Shown: positions 1 to 37,684 of the stretch, in pieces
Layout of the letters: the number at the start of each line of letters is the position of its first letter
Position numbering within the stretch: position 1 is the stretch's first letter
Virus record (IMG/VR): IMGVR_UViG_3300030329_004188
Coordinates: 1 to 37,684 of that record
Source of the DNA: a virus
Length of the DNA stretch: 37,684 nt
Direction: 5' to 3' (one strand)
Notes under the pieces: model-generated
What the model saw: only the letters and a program-made list of their open reading frames with translations
Database searches by the model: none
Told to the model about the DNA's origin: nothing
Position numbers and translations under genes: made by a program

Positions 1-103
1 TTTAACAGCATAGTGACAATTTGTCGCAGCAACCGTATGGCAATTCGCACGACTTTTTGGAACCTGTTGTCGGCATCCAAAATGTTCCCGCCACGCACGG
101 TAA
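1..103. repeat. Left copy of 103-bp terminal overlap
   Basis: Bases 1-103 match 37582-37684 with a single difference (G at 99, C at 37680). A phosphoesterase gene continues in frame from one copy into sequence beyond the other. The repeat is therefore best read as the overlap of a circular assembly, not as two separate copies in the molecule. The difference changes a Thr codon from ACC to ACG, which is synonymous. Confidence 0.93.
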
Positions 104-707
104 CGGGCAAGATACCGTCCCAGTGCAAAAAATCTCCGAGCTGGGCCAGCACACAAGTGTTTGATCGAGGCGATTTTTTGATGGCGTAGGTGAACCATTT
201 AAGCAGCAGCTCCTCAGCAATTTTTAAATCGTAATCTGCCCCGGTCTGCTCGCCCCATGCATGCATACCTATATGGTAGTCAGTTAAAATATAGAGGTTG
301 CACAATTCTTCAGGTTGAGCTCGTGGCGATTTTACTGGTTTAGCCCTTGGCAGGTTCTCCACCATTGCCTGGCGAGCTTCTTCCAACAGCCGCTCTTTGA
401 GCTGGGCATCTGCTTTGGTTTTTACCCATTGCAACGCGATACTGCCATCTTCTTCTGGCAGCCGGACCAAGGTGCTAAGGCCCTGTACCGTGTGCCCGGC
501 AGGAACAAATTCTGAGGCATCGAACCCGGCGGCCTTAGCTTTGGCGCGAATGTTTGCCAGCCTGGAATAAACCGTCCTGGGGCTGGCGTATCCCAGGGCG
601 GCAGCAGCAGCCTCGACGGTTGGGTTTTCCTTTACGGCCTTAAGCACCCGCTTTTCGATTTCAGTGTCGGCGTATTTATCCAAGCCTCTAATATCAGAAT
701 AGTTCAT
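1..707 (-). CDS. Metallophosphoesterase, N-terminal part (continues across the circular join)
   Basis: This is the first 235 codons of a gene that continues at the other end of the window, after base 37582, to a stop at 37119; joined it is 389 aa. Residues 20-60 look like a helix-turn-helix (motif ASPRTVYSRL). The calcineurin-like phosphoesterase core follows. Metal-binding motif I is LTDYHIG (D143, H145) and motif II is GDFLHWD (D192). The GNHD and GHMHH motifs are in the part at 37119-37684. Such enzymes cleave phosphodiesters or phosphomonoesters with two metal ions; the substrate here is unknown, though an HTH suggests action on or near DNA. The ATG overlaps the Rz1 stop as ATGA, so it is probably coupled to the lysis genes. 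Confidence 0.88.
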   Translation of the reverse strand, partial: MNYSDIRGLDKYADTEIEKRVLKAVKENPTVEAAAAALGYASPRTVYSRLANIRAKAKAAGFDASEFVPAGHTVQGLSTLVRLPEEDGSIALQWVKTKADAQLKERLLEEARQAMVENLPRAKPVKSPRAQPEELCNLYILTDYHIGMHAWGEQTGADYDLKIAEELLLKWFTYAIKKSPRSNTCVLAQLGDFLHWDGILPVTVRGGNILDADNRFQKVVRIAIRLLRQIVTMLL

Positions 708-1036
708 AAACTATCGATCCACTCGACCAGTGCCTGGTGCCGCATTCGGCAGATCTCTGCCCGCCTGGCGTTCTCCGCAATGATTCGCAAGTTCTCCCTC
801 TCCCATAGTTCCATGTCATTCATCAAATCAACGGTGGCCATCCATTGTGGTAAGAACTTCGGGCCCTGGCATACGACCATCGCTGATGATGGCTTCACCG
901 GCTCCGGCATCACAATTGGCGGGATCGACGGCGCAGTTGAACAGCCGGTAATGCTGCCCAGGATCCACAATAAGAATGTCAGGACAATCACCCTCCACTT
1001 GCACAATCTGCGTAACGGGTTGTCGGTTAACTGCAT
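704..1036 (-). CDS. Rz1-like outer-membrane spanin lipoprotein
   Basis: This 110-aa protein has a basic N-terminus, a hydrophobic stretch and a lipobox ending in ITGC, followed by a short Pro-rich segment (PSIPP, MPEPVKP). It starts inside the Rz-like gene in another frame and runs past its end, the usual nested or overlapping Rz/Rz1 layout. Spanins join inner and outer membranes through the periplasm and disrupt the outer membrane at the last step of lysis. The mature part, about 80 residues, is longer than lambda Rz1 and has a charged helical C-terminus (MELWERENLRIIAENARR). Its stop overlaps the phosphoesterase start. The call rests on lipobox plus position. Confidence 0.78.
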   Translation of the reverse strand: MQLTDNPLRRLCKWRVIVLTFLLWILGSITGCSTAPSIPPIVMPEPVKPSSAMVVCQGPKFLPQWMATVDLMNDMELWERENLRIIAENARRAEICRMRHQALVEWIDSL

Positions 1037-1292
1037 CCTGTAGCCTCCCTACGAGTACATTGCGCTCCTGGATCCTGCCGTCGAGCTCACGCTGCAAACT
1101 GACCAGGGCGCGGTTTAAACTTTGGACCCGCGCCTGCGCCTGGTTCATAACCTCTATCTGCTCGGCCATTGCCTTACTCGCCGCTCGATCCCACTGCGCT
1201 TGCTTGATTCGCTGGCCGAATAAAAATGCGGAAAAAAAAGCCACACCAAGTGCAGCTAATTTAAGTCCGTTACCCAGCGAAAGAGGCCACAT
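828..1292 (-). CDS. Rz-like inner-membrane spanin
   Basis: The protein (154 aa from this ATG) has one N-terminal transmembrane segment (about residues 8-24), then a long periplasmic helix rich in Gln, Arg and Glu (coiled coil about 30-90), then a Cys-containing tail. This is the topology of a type II i-spanin. The partner is the overlapping Rz1-like lipoprotein. An in-frame TTG at 1301 would add three residues; no convincing Shine-Dalgarno sequence precedes either, and translation may be coupled to the small membrane ORF that overlaps upstream. Assignment is by topology and context. Confidence 0.78.
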   Translation of the reverse strand: MWPLSLGNGLKLAALGVAFFSAFLFGQRIKQAQWDRAASKAMAEQIEVMNQAQARVQSLNRALVSLQRELDGRIQERNVLVGRLQDAVNRQPVTQIVQVEGDCPDILIVDPGQHYRLFNCAVDPANCDAGAGEAIISDGRMPGPEVLTTMDGHR

Positions 1293-1410
1293 ACCTAACA
1301 ATAATTATGATTGCGAGCGCGTAAGCACCCAGGGCAATCCTGCTAAAAACCTTTTCCTGCTCATACAGAAGTTTTGCTTCAATGAGCCAGTCACTTAATC
1401 GATCAAGCAT
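1270..1410 (-). CDS. Small membrane protein in lysis cassette (46 aa)
   Basis: An ORF of 46 aa begins MLDRLSDWLIEAK and contains one hydrophobic segment near the C-terminus (ALGAYALAIIIIVRYV). It has an AGGA-type ribosome site about 8 bases before the ATG. The ATG overlaps the stop of the preceding 66-aa gene, and its end overlaps the start of the Rz-like gene, so it fits the tightly packed lysis operon. It could be a holin, an antiholin or another small lysis regulator. No family was recognised. Confidence 0.6.
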   Translation of the reverse strand: MLDRLSDWLIEAKLLYEQEKVFSRIALGAYALAIIIIVRYVASFAG

Positions 1411-1603
1411 TGTCGTTTCCTTTAGTTTGGATCCAGGCATTGGAAATGTGGTAGCCGATATTTACAGCCATCAACACCGACGCAAAATCCGAGGTAAGTT
1501 TGCCGATCAGCGAAAGATACAAACTCGACAGAATGGACAGCATGGCAATGACAAATTTTCTGCTGCTATAGGTCTTCCGTAATTCGTAATTCTGTCGGCT
1601 CAT
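1403..1603 (-). CDS. Small two-helix membrane protein, holin-like
   Basis: This 66-aa protein has a basic N-terminus (SRQNYELRKTYSSRK) and two likely membrane helices (about residues 17-34 and 38-56), ending in a short polar tail. Size, topology and place between the DUF5675 gene and the spanins suggest a class II holin or holin partner, which would release or activate the endolysin. It overlaps the end of the DUF5675 gene by 38 bases. The family is not certain, and a second holin candidate lies at 1969-2205. Confidence 0.6.
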   Translation of the reverse strand: MSRQNYELRKTYSSRKFVIAMLSILSSLYLSLIGKLTSDFASVLMAVNIGYHISNAWIQTKGNDNA

Positions 1604-2018
1604 AGGCTTGCAAAAATTTCATCGCCTTGCGGCTGTGTGTGACCATCTCCCCCTGCTCGGTAAATTCCCGGCCAACGCCGACTGCAATACATCCATGCAG
1701 CTCATGCGGATAATTTGCCGCGTGTATTAAAATTTCGCACCTGGAGACACCGTGGGGCCTATCCTCACATTGACGGTAAACGCCGAGCCCAGGGTTAAAG
1801 AGCTGGAGCGCCCAGCTTCCATTCGCTCTAATATAGGGCGTGAGCTCATAGTCCCCGCACGGCACACAGCTTTCCCACGGCTTACCGCCAGGCGCCGTCG
1901 GTAACCAGGGCTTCTCGACCGTAAACAACTGGGCATCCCCGAAGGTGAGAAAACCGGTGCTAACAGCTTTAAGGCTGCTGTCGCGTCTCAGGTTCAGTCT
2001 TCTTGCGTTTGATGGCAT
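1566..2018 (-). CDS. DUF5675 family protein, probable cell-wall lytic enzyme
   Basis: This 150-aa protein matches the DUF5675 pattern I know: a strand-rich N-terminus, then VEKPWLP, ESCVPCGDYEL, and a C-terminal ILIHAANYPHELHGCIAVG segment with H99, H108 and C110. The His/His-Gly-Cys arrangement resembles the L,D-transpeptidase (YkuD) active site. Members are common in phage lysis modules and may attack peptidoglycan, but the activity is not well established. No classical lysozyme, amidase or transglycosylase was seen in this genome, so this is the best endolysin candidate. It overlaps the holin-like gene upstream. Confidence 0.7.
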   Translation of the reverse strand: MPSNARRLNLRRDSSLKAVSTGFLTFGDAQLFTVEKPWLPTAPGGKPWESCVPCGDYELTPYIRANGSWALQLFNPGLGVYRQCEDRPHGVSRCEILIHAANYPHELHGCIAVGVGREFTEQGEMVTHSRKAMKFLQAYEPTELRITEDL

Positions 2019-2205
2019 TGTTAAGTTTGCGCATTTTCAAGACATGATAATTGATGGTGTACATGCCCGAGATGATGGCAATGATCGTCAAGATAAGCTG
2101 CAACAATTCGTTAACCTGGGCGATCCATGTGTAGCCGGCCACAACGTTTGTGCCAATGGCAAGCCCAGCTCCCGCCGAATCAGAAATCAGCTTCTCCTTA
2201 CTCAT
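1969..2205 (-). CDS. Holin-like membrane protein
   Basis: This 78-aa protein has a short charged N-terminus, two hydrophobic segments (about residues 12-29 and 34-53) and a strongly basic tail (KMRKLNNAIKRKK). This is the class II holin plan, with the positive tail in the cytoplasm. It sits directly before the probable lytic enzyme, the usual place for a holin. A holin would make the timed hole in the inner membrane that starts lysis. The function is inferred from topology and context. Confidence 0.65.
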   Translation of the reverse strand: MSKEKLISDSAGAGLAIGTNVVAGYTWIAQVNELLQLILTIIAIISGMYTINYHVLKMRKLNNAIKRKKTEPETRQQP

Positions 2206-2467
2206 ACCGAACTTTCACCCATAAGGAATCGTGGGTTGAATCCGGGCCGTGATCCCAGCCGACATCACCTGCATCCAAATGTGAGTCATGGCGAATAGCG
2301 ATTGCCGTCGAGATCCGTTCCCGAGGCTCATTGATAAGTCCGGCCTCAAAGAAAAACGGCACCGAGCCGTAAATGTCATTCTTATTTAGGTGCGCCCCGA
2401 CACCCACCTCCGCATACGGCTGACTCGCGCATGACGCGAGAAAAAATGTCAGTACGATAAAACGCAT
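2198..2467 (-). CDS. Small putative lipoprotein, possible outer-membrane protein
   Basis: This 89-aa protein starts with a signal sequence ending in a lipobox (LASC, Cys at residue 13). The rest alternates polar and hydrophobic residues (YAEVGVGAHL, STAIAIRHDSHLD), as in a short beta-barrel fragment. Small lipoproteins near phage lysis or tail-fiber genes can act in superinfection exclusion or host surface change; that role is only a possibility here. It lies between the tail fiber and the holin-like gene with one-base and 8-base overlaps. No firm family. Confidence 0.6.
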   Translation of the reverse strand: MRFIVLTFFLASCASQPYAEVGVGAHLNKNDIYGSVPFFFEAGLINEPRERISTAIAIRHDSHLDAGDVGWDHGPDSTHDSLWVKVRYE

Positions 2468-3144
2468 CAGGTATTGGCAAGCCTGTAGAAAAATTCCCCG
2501 GCAGTGTTAATGCCCTTGCTGCCGGAACCGGTCCAGCCGGTGCTGGAGAAGGCGGCGCTTGCTTTGGAAAAAGTCATAATGCCACTGGTAGCAATCTGCA
2601 CGGCTACCCCACCGGCAACGTGGCTGCCTGAGTCTACCGCGAATGGCAGATGTGCATATTGTTGTGTCGCTGGCCGAATCGCAGCAGGAAGTGTGCCCAG
2701 GGTAAAAGATGTCGCGTTACTGGTGCCCTCTCCCAGCGGAATGACGATTTGTACGAGCCTGTCAAATTTATACCAGGTAATCGCGGTGTTTGACGGTGCA
2801 GATGAAAACCCCGACCAGGTACCCGTCAATGCGCCCGTATCAAATACTTCCCGGTACCGGCTGATTTGCGACTCATCCCAAACAGTTACATCAGCGGATG
2901 TTTTTAGAATGACCCGATAATCAACGGAGGCGGCAGGGTTTAAATATATGGAATCGAAAATTCCGTCACTGTCGGCAACCACCGGCTGGGAGTGTGCAAC
3001 ACCAAGATCTGCGTCACTATATACCGTCTGGTCGGTGGTTGTGCCGGTCTGGTAAAAATACAATTTAGCGCCGCCCAGGCTGGCAGAGTTTTTCACCGGA
3101 CTCTGTCGTGGAATAATAAAAGGAACGCCTTCGCCATTAGCCAT
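2467..3144 (-). CDS. Tail fiber or tailspike protein
   Basis: This 225-aa protein begins with a typical phage fiber head (SLGGAKLYFYQTGTTT, then PVVADSDGIFDSIYL and YRVILKTSADVTVWDESQIS), which attaches to the virion. A distal domain follows (about 105-225) with the fiber-tip pattern VQIVIPLGEGTSNATSFTLG. It should bind the host surface. At 225 aa it is short, with no visible depolymerase or beta-helix region. Further receptor-binding parts may be in the adhesin-like block at 20.3-27.4 kb. It overlaps the ejection-protein gene by 8 bases. Confidence 0.75.
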   Translation of the reverse strand: MANGEGVPFIIPRQSPVKNSASLGGAKLYFYQTGTTTDQTVYSDADLGVAHSQPVVADSDGIFDSIYLNPAASVDYRVILKTSADVTVWDESQISRYREVFDTGALTGTWSGFSSAPSNTAITWYKFDRLVQIVIPLGEGTSNATSFTLGTLPAAIRPATQQYAHLPFAVDSGSHVAGGVAVQIATSGIMTFSKASAAFSSTGWTGSGSKGINTAGEFFYRLANT

Positions 3145-5566
3145 CGTCTGTCTCCGTTTGTGTTTCTGTGTCTAGAAGCCATCCAAAGAAACCCAGATCC
3201 TTAAGCCGTTGCTGTTGATTTGGCGGCATTGAATCAACCCACTGAATATATTTTTTTGACCTCGATAATATTTGTTGGGCTCTTTCTGCTTGCCCGGTCA
3301 CATATGTCCTGACCGCCACTTTTGCCTCATTGCTTAGCAAAAATGTGGTCGCTTTCTCTGCGTTATCTGGTGCTTTTTTAGCCACAGCCGTGACGCCCTT
3401 GAGCACCACCCCACTTCCAGTGGGCAGACCGACCACAGCGGCTCCGGCCTCAGCAGTGCCGATGCTGGTCATGGTATTGGATAGGCCGCCTTTATTAATG
3501 GCAGCAATAATATCCACCGCAGAGCGCGACATATTGTCCTTGCCAATTGAGAAGAAGAAGCCTTCGGCTGCTTTCATTATTGTGTTGTAATTTTTAATTA
3601 CATCTGCGGGCAGATACTGGAACAAGGCATCCCTGGCCACCTTGTTTTTGTGGAGCGCCTTCCAGTTTGATACGGCACTTTCCGACATTGCAGTGCCCTT
3701 TTTCGTGGTAAACAACAGGCGGTTTAAAATTGCCGCTGCAATATCCTGCTGCGTCTGTTTTATAGTCGGGCTCCAGGCTGACGTTTTTGGTAAGCCTAAA
3801 TTCTTCATCAGCTTATCGAGATGGCTGACATTTCCACGGGTCAGGGCAGTAGCCGCCGCCGCAATTTTTGGCACAATCGAGCCTTCCAGGTTCCTGCCAA
3901 GAGCTGCCCTGCTCTGTGCCTCAAAGTCTTTCCTGGTTTCAACCAGTTTATTCGCATGCAACAATTTAGCGCCCGCTTCAGGGCTGAATGCTTCTGCGGC
4001 TCGGTGCTGTGCGCCAGAGAGAAGCCCGTACAATGTGTCCAGCTCGCCCTGCTTGGAATCAGCGAATATCTTTTCGCCTGACATTTCCTTGCCTATCAGT
4101 TCCCGGAATGTGTTTACCGCTTCATACGTTGGCGTCGCGGGAGCCGGGGAGCCATCTAACCCTTCTCTGTAGAATGTATCGTAGAGCTGCCGTTCGGCCC
4201 TACTCAATTTTGACATGTCACCGCCCAGGTCAGCGATTCTGTTTGCTAAATAATCAAACACCTCGACGGCAAGATCCGGCGTGACCAGGGACCGCTTCAG
4301 CGCCGCACTTTGCAAAACCCCTTCATACGCCTCATCTGCTAAATTCTGGTACTCGATGCGAACATCATCAATATTGTTTTTTAAGGTTGCCTCGATAGCG
4401 CTGACATCGCTGGCCTCGAGCTCCTCGATCAACTGCGCCGCTTTTTCATTTAGTTCATCTCTAACGGCCTCATCTGCGTCCCGTAGCGCTTTTTGTTGAG
4501 ATTTGAGGGGTGCGTAAGTTTCTCTGACTCCCGACGCCCTGGCCACCATCGCCGGGGTCCAGGCATCAATTCCGAGCTCCTCAAATGCGGCCACCATTTC
4601 CGGGTCAGGATCCATAACCTCGATCAGTTTTTCGGCTTTGCCCGCTTTTGTTCCCGTGAGCCGGGCACTTTCACGCACGGCCTCCTCAACCGTTGCCATT
4701 TCTTCTGGCGTTGGGCTTCCATCTTCAGCGCGTGGCTGTGGCCCAAGATCCTCTCGCTCTCGGGCGAGCGGCAGTAACTCGCCACCTGGTCCGGTTTCTG
4801 GTAACTCTCGAATGAAGGATTCCCGAGTCGGAATATCGCCCGGCCCTCGGGGGACATCAATGCCTTGAGCCTTGGTATCAGGCGTCTCCATTCTTCGTAG
4901 GCCCAGCACCGCCAGCGCCGTATCCGGCAATATTGTTGCTGCCGTGGCCATCGCTGCGGCCAGTTTGGGATTGTCCTCAGCACCGGCGGCCTGGTAGGCC
5001 TTCTCCCCCATGTACTCTTGTATCGGTGTGTCAATAAACTCGCTCATAGCTTCGGTAGGCGATTCCCCGCCAGGGCGCATTGCCATAGCCCCTACAACCG
5101 GTGACACAATTGCCTTGCCTATGGTGCCAACGTCACCTGCAAACTCACCGACCTCCTGCAATGCCCTGCGGCTTCCAGGGGTCTGATCGACGGCTTCGGC
5201 GCCTCTCCTGGTCATTTCCCTGGCCAGCTCGGGTGGCCGATCATAGTCGGGCTCACCGCCGAATAAATCTATGGCGCCCTGGTACCCGAGATTCGCAAGT
5301 CCGGCTATGCCGCCCTGAACCGCTCCGCTCAAAGTGCTGCCAACGGTTAGTCCGGCTCGTGCCAAATCTGCCAGTGGTATCGGGCCGGTATCTGCCGCCG
5401 GGGTCCTCTGCCGACGCGCCGTCAATGAGCTCATGTCGATTTTCGTCAGGCGTTGAGCCGCATTTTCTGCGGCTGTCGCATTCGGATCGTCTTCGGGCTC
5501 ATCTGGTAACCCGTCAAACACATTATCAGAGTCCTCATTGGTGACGCTGTCGAAAACATTCTGCAT
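3137..5566 (-). CDS. Large ejection (internal virion) protein, gp16-like
   Basis: This 809-aa protein is the third and largest of three consecutive genes in the positions of P22 genes 7, 20 and 16. It has an acidic disordered N-terminus (EPEDDPNATAAENAAQ), an Ala/Gly-rich region with weak membrane character (about 75-210), and a long helical region (about 290-560). It has no lytic transglycosylase motif that I can see. Such proteins are packed in the head and ejected with the DNA to form a conduit through the cell envelope. The call rests on order, size and composition; the sequences of these proteins diverge quickly. Confidence 0.65.
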   Translation of the reverse strand: MQNVFDSVTNEDSDNVFDGLPDEPEDDPNATAAENAAQRLTKIDMSSLTARRQRTPAADTGPIPLADLARAGLTVGSTLSGAVQGGIAGLANLGYQGAIDLFGGEPDYDRPPELAREMTRRGAEAVDQTPGSRRALQEVGEFAGDVGTIGKAIVSPVVGAMAMRPGGESPTEAMSEFIDTPIQEYMGEKAYQAAGAEDNPKLAAAMATAATILPDTALAVLGLRRMETPDTKAQGIDVPRGPGDIPTRESFIRELPETGPGGELLPLAREREDLGPQPRAEDGSPTPEEMATVEEAVRESARLTGTKAGKAEKLIEVMDPDPEMVAAFEELGIDAWTPAMVARASGVRETYAPLKSQQKALRDADEAVRDELNEKAAQLIEELEASDVSAIEATLKNNIDDVRIEYQNLADEAYEGVLQSAALKRSLVTPDLAVEVFDYLANRIADLGGDMSKLSRAERQLYDTFYREGLDGSPAPATPTYEAVNTFRELIGKEMSGEKIFADSKQGELDTLYGLLSGAQHRAAEAFSPEAGAKLLHANKLVETRKDFEAQSRAALGRNLEGSIVPKIAAAATALTRGNVSHLDKLMKNLGLPKTSAWSPTIKQTQQDIAAAILNRLLFTTKKGTAMSESAVSNWKALHKNKVARDALFQYLPADVIKNYNTIMKAAEGFFFSIGKDNMSRSAVDIIAAINKGGLSNTMTSIGTAEAGAAVVGLPTGSGVVLKGVTAVAKKAPDNAEKATTFLLSNEAKVAVRTYVTGQAERAQQILSRSKKYIQWVDSMPPNQQQRLKDLGFFGWLLDTETQTETDDG

Positions 5567-6837
5567 TATTGTTCAATTCCAAATATTTGTTGACCGCTCT
5601 GCCACGGGGTGGGCATGTAACCGTATTTATCCTCGAACATTTGCAGGAGCTCCGGTGAAAATGCCTCATGTAAATTCTGGCCAGGATTTTTCGGATCCGG
5701 TACACCGTTAAATAAATACTCGTAGGCTTTTTCGGGGGCATGCCGGACCCCTTGGGGCATCGGAATCCTGTAATGGTCTTCTGGGGCCAGCGCATTGCCA
5801 TTAGCATCCCTGGTCACCATTTGGCCCCAGCCATTTATCACTCGACTAAACTCAAAATCCAGTCGGGCAAGGTTATAGGCAAGCACATGCGCAGCTTGAT
5901 CGGGTTTAATCGAGCCAAAGACACTCATTAAGAACTGTAGCTCAATATTCGATACCTGGCCCAAGGCGCCGCCAGTTGGTGAGTTCTCTCTCATTTCCTG
6001 CAAATAATTAAAACCTATACGTCCTTTAATGGTGTCCAACACATTCGCGAGCTGAGTTGCGTCAGTCTCTGGAAGAAATGTTAATTTACGTATTATTCTG
6101 CCCGCAGTGCCAGCCGGGCCTGGTTGCCACCATTCCTCGTGTTTTCTTGGGTCAATCAGCGAGAATGCCCTGTCAATCTCATCCTTCACTAACCTGCCGC
6201 CGCGCTTCGACGCCTCAAGTCTTTGTCGTGTTTGTTCGCGCTTATTTTCTATTTCTAGGGCCGCAGGGCCACCGGGAATTACAGCCTGGCGAACGAGCTG
6301 ACCCTCGTCATTGTAAATATTTTGATAACCCGATGGGGGGGCCGGGGCTGGCATATTAATTTGGTTCAATGGCTGGCGATTCTCAGTTAACCAGTCCTGG
6401 AAACTACCGGCATATCCCTGACCCCTGGCATACTCATACATCTCGACCTTGTCCGGCGGCTGCTGCGGGTTGAACATATCCATCCGTGACTGGAACTCAC
6501 CGCCCAATTGCGTTAGCGCAGAGTTTCTCTGTTGTGGCGAGGCATTGTTGTACATGTCTATTATCGTCGGCGGGAAAATGCCAGCCTCAATACCCTTTTG
6601 CATGTTGCTCATTGCGTTACCAGGATGGGATATAGTGTCCTGCACGAGCTGCATGCCGAGCTGCGTGTTGGCAATTTGCCGCTCACGCTCCAGGCCGATT
6701 TTTTGCCGCTCCATTTGAATGTTTTGAAGCTCCATTTGTTGGTTTCTCGCCTGGCGGTTCAGCGCATTTTCCTCTACCTGGCGCCGGTCGATCTGGCCTT
6801 GCATTAAGTTTCGGGCGTCGGGGAAATTTATTTGCAT
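5566..6837 (-). CDS. Ejection (internal virion) protein, gp20-like
   Basis: This 423-aa protein has a Gln/Arg-rich coiled coil at residues 15-60 (motifs DRRQVEENALNRQARNQQ and ERQKIGLERERQ), a middle Pro/Gln-rich linker, and a helical C-terminal domain. Its place between the gp7-like and gp16-like genes matches P22 gene 20. Expected role: packaged in the capsid and released at infection to help DNA cross the envelope. It touches the next gene by one base. Confidence 0.65.
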   Translation of the reverse strand: MQINFPDARNLMQGQIDRRQVEENALNRQARNQQMELQNIQMERQKIGLERERQIANTQLGMQLVQDTISHPGNAMSNMQKGIEAGIFPPTIIDMYNNASPQQRNSALTQLGGEFQSRMDMFNPQQPPDKVEMYEYARGQGYAGSFQDWLTENRQPLNQINMPAPAPPSGYQNIYNDEGQLVRQAVIPGGPAALEIENKREQTRQRLEASKRGGRLVKDEIDRAFSLIDPRKHEEWWQPGPAGTAGRIIRKLTFLPETDATQLANVLDTIKGRIGFNYLQEMRENSPTGGALGQVSNIELQFLMSVFGSIKPDQAAHVLAYNLARLDFEFSRVINGWGQMVTRDANGNALAPEDHYRIPMPQGVRHAPEKAYEYLFNGVPDPKNPGQNLHEAFSPELLQMFEDKYGYMPTPWQSGQQIFGIEQ

Positions 6838-6847
6838 CGATAAATCC

Positions 6848-7558
6848 TCATACTATTAGGCCGCCTTGGGCGTCTCGGTCGTAATATCCGAATTGAGTTT
6901 GTTGCGCTGTATTAGGAACGGTGCCGGTCACGCCTGGCGGCAGCGTGTTTTGCGCGGGTACGTTCGGCTGTGGATTGTTAAGCCCCTGCATATAAAGGTA
7001 ATTGTTCACACCCGAGCCAATCGCATTGGCCATAAGGCCGCCGGTGTTGGCATAGGTATTAGCAGCGGCTGACCCGTAGCCCATCAAATTGCCACCTTGC
7101 TGGGTCGCAGATTGCTGGCCCAGTTGGCCTGTTTGTGCGGCGGCATTAGCGCCGAGCTGTGCCTGGTTCATTTGCCGGTTAGCCCAGTTATTGTAATCCA
7201 TCGAGGCAACGTCTGCGGCCCGCTGGGTTAGCGCGGCCAGGGTATTACCTGAGTACAGTGTGCCTTGGCCAGCGGCGGTGTTTTGCACACCGGTCAATGC
7301 CTGGTCCCGCAAATAGTTATAGTAGGGACTGTGCTGATAGGCTTGCGGCCCCTGGGTCAAGTTTCGCATTGCCGTCTGGCCAAATTGCCGGTATGGCGCG
7401 AGATCCTGGCGTGTCTGTTGGTTTTGCTGCGCAAGTAACTGGTTCGCCCCGGTGGTCGCTGACTGTGCCGCGTCCCGCGCCTGGGACTGGCCCCACGCCC
7501 CGAGCGCCGCAGAGCCGAGTGTGCCCGCCAATATTGCTGTGCCTGTTGCTACTGCCAT
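6848..7558 (-). CDS. DNA transfer / ejection protein, gp7-like
   Basis: This 236-aa protein starts with a Gly/Ala-rich hydrophobic segment (GTAILAGTLGSAALGAWG). The following part is very rich in Gln, Asn and Ala, with motifs such as DLAPYRQFGQTAM and QRAADVASMDYNNWANRQ. This composition is typical of podoviral internal virion proteins of the P22 gp7 kind, which leave the head with the DNA. It lies between the GNAT gene (2-base gap) and the gp20-like gene. Confidence 0.7.
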   Translation of the reverse strand: MAVATGTAILAGTLGSAALGAWGQSQARDAAQSATTGANQLLAQQNQQTRQDLAPYRQFGQTAMRNLTQGPQAYQHSPYYNYLRDQALTGVQNTAAGQGTLYSGNTLAALTQRAADVASMDYNNWANRQMNQAQLGANAAAQTGQLGQQSATQQGGNLMGYGSAAANTYANTGGLMANAIGSGVNNYLYMQGLNNPQPNVPAQNTLPPGVTGTVPNTAQQTQFGYYDRDAQGGLIV

Positions 7559-7560
7559 AT

Positions 7561-7983
7561 CTATAAATCCTTCAAAAATGTATTTTCAAAAGCCCGATAA
7601 CCCTTGGACCTGTAAATCTTTTCAACCTTTTTGCCGTCCAGCGCCGCCATCGAAACCATTTGTAACCGGTTCGCGCCGTGCGTCTTTGCCCAGCGCTCCA
7701 GGGCATGCAATAAATTAGATGCTGCGCCACGGCCCCGCTGATCCTCATCCACCCACCAAAACAGTTCTTGCGCCTGGCGTCGGTATTGATTGAAGAAATA
7801 CGGGAAAATTAATGCACCGGCACAGGCGCCGTCGGTGATGTAGATCACGCCGTCCGGGTTATCTATTAAACTCTCGGCAGTGACAACGACTGATTCACGG
7901 TCGATGTCTTCGCCCAGGGCATTGCAAAACCGCCTGGCCATTCTTAATAGCTCCGGCAGGTCCTCTCGAGTTGCCTGTCTCAT
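7561..7983 (-). CDS. GNAT family N-acetyltransferase
   Basis: This 140-aa protein has the GNAT fold signature. Strand 4 is ELFWWVDEDQRGRGAA, in which the Q/R-G-R-G-A loop binds acetyl-CoA, and it is followed by LLHALERWAKTHGANRLQM and a C-terminal YRSKGYRAFENTFLKDL. GNAT genes are often found among head-tail or ejection genes of podoviruses, where the acetylated target is unknown; modification of a virion or host protein is possible. It shares its start region with the stop of the upstream gene. Confidence 0.88.
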   Translation of the reverse strand: MRQATREDLPELLRMARRFCNALGEDIDRESVVVTAESLIDNPDGVIYITDGACAGALIFPYFFNQYRRQAQELFWWVDEDQRGRGAASNLLHALERWAKTHGANRLQMVSMAALDGKKVEKIYRSKGYRAFENTFLKDL

Positions 7984-8486
7984 TAAGTTACAAAATATTC
8001 AAAGTAAGAGCCGGCCAGCACTTTTGTGGCGCTGGCGTTGGATGTGTTCTGCGCCCATTGCAGCCCGAATACGCCCGCATTCGCGCCGTTGTGCAATAGG
8101 ATATCGGCCTCCAGGTAGCCGCCGGTACTGCCGGATCCGGTGACTGCTACGCTGGTACCTGAAGTGTGCAGAAACTCAGTGGAACTGGTCGCGCCTGGTA
8201 CCACATAGCGCCCGACAATGCGGAGCAACGTGGGTGACCCTGGCGCGGTAAACTGGAACTTGAAATCCGGCGTGGCGGCAGTATCGAACCAGGCCACTAA
8301 TCGCCCGGTTAACTTGGTATTCGCTTTTACCAACAGCGCAAGATCCGAGTCTGTGGCGTAGGTCGTGTCCGATGTCTTGGATTCGGTCGTGCCCTTTCGG
8401 AGCTGCTCAAAAACAGTCTGTGACCTGGCCCAGCGTAAAAAATCCTGGTGACTAGTAATTTGGGAGGTCGGCCCCCGTAGGCTCAT
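7983..8486 (-). CDS. Putative virion protein with beta-sandwich C-terminus
   Basis: This 167-aa protein has a short helical N-terminus (DFLRWARSQTVFEQL) followed by a strand-rich domain (about 55-167; GRLVAWFDTAATPDFKFQF, ILLHNGANAGVFGLQWAQ), like a jelly-roll tip or decoration domain. It lies where P22 has gene 26 (tail needle) between the gp10-like and gp7-like genes, but no needle-like coiled coil is visible. It may be a tail plug, fiber or head decoration protein. The start overlaps the gp10-like stop by 4 bases. Confidence 0.5.
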   Translation of the reverse strand: MSLRGPTSQITSHQDFLRWARSQTVFEQLRKGTTESKTSDTTYATDSDLALLVKANTKLTGRLVAWFDTAATPDFKFQFTAPGSPTLLRIVGRYVVPGATSSTEFLHTSGTSVAVTGSGSTGGYLEADILLHNGANAGVFGLQWAQNTSNASATKVLAGSYFEYFVT

Positions 8487-10054
8487 ACCGAGCCGCCAAC
8501 TGCGTCAAGGGTCGTGTCCACCACCTCAACTTTCGCCGCTTCACTGACTGAGGCCCGATAGACCCGGTTATAACTTGAGCCCAGGTTGTGCCATACGAGA
8601 CGTTGGTATCTGTCTCCTACCGCTCCCATAGACCGTTGCGCAAGCGGCTGGAAAGTTACGCCGCCGTCATCGGAGGATTCCAGGGTGACCATTGGCTCAC
8701 GCCGGGCATGGGTTGATGTCGCTACTGTGCCGGGCTCAACATCGACGATAATTTCCAGGCGCTTGTGATACATTCGCTGCCCGTTTCTTATCGGCTGGTA
8801 GGTCCACTCCATGCGCTGCGGCTGGTGGAGCTCCAGCCCATAATACGAGGGCTCCTCACTGAACTTGCCGCCCTGGTAATTCGGTGGCAGTGAATCGCTG
8901 CCCAGAGTGACCGTCAATGCGCCCAAACGATCCCCGAACACAACATCATTGTAGTATTGAGCGGCGCTGGTAAAGCGCCAGGTGTCACGGCCTAATGTTT
9001 GCCGTCGGTGCCAGGATCCGGTGCTTAAATCATAAACGTGGCACTGGTTAGGGGTCCAGATTGCATAATAATTATGGCCCTGGTACGACCAGGTAAAGCC
9101 TTCGGATAATTTAACACTGGTGTCAGCCTGTAATGATTGCTCAATACCAAAATTGGATATCCGGTTTGCTACGCCGCCCTGGAGCGCCCTGACGGTAAAA
9201 TCATCGGCCAGGAATAAAATTACATCATCCAGCCGCTGCACGGTCCTGCCCGATAAACAGCCTTTTGTAATCGCGCCGTTAATCGTTCGCCTAAAAGGAA
9301 AGTCACTGCCCCCGGTCGTGTCCCAGGACTCAATTGAGCTCTCACCGAAAAGCCATAGCTGGGCCCGGTCAGATTTCATGCCCACCAGGTTATCCGGGTC
9401 GGCCTCAGCGGTGCCGAAATTCAGGGCGCTGTAGTCGGTGACAGAGCCAATGTCACTGGCGAAAAACCTGGCTGATCCTGGCTCCCTGAAAATAAGAAAG
9501 TTATCTAAAAACTCAACGTCAGCGGCGCCACGACTAGTGAAATCTGAGTCGGATATCTTTGTCCAGGAGCTAGCGTTAGCACTATAGTAAGCATGCGGCT
9601 CAATCACTGCGATTAGATAATCAGGTGTTTGCTCGAAATCAGCCCTGGGGTTCGGGTTTAAAATGTCGGACTCGCCGCCGCCCATTAAACCATCGAAACT
9701 GGTCAGGTTCGGTGCATAATCATCATCGAAATTTACAATGCCGAAATTATGGGTGTCACCATATATGCCCGAGAGATAGCCACGGTAATTTGTGATGGCC
9801 AGTATCGGACTATTAAAGTCATGTGAGCTGTCGCCCGTGCCGGTCCTCTCATTGCCCGCCTCATCCAGATAGGCATTACGTTCAGCCGTGGTGCCGGACT
9901 CTGGCGGCTCGGCCACCCACGGACTGATCATGCCAGGGCAGCGCCTGATAACATATGGCGCCGAGGCATCCTGGGGCATGCTCTCCAGGTAACAATTGAG
10001 GAGGTCGCCGGTCGATGCTGTGCCGGATCTGTGTGACGTAATTGGTAGTCGCAT
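8483..10054 (-). CDS. Packaged DNA stabilization / tail hub protein, gp10-like
   Basis: This 523-aa protein begins with the pattern of P22 gp10-like tail accessory factors: LLNCYLESMPQ followed by RRCPGM, then a long beta-propeller-like body with repeated Trp/Tyr strands (LSGIYGDTHNFGIV, AQLWLFGESSIESWD, FTWSYQGHNYYAIW). In P22, gp10 binds gp4 below the portal, closes the filled head and carries the needle and spikes; a matching role is expected here. It lies after an extra 538-aa gene rather than directly after gp4. Confidence 0.82.
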   Translation of the reverse strand: MRLPITSHRSGTASTGDLLNCYLESMPQDASAPYVIRRCPGMISPWVAEPPESGTTAERNAYLDEAGNERTGTGDSSHDFNSPILAITNYRGYLSGIYGDTHNFGIVNFDDDYAPNLTSFDGLMGGGESDILNPNPRADFEQTPDYLIAVIEPHAYYSANASSWTKISDSDFTSRGAADVEFLDNFLIFREPGSARFFASDIGSVTDYSALNFGTAEADPDNLVGMKSDRAQLWLFGESSIESWDTTGGSDFPFRRTINGAITKGCLSGRTVQRLDDVILFLADDFTVRALQGGVANRISNFGIEQSLQADTSVKLSEGFTWSYQGHNYYAIWTPNQCHVYDLSTGSWHRRQTLGRDTWRFTSAAQYYNDVVFGDRLGALTVTLGSDSLPPNYQGGKFSEEPSYYGLELHQPQRMEWTYQPIRNGQRMYHKRLEIIVDVEPGTVATSTHARREPMVTLESSDDGGVTFQPLAQRSMGAVGDRYQRLVWHNLGSSYNRVYRASVSEAAKVEVVDTTLDAVGGSV

Positions 10055-11670
10055 TATCTGTCCAGGGCATTGCGTTTATCGTCACCAGGCATCGCAATTA
10101 ATGTGCCAACGACTGCCGGCGGGACTATCAGGGCAAGCAGCTTGGGATCTGCGAATCCGGCTTGTGCCTGAGCCAAAAGCACCCGGTCACGGGCCTCCTC
10201 CGGCGTAACCTTTAATCGTTTCGCTGTGTCATCGATCAGATCAGATAAGATCTCGAGTTTGGGCGCCCCTACCGCGGTCGCTACTCCTGTAGCGTCACTG
10301 AATAAGCCCCAGGCCACGGCCTGTGCAGGGACCGCCTCTAGCCCGGCTTGCCTGGCCACCTCCTCTCTCCACCAGGGCGCCAGTGTCTGTATCTCAGGCA
10401 CTGAGGCGCTGTCTCCTGGAACTCTTTGCTGGCCTTTTCTTGTTTGGGGGTTCCTGGTATCTGCCAGGCCCACGGCGCGGGAAAAATGGGCGTCAGGCAC
10501 CGCTATGTCAGTCTGCCCCCCGACCTCAGTGGCCTGGTTATATAAGCCGACTTTAGGCTCTTTGGATTGAATTTGCCCAGTCTCTAAAAACTTTCTGGCG
10601 CCGGGCGCCTGGGCAGTGGAGTGATACGGATGTCCAGGAAAGGTTTCAAGGTCTGGATGCCCCCTGGTACCTAAAGGTTTGCCGCCGTATTGTTGAAATT
10701 CGTCAAAGCGGCCAGCCTCGGCCAGCATGTTTGCGGCGGTACCCCGCTTGAGCTCTGTGACTACCGACGATCCTGGGCTCATTGCTGAGCTCAAGTTAAT
10801 CAATTGCGTATACAACCGGTTAGCCTCGAGCTGGTCACCGTCTACCAGTTGCAAAATACGATGATAGGCCGGGTCAAAGTTGTACCAGCCGGTCATGCCG
10901 TCGAATAACCGTGGCGCATGCTCTCGTGCCGCCAGTAACGACTCTGTCAGGCGCCGGGTGTTGGCCGGACCCATTACCTTAAATGCTGCGTCCGCGCCTT
11001 TAGGGGTAGCGGCGGCGCCCGGAATAACGCCAGGCCGTCCTCGCACATTAGCGCCCTTGGCAAGATCCTCACGGGTCACCCCGAACAGCCGGGACAACAT
11101 GGGAGACTCAGGAGCGACTTTGGTGTTTTCGATATATTTGGCGATCTGGTCCGGCGGCGCGTAAATACCTGGAAAGGCTTTTCGCTGCCCCTTTTGCACC
11201 GTCCTGCGTCCTGTCGTGGGCACCCCGACCGGGCCAGTGGTAGGAACCGCTCGTGTAACTTTACCAGGCCCGGCAACGTCAGCCAGCGCCGCCGTGCCAG
11301 CATAAAGTGTGCCAGCCGCCGTGGGCCCTATAAGGCGGTTCGCATGCCGCTCATAGAGATCCCTGGCCGGGCGCAAATACTCACCGATTTTCTGTATGCC
11401 CTGGCCTATGGACGCTAACTTATCCTGCGACCCTGGAAGCCTGGGCTGATAAGTAAACTCCTGCTGCTTATCCTCAATTCGGCCAGCCATTGCGTTTAAC
11501 GAATAATCAGGATTACCCTGGGCGTCACCGCCAATTAATGCATTAACGCCGCCCACCGCGTCACCAATAAGGCCGGTGCCGAGCATGGCCGCTATCTCCA
11601 GATTCTCAGCGGTCCCGACAAAAGGGTCTTTATAGTTACCCTGGTAATTGTTTTGGCGGTACTTAGGCAT
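10054..11670 (-). CDS. Unknown 538-aa protein between gp4-like and gp10-like genes
   Basis: I do not recognise this protein with confidence. The first 140 residues are Gly/Ala-rich with weakly hydrophobic stretches (AAMLGTGLIGDAVGGVNALIG, GPTAAGTLYAGTAALADVAG), like an ejected virion protein. Residues about 240-470 look like a compact domain with strong motifs: GWYNFDPAYHRIL, SSAMSPGSSVVTELKRG, QTDIAVPDAHFSRAVG and PWWREEVARQAG. A basic, soluble C-terminus follows. P22 has no gene in this place. It may be a virion-borne enzyme or an ejection protein. The overlaps on both sides show it belongs to the head-tail operon. Confidence 0.8.
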   Translation of the reverse strand: MPKYRQNNYQGNYKDPFVGTAENLEIAAMLGTGLIGDAVGGVNALIGGDAQGNPDYSLNAMAGRIEDKQQEFTYQPRLPGSQDKLASIGQGIQKIGEYLRPARDLYERHANRLIGPTAAGTLYAGTAALADVAGPGKVTRAVPTTGPVGVPTTGRRTVQKGQRKAFPGIYAPPDQIAKYIENTKVAPESPMLSRLFGVTREDLAKGANVRGRPGVIPGAAATPKGADAAFKVMGPANTRRLTESLLAAREHAPRLFDGMTGWYNFDPAYHRILQLVDGDQLEANRLYTQLINLSSAMSPGSSVVTELKRGTAANMLAEAGRFDEFQQYGGKPLGTRGHPDLETFPGHPYHSTAQAPGARKFLETGQIQSKEPKVGLYNQATEVGGQTDIAVPDAHFSRAVGLADTRNPQTRKGQQRVPGDSASVPEIQTLAPWWREEVARQAGLEAVPAQAVAWGLFSDATGVATAVGAPKLEILSDLIDDTAKRLKVTPEEARDRVLLAQAQAGFADPKLLALIVPPAVVGTLIAMPGDDKRNALDR

Positions 11671-12089
11671 CAGGTGCTATCAGTATTGATGTCGTACCGG
11701 GAGCCAAAATGCCCGCTGCCATCAGGCAGGTGCGACATATCCGCATTGTCGAGGCGCTCCGCAATGCTTTTACGTTGCAGCATAGAGAATGCTGAATCAT
11801 ATTTTGCAAAGAGCTCCGGGGATAATGTGGCGCCGTACTGCGGAGCCAACACAATCGCCAGCCCGGCAGTAACCGCCATCCTGGCCCAGTCGGGCACGGG
11901 GCAACTGTCCTGGATATCTGACTGCTCGAACCAGCCAAAATCGATATCGTTCTCCTTTAGCCCTTCCATGAACTGGTTTAACTTGGTCAGCGACTGCTGG
12001 CCCTGTTCTGCTGATGCGCTTTGCACCTCATTGATGACATTGATTTCACGCAATGCATCCGTAATCAAATTGACATTCAGATACGCCAT
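11670..12089 (-). CDS. Head-tail adaptor / DNA stabilization protein, gp4-like
   Basis: This 139-aa protein is mainly helical: LITDALREINVINEVQSASAEQGQQSLTKLN is split over two helices, followed by the pattern DWARMAVTAGLAIVLAPQYGATLSPEL. This matches the P22 gp4-like family of tail accessory factors, which assemble as a ring under the portal after DNA packaging. It comes first in the tail module, directly after the radical-SAM cassette. P22 gp4 is slightly longer (166 aa). Confidence 0.78.
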   Translation of the reverse strand: MAYLNVNLITDALREINVINEVQSASAEQGQQSLTKLNQFMEGLKENDIDFGWFEQSDIQDSCPVPDWARMAVTAGLAIVLAPQYGATLSPELFAKYDSAFSMLQRKSIAERLDNADMSHLPDGSGHFGSRYDINTDST

Positions 12090-12097
12090 TTACAATC

Positions 12098-12922
12098 CTA
12101 GTATGTGCAGGTTTTACAGACATCGATCGTGTGTCTGCTGGACAAATTCTCACGACGGTCCCGCCAGTGCGGGGCGTTATAAATCTCTAAAAGTGTGCTC
12201 TCCCGGCAGTCTCCGATCGGGAACCGTGCCTGGCCGTCCATGCAACACAGCGACACTACGCCAGAGCTGATGATGGACAACTCAAACCACCTCGAGCAAC
12301 TGTCATCGGGTATGGTCGGGTCGTTTGGCTCCACGTCACCCAGCCACCCATCCTTTTTGATAATGACGGTATGAAACTTCGGCCAGCGCCGCTTGATGTA
12401 GCGGATAAAACCGTAGTCCATGTTGCCGACCTTGGACAGCACCACCGGATGCGGGAACTCCTGCGCATGCAGGTTATCCAGTCTCTTGGCGGTGCGCTCA
12501 TAAGGCATATCCATGAGCTGCTCATATTCTTCTGGATCTACGCTATTGAGCGACACCCAGAAATGAAAGACTCGCTCCAGCTTGGCCAGCCGGTCAATGT
12601 GTCGTTGTGTCAATGCCGCGCCATTGGAAAAGATGCGGAGCATGGCCACCGTGCGACTGGTTACCTCATTACAAATGTCATACAGGCGCTTATCAAGAAG
12701 CGGCTCATTGACCTTGAACGGCGAGAAAAAGAACGGAATGGTAAACCCTTCCATCTCACTGATAATCTTCTCTACGAGCTCGTCAGGCATCTTGTCACCC
12801 TTCCGATCGAGCGTTGGGTAAGGGCAAAAGGTACAGGCCGCGTTACACAGCGAGATTGTCTCCAAAGAGATCTCGTGGGGCTGGTCCATGTAGACCTCGG
12901 CCAGCTCCTGGTGCGTAGTCAT
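12098..12922 (-). CDS. Radical SAM protein with SPASM-like C-terminus
   Basis: This 274-aa protein has the radical-SAM cluster motif CNAACTFC (C26, C30, C33), which holds a 4Fe-4S cluster that cleaves S-adenosylmethionine. Barrel strands follow (FFFSPFKVNEPLLD, RIFSNGAALT, FWVSLNSVDPEEYE). The C-terminal part carries Cys residues arranged as in a reduced SPASM domain (DDSCSRW, SLCCMDG, GDC, and final CKTC at 269-272), which would bind an auxiliary cluster. Substrate unknown. It overlaps the methyltransferase by 4 bases and forms a three-gene modification cassette with it and the glycosyltransferase. Confidence 0.85.
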   Translation of the reverse strand: MTTHQELAEVYMDQPHEISLETISLCNAACTFCPYPTLDRKGDKMPDELVEKIISEMEGFTIPFFFSPFKVNEPLLDKRLYDICNEVTSRTVAMLRIFSNGAALTQRHIDRLAKLERVFHFWVSLNSVDPEEYEQLMDMPYERTAKRLDNLHAQEFPHPVVLSKVGNMDYGFIRYIKRRWPKFHTVIIKKDGWLGDVEPNDPTIPDDSCSRWFELSIISSGVVSLCCMDGQARFPIGDCRESTLLEIYNAPHWRDRRENLSSRHTIDVCKTCTY

Positions 12923-13437
12923 TTAGTACATTTTAGAACGAAGGCAAAACCCTCATCCTCATATTTGTTTGCGATTAGCTCAAAGTTTTTCTTCCAGTAG
13001 AAGCGGTAATCCGTCATTGAGGTTTTGGACACCTGCATCTCATATTCACGCTGGCACAAAAACACCAGGGTGCCCTCGTTAATGATCCTGGTGTGACCGG
13101 GATCTCCCCATGCCCAGGCGCTGTCCCAGGCCGGCACGGTGCCACAAAAATAGGCGCCGTCCTTCATTACCCGGTGGAACTCAGCGAACTGGTCAAAAAA
13201 GAACTTCCAGTCTCCCTGGGTGCCTAAGTGCTCGAGCACCTCATAGGCGTGTACCTCATCAAACGTATTATCATCAAACGGCAATGGTATGTTGTTCAGG
13301 TCCTGGACAATGTCAGGCTTGCAGTCTTCGTCAATATCAATTTTAGTTACGTTCTGCCATTCCTTTTCAATGCCCAATCCCTGAGCAAAAACCTGTTTCT
13401 CGTGCTTCTTGCCACAACCCAAAAGTAGCTCACGCAT
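12919..13437 (-). CDS. Class I SAM-dependent methyltransferase
   Basis: This 172-aa protein has motif I LLLGCGKK near the N-terminus, an acidic strand-2 end (VTKIDIDEDCKPD), and FDEVHAYEVLEHLG after strand 4, as in the Methyltransf_11 type. The target may be a sugar, a small molecule or a protein. It overlaps the glycosyltransferase upstream and the radical-SAM gene downstream, so the three are likely made together and act in one pathway, for example on a surface glycan or a virion component. That joint role is inference. Confidence 0.85.
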   Translation of the reverse strand: MRELLLGCGKKHEKQVFAQGLGIEKEWQNVTKIDIDEDCKPDIVQDLNNIPLPFDDNTFDEVHAYEVLEHLGTQGDWKFFFDQFAEFHRVMKDGAYFCGTVPAWDSAWAWGDPGHTRIINEGTLVFLCQREYEMQVSKTSMTDYRFYWKKNFELIANKYEDEGFAFVLKCTK

Positions 13438-14203
13438 TTCTACGTCCTCCCAGCTTTCTCGGGGCTCTCACCCTCTCTTTTTGTTCTTTCACCTGCCCGT
13501 CCAGGTGCGCTAAATAATTGCCCTCGTAGCCTCCATGCACAAAATCAAAGTCCATCCAGACATCGATAGGCTTGCCGTATTTCTTCACGACCTTGTCGCA
13601 GAACGTAAAGTCCTCACCGACGAACCTGGCGTCACTGTCAATATGTGTCTCAAACAGCCAGGGCACCGGGCCGTCCTGCCCGTGAATGTCCAGCCACTGG
13701 GTCTTCGGGTCATTGGCCATGTCCTCGATCAATGACCGATGCATACATAAAAACCCGGTCGGCACCCGCTTGCATTTCAGGTAGCCATCCTCATCGATCC
13801 ACAGGCAGTCCTCACCTTTGGCTTTAGTAAGCTCAGGCTCGGGCCACCATTTAGCAGGATAATCAGTATCCTCCTGGCGCCGTGGATACACACCGGCAAC
13901 CATTGGCCGTTTCTCATTGACCACATTGACCAAACCACAAAATGCATTGGCGTCGAACTTAAGGTCCGAGTCGATGAACATCATGTGCGTACAGCTTTTC
14001 AGATCTTCAAGCTCTAAAAAGAACTTAACGAAGATGTTCCTGGCCAACTCTATAAATGCGCCGTTGCCCATGACAGCCGCCGTGACCCGGATCCCGAGCA
14101 CCGCCGCATGCCAGGCCGCATTAGCAAGCGACTGGCTATAGGCTACATCCACCTTGCCATCATAGGCAGGGGTTGCCACATAAACGTGGGGTAAATCACT
14201 CAT
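13430..14203 (-). CDS. GT-A type glycosyltransferase
   Basis: This 257-aa protein begins VYVATPAYDGKVD and has the metal-binding DxD motif in MMFIDSDLKFDANAF, followed by VAGVYPRR. A downstream acidic/aromatic motif (FVGEDFTFCDKV) may hold the catalytic base. The fold would be GT-A (family 2-like), transferring a sugar from a nucleotide donor. It is first in the modification cassette, straight after the terminator behind the coat gene. A GAGAGGC ribosome site lies before the ATG. Acceptor unknown: host O-antigen, capsid protein or DNA are all possible. Confidence 0.83.
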   Translation of the reverse strand: MSDLPHVYVATPAYDGKVDVAYSQSLANAAWHAAVLGIRVTAAVMGNGAFIELARNIFVKFFLELEDLKSCTHMMFIDSDLKFDANAFCGLVNVVNEKRPMVAGVYPRRQEDTDYPAKWWPEPELTKAKGEDCLWIDEDGYLKCKRVPTGFLCMHRSLIEDMANDPKTQWLDIHGQDGPVPWLFETHIDSDARFVGEDFTFCDKVVKKYGKPIDVWMDFDFVHGGYEGNYLAHLDGQVKEQKERVRAPRKLGGRRNA

Positions 14204-14227
14204 TTTTGCCTCTCTTTGCCTCTCAAT

Positions 14228-14253
14228 AAAAAACGGGGCCCCGAAAGGCCCCG
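14228..14253 (-). terminator. Rho-independent terminator after the coat gene
   Basis: On the minus strand, CGGGGCC and GGCCCCG form a 7-bp all-GC stem around a 6-base loop (14234-14253), directly followed by six T (14233-14228). It lies between the coat protein stop (14299) and the glycosyltransferase start (14203). An outer GCCTCTC/GAGAGGC pair could extend it. It should reduce read-through from the highly expressed capsid genes into the modification and tail genes. Confidence 0.88.
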
Positions 14254-14298
14254 CCGCTATTCACCCGAGAGGCAGGTGTTTAGCTGATCATTACGTCA

Positions 14299-15561
14299 CT
14301 AGAGCAAGTCCTGCTCGTATCTGTGTACGGACGCAAGCTCTGGGTAGAGCTCGGCAAATCCCCACAAGACATCGATACGACACGGGATGGTGTCAGAGCT
14401 GATGGCGTACTGCCTTGCCACTCGCATTGAGATACCGTCCTGCTCGGCCCGTGCTCCCCAGGCGCCATACTTGGATACGTCCTCCAGATCCGCAGATGCA
14501 AACACAAATGCGTCCTTGTGGAAGAAAAGATCCTGGTTAAAGGCGCTGGATGCGGCACCGATACGACTGACCGCGTTGCCGTCCGTGTTAGCCACGCCGG
14601 ACAGGACACAGTTCTGGTAAGCATTACCAGAGCCGTACATCATGCCAGGCTTAACCGTCACGGTGTAAGCATTTGCCGCAGTAGTCAGCGTCACATCGGA
14701 CTGCACAACAAAGGTCTGTAGAACGCCCTTGTTGACCTTAGTCTCAGGGTGAACGCCGTAGACACCGGCAATGGTGATAATGTCACCGGCCTTTAGCGTC
14801 GTGGTCGAGGTCGCACCGTCAACGGACAGGTCTGTCTGTGACACCCAGGAATTAGCTGTGGTAGCCGTTCCCAGGGTAGTGCCGTTGGTTAATGGACTGC
14901 CAGCAAGTGAGCCGGTGGTATGGCTCGGCAGTAACGTATTTTCGTATACGTCAAAGCCACCGGTCCGGCCAATTGAGCCCTCCCGGTACTGCTTACGGAT
15001 ATTCTCGGATGCCTGGTACAACCCTTTAACCGCGTCGTTAAACTCAACGACTGAGTCAGGGGTTAGGCATGCGGTACGGTCGCTGGTTGGGCCCAGCTCT
15101 TTGGTGATGTTCGCACCGTTTTGCTGGAACCGCTTATAGGTCAACAAACCATCCGTGCTTGCATTCGAGTAGTTAAAGGTCCGTTTGTAAGCAACCGCCA
15201 GCGCGTCACCCTCTATCTTGGCCGCTAACTGGGCCATTGCTGGCTTCAATATGCGGTCTGAGAAATCATCGAGCTCCATCGTCAGCTCCACACTAGTGAA
15301 ACTAACATCGACGCCATACTGACTTGACACTGTCAGTGGCGTAGACCTCTCGAAATGCTCCTCAGCAGATAGCGTTGCACCGGTTCTCACCGAATACTTG
15401 CTTGGCATTCGTACATTCAAAGATGTGCCGATTTTGGCACCAGATTGCGCGAACCTGTCATCGTACTGGCGATTCACGCCACCGATAAAGTTCGATTGCT
15501 GGTGCAGTACCCGTAAAGCCTCACGGGTGATCATAGTCGGCGTAAGTATAGTATTAGCCAT
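14299..15561 (-). CDS. Major capsid protein, P22 coat (gp5) family
   Basis: This 420-aa protein starts with the well-known pattern of this family: TPTMITREALRVLHQQSNF, then NRQYDDRFAQSGAKIGTSLNVR. The length is close to P22 gp5 (430 aa). Residues about 225-330 look like the inserted I-domain, with LKAGDIITIAGVYGVHP and a following strand region. It forms the T=7 shell around the scaffold. The gene has a GAGGAT ribosome site and is closed by a strong terminator 46 bases after its stop, in keeping with high expression. Confidence 0.93.
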   Translation of the reverse strand: MANTILTPTMITREALRVLHQQSNFIGGVNRQYDDRFAQSGAKIGTSLNVRMPSKYSVRTGATLSAEEHFERSTPLTVSSQYGVDVSFTSVELTMELDDFSDRILKPAMAQLAAKIEGDALAVAYKRTFNYSNASTDGLLTYKRFQQNGANITKELGPTSDRTACLTPDSVVEFNDAVKGLYQASENIRKQYREGSIGRTGGFDVYENTLLPSHTTGSLAGSPLTNGTTLGTATTANSWVSQTDLSVDGATSTTTLKAGDIITIAGVYGVHPETKVNKGVLQTFVVQSDVTLTTAANAYTVTVKPGMMYGSGNAYQNCVLSGVANTDGNAVSRIGAASSAFNQDLFFHKDAFVFASADLEDVSKYGAWGARAEQDGISMRVARQYAISSDTIPCRIDVLWGFAELYPELASVHRYEQDLL

Positions 15562-15564
15562 ATA

Positions 15565-16455
15565 TCATAATCCTCGTTTTGCTAATTCTGCTTGCCTCCG
15601 TCGCAGCCAGTCACGGTCAGATAACTTGTCCGAGTCCGGGCTGGTACTTGCAACCCGTAGACCAGGGCTCGTTGCCTTGACCTTGGGCGGCGGCGGTGGC
15701 GCCTTGCTAACCTGCTGCTCTTGTGTTGCCTCACGGGCACCCTCAAGCGCTACTTCCAGCCGGGCAATACGTCGGGTCACTTCCCGTGGCGGTAACGTTG
15801 AAATCTCACTAGCGAGCTCCGGGTGCTGTCCTAAATGGTAGGCAATCGCCGGCCCATTCTCAGCCGCCTGGATTTCAGTGGCCATGTCCTGGGAAATATT
15901 CAGATCAGGGGACTTCGCAATCTCATCATAGTCAGTATGAGTCTTGGCAAATTCCCGTTCCTTTAAATCCCACCTAGCCGTTTGCTCTGCGGCCTCGGCC
16001 TGGGCACGAATGTCCTGGGCCACACGGCCAGCCTCAGCCTTGGCAACATCAATTACTTCCGAGTGCAGGTACTCACGGTACTGGTTCTCGTCATAATTAA
16101 AATCAGCCAGGGTCTTAGCGGGCTCTTGTAGCTTTTGCGCTGCCTCACTGGATAGCCGCTGCTGCTCAAGCTCTGCGGCCAGCTCCTGGTTGTGCCGTTC
16201 TGCGTCACGCCAGCGTTTGGTTAGCTTATCAATGCGCTTCTGGACCTTGTTCTCGTCCTTGGGCGCCTCAGTGTCATCGGCTTTTTTATCGAGGCTGTTG
16301 ACTTCTTCCTCGGCGGGTGGTGACTCCGCGTCGTTATCCGGTTCCGGGTCAAGCTCATATCGCTGTGCCGGGGCAGCATCCACCGCCTCCGGGTCAGTCG
16401 GATTAACGTCTGCACCAGTATTGTCAGGCACCTCTGCCTGTGCTGTTTCACTCAT
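15565..16455 (-). CDS. Scaffolding protein
   Basis: This 296-aa protein is highly charged and helical. It has an acidic N-terminus (ELDPEPDNDAESPPAEEEVN), a long coiled coil (about 65-150), and a short basic C-terminal helix (SDRDWLRRRQAELAKRGL), the region that binds coat in P22 gp8. Its length (P22 gp8 303 aa) and place directly before the coat gene fit a scaffold that guides procapsid assembly and exits before packaging. Confidence 0.85.
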   Translation of the reverse strand: MSETAQAEVPDNTGADVNPTDPEAVDAAPAQRYELDPEPDNDAESPPAEEEVNSLDKKADDTEAPKDENKVQKRIDKLTKRWRDAERHNQELAAELEQQRLSSEAAQKLQEPAKTLADFNYDENQYREYLHSEVIDVAKAEAGRVAQDIRAQAEAAEQTARWDLKEREFAKTHTDYDEIAKSPDLNISQDMATEIQAAENGPAIAYHLGQHPELASEISTLPPREVTRRIARLEVALEGAREATQEQQVSKAPPPPPKVKATSPGLRVASTSPDSDKLSDRDWLRRRQAELAKRGL

Positions 16456-16491
16456 TGCAACCCCTCTCAGTGTTGTATTTATGCCGCAGGT

Positions 16492-18798
16492 TTAAGGCCC
16501 TGCGTCTGCCTCGGGCTCAATCTCAAGTTTGCCGTTATTTCTTACCGCGCTAATCGTGCGGGTCGAGCCATCGTCATACTCAATATCAGCCACCAGTTTT
16601 CCGTTTTCGCGGCTGGTAGATCCACCAACCACCTTGCGTTCTGTTTTCTTGTCCAAAAAGTCCACGGCCTCATCTGCGGCCTTCATAAAGCCCGCCAGAA
16701 TCTCGTCTATTTCTGCGATTCGCTGCCTGACTTCTTCGACGTTGCCCTGGGCATCCAGGAACTCACCATGCACCGCAATGCCTGGCGCCATAGCCGCCTG
16801 GGACTTGGCAATGGTTACCTGTAACCGGTAGAGCTGCTCCATTTGTTTTGCCATGTGCGCGTCAAAGACAGCCTTGGCCTTATCTATATCGGCCATCTGC
16901 TTACCGAGCTCAGCCTTTTCTTTGGCTATTACCGCGCCATCTTTCTCTGCCTCTGCGCTGGCTTGTTCAGCCGCCGCGCCAAGCTGCTGCACCTGCTGCA
17001 TCGCCTGTTCTGCCTGAGCCATTGCCTGGACCACCTCTGGCGGCAGGTTAGCGTCCTGGTTAAGTAACTGCTGCACAGGTGGCGGCAGCATTACCCGTAA
17101 CCGGTCAGCAATATCCTCGGCATACGGAAGATCCAGGGACTTGAACACCAGATCACCGGCAAAGCCCATCAGGTCGGGGAACTGTTGCGCCAACGCCCCG
17201 TATGTCTCAGCCGCCTCCTGGCGCTGCGTGGAAAAGTTCGGGCCAACGGTGATATGGATGTCGTACTTGCCGGTGGTGATGTCATTTACCCGGACCGCGT
17301 CCCCATCTGGTGTCGTGACAATCTGGTTAACACGCACATAGTCATCGGCCCCGTCACTGCCCAAAATCCTGAGCTCACGCTCGGTGTCGTAGATATGGGG
17401 TATCAGGTCAAGCAGGATCTCATAGGTACGCTGCACACCCTTGGCCATGTTGTCCTGATAATTAAACGTCGCTATCTCACCCTGGTTCTGCCTGGCATAG
17501 ATCGCACGGCCACTGACCTCATTTGAGCGCATCCCGAGACTTGCATCGAAGATACCAGTAGTCGATTTAATCTCGTCAGAGGCTAACTGGGACTCCTGTA
17601 TCAAGGCCATTGGCACATCCGCGCCTGGCATTAATGTCGGGGCACCGGGCGCCTTCTCGTCCGGGTTATAAAGCATGAACGGCAGGTTCTTCTGGTGCGC
17701 CTCACTCCACTGCTGGGTTAATCCGGCGGCTTGCTTGGGCGTGGCCCACCACTTGGATTTAGGGGTCTGGGCAATAGTCTCGGAGATGGCGGTGCGGGCA
17801 ATGTTATAAGAGCGCTGCGCGTCCTTGGCAAACCTTGGCAGTCCCCACCAATAGGTCCGGCCATCGATCACGACATGCTCACCGTAGACCATGATAAAAG
17901 GAAACTGGCTACCGGCCCACTCGACAGGTCCCTCGAGGATTCTGTCACCGCACACAACGGCCATGCAGATCTTTGTTGTTTCTACCTGGCGCCGTTGCTG
18001 TATCGCGGCTACCAGCTCCTCACTCTCAGCCTCGTCCGACTCGGAATCGACTACCCGGCCATCATTTAATTGCCACAGCTCCTTGGTATGCGGTTTTTTG
18101 TACCAATACTCGGCAATCCTGACCGCGTCATCATCCTGCCAGTCTTCCTGGTCATCAAACTCATTACTGTCGAACTCTTTAACCTCAACGTCCGAGTAGC
18201 GCTGCTCAAACTCCACCCTGGAGATTTTCTCTGTCAGGATCCAGTCGTTAGCGTCACGTTTTAATATGTCCTTACACGCCGGATCTGCGTACAGACAAAA
18301 TGGGTTAGCAATCTGGCGCACCATTATGTCCTGGGTGAACACATCATCATCCGTATAGTCAACGTCTACCCGCCACGCTGCCATTCCTCCGTTTACCTGG
18401 TACTCAGCCGCATAATCGGTAATGGTTTCTGCGTCAGACACTGACCAGATGTTTCTGCACAAACCCTCCAGTGTTTCGGCCACTTCCTTATCGCCTGTCT
18501 CGACCGGCCTGACCTTAGCCGCCGGGCGGTTAGCCCGCATCTCATTGATAATTCGTTTGGAGCTTATGCGTACCTTGTTAAATTCGTAGCACGGCCTGTT
18601 GCCACGCTCCTGCTTCATGTTGTCATCCCACTGCGCCCCAGGCACATTGGCAAACTTCATGTCTTCCATTGCCTCACGCCGGTTCCGGCCATCCGCCTCG
18701 GACATCATCTTGAATCGTTCCTTGACCTTGTCGAGCAGCTCACGGTTAGATTTCTTGGAGGCTTTTTTGCCGCCTATGGCTTTCTTTGTCTCGTACAT
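16492..18798 (-). CDS. Portal protein, P22 gp1 family
   Basis: This 768-aa protein has the typical N-terminal region of P22-type portals: NRREAMEDMKFANVPGAQWDD, NRPCYEFNKVRISSKRIINEMRAN across two segments, and NGGMAAWRVDVDY. A core with GWATPKQ-like and TTGIFDASLGMRSNEVSGRA motifs follows, and then a long Gln/Ala-rich helical region (about 575-700), like the P22 barrel. It forms the twelve-fold ring that is the DNA entry and exit gate. P22 portal is 725 aa. An AGGA ribosome site precedes the ATG. Confidence 0.92.
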   Translation of the reverse strand: MYETKKAIGGKKASKKSNRELLDKVKERFKMMSEADGRNRREAMEDMKFANVPGAQWDDNMKQERGNRPCYEFNKVRISSKRIINEMRANRPAAKVRPVETGDKEVAETLEGLCRNIWSVSDAETITDYAAEYQVNGGMAAWRVDVDYTDDDVFTQDIMVRQIANPFCLYADPACKDILKRDANDWILTEKISRVEFEQRYSDVEVKEFDSNEFDDQEDWQDDDAVRIAEYWYKKPHTKELWQLNDGRVVDSESDEAESEELVAAIQQRRQVETTKICMAVVCGDRILEGPVEWAGSQFPFIMVYGEHVVIDGRTYWWGLPRFAKDAQRSYNIARTAISETIAQTPKSKWWATPKQAAGLTQQWSEAHQKNLPFMLYNPDEKAPGAPTLMPGADVPMALIQESQLASDEIKSTTGIFDASLGMRSNEVSGRAIYARQNQGEIATFNYQDNMAKGVQRTYEILLDLIPHIYDTERELRILGSDGADDYVRVNQIVTTPDGDAVRVNDITTGKYDIHITVGPNFSTQRQEAAETYGALAQQFPDLMGFAGDLVFKSLDLPYAEDIADRLRVMLPPPVQQLLNQDANLPPEVVQAMAQAEQAMQQVQQLGAAAEQASAEAEKDGAVIAKEKAELGKQMADIDKAKAVFDAHMAKQMEQLYRLQVTIAKSQAAMAPGIAVHGEFLDAQGNVEEVRQRIAEIDEILAGFMKAADEAVDFLDKKTERKVVGGSTSRENGKLVADIEYDDGSTRTISAVRNNGKLEIEPEADAGP

Positions 18799-18800
18799 AA

Positions 18801-20090
18801 TTATCCTGCGTAGACTTCCTGAAGCGCCGTATACGGGTTATTCGGTACCGGCACATTGTTTACCATGTCATCAGCGACCACCGCCGTGTAGCACCAGGCC
18901 TCTGCGCCATGACTGAACTCATCTTTTAAAGGCGCCATTGTCCTGCCGGTGGCCTGGGCAGACTGATACCTAAAGCGGCGCAGACAATGGATTAATCGCT
19001 CACAGTCGGTTGACACATATACATTGCCGAACATGGCACGACCCGCCTCAATGTAATTCTCCACACCGATCTGCGGGATCTGTGCCGTGTCCCAGCCCTG
19101 TTCCTCCATCACCTCAAAGTGTGACTTGCCATATTTGGGATCCCGGTGCGCCGCATCGTGCGGCATAAAGATCTTGCCCCACTCAAAATCAGGATGATTA
19201 GTTTTAAGCTCCCTGGAGATATCTGCATAGGTCCGGTTCATCCATTCGTAGTAACCAATGATCTGCACGGTGGAAGCAAAGCGCTGCGCCAGTACCATTG
19301 TTGATACGCCCCAGCCAAGATCCATGACGCCGTACACCTTGCCCTTCGGGTCATGGTCTAGCAGCCGGAACCTGCCCTGGTCATATAGCTGCGCGATCTC
19401 ATGCGCAAAGATGGCACCCTCGACCGCCGGAAGGCACTCGCCCTCCCAAATGTTCTGGTACTTAGCCTGGCCCGGTGACTCATCGATCGACTCCAGGTAG
19501 GCCCGCTCACTTTCCAGCACATCAGGAAAGAACGGGTTGTCGTTGTAATTGACCTTAAGGCACAAAGCATTCGGCGGGCGCTGGACAATAAACCGTTTAT
19601 ACACCGGATCATCTTCAAGCTCTGGATTAAATGTCACCCAGATCATGCTGTCTTTCTTACGAATTGTAGGGATTAAAACGTCCAGAGACTTCTCCGATGT
19701 TACCTGGCCTTCCTCAACCCAGGCCACATCGACACCCTCCAATGACTTTAGCTTGGTGATGTCCTGCTGCCGCAGACCGGAGAAGATAAAGTCCGTGCCG
19801 TTCTTACCCCTTATCGTGTCTTTGGTGACCTCATAGAAGCTCTCAAAGCCCATCGCACTGATCTGTTCTACCAGGAGCTGGTGGACCGACTCAGCAATGG
19901 TTTTCTGGATCTCCCTGGTGCACAAGACTCGCAATGGAATGTGACGGCCCACGTTAAGCAGGATTCGTGCCGTGTTCCAGCTCTTGCCGGATCCTCGGCC
20001 ACCGTAGAGCACAACGTAGCGATGCGTCCTGTCAGTGATCGCCTTGACCGCTGGCTCGAGCGCCGCCGGGATTTTAAGACTGCTCGTCAC
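18801..20090 (-). CDS. terL: Terminase large subunit
   Basis: This 429-aa protein has Walker A GGRGSGKS (about 30-37), Walker B VDVAWVEEG, and coupling motif WVTFNPE for the packaging ATPase. In the C-terminal RNase H-like nuclease the acidic residues lie in VMDLGWG, FMPHDAAHR and DEFSHGAEAW. It cuts the concatemer and drives DNA into the procapsid; the P22-like setting suggests headful packaging. The start is GTG within the end of the small terminase gene (17-base overlap). No holes or frameshifts are seen. Confidence 0.94.
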   Translation of the reverse strand: MTSSLKIPAALEPAVKAITDRTHRYVVLYGGRGSGKSWNTARILLNVGRHIPLRVLCTREIQKTIAESVHQLLVEQISAMGFESFYEVTKDTIRGKNGTDFIFSGLRQQDITKLKSLEGVDVAWVEEGQVTSEKSLDVLIPTIRKKDSMIWVTFNPELEDDPVYKRFIVQRPPNALCLKVNYNDNPFFPDVLESERAYLESIDESPGQAKYQNIWEGECLPAVEGAIFAHEIAQLYDQGRFRLLDHDPKGKVYGVMDLGWGVSTMVLAQRFASTVQIIGYYEWMNRTYADISRELKTNHPDFEWGKIFMPHDAAHRDPKYGKSHFEVMEEQGWDTAQIPQIGVENYIEAGRAMFGNVYVSTDCERLIHCLRRFRYQSAQATGRTMAPLKDEFSHGAEAWCYTAVVADDMVNNVPVPNNPYTALQEVYAG

Positions 20091-20319
20091 TCACAAACTC
20101 AAATGGCAAAACCTTAACCGGGCCACCGTCATCACCAGTGAGCTCAGTCGAGCGCAAATTGGGCAGTGACTTGTTCAGCAGAATTTCCGCAGAACGAATC
20201 TGTGTAGGGCTCATCTCAGTATCCTTAAGTACATGATTTTCAAGGCGTTTTATGAGCATACTCGTCTGGATTGCTTTGCGGTGTTTCTCCTTGATCCGCG
20301 AGTCCTTCCGGGCAGCCAT
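20074..20319 (-). CDS. Probable terminase small subunit
   Basis: This 81-aa protein has a basic helical N-terminus (AARKDSRIKEKHRKAIQ) and the pattern MSPTQIRSAEILLNKSLPNL followed by TELTGDDGGPVKVLPFEF. I know this pattern from short proteins just before large terminases in many podo- and siphoviruses. It would recognise the packaging start site and hand DNA to TerL. It overlaps TerL by 17 bases. It is short for a small terminase, so a pac-recognition role is inferred from position and pattern. Confidence 0.72.
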   Translation of the reverse strand: MAARKDSRIKEKHRKAIQTSMLIKRLENHVLKDTEMSPTQIRSAEILLNKSLPNLRSTELTGDDGGPVKVLPFEFVSDEQS

Positions 20320-20675
20320 CAGCTCACCCCGAAAAGATCCCTGACCTGGTAGTTAGCGGCGCCGATTGCCTCGGTCGCGGTGCCCTTGTCGCTGGACACC
20401 AGCAGCGTAAATCGTTGCCGTTTAGTGCCACCATAATTGTCATTGGATAGAGTGTTGTTAGCCGCCGTCACCGCAATCGATACCGAGGCGCCTGGCGTTG
20501 CACTGGTCCAGTCGGATACTGTCTCTTTCCTGGACTGGTTAACAATCTTGTAATGCACCGTGGTCGGCGTGGAACTTGCCGCCGATGATCGGGTGCGAAA
20601 ATAAGCAGTAGCCGTGAAGGCTGACCGTTCCGGCCATATGGTTTTCGGAATTGTGACTGCTACCTGGTCTGCCAT
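20319..20675 (-). CDS. Hypothetical protein, beta-rich (118 aa)
   Basis: This 118-aa protein is rich in Thr and Ser with alternating strands (VHYKIVNQSRKETVSDW, GASVSIAVTAANNTL, QRFTLLVSSDKGTA), suggesting one Ig- or fibronectin-like sandwich. Such small domains occur as capsid decoration or fiber-associated proteins. It shares a base with the small terminase gene and belongs to the late operon. No family identified. Confidence 0.72.
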   Translation of the reverse strand: MADQVAVTIPKTIWPERSAFTATAYFRTRSSAASSTPTTVHYKIVNQSRKETVSDWTSATPGASVSIAVTAANNTLSNDNYGGTKRQRFTLLVSSDKGTATEAIGAANYQVRDLFGVS

Positions 20676-20684
20676 ATAAATGTC

Positions 20685-21443
20685 CTATTGTTGTAAAGCA
20701 GTAATAGCCAAAAGGAGAAATTCTTCTTCTTCTGTGGCCCGCTCGACTTCCCTCTCGAAAGCCTCGACCGCTGAATAATTAAGTTGCTCAAGCGCCCGGT
20801 AATAGGCTGCCCTGATTCTGTCTGTCCATAAGCCCGACGCCACCAGGTCATCGACCGTAATCTCATCAAGCAGTAGCCGCTGGATCTGCTCGAGCTCTTT
20901 GGCCTCAGCCTCACGAGCCAGCCGCTCTTGCATACGCTCGGCAATTTCCCGGTCAATGGCATCATCGAGTTTCCTGACCTCCCGAATCGCCCTGGCACGT
21001 TGGATCTTGCGGGCCTTTTTGCGCTGTTGGTACGCATCATATGATGTCTTCCAGCCTTTACCGCCAGGAGTGCTCAGGATCTCCTCAAGAGTGTCCCGCG
21101 CCCCGGCAAGGATCTGGGCACCCTCCAGCGTCACACTAACCGAGTAGCCTTCCAGGTGCTCACCAATGGCAAGCGACTTGGCACCGGTCAAGGTGGCGGC
21201 AACCGAATGCACCGCCAGCTCCTCAATCAGGCGCGGCCCTGAGCTAAATCCTAGCCCGGAAAATTGCCGCCTGGCGCCAGCCTCACTCTCTGCGTTACCG
21301 GCCTCTGCACTGATAGCGCTACTTTCAAGGGTCGTGCTTATCGAGCGGCTCGGCGTGTCGGTGTTCTGCGCTGAGAATCCGAGCGCCCTGAACTGGTTTC
21401 GTGCGACCTCCGGCGGCGCTTTAAATAATAAAAGAAGGCTCAT
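20685..21443 (-). CDS. Hypothetical virion-associated protein with internal repeat and coiled coil
   Basis: This 252-aa protein begins MSLLLLFKAPPE. It carries a short internal repeat, ARNQFRALGFS at about 14-24 and ARRQFSGLGFS at about 57-67, and each unit leads into a Ser/Thr-rich strand region ending near an A-V-T-L-E/T-G-A motif. The second half (about 125-245) is highly charged, helical and coiled-coil forming (EREIAERMQERLAREAEAKE-like). The combination suggests a structural connector. Function unknown. Confidence 0.72.
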   Translation of the reverse strand: MSLLLLFKAPPEVARNQFRALGFSAQNTDTPSRSISTTLESSAISAEAGNAESEAGARRQFSGLGFSSGPRLIEELAVHSVAATLTGAKSLAIGEHLEGYSVSVTLEGAQILAGARDTLEEILSTPGGKGWKTSYDAYQQRKKARKIQRARAIREVRKLDDAIDREIAERMQERLAREAEAKELEQIQRLLLDEITVDDLVASGLWTDRIRAAYYRALEQLNYSAVEAFEREVERATEEEEFLLLAITALQQ

Positions 21444-21460
21444 CGCCTAGCCCTCGAAGA

Positions 21461-22423
21461 TTAGCCCTGGGCCGAGAAGCCCACCAGGCTGATATATATA
21501 GTTGAGATGGCGGCGCTGGGGTCAAAAGCTACGGCTGTATTAGCCGCGAACTTTAAAGGGACAGGAAACGTTATGACTGAGCCGCCCGTTTGAGGTGCAG
21601 GAGCCGTGAAAATCACCGAGCCCCCGGTGCCATCCCTAAAGTCTACATAGCCGTCCGTGCTCGATGAATTGTAAATTGAAATAGTCGTTATGTAATTGTG
21701 AATACCGGAGCCAGCCGCCCCGAAACTGGAAAACGCCGTGGAGTTTCCATTCGTGTTCGACACCCTTTCGGTAATAATTTCTTCTAAGGTCGTGTACGGC
21801 CTGGTCACTATGCAGCCGTTTAAATCGCTGGCCACAAAACTTGCGTCTGCGTTGGCTACCTGGGTAAGCCCCTCCACTGAACTTGTTGCCCTGACACCCA
21901 TTTGTACAGGATTGCCAGCCGCCGCTGCGTCGTGAGCTACATCCCCTACTACCTCCAGGTTTACAGAGCTGGCAATATCAACATTACCAATATTGTTATC
22001 ACCTGCCGGGAGGGCGGCCACAACGTCGCACTGCATTTCGCTTCCAGTAATAGCGTTATCTAATACTTCAACGGCTGTCTTAATGCTGCCGGCCTTGGAC
22101 GCTATGTCATCCAGCACCGCATTGTCCGTGCTTCCGAGGTCCACAACACCAATCGTATTTGAACCAGCCGGAATTGACCCACTCGATATATTGATGTCTA
22201 CCTTGGATGAATTGATCGCCCCTGCTAATTCAGTCAGGGCGGCATTATCGACCGTCAGTGAGCTCCCGGCGTCATCGATCGGCAAGGGATTTGAGTCGGA
22301 CACATCCGTTGTAGATCCATCCGCGCCATAGGTCACCTTTACTCGTTGGTAATGGGCGCCACCTATTTCATCAGTAGCAATGGTTGTCCCTGTACCCGCC
22401 GTTATCGTTGTGTTGTCAGCCAT
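21461..22423 (-). CDS. Phage virion protein of unknown role (320 aa)
   Basis: The N-terminus has the frequent phage pattern GAHYQRVKVTYGADGSTTDV followed by SNPLPI. The middle (about 65-175) contains repeats of the type SIPAGSNTIGVVDLGS and ALPAGDNNIGNVDIAS, with short strands as in beta-helical or fiber-shaft proteins. The C-terminal third (about 205-320) is a beta domain (FRDGTGGSVIFTAPAPQTGG). Members are annotated in many phages as structural proteins. It is likely a minor virion or fiber-related protein. Confidence 0.75.
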   Translation of the reverse strand: MADNTTITAGTGTTIATDEIGGAHYQRVKVTYGADGSTTDVSDSNPLPIDDAGSSLTVDNAALTELAGAINSSKVDINISSGSIPAGSNTIGVVDLGSTDNAVLDDIASKAGSIKTAVEVLDNAITGSEMQCDVVAALPAGDNNIGNVDIASSVNLEVVGDVAHDAAAAGNPVQMGVRATSSVEGLTQVANADASFVASDLNGCIVTRPYTTLEEIITERVSNTNGNSTAFSSFGAAGSGIHNYITTISIYNSSSTDGYVDFRDGTGGSVIFTAPAPQTGGSVITFPVPLKFAANTAVAFDPSAAISTIYISLVGFSAQG

Positions 22424-23104
22424 TTATCGTCCTACTCCAATTGAGGCCAATTGCCCTGATCTTTTTATATCTGCGGCGGCGGTTAAAATGACCAGCATTG
22501 CCGCCATATTACTGTCATATCCATCATTGCTTACGCGGATAGGGTCGGTGCTGCCATCAGAATTATTATCAGCAATGCTATTTGCGAAATCTGCGGCATC
22601 ATAGGCCACCCGCTCTGACAAGCCGCCGGTAAAAGAAAACGGGTCCCGATTCGCGGATTTGTCCACCACGCCACAGATCAGTTCGGCGCTTGCAGGAGCA
22701 CTCTCAGCGTCCAGGTCTATATACTGGCCCCCGACAACACTGCCCGTTGAGATGTCAGGCTCTACCTGCTCACAATCCTGAAAAGTCGCTGAGGACCAGG
22801 ATATCTTCGCGCCGGTGGTATTATCGGCATAACTTATGGTATTGCCGGACATACCCGCGATCGCACTCTCGTTCCATATCCAGGCACGGACAAACAGGTC
22901 CGGGGTTGAATCCAAGTACGAATTACCATAGTAGCTGAATGATTGGCCACCGATAGTAAACGTCGTCGCTTCCCAGTCAGTGCCCCTTTCTCTAAACATG
23001 AGAAAAACCAACATTCGATTTGAGCCTGAGCCGATCGTTACCGTTCCACTTGGTTCGCTCCCGGTGCTCATCGCCGCCCAACTGCCAACCCGTGACACAG
23101 CCAT
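22424..23104 (-). CDS. Virion-associated protein, paralogue of 24383-25087
   Basis: This 226-aa protein shares clear sequence with the gene at 24383-25087: both have RERGT, YLDSTPDL, a C-Q/E-QVEP motif, VDKSANRDPF or VDVSANREPF, and a similar C-terminus (IGVGR / KGVGRG). The fold looks like a beta-sandwich. The two genes arose by duplication and are now about a third identical by eye. They probably make similar structural or receptor-contact proteins. It begins one base after the stop of the 81-aa gene upstream. Confidence 0.75.
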   Translation of the reverse strand: MAVSRVGSWAAMSTGSEPSGTVTIGSGSNRMLVFLMFRERGTDWEATTFTIGGQSFSYYGNSYLDSTPDLFVRAWIWNESAIAGMSGNTISYADNTTGAKISWSSATFQDCEQVEPDISTGSVVGGQYIDLDAESAPASAELICGVVDKSANRDPFSFTGGLSERVAYDAADFANSIADNNSDGSTDPIRVSNDGYDSNMAAMLVILTAAADIKRSGQLASIGVGR

Positions 23105-23350
23105 CTAATTGCCCGACAGACCGGCCCCAACAACCTGTATTTTAACGTCGAGGTTCTCTAAGAAAGGCTCACCCTTAAGCTGATTGCCCGATTTGTCCTG
23201 GTAACCGATTTTCGCCTCATGCCCGTCAGTGAACCTAATAATCAGCCAGGTGCCGTCAATAAGGAGCTGCTCAATCGTGCGGCCTTGCAAATGCGCAGTA
23301 ATCATTCCCGGCTGAAAAGTGCCGCAGTTGTACTTGCCGAGCGCCCGCAT
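23105..23350 (-). CDS. Hypothetical protein (81 aa)
   Basis: This small protein of mixed strands has a central motif TIEQLLIDGTWLIIRFTDGHE and a Gly-rich end (QVVGAGLSGN). It is packed between two virion-associated genes with gaps of 0 and 2 bases, so it is very probably expressed as part of the late operon. No family recognised. Confidence 0.65.
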   Translation of the reverse strand: MRALGKYNCGTFQPGMITAHLQGRTIEQLLIDGTWLIIRFTDGHEAKIGYQDKSGNQLKGEPFLENLDVKIQVVGAGLSGN

Positions 23351-23352
23351 CG

Positions 23353-23787
23353 TTATGCCAGGCGAACCAGGGCACTGCTAAAATTGGCGGTGGGCATAAC
23401 AATTTTAAAATCACCTGAGCTCGAGGTCTTTGCAGATCCCAAATAAAAGACACCGATACTTGGCTTGTTGGTCGGTGAGCTCACACTGTTATTGTATAAA
23501 AGCACCGTGTCAGCAGTCAGCGAGCTGCTTGAAAAAGTAACGTCATTGAACGTGTACCAGGCCACATGATTAGCATTATCGATTCCCGCCGTGGCGCCGC
23601 TCATTGTCGCTCCTCCGGCTGAATAGCCCGTACCTTCAATCTCGCCACTGGTTGAATACTGGGTGGTTGTCTGCAACAAATCCACGTTATTGTGCATACT
23701 CAGTTTTAAGGTGTGAGAGGATAGGTCCTGGTTTGCGACCAGAAGACCGGTCCTAAAAGTGTTTGTCAGACAGGTGGTAGAAGCCAT
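23353..23787 (-). CDS. Phage structural protein (144 aa)
   Basis: This 144-aa beta-rich protein has the recurring phage motif TTTQYSTSGEIEGTGYSAGG, then HVAWYTFNDVTFSSSS and a Ser/Thr-rich end. I know this pattern from small structural proteins near fiber or decoration genes in tailed phages. It is likely a virion component on the particle surface. Exact role unknown. Confidence 0.75.
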   Translation of the reverse strand: MASTTCLTNTFRTGLLVANQDLSSHTLKLSMHNNVDLLQTTTQYSTSGEIEGTGYSAGGATMSGATAGIDNANHVAWYTFNDVTFSSSSLTADTVLLYNNSVSSPTNKPSIGVFYLGSAKTSSSGDFKIVMPTANFSSALVRLA

Positions 23788-23801
23788 TTTATTTCCTATA
23801 T

Positions 23802-24383
23802 TTAAACTACGATAAACCGGTCACCATTGGCCGGGGCCGCCGGCAGCGCTGAAACGGTGTATTTTTCTCTTGAATTAGCATAAACAAAATCTGTGCACTG
23901 GACAGAGCAGCCCAGGTTAGAGCCCGTGACGAACATCACCAATTTGTTATTCATATGATCGGCTGTTTGTTCTTCCGTTGTATTTGGCGCTAATCTGTCA
24001 GCCTCAAAGGCTGTGGTAGTTGGCGTGAATGCTGCGTTATTCACCGATCCAGTGATAATGCTCTGGTTGCCTTCCACCCAGGCCCCAAGGCTGGTAGTGA
24101 TCAGCAAAACAGTATCTGCAAATTCCTTAGTGGCGGTCTGGTCCACGATCTTGATACAGGCCGTCTCACACTGCATTTCAGCGGCAGTCAGTGGAAGTGT
24201 GTAGACCCCGTTGGCAACGTGGGTAGTCAGGGATCCGGTATTTGAAAATGACCCGAAATCTTTTGAGATTTGAACGTCCCCGGTGGCCAGCGTCAGGCTG
24301 GCTACAAAATTGTCAGTGTTGCCGTAATCCAGTAACGGAAAAATTACAGTAGTTGCCTGGTTATACTTTCTCAAAAGCTCCAT
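23802..24383 (-). CDS. Phage virion protein (193 aa)
   Basis: This 193-aa protein has the pattern FVASLTLATGDVQISKDFGSF, then GVYTLPLTAAEMQCETACIK, seen in a family of small phage virion proteins with one N-terminal Ig-like domain. The C-terminal 50 residues form a second small domain (TGSNLGCSVQCTDFVYAN). It overlaps the upstream paralogue gene as TAATG. Probably a fiber-associated or decoration protein. Confidence 0.75.
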   Translation of the reverse strand: MELLRKYNQATTVIFPLLDYGNTDNFVASLTLATGDVQISKDFGSFSNTGSLTTHVANGVYTLPLTAAEMQCETACIKIVDQTATKEFADTVLLITTSLGAWVEGNQSIITGSVNNAAFTPTTTAFEADRLAPNTTEEQTADHMNNKLVMFVTGSNLGCSVQCTDFVYANSREKYTVSALPAAPANGDRFIVV

Positions 24384-25087
24384 TAGGTTATCCCTCGGTT
24401 AATGCCTCTCCCGACCCCTTTGGGTGCGGTTCTATCAGCGTTCAATTCAAATCCCTCCAGGACAATTCCCAGTCCCACCATCTGGCTCGCAATGCCATCG
24501 TTTGCAATCCTGGTTGTCCCGTCCACAACGCCCAGGCCGTCGGCCACTGTGTAGGACATCTGCTCATCGCCTGGGTTACCGCCATAGTCAATCCGCTCAG
24601 TCAAACCATCGACATTAAACGGCTCCCGGTTGGCTGATACGTCGATTGCGACGCCGATAATCGCTGACCTTGCGTCAGCCGTTGACGTATTCAGGTCAAC
24701 ATAGGTGCCGGACGCGGTTGAGTCGGTATCAATGGTAGGCTCCACCTGGCGGCAGTTGGCATAGGTCGCGTAGTAGTAGCCCAGCTTGCCACCGGTAGAA
24801 ATATCATCTGCGTACAGCATCTCATGGTCGTCAGCCTCATTGATCTGGTACTCATCCCATATGGCGTATTTAATTATCAGGTCTGGCGTACTGTCCAGAT
24901 ATGATTCGCCACCGTATGAATAAGCCTGGCCACCATAGGTCCAGGTTGACGGGGTAAAATTTGTGCCTCTCTCGCGCACCAGGACCATCACCAGAAACCG
25001 GGAAGTGCCACTGCCCAGGTTAATTGTTATCCCAGTGGGCTCGGCGCCGTGGGCACCTTCCCATGCCTGGGTCCGGGTCACCGCCAT
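24383..25087 (-). CDS. Virion-associated protein, paralogue of 22424-23104
   Basis: This 234-aa protein is the second member of the duplicated pair, sharing RERGT, SYLDSTPDL, CRQVEPTI and VSANREPF with the gene at 22424-23104. It lies right after the 767-aa gene (TGATG overlap). The pair may supply two related receptor-contact or capsid-surface proteins; divergence between them is consistent with different partners. No enzyme motif seen. Confidence 0.75.
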   Translation of the reverse strand: MAVTRTQAWEGAHGAEPTGITINLGSGTSRFLVMVLVRERGTNFTPSTWTYGGQAYSYGGESYLDSTPDLIIKYAIWDEYQINEADDHEMLYADDISTGGKLGYYYATYANCRQVEPTIDTDSTASGTYVDLNTSTADARSAIIGVAIDVSANREPFNVDGLTERIDYGGNPGDEQMSYTVADGLGVVDGTTRIANDGIASQMVGLGIVLEGFELNADRTAPKGVGRGINRGIT

Positions 25088-27390
25088 CAGAACACTTCCA
25101 TAAATAACGCCGTGTACGGCGGCAGGTGAATCGTGTCACTGGTGACATCAATCTCCTCACCATTGTTCCAGTCGGTGTCGTGCCCGCAGAATCCTGCATT
25201 CTCCAGGGTGTAGCCGCAGGTTGTGTCAAATGGTGTTTCCTGAAGCGGGCCGTAATGATACGAATCCGTCCACACTGTCGGCGCCTGGGCCCGCAAAAAA
25301 CTGGTCGCGGTGTAATTAATATAATCTCGCTCATCAAAACGCCTGAGCCGCTCACCGCTTTGCAGCAGGTTAACCGCTGCCCAGTCAGCCGGGGTAATCT
25401 GATCCTCAGGCCTGACCGGGAACGGGTTACTGCCGCCAGGGCTACGGTACCAGTCACCATAGCCATCGGGCGTGTCGCACATATTCAGGGCAACAATCCA
25501 GTCCTTAACCCGATAGATAAAAATCTTTTCGCCCGCGTCCTTGGCGCGAAACGTAAAGCCATGCAGTGGCAAGTCATCGTCCCCAAGCTCGCCCGAGTCC
25601 TGGGCATAGGTGCCAAGCTCAGATCCGGGGGTAATATACCCGGTCGCGCTTCTGTCAAGATCGATAAAGTTTTCACCAATCATGTATGGCGTCGTGTAGC
25701 CTGACTTCACGTTTGCGGAAAAATTTACCTTATCAACCAAAAGCATCGCCGCGAGCATGTAACGCATCGCATGCGAATCTTCAGTGCCCAGCGTGTCATA
25801 GCCCGCCTCCCCGAGCGGATACACAATAAATTCCCAAAACGCGCCGTACCCATGTCTTCTGGTAAAAACGGTTTCGTTACGGATAAAAGTCTGCGCAAAA
25901 TAGAGACTGCGCATATGCTTATTGGCGTCGTAATTCTTGATGCTGTATTGGTGCGTGTCACCAGTGTCGCGTTTAAACCCCGCGTCCGTGCCCGAGGCGT
26001 TCTCGTCCAAGCCAATATCCAGCTCTTGCTGCATGTCGTGGGGCACCTTAAAACCGGTCCTCTCTTTTAACGTAAAACTCCTGGAGATCCCGTTCCAGCC
26101 ACGAGCGGTCTTATGCTCGCCGGCGCTATGTTCCTCCACAAGCACATCGAGCTTATCCCACACCGCTTTCATCCCAGGGAACCAGGTGGCCGCGCCCGCT
26201 GTCCTGGCTAAAGGGGTGCCGTTTTTTCCCCAGTCGAGTGAGTTGCTCGTTATATTCAAATCGTTAATGCAATATTTCCAGCCAGCAGCCGGCACAGCCG
26301 TCTGCGTGTCATTCGCCTGTCTCGGAAGATTGCGCAGGGTCATTACCTTGCCGGAGCTGTACTGGATCCGGTACACGACCCACACATTGTCTCCGGTAAA
26401 AAACCAGATGGGGTGATCCTCCACATTGCCATCCGGCGCCGCATCCAGGGTCACAGTCTTTATATGGGTCGGCAAACTTGGGTGAGCGGTCACTGAGGCC
26501 ACCGTGCCGTTTTGCAAGGCATGGTAAACCAGCTTGTTTGGCGTGTTTTCCCCGATACTGGTCGAATCGTTAAATACACTCATGTAGTGACTAGCGTCAC
26601 CACCGACATTCGGCAGGGTTGATTCATTCGATCCTGTAATCAAATCGCAGTAACTGTCAGCCCACCAGTCCTGCAAGGTCGTGTCAGTCGGATTGATGGT
26701 GAGCTGCGTCTGTGCCCAGCCGCTAACCGGAGTGGTCACTGCGTTTAATTCATCGGCGTTGGTCGCATCCTTTTGCGCCAGTACGTCTTCCCTTGGCTGG
26801 GTCTGGAGATAATCATATAAATACATATCCCACTTGTCGCGCTTGGTCCGGTACGCTCTGTTGCCATTTAAAAAAGGATGCATATGTAGCGAAACAGACA
26901 ACAACGGATTATCCGCGTAAAGCTCATTCCATTTTTCAATCTGGTCCGGGCGCTGGCCTTGCGTAAACATGCCCATCGCTTGGCCAACAACATGGTTGGT
27001 GACCCTGGCCCACAAATAAAGCGGGTTATAACCCTGCTCGTTAAACACCGCCTTTTTCTCTTTGGTGGGGTCGAGCTGCCACAGCCGCCTGATCAACCCG
27101 GACACTACGCCGCCGTGCCTATTTGATATCGGGTACTCACTTATTGCGCCGCCGATTACGGATCCGGCAGTTGCCGAGGAACTGCCCCCGGTAATGGTTG
27201 CCTCGACCGGATTTGAGCTTTGCGCGGCGCTGACGGTGCCCGCTAAAGCCGAGGCCCCTGCCCCGGTGAGCACACTGAAACTGTCGCTCCCGCCTGGCTC
27301 GGCTCCATCGACATTAAAAATTGTGATTGACGCTGCTATTGCCATAACGATTGCCGCAATTACCCAGATCTCCACAAAATTTACGCCCAT
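25087..27390 (-). CDS. Large 767-aa protein, candidate virion-borne glycosidase or adhesin
   Basis: First gene of the late operon. It has an N-terminal membrane-like helix (VEIWVIAAIVMAIAASITIF), a Ser/Ala/Gly linker to about residue 90, and then a large domain rich in Trp, Tyr, Asp and His (SVSLHMHPFLNGN, KWDMYLYDYLQTQ, TLQDWWADSYCDL, ENFIDLDRSATGYITPG). It ends in a small sandwich (IHLPPYTALFMEVF). The order of a barrel-like aromatic core followed by a short sandwich recalls glycoside hydrolases. I cannot place a catalytic pair, so the activity is a guess. A terminator hairpin abuts its ATG. Confidence 0.78.
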   Translation of the reverse strand: MGVNFVEIWVIAAIVMAIAASITIFNVDGAEPGGSDSFSVLTGAGASALAGTVSAAQSSNPVEATITGGSSSATAGSVIGGAISEYPISNRHGGVVSGLIRRLWQLDPTKEKKAVFNEQGYNPLYLWARVTNHVVGQAMGMFTQGQRPDQIEKWNELYADNPLLSVSLHMHPFLNGNRAYRTKRDKWDMYLYDYLQTQPREDVLAQKDATNADELNAVTTPVSGWAQTQLTINPTDTTLQDWWADSYCDLITGSNESTLPNVGGDASHYMSVFNDSTSIGENTPNKLVYHALQNGTVASVTAHPSLPTHIKTVTLDAAPDGNVEDHPIWFFTGDNVWVVYRIQYSSGKVMTLRNLPRQANDTQTAVPAAGWKYCINDLNITSNSLDWGKNGTPLARTAGAATWFPGMKAVWDKLDVLVEEHSAGEHKTARGWNGISRSFTLKERTGFKVPHDMQQELDIGLDENASGTDAGFKRDTGDTHQYSIKNYDANKHMRSLYFAQTFIRNETVFTRRHGYGAFWEFIVYPLGEAGYDTLGTEDSHAMRYMLAAMLLVDKVNFSANVKSGYTTPYMIGENFIDLDRSATGYITPGSELGTYAQDSGELGDDDLPLHGFTFRAKDAGEKIFIYRVKDWIVALNMCDTPDGYGDWYRSPGGSNPFPVRPEDQITPADWAAVNLLQSGERLRRFDERDYINYTATSFLRAQAPTVWTDSYHYGPLQETPFDTTCGYTLENAGFCGHDTDWNNGEEIDVTSDTIHLPPYTALFMEVF

Positions 27391-27413
27391 AAAAAAACCG
27401 CCGGAAAGGCGGT
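27391..27413 (-). terminator. Terminator upstream of the first late gene (tR'-like)
   Basis: On the minus strand ACCGCC and GGCGGT form a 6-bp stem with a 5-base loop (27397-27413), followed by six T at 27396-27391 that run straight into the ATG of the 767-aa gene at 27390. The only ribosome-site-like bases for that gene (GGCGG) are inside the stem. Lying between the Q-type antiterminator and the late genes, it is a good candidate for the terminator that Q must override. Confidence 0.82.
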
Positions 27414-27424
27414 CAGCTCAAAGA

Positions 27425-27453
27425 ATTATAGGGCGCTTGAGCCCCAGAGTACG
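27425..27453 (-). promoter_or_regulatory. Candidate late promoter (pR'-like)
   Basis: A perfect TATAAT box (minus strand, 27430-27425) lies between the Q-type gene and the terminator at 27391-27413. Seventeen bases upstream is a weak -35 (CGTACT). Initiation near 27418 would give a transcript that meets the hairpin at once. A strong -10 with a poor -35 just before a terminator is what a Q-dependent promoter can look like. Not proven from sequence alone. Confidence 0.5.
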
Positions 27454-27486
27454 GATTGATTTTTTCATAGCTGCAAATAAAGTCAA

Positions 27487-27897
27487 TCAGAAATTTTCAT
27501 TCACTAAGATTATATTTACCCGCACCAGGCGCAGCGCCCTGGCATGCATCTCCTTGATTCGTTGCTCGGACAATTTAAACCTGGCGCTTAGTTGGATGTA
27601 GTCCCAGCGTGACAGGTAATATCTTTTGATCAGGGTTAGCAGCCGCTTATCCTTTTCGGTTTTTAAACGGGCCACTGCCCGCTCGATTACCAGGGTCTTA
27701 TCGTTCATGTCATCGACGCTAGGCGGGCGCTCATCATCAATAATCCTGGACATCATTCGATACAGGGCATGCTTTGGCTTGTTTAAAAGCGAGTCGGTTC
27801 TTGCCCAGTTGCCCCACTCTGTGAGCAGGTTGTGAATCTCATCATCAAAGCCGGACGGCATGTTTAACCGGCCAGCCTTGCGCTCAGCACCCGCCAT
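27487..27897 (-). CDS. Q-type antitermination protein
   Basis: This 136-aa protein matches the Phage_antitermQ pattern: LTEWGNWAR near the N-terminus, a polar linker (IDDERPPSVDD), AVARLK, then LIKRYYLSRWDYIQLSARF followed by LSEQRIKEMHARALRLV. The last part is a helix-turn-helix like sigma region 4. Q proteins load on RNA polymerase at the late promoter and let it pass terminators; here a promoter and terminator lie just downstream. The gene overlaps the end of the methyltransferase by 34 bases; an ATG at 27861 would avoid the overlap and give 124 aa. Confidence 0.8.
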   Translation of the reverse strand: MAGAERKAGRLNMPSGFDDEIHNLLTEWGNWARTDSLLNKPKHALYRMMSRIIDDERPPSVDDMNDKTLVIERAVARLKTEKDKRLLTLIKRYYLSRWDYIQLSARFKLSEQRIKEMHARALRLVRVNIILVNENF

Positions 27898-28662
27898 GCT
27901 TTCGCTGCCGTTTGGGGGACTACTCCGTTCCCCAGGAGCCTAATTCGGTCCACCCTGTCGGCACACCCATCAACCACTCGGCCCACGTCGGGTTCAGCAG
28001 GCCACTGGGCTTCTCGACTTCCTTCACTTTTGCGCATAGATAGCTTCTCTTGTCCATGTGCGTATGGCTCTTGCTCCCTACTGGCCCACAATCCTTGTAC
28101 TCGCTGGCTCTCGGAGTCGGCCAAGATGTAGACTCTTTTTCTCTGGTGAGGTGCGCCGACTTCAGCCGCGCTGAATATGCCCCACGCTGTTCTAAAACCA
28201 TCTTCTTCCAGATCGCTGAGAACGCTGGACAGTCCAAGCGAGATATGCCCTTCGACGTTTTCAAAGAAGACTCGAACAGGTCTGACTGCTTGAATGATGT
28301 CCCTGATGTAAGGCCAGAGGTGCCTGGGATCATCTTTTCCTGCTCGGTTTCCGGCAGAAGAAAATGGCTGGCAGGGATATCCCCCAGTGATAAGCGAAAC
28401 TCTGTCTCGAAAGATTTCCACCGGCAGGGTTTTAAGGTCCGTCCAAACAGGTGCGGGAGCCAACTGCCCCCCCCGTTTCCATCTTCGCAACCAGGTTGGC
28501 AATGGCGAAGGCTTCGATCTCCACATAAGCGATTGTTCGATGTTCAAACCCGGCAAGCTCAAGTCCTCTTTCGATACCCCCATATCCTGAACATAAACTG
28601 AGTACAGTGGGTAGTTGTTCGGAATTATCCACATTGAAAATCCGAAACGTAGATACAAACAT
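27864..28662 (-). CDS. C5-cytosine DNA methyltransferase, interrupted by a one-base frameshift
   Basis: The methyltransferase motifs are split between two frames. One frame gives motif I (VLSLCSGYGGIERGLELAGF) and stops at 28432. The other gives PCQ motif IV (GGYPCQPFSSAGNRAG, the catalytic Cys), FFENVEGH, GAPHQRKRVYILA, and the closing motif IX-X (VDRIRLLGNGVVPQTAAKAW). The break is at a run of eight G (28474-28467, minus strand). Removing one G joins the frames into a 265-aa enzyme reading METGGQLAPAPVWTDLK. The target-recognition region is short, as in phage orphan enzymes that guard against host restriction. It may be inactive, slip-corrected, phase variable or a sequencing error. An in-frame TTG at 28692 is an alternative start. 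Confidence 0.82.
28467..28474 (-). other. G8 homopolymer tract at the methyltransferase frameshift
   Basis: Eight C on the plus strand (G8 in the coding sense) at exactly the point where the two methyltransferase frames must join. Seven G would restore the reading frame. Confidence 0.9.
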
Positions 28663-29026
28663 GACCTGGCGGGCGGGGCTCCTTGCGCTCAATGCTCAGT
28701 GCAAATACCTGGCTGTCATCGGCATAGACGCCATGCTCATCAAGAACGTCCAGCAGCACCTTTTGAATATTGTCAATGTCGCGTTTTTTTCTTCGGTCGG
28801 GCGGGTACGCATCGATATGCACCCTGACGTTACCCTTGAAAGTTTCGGGCTGTTGCGCCAGCAGCTCCTGCGCCGCGAGTTTCTTATATTTCCGGCCCCG
28901 CTTGCTCAGTATCTTGCGGCCCCTGGCAATCGTGTAGTAAGTGTTTATAGTCGGCGGCCAGGACAGCTCAATCACACCGACACTGGTTGCGTTTGAGTTG
29001 CAGGATCTGTCGCTCTTGTTTGTCAC
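28625..29026 (-). CDS. rusA: RusA-type Holliday junction resolvase
   Basis: The protein (133 aa from this GTG) has the RusA pattern ELSWPPTINTYY, a basic KRGRKYKK segment, then PPDRRKKRDIDNIQKVLLDVL with the acidic catalytic Asp residues, and DDSQVFALSIERKE. RusA cuts four-way DNA junctions and resolves phage recombination or replication intermediates before packaging. A second GTG at 28975 would give 116 aa and a more usual N-terminus. The 3' end overlaps the methyltransferase start. Confidence 0.88.
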   Translation of the reverse strand: MTNKSDRSCNSNATSVGVIELSWPPTINTYYTIARGRKILSKRGRKYKKLAAQELLAQQPETFKGNVRVHIDAYPPDRRKKRDIDNIQKVLLDVLDEHGVYADDSQVFALSIERKEPRPPGHVCIYVSDFQCG

Positions 29027-29168
29027 AGATCTCCAGCAGCTCCTCTATGTGCCGATACTGAGAACTGCCATAGCCGTTAGCCGGGCGCCTCGGCAATTGC
29101 TGGCGAATAGAGGCACGGCGGTCGGCGTCCTTGTCGCTACTTCTTAGTTTTACGCTGGGTGTGCCCAC
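28968..29168 (-). CDS. Hypothetical small protein (66 aa)
   Basis: This small basic protein has a polar N-terminus and a helical second half (SQYRHIEELLEICDKQERQILQLK), ending in a Cys-Arg-Cys pair. It starts with GTG inside the end of the 51-aa gene and ends inside the start of RusA, fitting the tightly packed early operon. Possibly a small DNA- or protein-binding accessory. No family recognised. Confidence 0.6.
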   Translation of the reverse strand: MGTPSVKLRSSDKDADRRASIRQQLPRRPANGYGSSQYRHIEELLEICDKQERQILQLKRNQCRCD

Positions 29169-29292
29169 GTTTAAACTCCACCACCGTGCTTCGGGGGCTA
29201 GTAAGATCCGGTTTTTTAATCCCCGATAACCCGGTATTCATCCAGGTCGGAATGGTTATAAACTCGTCGCTGCGTTTTTGTTTCCTACGCAT
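29137..29292 (-). CDS. Hypothetical basic protein (51 aa)
   Basis: A 51-aa ORF (MRRKQKRSDEFITIP, then WMNTGLSGIKKPD and a KRGHTQRKTKK tail). Its ATG overlaps the stop of the upstream 82-aa gene as TAATG, a sign of coupled translation. It is highly basic and probably binds nucleic acid. Too small for a family call. Confidence 0.6.
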   Translation of the reverse strand: MRRKQKRSDEFITIPTWMNTGLSGIKKPDLTSPRSTVVEFKRGHTQRKTKK

Positions 29293-29540
29293 TAATTGTC
29301 CTTGGACTTGTCGCGGAAAACATCCGGGTCCGGCTCAAACACAACGTCCATTTCGTCATATTCAGTAACTGCTTGTTCGGCAAGTGCCAGGCACTGAATG
29401 CGAAATTCTGAGTTCTTTTTTTCCTCAGCCGCAACCTTGTCGAGCTCCTCCCTGACGCTGTCGTATGCCGTGCATAACGAATTGGTTGCCTCCACCATCT
29501 TCTCAAGAATTGTTTCGATTTTTTCCGATTCCGTCGTCAT
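29292..29540 (-). CDS. Hypothetical acidic helical protein (82 aa)
   Basis: This 82-aa protein is mainly helical and acidic (KIETILEKMVEATNSL, YDSVREELDKVAAEEKK, then TEYDEMDVVFEPDPDVF). The start overlaps the stop of the upstream gene as ATGA and its own stop overlaps the next start as TAATG. Such coupling supports a true gene. Function unknown. Confidence 0.7.
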   Translation of the reverse strand: MTTESEKIETILEKMVEATNSLCTAYDSVREELDKVAAEEKKNSEFRIQCLALAEQAVTEYDEMDVVFEPDPDVFRDKSKDN

Positions 29541-29860
29541 CTGTGCAACCTGTCCATTGCGCGATTATTCGCGCTGTCACTACGCCAGACTTCAATCTCA
29601 ATCTTTAAGCGATTGATTGTGGCGCTCTTAGTTGTGAAATCCGCATATGCATTTTGTTTTTCATCAACTGCTTTTATGTAATCATCCTGCCGCTTGACCC
29701 AGGCATCCCTCTCCGCGACCGTGCCAGGAGGCGCAGCAACAAACAGCAATGCGTACTGGATCTTCAGTCGATCATCGGCCACTGCCTTTGCGCCGGTTAC
29801 CAGGCCGATGCCATTACTTTCCGTTCTTAAGTCCTGGAGCAAGGTTTCGATACCTGTCAT
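29537..29860 (-). CDS. Hypothetical helical protein (107 aa)
   Basis: This 107-aa protein is largely helical (GIETLLQDLRTESNGIG; ERDAWVKRQDDYIKAVDEKQ; TINRLKIEIEVWRSDSAN). It has no Cys or known motif. It overlaps the zinc-ribbon gene upstream by 47 bases and the 82-aa gene downstream by 4. It is part of the early operon. Not recognised. Confidence 0.7.
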   Translation of the reverse strand: MTGIETLLQDLRTESNGIGLVTGAKAVADDRLKIQYALLFVAAPPGTVAERDAWVKRQDDYIKAVDEKQNAYADFTTKSATINRLKIEIEVWRSDSANNRAMDRLHR

Positions 29861-29987
29861 GCACCGGCCCCTTGCATTTCGGGCACAACCAAAACTTTCC
29901 GAACCGCCCTATTCGATAAGGATTGACCACAAAAATATCGAACATCTTTCGGCAGCCTTCCTCCTGGCATCGCTTTTCAATGCTCAC
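29814..29987 (-). CDS. Small zinc-ribbon-like protein (57 aa)
   Basis: From a GTG that overlaps the stop of the 94-aa gene, this ORF gives a 57-aa protein with Cys pairs CQEEGC and CPKC, as in a zinc ribbon. The same frame is open up to an ATG at 30065, but the added part would lie wholly over the conserved upstream gene and looks non-coding. The start is uncertain. A nucleic-acid or protein-binding role is likely. Confidence 0.55.
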   Translation of the reverse strand: MSIEKRCQEEGCRKMFDIFVVNPYRIGRFGKFWLCPKCKGPVHDRYRNLAPGLKNGK

Positions 29988-30261
29988 GCAATTGGAAAAA
30001 CCCTGGATAATGTTCGCCGTGGAAATGCATCCAAAGCCGGGCCAGTCCTGGCGTAAACCGGTCATTAATCTTGAACCGGCTGCTATCTGATAAATCTGTT
30101 TCCCAGCGAATTGTCTCGATTATCGTCCGAGCTGAATATTTTGAACGGCGCATTGCCATTCTCAAGCCAGCTCTTTCAAATTCCCTGAAGATATGCCGGT
30201 TGCTTTCCAGCCATCTAAAAAAACCTTTCGGATATTTTTCCTGGTCACCAATCTGTTTCAT
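29977..30261 (-). CDS. Conserved phage protein of unknown function (94 aa)
   Basis: This 94-aa protein has the pattern HIFREFERAGLRMAMRRSKYSARTIIETIRW and ends FKINDRFTPGLARLWMHFH followed by PGFFQLR. I know this pattern from many phage early regions of Proteobacteria. It is predicted helical; its function has not been assigned to my knowledge. Its ATG lies within the end of the zinc-ribbon gene upstream. Confidence 0.75.
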   Translation of the reverse strand: MKQIGDQEKYPKGFFRWLESNRHIFREFERAGLRMAMRRSKYSARTIIETIRWETDLSDSSRFKINDRFTPGLARLWMHFHGEHYPGFFQLREH

Positions 30262-30436
30262 TCGTTACTGCCTCTCGTTCCAATTCCATTACACAACTCT
30301 TGCAGGTGAACTTTTGTTGCGGCATTCCCCTGCGCTGGCCGCGTTGATCAATCCACTCAGTGCCTCTTACAAACCCGACTTCTTTAAAAAGCCCCTCATC
30401 TAGTGCCACCTGTTTTTTGCATTTAGTGCATATCAT
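30245..30436 (-). CDS. Small zinc-ribbon protein (63 aa)
   Basis: This 63-aa protein has two Cys pairs, CTKC near the N-terminus and CKSC near the C-terminus, separated by about 36 residues, as in a zinc ribbon. It is the first gene after the terminator behind the cro-like gene, so it opens the delayed early operon. An in-frame TTG at 30451 is possible, but the ATG at 30436 has better spacing from a GCGGA site. Function unknown. Confidence 0.65.
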   Translation of the reverse strand: MICTKCKKQVALDEGLFKEVGFVRGTEWIDQRGQRRGMPQQKFTCKSCVMELEREAVTNETDW

Positions 30437-30584
30437 TTCTGCATTCCGCAAGATCCTTGGGATGCTGCCCCCCTCCCCCAGCGCTAAGCCAGGTTTGGTG
30501 AGGTCTGCAAACCGCTGAGTCCCGGTTAGCTGCTGAACGATCTTTTTATAGGTGTCCGTTCACTTCCGCCCTTACACCTTGGTG
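30437..30584 (-). other. Non-coding stretch before the early operon
   Basis: Between the cro-like gene's terminator and the first zinc-ribbon gene. It holds a TATAAA box (30550-30545, minus) with no good -35, a small CACC/GGTG hairpin next to the terminator, and a G-rich stretch near 30468. It may contain a promoter or an antitermination site, but I cannot show either. Confidence 0.4.
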
Positions 30585-30621
30585 AAAAAAACCCGCAGCC
30601 CACAGAGGTAGGCCACGGGTT
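30585..30621 (-). terminator. Terminator after the cro-like gene (tR1-like)
   Basis: On the minus strand AACCCG pairs with CGGGTT, and the stem continues inward with two wobble pairs and a short GCC/GGC part around a 10-base loop (30621-30590). Six T follow at 30590-30585. It overlaps the stop codon of the cro-like gene and stands before the rest of the early operon, as tR1 does in lambda. Confidence 0.8.
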
Positions 30622-30877
30622 AAGCAGCCGTTTCCTCGCAATTCGGGGGAACAGAGGAAACTACCCACGCAGTATCCGTAATCCATTGAACGTCCGGACG
30701 TAGCTCATTCACCGGTATACCAGTGACCTTTGAAACCCTTGCGCAACGGTCGGCAGCGATTCTTATCTTGCCGTTTAGCCAGCGGCTCACGGTTGGTTGT
30801 TGGACGCCACACAACTTTGCAAATTCCTCCTGAGTCAAATACGAATGTTGCAAAAAGTTGTTGAGATTTTTCACCAT
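30620..30877 (-). CDS. Cro/YdaS-type HTH regulator
   Basis: This 85-aa protein has a helix-turn-helix (TQEEFAKLCGVQQPTVSRWLNG) split over two helices, then RIAADRCARVSKVTG and PVNELRPDVQW, which is the YdaS/Cro pattern. It is divergent from the CI-like gene and is first in the lytic-direction operon, so a Cro-like role is likely. It has no ribosome site, and a TTGACA-18-GATACT promoter would start RNA within a few bases of the ATG, so the message may be leaderless. An in-frame TTG at 30898 would add seven residues. Confidence 0.83.
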   Translation of the reverse strand: MVKNLNNFLQHSYLTQEEFAKLCGVQQPTVSRWLNGKIRIAADRCARVSKVTGIPVNELRPDVQWITDTAWVVSSVPPNCEETAA

Positions 30878-30885
30878 GACTGGCA

Positions 30886-30915
30886 AGTATCCGCGCAAAG
30901 AATACCTCTTGTCAA
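30886..30915 (-). promoter_or_regulatory. Candidate promoter for the cro-like gene, near the ATG
   Basis: Minus strand: perfect TTGACA (30915-30910), an 18-base spacer, and GATACT (30891-30886). The predicted RNA start is at or within a few bases of the ATG at 30877, which would make a leaderless message. Confidence 0.5.
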
Positions 30916-30933
30916 CCCGCTATACGAATACCT

Positions 30934-30962
30934 TTGAAAATATAGTTATACTTTACTTATAT
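30934..30962 (+). promoter_or_regulatory. Candidate promoter for the CI-like gene
   Basis: Plus strand: TTGAAA (30934-30939), a 17-base spacer, and TTATAT (30957-30962). It overlaps the minus-strand early promoter and the start of the 19-bp dyad, so repressor binding could affect both. The leader to the GTG at 31011 would be about 40 bases. Confidence 0.5.
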
Positions 30963-30983
30963 GCGTGCGGCGTATATTGTCCC
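30956..30983 (-). promoter_or_regulatory. Candidate early promoter (minus strand) covered by an operator
   Basis: Minus strand: GGGACA (30983-30978), a 16-base spacer, and TATAAG (30961-30956). The 19-bp dyad at 30959-30977 fills the spacer and touches the -10, so a bound repressor would block it. It would transcribe the cro-like gene and the early operon. Confidence 0.55.
30959..30977. promoter_or_regulatory. Operator dyad in the immunity region
   Basis: The 19-bp near-palindrome ATATGCGTGCGGCGTATAT has half-sites TATGCGT and GCGTATA three bases apart. It has the same layout as the dyads at 32286 and 36334 and sits between the divergent regulator genes. Confidence 0.65.
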
Positions 30984-31010
30984 TATCTTTCAAACAGGAA
31001 ATATTTCTAA

Positions 31011-31361
31011 GTGCCGAAATTATCTGAAGATGTAACCCCGATCTGGGAACGGATTCGGGAGGCCACCGCCGATCTTTCCGAATCAGAGCGGTCAAAATTT
31101 TTACAGGATATTTGTGGGGTTAGGCAGTCAAGTGTCAGTCGATGGCGCGTCGGCACCAACGATATTGCCCTGGAGCATGTGAAAAGTATTTGTGCCAGAA
31201 CTGGCTTTTGTGTGGCCTATATTATGGATGGCACGGGGCCGGCTCGCCAGGAGCAGCCTGACATTGACCAATTGATGAGGAAGTTCGAGGGTTTGTCGGA
31301 AGAAGGCAAGGAACGAGTGCTGGAATTTCTTGAATTTCAAGCGGGCCGCGATGCGGATTAA
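31011..31361 (+). CDS. CI-like HTH repressor, short form
   Basis: This 116-aa protein has an N-terminal HTH (SKFLQDICGVRQSSVSRWRVG, then NDIALEHVKSICARTG) and a short helical tail (SEEGKERVLEFLEFQA). It lacks a LexA/CI-type self-cleavage peptidase domain, so induction may need another signal than RecA-driven cleavage. It is divergent from the cro-like gene. The GTG start has an AGGAA site about 10 bases before it. It is the most likely binder of the 19-bp dyads, though the cro-like protein could share them. Confidence 0.82.
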   Translation: MPKLSEDVTPIWERIREATADLSESERSKFLQDICGVRQSSVSRWRVGTNDIALEHVKSICARTGFCVAYIMDGTGPARQEQPDIDQLMRKFEGLSEEGKERVLEFLEFQAGRDAD

Positions 31362-31611
31362 ATTTGCAGGTCGCGCAGTTGAGGGCGTAAAAAACGTGGT
31401 CGGACCGATAAGATTTTATGGTTTTATTTCTCATCTGGATTTGATTTCGCAGTCCCGCTGCGTATTCGTAAAAGGGGTAGAAAACTATCAAAAATGGCAA
31501 TCTCGTTCAAAGATATACAACGATAAGGGGTATATTGTTTTACATTGTAGAATGCGACCGCTTGAAACCCTTATAAGTTGGTCGTTCAAAAATAAAAATA
31601 TAGGTGCATAG
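31351..31611 (+). CDS. Uncertain small ORF after the CI-like gene (86 aa)
   Basis: An open frame begins at an ATG that overlaps the CI-like stop and ends at 31611, next to the following gene. The product (MRIKFAGRAVEGVKNVVGP...) has no motif and no clear ribosome site, and the stretch is A/T-rich. It may be a real coupled gene or only a spacer with promoter elements. No promoter is clear. Confidence 0.3.
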   Translation: MRIKFAGRAVEGVKNVVGPIRFYGFISHLDLISQSRCVFVKGVENYQKWQSRSKIYNDKGYIVLHCRMRPLETLISWSFKNKNIGA

Positions 31612-31640
31612 TGTATAAAACTCTAAAACAACCTCCGGAA

Positions 31641-32267
31641 ATGAATGAAATCTGGAATATAGCGTACATGCCACATTTGACTCGAATTTTTTTGCAAACG
31701 TGCATGGAACTTTGGATACCAGTCTTCGGAGATCGGTTTTCCATGAAATGCCTAATGGTGGTCGGCTATGTCCACTGGTACGCCGTAAAAGAATTGCAAA
31801 ATGACCTGGTAAAAAAAGGCAATCCGAAAGCGTTTGTGACACCTGTGCCCGACTTTTCCGTTTGTGACGCTCTGCGTGACTTAAATTTGAGGTGGGATGG
31901 CGTAACAAGTTACAGCCGGGCTTTCGTTGATGAATGCTTTCACAAATTTGTCGAAGAAGACTACATTGAGTTGGTAGGTTGTAACGATGGTCGAATAAAA
32001 AAATATAAAACGACCAACGCCCTAAAAGGGCTTTGCCATTATTGCTACGAGAAGACAGCCACAGCGGCGAATTTGATCACCGCGCAGCGGCAAAATGAAA
32101 TCTCAGCCGCCAAAGCAGTTGAGCTTGGGCTGGCGATTGAGGAAGTTCTGGGTGTGTCGCCAGATTGGTCGCGGAAAAACGGAGCCGTAAACATTCATGG
32201 AAATTCTATTCAGCCGCAACCGCTGCAAGTTCTTACAATGCCAAAAATGAATGGAAGCGGCGTTTAA
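31641..32267 (+). CDS. Unknown 208-aa protein, possible winged-helix regulator
   Basis: I do not recognise this protein. The N-terminal half is hydrophobic and aromatic (HLTRIFLQTCMELWIPVFG; MVVGYVHWYAVKEL). The middle (about 80-145) has a helix-helix-strand pattern (FSVCDALRDLNLRWDG, AFVDECFHKFVEEDYIEL, RIKKYKTT) like a winged helix. The rest is polar and probably flexible. A GTG at 31611 would add ten residues. Its base composition is more A/T-rich than the late genes. It lies between the repressor and the SSB operon and could be a regulator or an accessory lysogeny gene. Confidence 0.68.
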   Translation: MNEIWNIAYMPHLTRIFLQTCMELWIPVFGDRFSMKCLMVVGYVHWYAVKELQNDLVKKGNPKAFVTPVPDFSVCDALRDLNLRWDGVTSYSRAFVDECFHKFVEEDYIELVGCNDGRIKKYKTTNALKGLCHYCYEKTATAANLITAQRQNEISAAKAVELGLAIEEVLGVSPDWSRKNGAVNIHGNSIQPQPLQVLTMPKMNGSGV

Positions 32268-32285
32268 AATAAAAAAATTTGATTA

Positions 32286-32304
32286 GTATCCGTTCAACGT
32301 ATAC
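32286..32304. promoter_or_regulatory. Operator dyad before the SSB operon
   Basis: GTATCCGTTCAACGTATAC is a 19-bp dyad with one mismatched pair besides the centre. A TTGATT -35 lies just upstream (32279-32284), and a weak -10 (TACCCT or TATACC) overlaps its right end. Bound repressor would cover this promoter. Same layout as the dyads at 30959 and 36334. Confidence 0.65.
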
Positions 32305-32330
32305 CCTCTCCTTCCTAATTGGAGAGGAAT

Positions 32331-33014
32331 ATGGCGTTGATTTTAAGTGAAAATGGTGGCGGATCCCGTGAGCCTTTTGAGCCGGTCCCGGCAGGATCTC
32401 ACACAGCACGAGTCGTAACATTAATTGATCTTGGCCTCCAGGAAAGTACCTGGGAAGGCACTGTCAGGTACCGTGAAGAAATCTGGATGGGATGGGAGGT
32501 ACCGGGATTTCGAGTCTCCTGGACAACGTCCGAGGGTGAAGAAAAAGAAGGGCCAGGGCTCGTGACCCGCCGGTTCACCGCGACCTTGAACGAAAAGTCC
32601 AACCTGGGAAAATTGTTGCGTGAATGGAGAGGCCGACCATTCAGCGAAGAAGAAAAAAAGAAATTTGATATTAGAGTCCTTCTTGATAAGCCCTGCACCC
32701 TGGTAACGACAATTGAAAAGAGTAAAAAAACGGGCAACCCTTATGCAAAAGTGGTCACTGCGTTAAACCCCAAAAAGGGTGACAAGATACCTGAGCGGGA
32801 AACACAACTTACCCTGTATGACCCGAGCTCTGCCGAGGCGCCGCAGGTTCTCGAAAGACTGCCGAAATTTATACGGGAGCTGTGTGTAATCGGCCATAAA
32901 TTAGATACACCTGTCAGCGCCGAGCAGCTCGACAAGGTAGAGCCCGAGCCTGTGCAAAAAGCGCCAGCTCCTGAAAAAGATGCTGACGATTTCGATGACG
33001 ATATCCCGTTCTGA
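32331..33014 (+). CDS. SSB-like single-strand DNA-binding protein
   Basis: This 227-aa protein has a beta-rich N-terminal domain (HTARVVTLIDLGLQ, EEIWMGWEVPGFRVSW, then LVTTIEKSKKTGNPYAKV) like an OB-type fold, and an acidic tail ending DDFDDDIPF. That last part is the C-terminal tip by which SSB proteins recruit DNA repair and replication partners. It is first in an operon with an exonuclease. The ATG has a strong GGAGAGG site; an upstream TTG at 32319 is less likely. Confidence 0.75.
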   Translation: MALILSENGGGSREPFEPVPAGSHTARVVTLIDLGLQESTWEGTVRYREEIWMGWEVPGFRVSWTTSEGEEKEGPGLVTRRFTATLNEKSNLGKLLREWRGRPFSEEEKKKFDIRVLLDKPCTLVTTIEKSKKTGNPYAKVVTALNPKKGDKIPERETQLTLYDPSSAEAPQVLERLPKFIRELCVIGHKLDTPVSAEQLDKVEPEPVQKAPAPEKDADDFDDDIPF

Positions 33015-33018
33015 TCTG

Positions 33019-33705
33019 ATGACAAATATTTATATTGACATCGAGACTGCTCCCCTGCCCCTGACCGACCAGGAGCGCCTTGACGGCATCGCAGCGGTTA
33101 AGGCACCTGCCAGGTACAAGAAGATAGAAAGTATCGAGAAATGGCTCGAGGAGAACGCAGAGGCGCAATTTGAGCAGGATTACAGGAAGGGATCCCTAAA
33201 CGCCCTGGCCGGACAAATAGTGTCGCTTGCCTGGGCGTTCGATGATGATGACATCGAGGTGTCGTGCCAGGATTCAGACGCCTACGCATCCGGCGATGAC
33301 AGAAATATTCTTTGGGACTTTTTCCAGGATATCTTTGATCATCAGCTAGAGAAGAAAAATACCGGTGACTGGGGCTATACATTCGTGGGTCATAACGTGA
33401 TTGATTTTGACCTGCGATTTATAGCGCAGCGATGCATATTGAAAAAGGTCCAACCATCTGTTGCTGTGCCGATGAATGCGCGGCACGGCTCTGGCCGGGT
33501 GTTTGACACCATGCGTGAATGGGCCGGTTACCGGGGAACGGTAAAACTCGACACCCTTGCCAAGGCCTTTGGCATTCAATCAAAAAGTATGGACGGGTCT
33601 GGGGTTTTTGATCTGTGCCAAAACGGCATGTGGAAAGAGCTGGCCGCCTACAACCTGGACGATGTCCGAATAACCCGCGAAGTTTACAAAAGGATGAAAT
33701 ACTAA
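33019..33705 (+). CDS. DEDD-family 3'-5' exonuclease
   Basis: This 228-aa protein shows motif I IYIDIET (D-x-E), motif II GHNVIDFDLRFI and motif III YNLDDVRITREVYKRM (Y-x-x-x-D) of the DnaQ/PolB-type exonuclease superfamily. It would remove bases from 3' ends, in recombination or proofreading for a host polymerase. No phage DNA polymerase is seen in the genome. The gene begins 4 bases after the SSB-like gene, so the two probably act on the same single-strand substrates. Confidence 0.85.
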   Translation: MTNIYIDIETAPLPLTDQERLDGIAAVKAPARYKKIESIEKWLEENAEAQFEQDYRKGSLNALAGQIVSLAWAFDDDDIEVSCQDSDAYASGDDRNILWDFFQDIFDHQLEKKNTGDWGYTFVGHNVIDFDLRFIAQRCILKKVQPSVAVPMNARHGSGRVFDTMREWAGYRGTVKLDTLAKAFGIQSKSMDGSGVFDLCQNGMWKELAAYNLDDVRITREVYKRMKY

Positions 33706-34706
33706 TGAGTTTAAATATATCTGTGCAGCAATTTTCCAGCAGCGAAATAAATAGCTTGATGTCAAACACCGCTAAATATTTCCGGCAAAGAAAGTTAAAT
33801 GCCAATGATATCCAGCGATATAAAAATGACATGGTCGGCAATGGTTGGCTGGATACCTCGCAAACTATCGGGCTAGGCACTTCCAACGGAAAAGAGGTCA
33901 TTGTCGATGGGCAGCACCGGCTGGCCGCTGCACTCGAAAGCAAGGTAATGCCAAAATTTATTGTCGTGCGAAATGTGCCGCTTGAGTCATTCAAAGTGTA
34001 TGACCAAGGGCGGCAGCGCACCTTGAGTGACGCATTTCACATCAATGGCAATGGCTGGGAGGACGGCGCAAATTATTTGAGCAACACCGTGAAAATGCTT
34101 TACAAGCAACACTGCACGGGATTTCCAAACCAAAGCATTACACATAAACATCACATCGGAACGGGAACCCTATTCGACTGGGCAGTGAAGCATTACCCGG
34201 ATCTTCCTGATGTGTACGGTTCACACGCGAAAGCCTTCCTAAAAATTCAAAGAGCCGCGCTTGGCCCAGTGTCGCTGATGTTATACCTCAAGGTTGTTTG
34301 GGATCCTCAAGACAAGGAGCTGTGTAAACAAATTCTCAATTATCTTTTCCTCAAGGCTGACTACAAACTGCTGAGCAGCCGTTTAAATCAAAGAGCAATG
34401 CGTGGCAAAGTCTGTGTGGCCACCAGGAAACAACTTGAGTCGGTCACTCAAAAACTGAATGACCAGCCGCCCCTCGGAACGGTCTGGGATACAGCAATTG
34501 AATACATCGCGAAATGGCGAGAAAATAATACAAATGCAGAAGGCAAGTTACCGCCAGGCGCTAACAAGAACTTAAGCGACGTTACCCTTTTTGCGTACTT
34601 AACCGCATGGAACCTGTGCCGATCTGGAAAATCTAATTACAAGAATGTACTTAGAAAAGCACTAAATAAGAATTACAACGCCTGGCGCGGGCCAAAAGTT
34701 CTATGA
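33705..34706 (+). CDS. ParB/sulfiredoxin-fold domain protein
   Basis: This 333-aa protein carries the ParB-like motif VIVDGQHRLAAALES (about 60-75), after NGWLDTSQTIGLG and before KFIVVRNVPLESF. This fold binds CTP or ATP or cuts DNA in other families; here the rest (about 105-333) is a long helical region with no ParB DNA-binding HTH, so partition is unlikely. The start is an ATG in the TAATG overlap with the exonuclease stop; the longer open frame from 33615 only covers the exonuclease. Probably a recombination or DNA-processing accessory. Confidence 0.7.
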   Translation: MSLNISVQQFSSSEINSLMSNTAKYFRQRKLNANDIQRYKNDMVGNGWLDTSQTIGLGTSNGKEVIVDGQHRLAAALESKVMPKFIVVRNVPLESFKVYDQGRQRTLSDAFHINGNGWEDGANYLSNTVKMLYKQHCTGFPNQSITHKHHIGTGTLFDWAVKHYPDLPDVYGSHAKAFLKIQRAALGPVSLMLYLKVVWDPQDKELCKQILNYLFLKADYKLLSSRLNQRAMRGKVCVATRKQLESVTQKLNDQPPLGTVWDTAIEYIAKWRENNTNAEGKLPPGANKNLSDVTLFAYLTAWNLCRSGKSNYKNVLRKALNKNYNAWRGPKVL

Positions 34707-34798
34707 AAAACCTGTTGATCACCGCGCTGGCTTTGGTCATCGGATATTTTGTGACACTGTCAATTTTCGTCCACCTCTTTTTTCGGGCCGTGCAATGA
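34703..34798 (+). CDS. 31-aa membrane peptide
   Basis: A short ORF starts in an ATGA overlap with the ParB-fold gene and ends in an ATGA overlap with the AlpA-like gene. The product (MKNLLITALALVIGYFVTLS, then IFVHLFFRAVQ) is one membrane helix. Overlaps on both ends argue that it is translated. Function unknown: it may be a small toxin, a signal or just a coupling ORF. Confidence 0.55.
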   Translation: MKNLLITALALVIGYFVTLSIFVHLFFRAVQ

Positions 34799-34980
34799 CC
34801 GAGTCGCTTTTAAGAATTGGCACTGTGAAAAAAAGAACCGGACTTTCTCGGTCACAAATTTACCGGATGATGGCAAATAGGGAATTTCCCAAGAACGTCC
34901 AGTTAACTAAGCAGTGTGTTGGTTGGCGCGAGACTGAGATCGACAACTGGATTCACGCGAAAATTCGGGCGGCTCGATAA
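34795..34980 (+). CDS. AlpA-family regulator, probable excisionase
   Basis: This 61-aa protein has the AlpA winged-HTH pattern: LLRIGTVKKRTGLSRSQIYR followed by FPKNVQLTKQCVGWRETEI and DNWI. AlpA proteins act as transcription activators or excision factors for P4-type integrases. Here it is last in the SSB operon and overlaps the integrase tail to tail by 74 bases, which fits an excisionase. Its expression would follow the dyad-controlled promoter at 32286. Confidence 0.85.
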   Translation: MTESLLRIGTVKKRTGLSRSQIYRMMANREFPKNVQLTKQCVGWRETEIDNWIHAKIRAAR

Positions 34981-36316
34981 CTTTTGCCGGATTGGCAGGT
35001 ACCACCCATCGCTCCCACTCTTGCATGACTTTGTGCCGATGGATTAAAAGATCCCCGCGCATGTAGCGCATTTCAAGGTCATCACCCGTCGAATGCGACT
35101 GGCACATTTTGATAACGTCGTGGTGTCGCAAACTTAACTTTAGAATCTCGTGCGCCCAGGTGCGAAAAGCAGACCGCATCCCATGCGTTGTAAAATTAAA
35201 CTCTGCAAAATCCCTTTTAATAGCTGCTGTCATTGTTTCTTTGCCCATTGGGTTACTCCCTGAACCGCGCCCATGAAAAATAAACTCATCAGGCTTCCCC
35301 CTGGGGATCTGGTCAAGGATCTTTAGCATTTCTTTTGTCAGGGGTACCGCATGCCCATCATAAGATTTGAATCTCCCGGTCTTGATGTTGTCCACCGGCT
35401 TAACCCAGATCGGCAATTGTGAATCCTCCTCGACCTGAATATCTCTCCATCGCGCCAGCCTCGTTTCGCCGCCCCGAGCGACTGTGAGCAATGTCCATTG
35501 GATTGCAAGCCGCACCCGCGCTTTCGCGCCAGAGTACCAGGCGTGATTTCCAGTGGCTGTCGCATAGGCCGATGGTAACGGCTCTGACAGTCGCGCAAAC
35601 ACCTCGGCAGCCGCATTGTGGTGCAGCCCCCGGTAGCATTTTGACTTTTTGTAAAAGCTCGCTTTATGGAACTCGAGCGCTAATCCATTTTTCCACCTGG
35701 CAGGATTCCTTTTATCACTCGGAAAATATCCTTTATTACGGGCGCCATCAAAAACCTTCTCAATCTCCGGCCCGAGCAGCTCGCCAGTGCGTGGCGTCTT
35801 CTTGTAAACTCTGTGGTACAGCCCAAGCAGATCCTGGGTCGTAATGTCGTTAATTTTCCTATCACCAAGAATTGGGAAAACGTGCTTTACGAAACGCCCT
35901 TTGGTTTGCGCTTTAAACAGCTTGGTACCCTCGAGCGGGTCTTTTTTCCAGGCTTTCGAGCGGTGAAACAAATAGATTGCAAAGGCCTTTTTAAAGGTAA
36001 TATTTTTTTTCTCTTGTTCGGCTTTTTTTATTGCCGCGAGTTCAGATTCGCGCTGCTCCGTTTCTCTTTGCGCTTTCGGGTCTATCCCCTGCTCCAAGGC
36101 ACGGCGCAATTCAAATGCCATGTCTTTTGCTTCTCGCATTGAGACTTCGGGAAATTTACCCAGTTTTATTTTTTTTGTTTTCCCGTTTAACGTATACCGA
36201 AAAAACCAGTATTTGGTTGATTTACTTTTGACCACGAAACTCAGTTTATCCGCTACTGCATGGCTCTTAGCTGCTGATGCTGCTACCAATTGAGAGTGTG
36301 TTTTTAGGGTTGCCAT
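34907..36316 (-). CDS. int: Tyrosine-type integrase
   Basis: This 469-aa protein has an N-terminal arm-binding domain (DUF4102-like: YWFFRYTLNGKTKKIKLGKF, then MREAKDMAFELRRALEQGID) and a C-terminal catalytic domain. Visible catalytic residues are R281 (TVARGGETR), the H378-x-x-R381 motif (THGMRSAFR), H408 (CQSHS) and the nucleophile Y418 (EMRYMRGD). It recombines attP with a host tRNA-Asn gene. The ATG at 36316 has a GAAGGA site; an upstream start at 36358 would run over the operator. The end overlaps the AlpA-like gene. Confidence 0.93.
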   Translation of the reverse strand: MATLKTHSQLVAASAAKSHAVADKLSFVVKSKSTKYWFFRYTLNGKTKKIKLGKFPEVSMREAKDMAFELRRALEQGIDPKAQRETEQRESELAAIKKAEQEKKNITFKKAFAIYLFHRSKAWKKDPLEGTKLFKAQTKGRFVKHVFPILGDRKINDITTQDLLGLYHRVYKKTPRTGELLGPEIEKVFDGARNKGYFPSDKRNPARWKNGLALEFHKASFYKKSKCYRGLHHNAAAEVFARLSEPLPSAYATATGNHAWYSGAKARVRLAIQWTLLTVARGGETRLARWRDIQVEEDSQLPIWVKPVDNIKTGRFKSYDGHAVPLTKEMLKILDQIPRGKPDEFIFHGRGSGSNPMGKETMTAAIKRDFAEFNFTTHGMRSAFRTWAHEILKLSLRHHDVIKMCQSHSTGDDLEMRYMRGDLLIHRHKVMQEWERWVVPANPAKVIEPPEFSRESSCRSQSRANQHTA

Positions 36317-36330
36317 TTTTCTGTCCTTCG

Positions 36331-36358
36331 GTTCTATGCGTAAGACGTATAGTATCAA
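36331..36358 (-). promoter_or_regulatory. Integrase promoter with embedded operator
   Basis: Minus strand: TTGATA (36358-36353), a 16-base spacer, and TAGAAC (36336-36331), about 15 bases before the int ATG. The dyad CTATGCGTAAGACGTATAG (36334-36352) fills the spacer. Repressor bound here would shut off integrase in the lysogen. Confidence 0.62.
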
Positions 36359-36376
36359 AGGGGGAAATTTAAGTAA

Positions 36377-36403
36377 AAAGTTGGGTACAATTTTGGGTAC
36401 AAG
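36377..36403 (+). repeat. Left arm-type direct repeat
   Basis: This 27-bp sequence is identical to 36674-36700. It holds two copies of TTGGGTACAA two bases apart. It stands on the int side of the tRNA fragment and is a likely arm-type integrase binding site. Confidence 0.82.
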
Positions 36404-36542
36404 TCAAACCGTCTAGCCCACTTGTCTCCACCCGTCCACACTCGTTCGCTAACAAGCAAAAAAATATCTTAAGTCGTTGTTCTAACTAAGATATTCATGG
36501 TAAATTGCTGTTTTATATACAAATTCAAAAATGCGAAAAGAT

Positions 36543-36600
36543 GTAGAACGGATAACTGTTAATCATCGGGTCGTTGGTTCGAGTCCGACCCGGGGAGCCA
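36543..36600 (+). other. attP core: tRNA-Asn(GTT) 3' fragment
   Basis: The segment matches the 3' part of a gammaproteobacterial tRNA-Asn: anticodon loop CTGTTAA, the T-arm with GGTTCGAGTCC, and acceptor end CCGGGGA followed by GCCA. No 5' acceptor or full D-arm is present, so this is not a working tRNA gene. Integration would rebuild the host tRNA 3' end with this copy. In the anticodon stem GATAA faces TCATC with one A-C mismatch, so the identity with the host gene, and the exchange point, may begin at the anticodon loop. Confidence 0.85.
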
Positions 36601-36673
36601 TCTAACCCACTGTTTTACTTCGCTTTTCCCGTTGATACTTACGTTTCAATTTCCCAAATTACCTAAGTTTTTC

Positions 36674-36700
36674 AAAGTTGGGTACAATTTTGGGTACAAG
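36674..36700 (+). repeat. Right arm-type direct repeat
   Basis: Identical to 36377-36403 over 27 bases, in the same orientation, 73 bases beyond the tRNA fragment. With the left copy it gives four TTGGGTACAA units around the core, as expected for P and P' arm sites. Confidence 0.82.
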
Positions 36701-36732
36701 ATGAAAAACATAGCACGATTTCCGCTAATTAT
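36701..36732 (-). terminator. Weak hairpin at the end of the late operon
   Basis: Minus strand: TAGCA and TGCTA can pair around a 16-base loop, followed by a five-T run. It lies just after the last gene read on this strand before attP. The stem is weak, so this is only a possible terminator. Confidence 0.3.
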
Positions 36733-36914
36733 GCTACCTCATGCATATACGTCCGGTCGCTTATCAATTGATTGATCTGGGCCTTGGCGGCGGTTAGCTC
36801 GCTCTGGATTTCAAGTAGCTCATTATCCTTCAGTGTCAATTCACTCTGGGCCTCTGCAATCTCTGCCTCGAGCTCATTAATCCTGTTCTGGTATTGTGTC
36901 TCCATAAAAGTCAT
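36729..36914 (-). CDS. Small coiled-coil protein (61 aa)
   Basis: Almost the whole protein is a Glu/Gln/Leu-rich heptad coiled coil (NRINELEAEIAEAQSEL, DNELLEIQSELTAAKAQ). The ATG chosen has a GGAGG site 9 bases upstream; an ATG at 36905 and a GTG at 36920 are in the same frame. It overlaps the end of the DUF3310 gene. It is the last gene of the late transcript. Function unknown. Confidence 0.65.
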   Translation of the reverse strand: MTFMETQYQNRINELEAEIAEAQSELTLKDNELLEIQSELTAAKAQINQLISDRTYMHEVA

Positions 36915-37122
36915 TTCCACAACCCTCCAATTCGAGTAAAAGGTCTACCGCGTGTCGTAACTTGAGTAGGCATTTTTTCTTATTGCCCTTGTGCCTGTAA
37001 CGTGTCAAATACCGGAGCACAATGCTCTGGCAATAATTAAATTCATTTGCGTGGGCGTACTCTGCGGGTTGAATTTTCCCGAGATAATGTTTGCCGCCGA
37101 TTTGGGTTTTCAGGGCGCTCAT
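36877..37122 (-). CDS. DUF3310 family protein
   Basis: This 81-aa protein has the DUF3310 pattern: GGKHYLGKIQPAEYAHANEF, then QSIVLRYLTRYRHKGNKKK and LKLRHAVDLLLELE. The family is common in tailed phages, is sometimes called nucleotide-kinase-like, and has no clear activity. The ATG overlaps the phosphoesterase stop as ATGA, so the two are made together. Confidence 0.85.
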   Translation of the reverse strand: MSALKTQIGGKHYLGKIQPAEYAHANEFNYCQSIVLRYLTRYRHKGNKKKCLLKLRHAVDLLLELEGCGNDFYGDTIPEQD

Positions 37123-37684
37123 AAAACCATCTCCGGGCTAATCACCAGGCGCCCTACTTCTCCATACTTTTTGTGGTAGGTAATAACCGGCGCCGAACGC
37201 CCGCTTGTAAATCCCAACGAATCCGCATAGGCATCTGCCGCTGCCAATGTTCGGTGCTGCTCGACCGTCATCAGGTTTGTTTCAAGTGCCTTGTCGTGGT
37301 GCATATGGCCCATGTGAGCGTATGAGAATTTAGTCCGACCGAACACCTCACGGTATTTCCCAGCAAAAACATCATCGATATTATTTGGTCTTTTTTTATG
37401 TCCGTGATGGAAAAACAAACTTGTGTCAGACCACTCAAAACAGTAGTACGGGGTCGGTGATCGATCCACGGTAATTCTGGGCTCATCTTGGTACATGGCG
37501 TAACTCATTTCTCGCAGCCAAATCGAACCGGCGGGATCATGGTTACCTTCTGCCATAATAAGATGGACATGCTCATGCTTTTTTAACAGCATAGTGACAA
37601 TTTGTCGCAGCAACCGTATGGCAATTCGCACGACTTTTTGGAACCTGTTGTCGGCATCCAAAATGTTCCCGCCACGCACCGTAA
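37119..37684 (-). CDS. Metallophosphoesterase, C-terminal part (starts across the circular join)
   Basis: This is the remainder of the 389-aa phosphoesterase whose start is at 707. It holds motif III GNHDP (N249, H250), FFHHGHKK (H295, H297) and the closing HMGHMHH (H328, H330), which complete the two-metal site. Its first bases, 37582-37684, duplicate the window start. Read alone, a GTG in this part could be mistaken for a start; the true one is at 707. Confidence 0.9.
   Translation of the reverse strand, partial: TVRGGNILDADNRFQKVVRIAIRLLRQIVTMLLKKHEHVHLIMAEGNHDPAGSIWLREMSYAMYQDEPRITVDRSPTPYYCFEWSDTSLFFHHGHKKRPNNIDDVFAGKYREVFGRTKFSYAHMGHMHHDKALETNLMTVEQHRTLAAADAYADSLGFTSGRSAPVITYHKKYGEVGRLVISPEMVL
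37582..37684. repeat. Right copy of 103-bp terminal overlap
   Basis: Same sequence as 1-103 except C at 37680 against G at 99. Removing one copy gives a circle of about 37,581 bases with an unbroken phosphoesterase gene. Confidence 0.93.

Follow-up and report, generated by a model that had tools for sequence, protein, structure and literature searches.

A putative virion glycosylation cassette behind the coat gene of a temperate P22-type phage integrated in Woeseia

To our knowledge, capsid glycosylation has been documented in few tailed phages. In the mycobacteriophages Che8 and Rita, glycans were reported on the major capsid proteins (PMC11256854). In PBCV-1, the capsid glycan is completed by A061L and A064R, which add rhamnose and O-methyl groups to it; A064R combines two rhamnosyltransferases and an O-methyltransferase (PMC9614988). 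A role in coat glycosylation has been proposed for STIV A197, although this protein was not biochemically characterised according to PMC4187194. Outside viruses, a GT41-like Spy protein with a methyltransferase domain is encoded beside fliC (PMC7526173). Our search of the open-licence literature found no published description of a coat-linked trio of glycosyltransferase (GT), methyltransferase (MT) and radical SAM genes. Here we analysed such a trio in a virus record of 37,684 bases (the window). We consider it more likely than not (probability of about 0.62) that these genes form a late-expressed virion glycosylation operon with the coat as the most likely target, an O-methylated sugar and optional radical SAM editing.

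The phage and the layout of its head operon

The window sequence, in circularly permuted form, was found inside an 83.7-kb MAG contig of uncultured Woeseia sp. (C10:455 to C10:38096). The left end of this prophage is inside a tRNA-Asn(GTT) gene (L272 437-512; L273). The att core, formed by 44 bases from the 3' end of this gene, recurs at the right end (window 36561-36604), next to the integrase gene (34907-36358). The right flank looks chromosomal, since the translations there read as aroA-, serC- and gyrA-like proteins. Thus, the window phage is a temperate P22-type phage integrated in marine Woeseia (Gammaproteobacteria). The genes and signals that concern us are as follows.

27487-27897, minus strand: Q-like antiterminator, the likely driver of the late operon (phrog_79, 1e-13)
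16492-18798, minus strand: portal protein (PF16510, 1e-166)
15565-16455, minus strand: scaffolding protein (phrog_8865, 2e-36)
14299-15561, minus strand: P22-type coat protein, the putative glycosylation target (P22_CoatProtein, PF11651, 2.6e-40)
14255-14232, minus strand: intrinsic terminator between coat and GT, a stem-loop followed by a T-run
13430-14203, minus strand: GT, predicted soluble GT-A fold glycosyltransferase, 257 aa
12919-13437, minus strand: MT, class I SAM-dependent methyltransferase, 172 aa (Methyltransf_11, 4e-6; alignment of 37)
12098-12922, minus strand: radical SAM enzyme with a twitch-type auxiliary Fe-S domain, 274 aa (PF04055, 3e-12; PF13186, 6e-9)
11670-12089, minus strand: gp4-like head-tail adaptor Ad3, the next gene of the operon (phrog_637, 4e-15)

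The three overlapping enzyme genes that the preliminary description placed between coat and gp4 are confirmed as open reading frames, all on the minus strand. GT and MT overlap by 8 bp, and MT and the radical SAM gene by 4 bp. The order of transcription is coat, GT, MT, radical SAM and Ad3, with scaffold and portal before coat. The hairpin between coat and GT is GC-rich and has a T-run and a fold z of -3.1. The cassette had been described as set off by a strong terminator; the terminator is real, but it bounds the coat side only, and Ad3 starts 8 bases past the radical SAM stop codon. A hairpin resembling a terminator was found behind coat in 31 of 63 relatives, but behind none of the other head genes tested (0 of 290). 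No sigma-70-like promoter was matched in 11600-16600. One Q-driven late transcript probably covers both the head genes and the cassette, and the terminator may allow coat to be made in excess of everything downstream. The cassette would be transcribed late with the head genes, and at a lower level than coat owing to the terminator behind the coat gene.

Elsewhere in the window, several early and tail genes had no match in Pfam. A gene for a 767-aa protein (25087-27390), located between the Q-like gene and terminase, matched neither Pfam nor phrog families. A GNAT-type acetyltransferase gene (7561-7983) is immediately before the DNA ejection gene, and an acetyltransferase is also annotated in Xanthomonas phage PBR31, where it follows the tail fibre gene.

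The three enzymes

The following motifs were located in the three proteins.

13964-13972, minus strand: GT DxD motif (D78-S79-D80)
13210-13242, minus strand: MT signature EVLEHLGTQGD (residues 66-76; alignment of 37)
12824-12847, minus strand: radical SAM CxxxCxxC (C26, C30, C33)
12107-12298, minus strand: auxiliary-cluster cysteines in twitch layout (C209, C226, C269, C272)

GT had no match in Pfam, while it matched phrog_1574 (4e-20) and a phrog family named glycosyltransferase (3e-6). Its structure was predicted with a pLDDT of 96, and the best solved match to the fold was STIV A197 (Z 16.9, rmsd 2.4 over 163 residues, 18% identity over aligned residues). The fold also resembled a region of the collagen lysyl hydroxylase LH3, a collagen glycosyltransferase (Z about 15), Mimivirus R699 (Z 14.3) and domain 1 of PBCV-1 A064R (Foldseek, 1.9e-4). 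D78 and D80 are invariant in 57 sequences, and DxD is present in 96/96 members of the close family. The predicted fold and the invariant DxD place this protein among the GT-A glycosyltransferases. No strong transmembrane segment was found in the GT, MT or radical SAM proteins. A P22-type O-antigen conversion (gtr) cassette was considered and rejected, owing to the lack of such a segment in the three proteins and the position inside the head operon; gtr cassettes are sets of a membrane flippase and membrane glycosyltransferase located outside the late operon.

The SAM-binding motif I of MT (LLxGxG) was found in 129 of 135 relatives, and the signature reads EVLEHxGxQGD across the alignment. Motif I and a Methyltransf_11 match above the cut-off identify MT, as judged from its sequence, as a class I SAM methyltransferase. 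Bacterial relatives are 44-51% identical to the phage protein. In four of the bacterial loci the MT homologue is the C-terminal part of a TPR-GT41 protein (Rhodocyclaceae, L186; Dechloromonas, L191; Sphaerotilus, L194; Magnetococcales, L196), and in two it adjoins a GT41 gene (L190, L201). GT41 enzymes are protein O-glycosyltransferases. In one locus (L192) the homologue has a TPR-GT41 gene on one side and an MptE/Maf-like gene on the other, with fliC, fliD and fliS nearby. A motif search for flagellin beside all bacterial MT relatives gave this locus only; the link to flagellin thus depends on a single locus, whereas several loci support the one to GT41.

The third protein matched the Pfam families Radical_SAM (3e-12) and SPASM (6e-9). 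CxxxCxxC is invariant in 16 aligned sequences and present in 49 of 50 distinct full-length relatives, and together with the PF04055 core it indicates membership of the radical SAM superfamily. The C-terminal domain has a C-x11-G-x4-C followed by a terminal CxxC, and the protein ends 2 residues later. This layout is kept in 49 of 50 distinct relatives. Its four cysteines would ligate one auxiliary cluster, and they and the alignment with BtrN indicate a twitch-type enzyme like BtrN. A full SPASM domain with two auxiliary clusters was rejected, as the seven-cysteine motif is not present. Thus, of the SPASM-like enzyme proposed earlier, the auxiliary Fe-S domain stands, but it is twitch-sized. 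Loss of Fe-S or SAM-binding residues in homologues had been named as a point that would speak against the proposal; instead, the catalytic residues are retained. By sequence, the only solved relatives that we found are BtrN, a carbohydrate enzyme. By fold, BtrN, DesII, SuiB and ChlB are within one Z unit (mean model pLDDT 80), and the sugar enzymes (BtrN, DesII) tie with the peptide enzymes (SuiB, ChlB).

Conservation and genomic settings

The coat query gave 57 viral loci, and the core counts were made on the 24 loci whose coat shares at least 58% identity and whose coat-Ad3 interval is complete. GT was present in 24/24, MT in 23/24 and radical SAM in 8/24. After clustering at 90% coat identity, the counts were 20/20, 19/20 and 7/20. 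When loci from the GT query were added, a set biased towards GT, the counts were 43/43 for GT, 40/43 for GT and MT, and 15/43 for all three. Most P22-type phages at greater distance lack the cassette, with GT in 3 of 11 complete intervals; in PBR31, ctNMl277, DSL-LC05 and PAE2 (coat identity 33-38%) the gap between coat and tail adaptor contains small hypothetical genes only. The preliminary description regarded the combination as unusual for a 37-kb phage, and this did not hold: coat-GT-MT is the normal order of an uncultivated clade, about a third of whose members add radical SAM. Annotated phage records gave no match at the DNA level and no close radical SAM or MT relative at the protein level; the GT protein search gave about 30% identity in cyanophages and weaker matches in Sinorhizobium and other phages.

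Pairwise distances of GT correlated with those of coat (Spearman rho 0.57), as did those of MT (0.54), Ad3 (0.61) and scaffold (0.63), and none of 500 permutations gave correlations as high. GT and MT diverge less than Ad3 and scaffold do. In close pairs dN/dS was mostly 0.03-0.2 for all three genes, with some pairs synonymously saturated. These values indicate that the three genes are under purifying selection, and their catalytic motifs are retained. Because of the distance correlation with coat, the low dN/dS and the recurrent terminator after coat, GT-MT appears to behave as a core part of the head operon and not as a passing moron. Coat residues specific to cassette carriers exist, but they are confounded by clade; they were not counted, because the carriers form one clade.

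The radical SAM gene is an optional third member, usually after MT. It is displaced within the head module in two relatives, to a position before scaffold (L017) or directly after portal (L174). When the whole records of 12 long relatives were searched for a displaced radical SAM gene, 7 had none; these 7 also have no cassette copy, and the records are possibly fragments. Several relatives carry other genes in this region. In one of them (L010 4206-5254), radical SAM is preceded by MT in two tandem copies, which share 55% and 41% identity with the window MT and might represent two methylation steps. A gene of about 105-117 aa lies between GT and MT in several (L025 3438-3770, L017, L021, L026, L027 and L079), with no phrog match in L025. 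In two relatives that have no radical SAM gene, a gene of about 200 aa follows MT; the one in L022 (5408-6019) matches a minor coat protein family (phrog_1644, 9e-10), and the one in L087 (9818-10426) is of the same size.

Among the 65 viral loci with a radical SAM gene, MT lies within 700 bp of it in 61, and coat, GT and MT are all nearby in 40. In a phage of another type (L160), MT and radical SAM are between terminase and portal, as checked by family; gene sizes in L162, L169 and L175 resemble this arrangement, and L232 has MT between terminase and portal. The occurrence of the three genes apart in unrelated places had been named as a finding against a shared role. Despite the MT/radical SAM pairs at terminase-portal junctions, the genes stay together in the P22-like clade. 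In L244, a major head protein of another family (phrog_10), GT and MT are consecutive. A minority of MT relatives adjoin DNA polymerase genes (L240, L263; L246 matches the same family), and we therefore keep roles other than virion glycosylation open. In L240 (6144-10427), DNA polymerase matches extend over two open reading frames (366 and 503 aa) that are separated by MT and small genes, which looks like an invaded polymerase gene.

Proposed function and comparison with known systems

In the mechanism that we propose, the soluble GT-A enzyme would transfer a nucleotide sugar to a virion protein in the cytoplasm, and gene position points to the coat encoded upstream as the most likely acceptor. 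The host would have to supply this donor, since the window contains no recognised nucleotide-sugar gene. MT would then O-methylate the attached sugar, and the twitch radical SAM enzyme, where present, may alter it further by oxidation, epimerisation, deoxygenation or a similar reaction. As in phage virion-glycosylation systems, a phage-encoded, apparently cytosolic glycosyltransferase is associated with structural genes. The earlier suggestion that the genes act in a single pathway decorating a sugar or peptide has good support from gene order, co-divergence with coat, purifying selection, motifs and the MT-GT41 fusions, while the radical SAM folds do not decide between sugar and peptide. A more specific form of the proposal is tentative, and we think it somewhat more likely to be wrong than right: radical SAM would edit a protein-linked, O-methylated virion sugar, and coat-terminator-GT-MT would be passed on vertically as a core head module in a large, uncultivated clade of P22-like phages.

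The preliminary description left the decoration to the capsid or the host surface. An action of the enzymes on LPS, capsule or some other glycan of the host, whether during late infection or in lysogeny, is unlikely; it would serve to exclude superinfection or to keep new virions off debris. Such a role would suit a temperate phage that was found integrated, conversion by glycosyltransferases is common among P22-like lysogens, and the finding of MT relatives in a flagellin locus means that host flagellin could also be a target. However, the genes sit within the late head operon, where no promoter was matched, and they lack a membrane or flippase partner. Moreover, nearly all members of the clade carry GT and MT, whose divergence follows that of coat, unlike patchy conversion genes. 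For these reasons of position, promoter and partners, and because of the fold relatives of GT, the capsid is favoured, though not proven.

The radical SAM enzyme might also act independently of GT and MT and mature a peptide or protein, such as a coat residue, so that one operon would serve two functions. The fold scores of SuiB and ChlB equal those of BtrN and DesII, and the gene is separable, being missing in two thirds of relatives and displaced in L017 and L174. The near-constant proximity of MT nevertheless ties the enzyme to the methyltransferase, the only solved relative found by sequence acts on carbohydrate, and the window cassette has no precursor-like small gene; we regard this independence as quite improbable. 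Hypermodification of phage DNA bases by GT and MT against restriction is very improbable: phage glycosyltransferases often modify DNA and some MT relatives adjoin DNA polymerase genes, but the window contains no recognised gene for base hydroxylation or nucleotide modification, the cassette sits among head genes, and the bacterial MT relatives accompany GT41 protein glycosyltransferases.

Virion glycosylation would be of wider interest, since GT-MT, often with radical SAM, is directly behind coat in practically all examined members of a diverse uncultivated clade and recurs behind the major head protein of another family. If confirmed, methylated, sugar-coated virions would be common in nature. 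This is relevant to the resistance of environmental phages to binding, proteolysis or host factors, and the cassette would offer a compact, testable capsid-glycosylation system.

Among known systems, the GT41 (Spy/OGT)-methyltransferase proteins share a homologous MT domain, fused to or beside TPR-GT41 and once next to flagellin genes, but the phage GT is GT-A and not GT41, and the phage target is by hypothesis a virion protein. BtrN and DesII resemble the phage radical SAM enzyme in the core, the auxiliary cluster and the best fold scores, and BtrN also in sequence match and size, while identity to the phage enzyme is about 16-20%. Che8 and Rita are likewise tailed phages, with reported capsid glycans; in their relative Maravista, the GT genes are near the 3' genome end and not behind coat. 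STIV A197 is also a small soluble viral GT-A enzyme and the best fold match of GT, but it belongs to an archaeal virus and shares only the 18% identity given above, and we know of no methyltransferase partner for it. PBCV-1 differs in being a eukaryotic giant virus with a fused multidomain enzyme, an N-glycan, no radical SAM described and negligible sequence similarity. Even so, with a virus-encoded cytosolic GT-A enzyme and a class I methyltransferase acting on a capsid glycan, and with A064R-D1 among the fold matches of GT, PBCV-1 appears to be the closest worked-out parallel to the mechanism proposed here.
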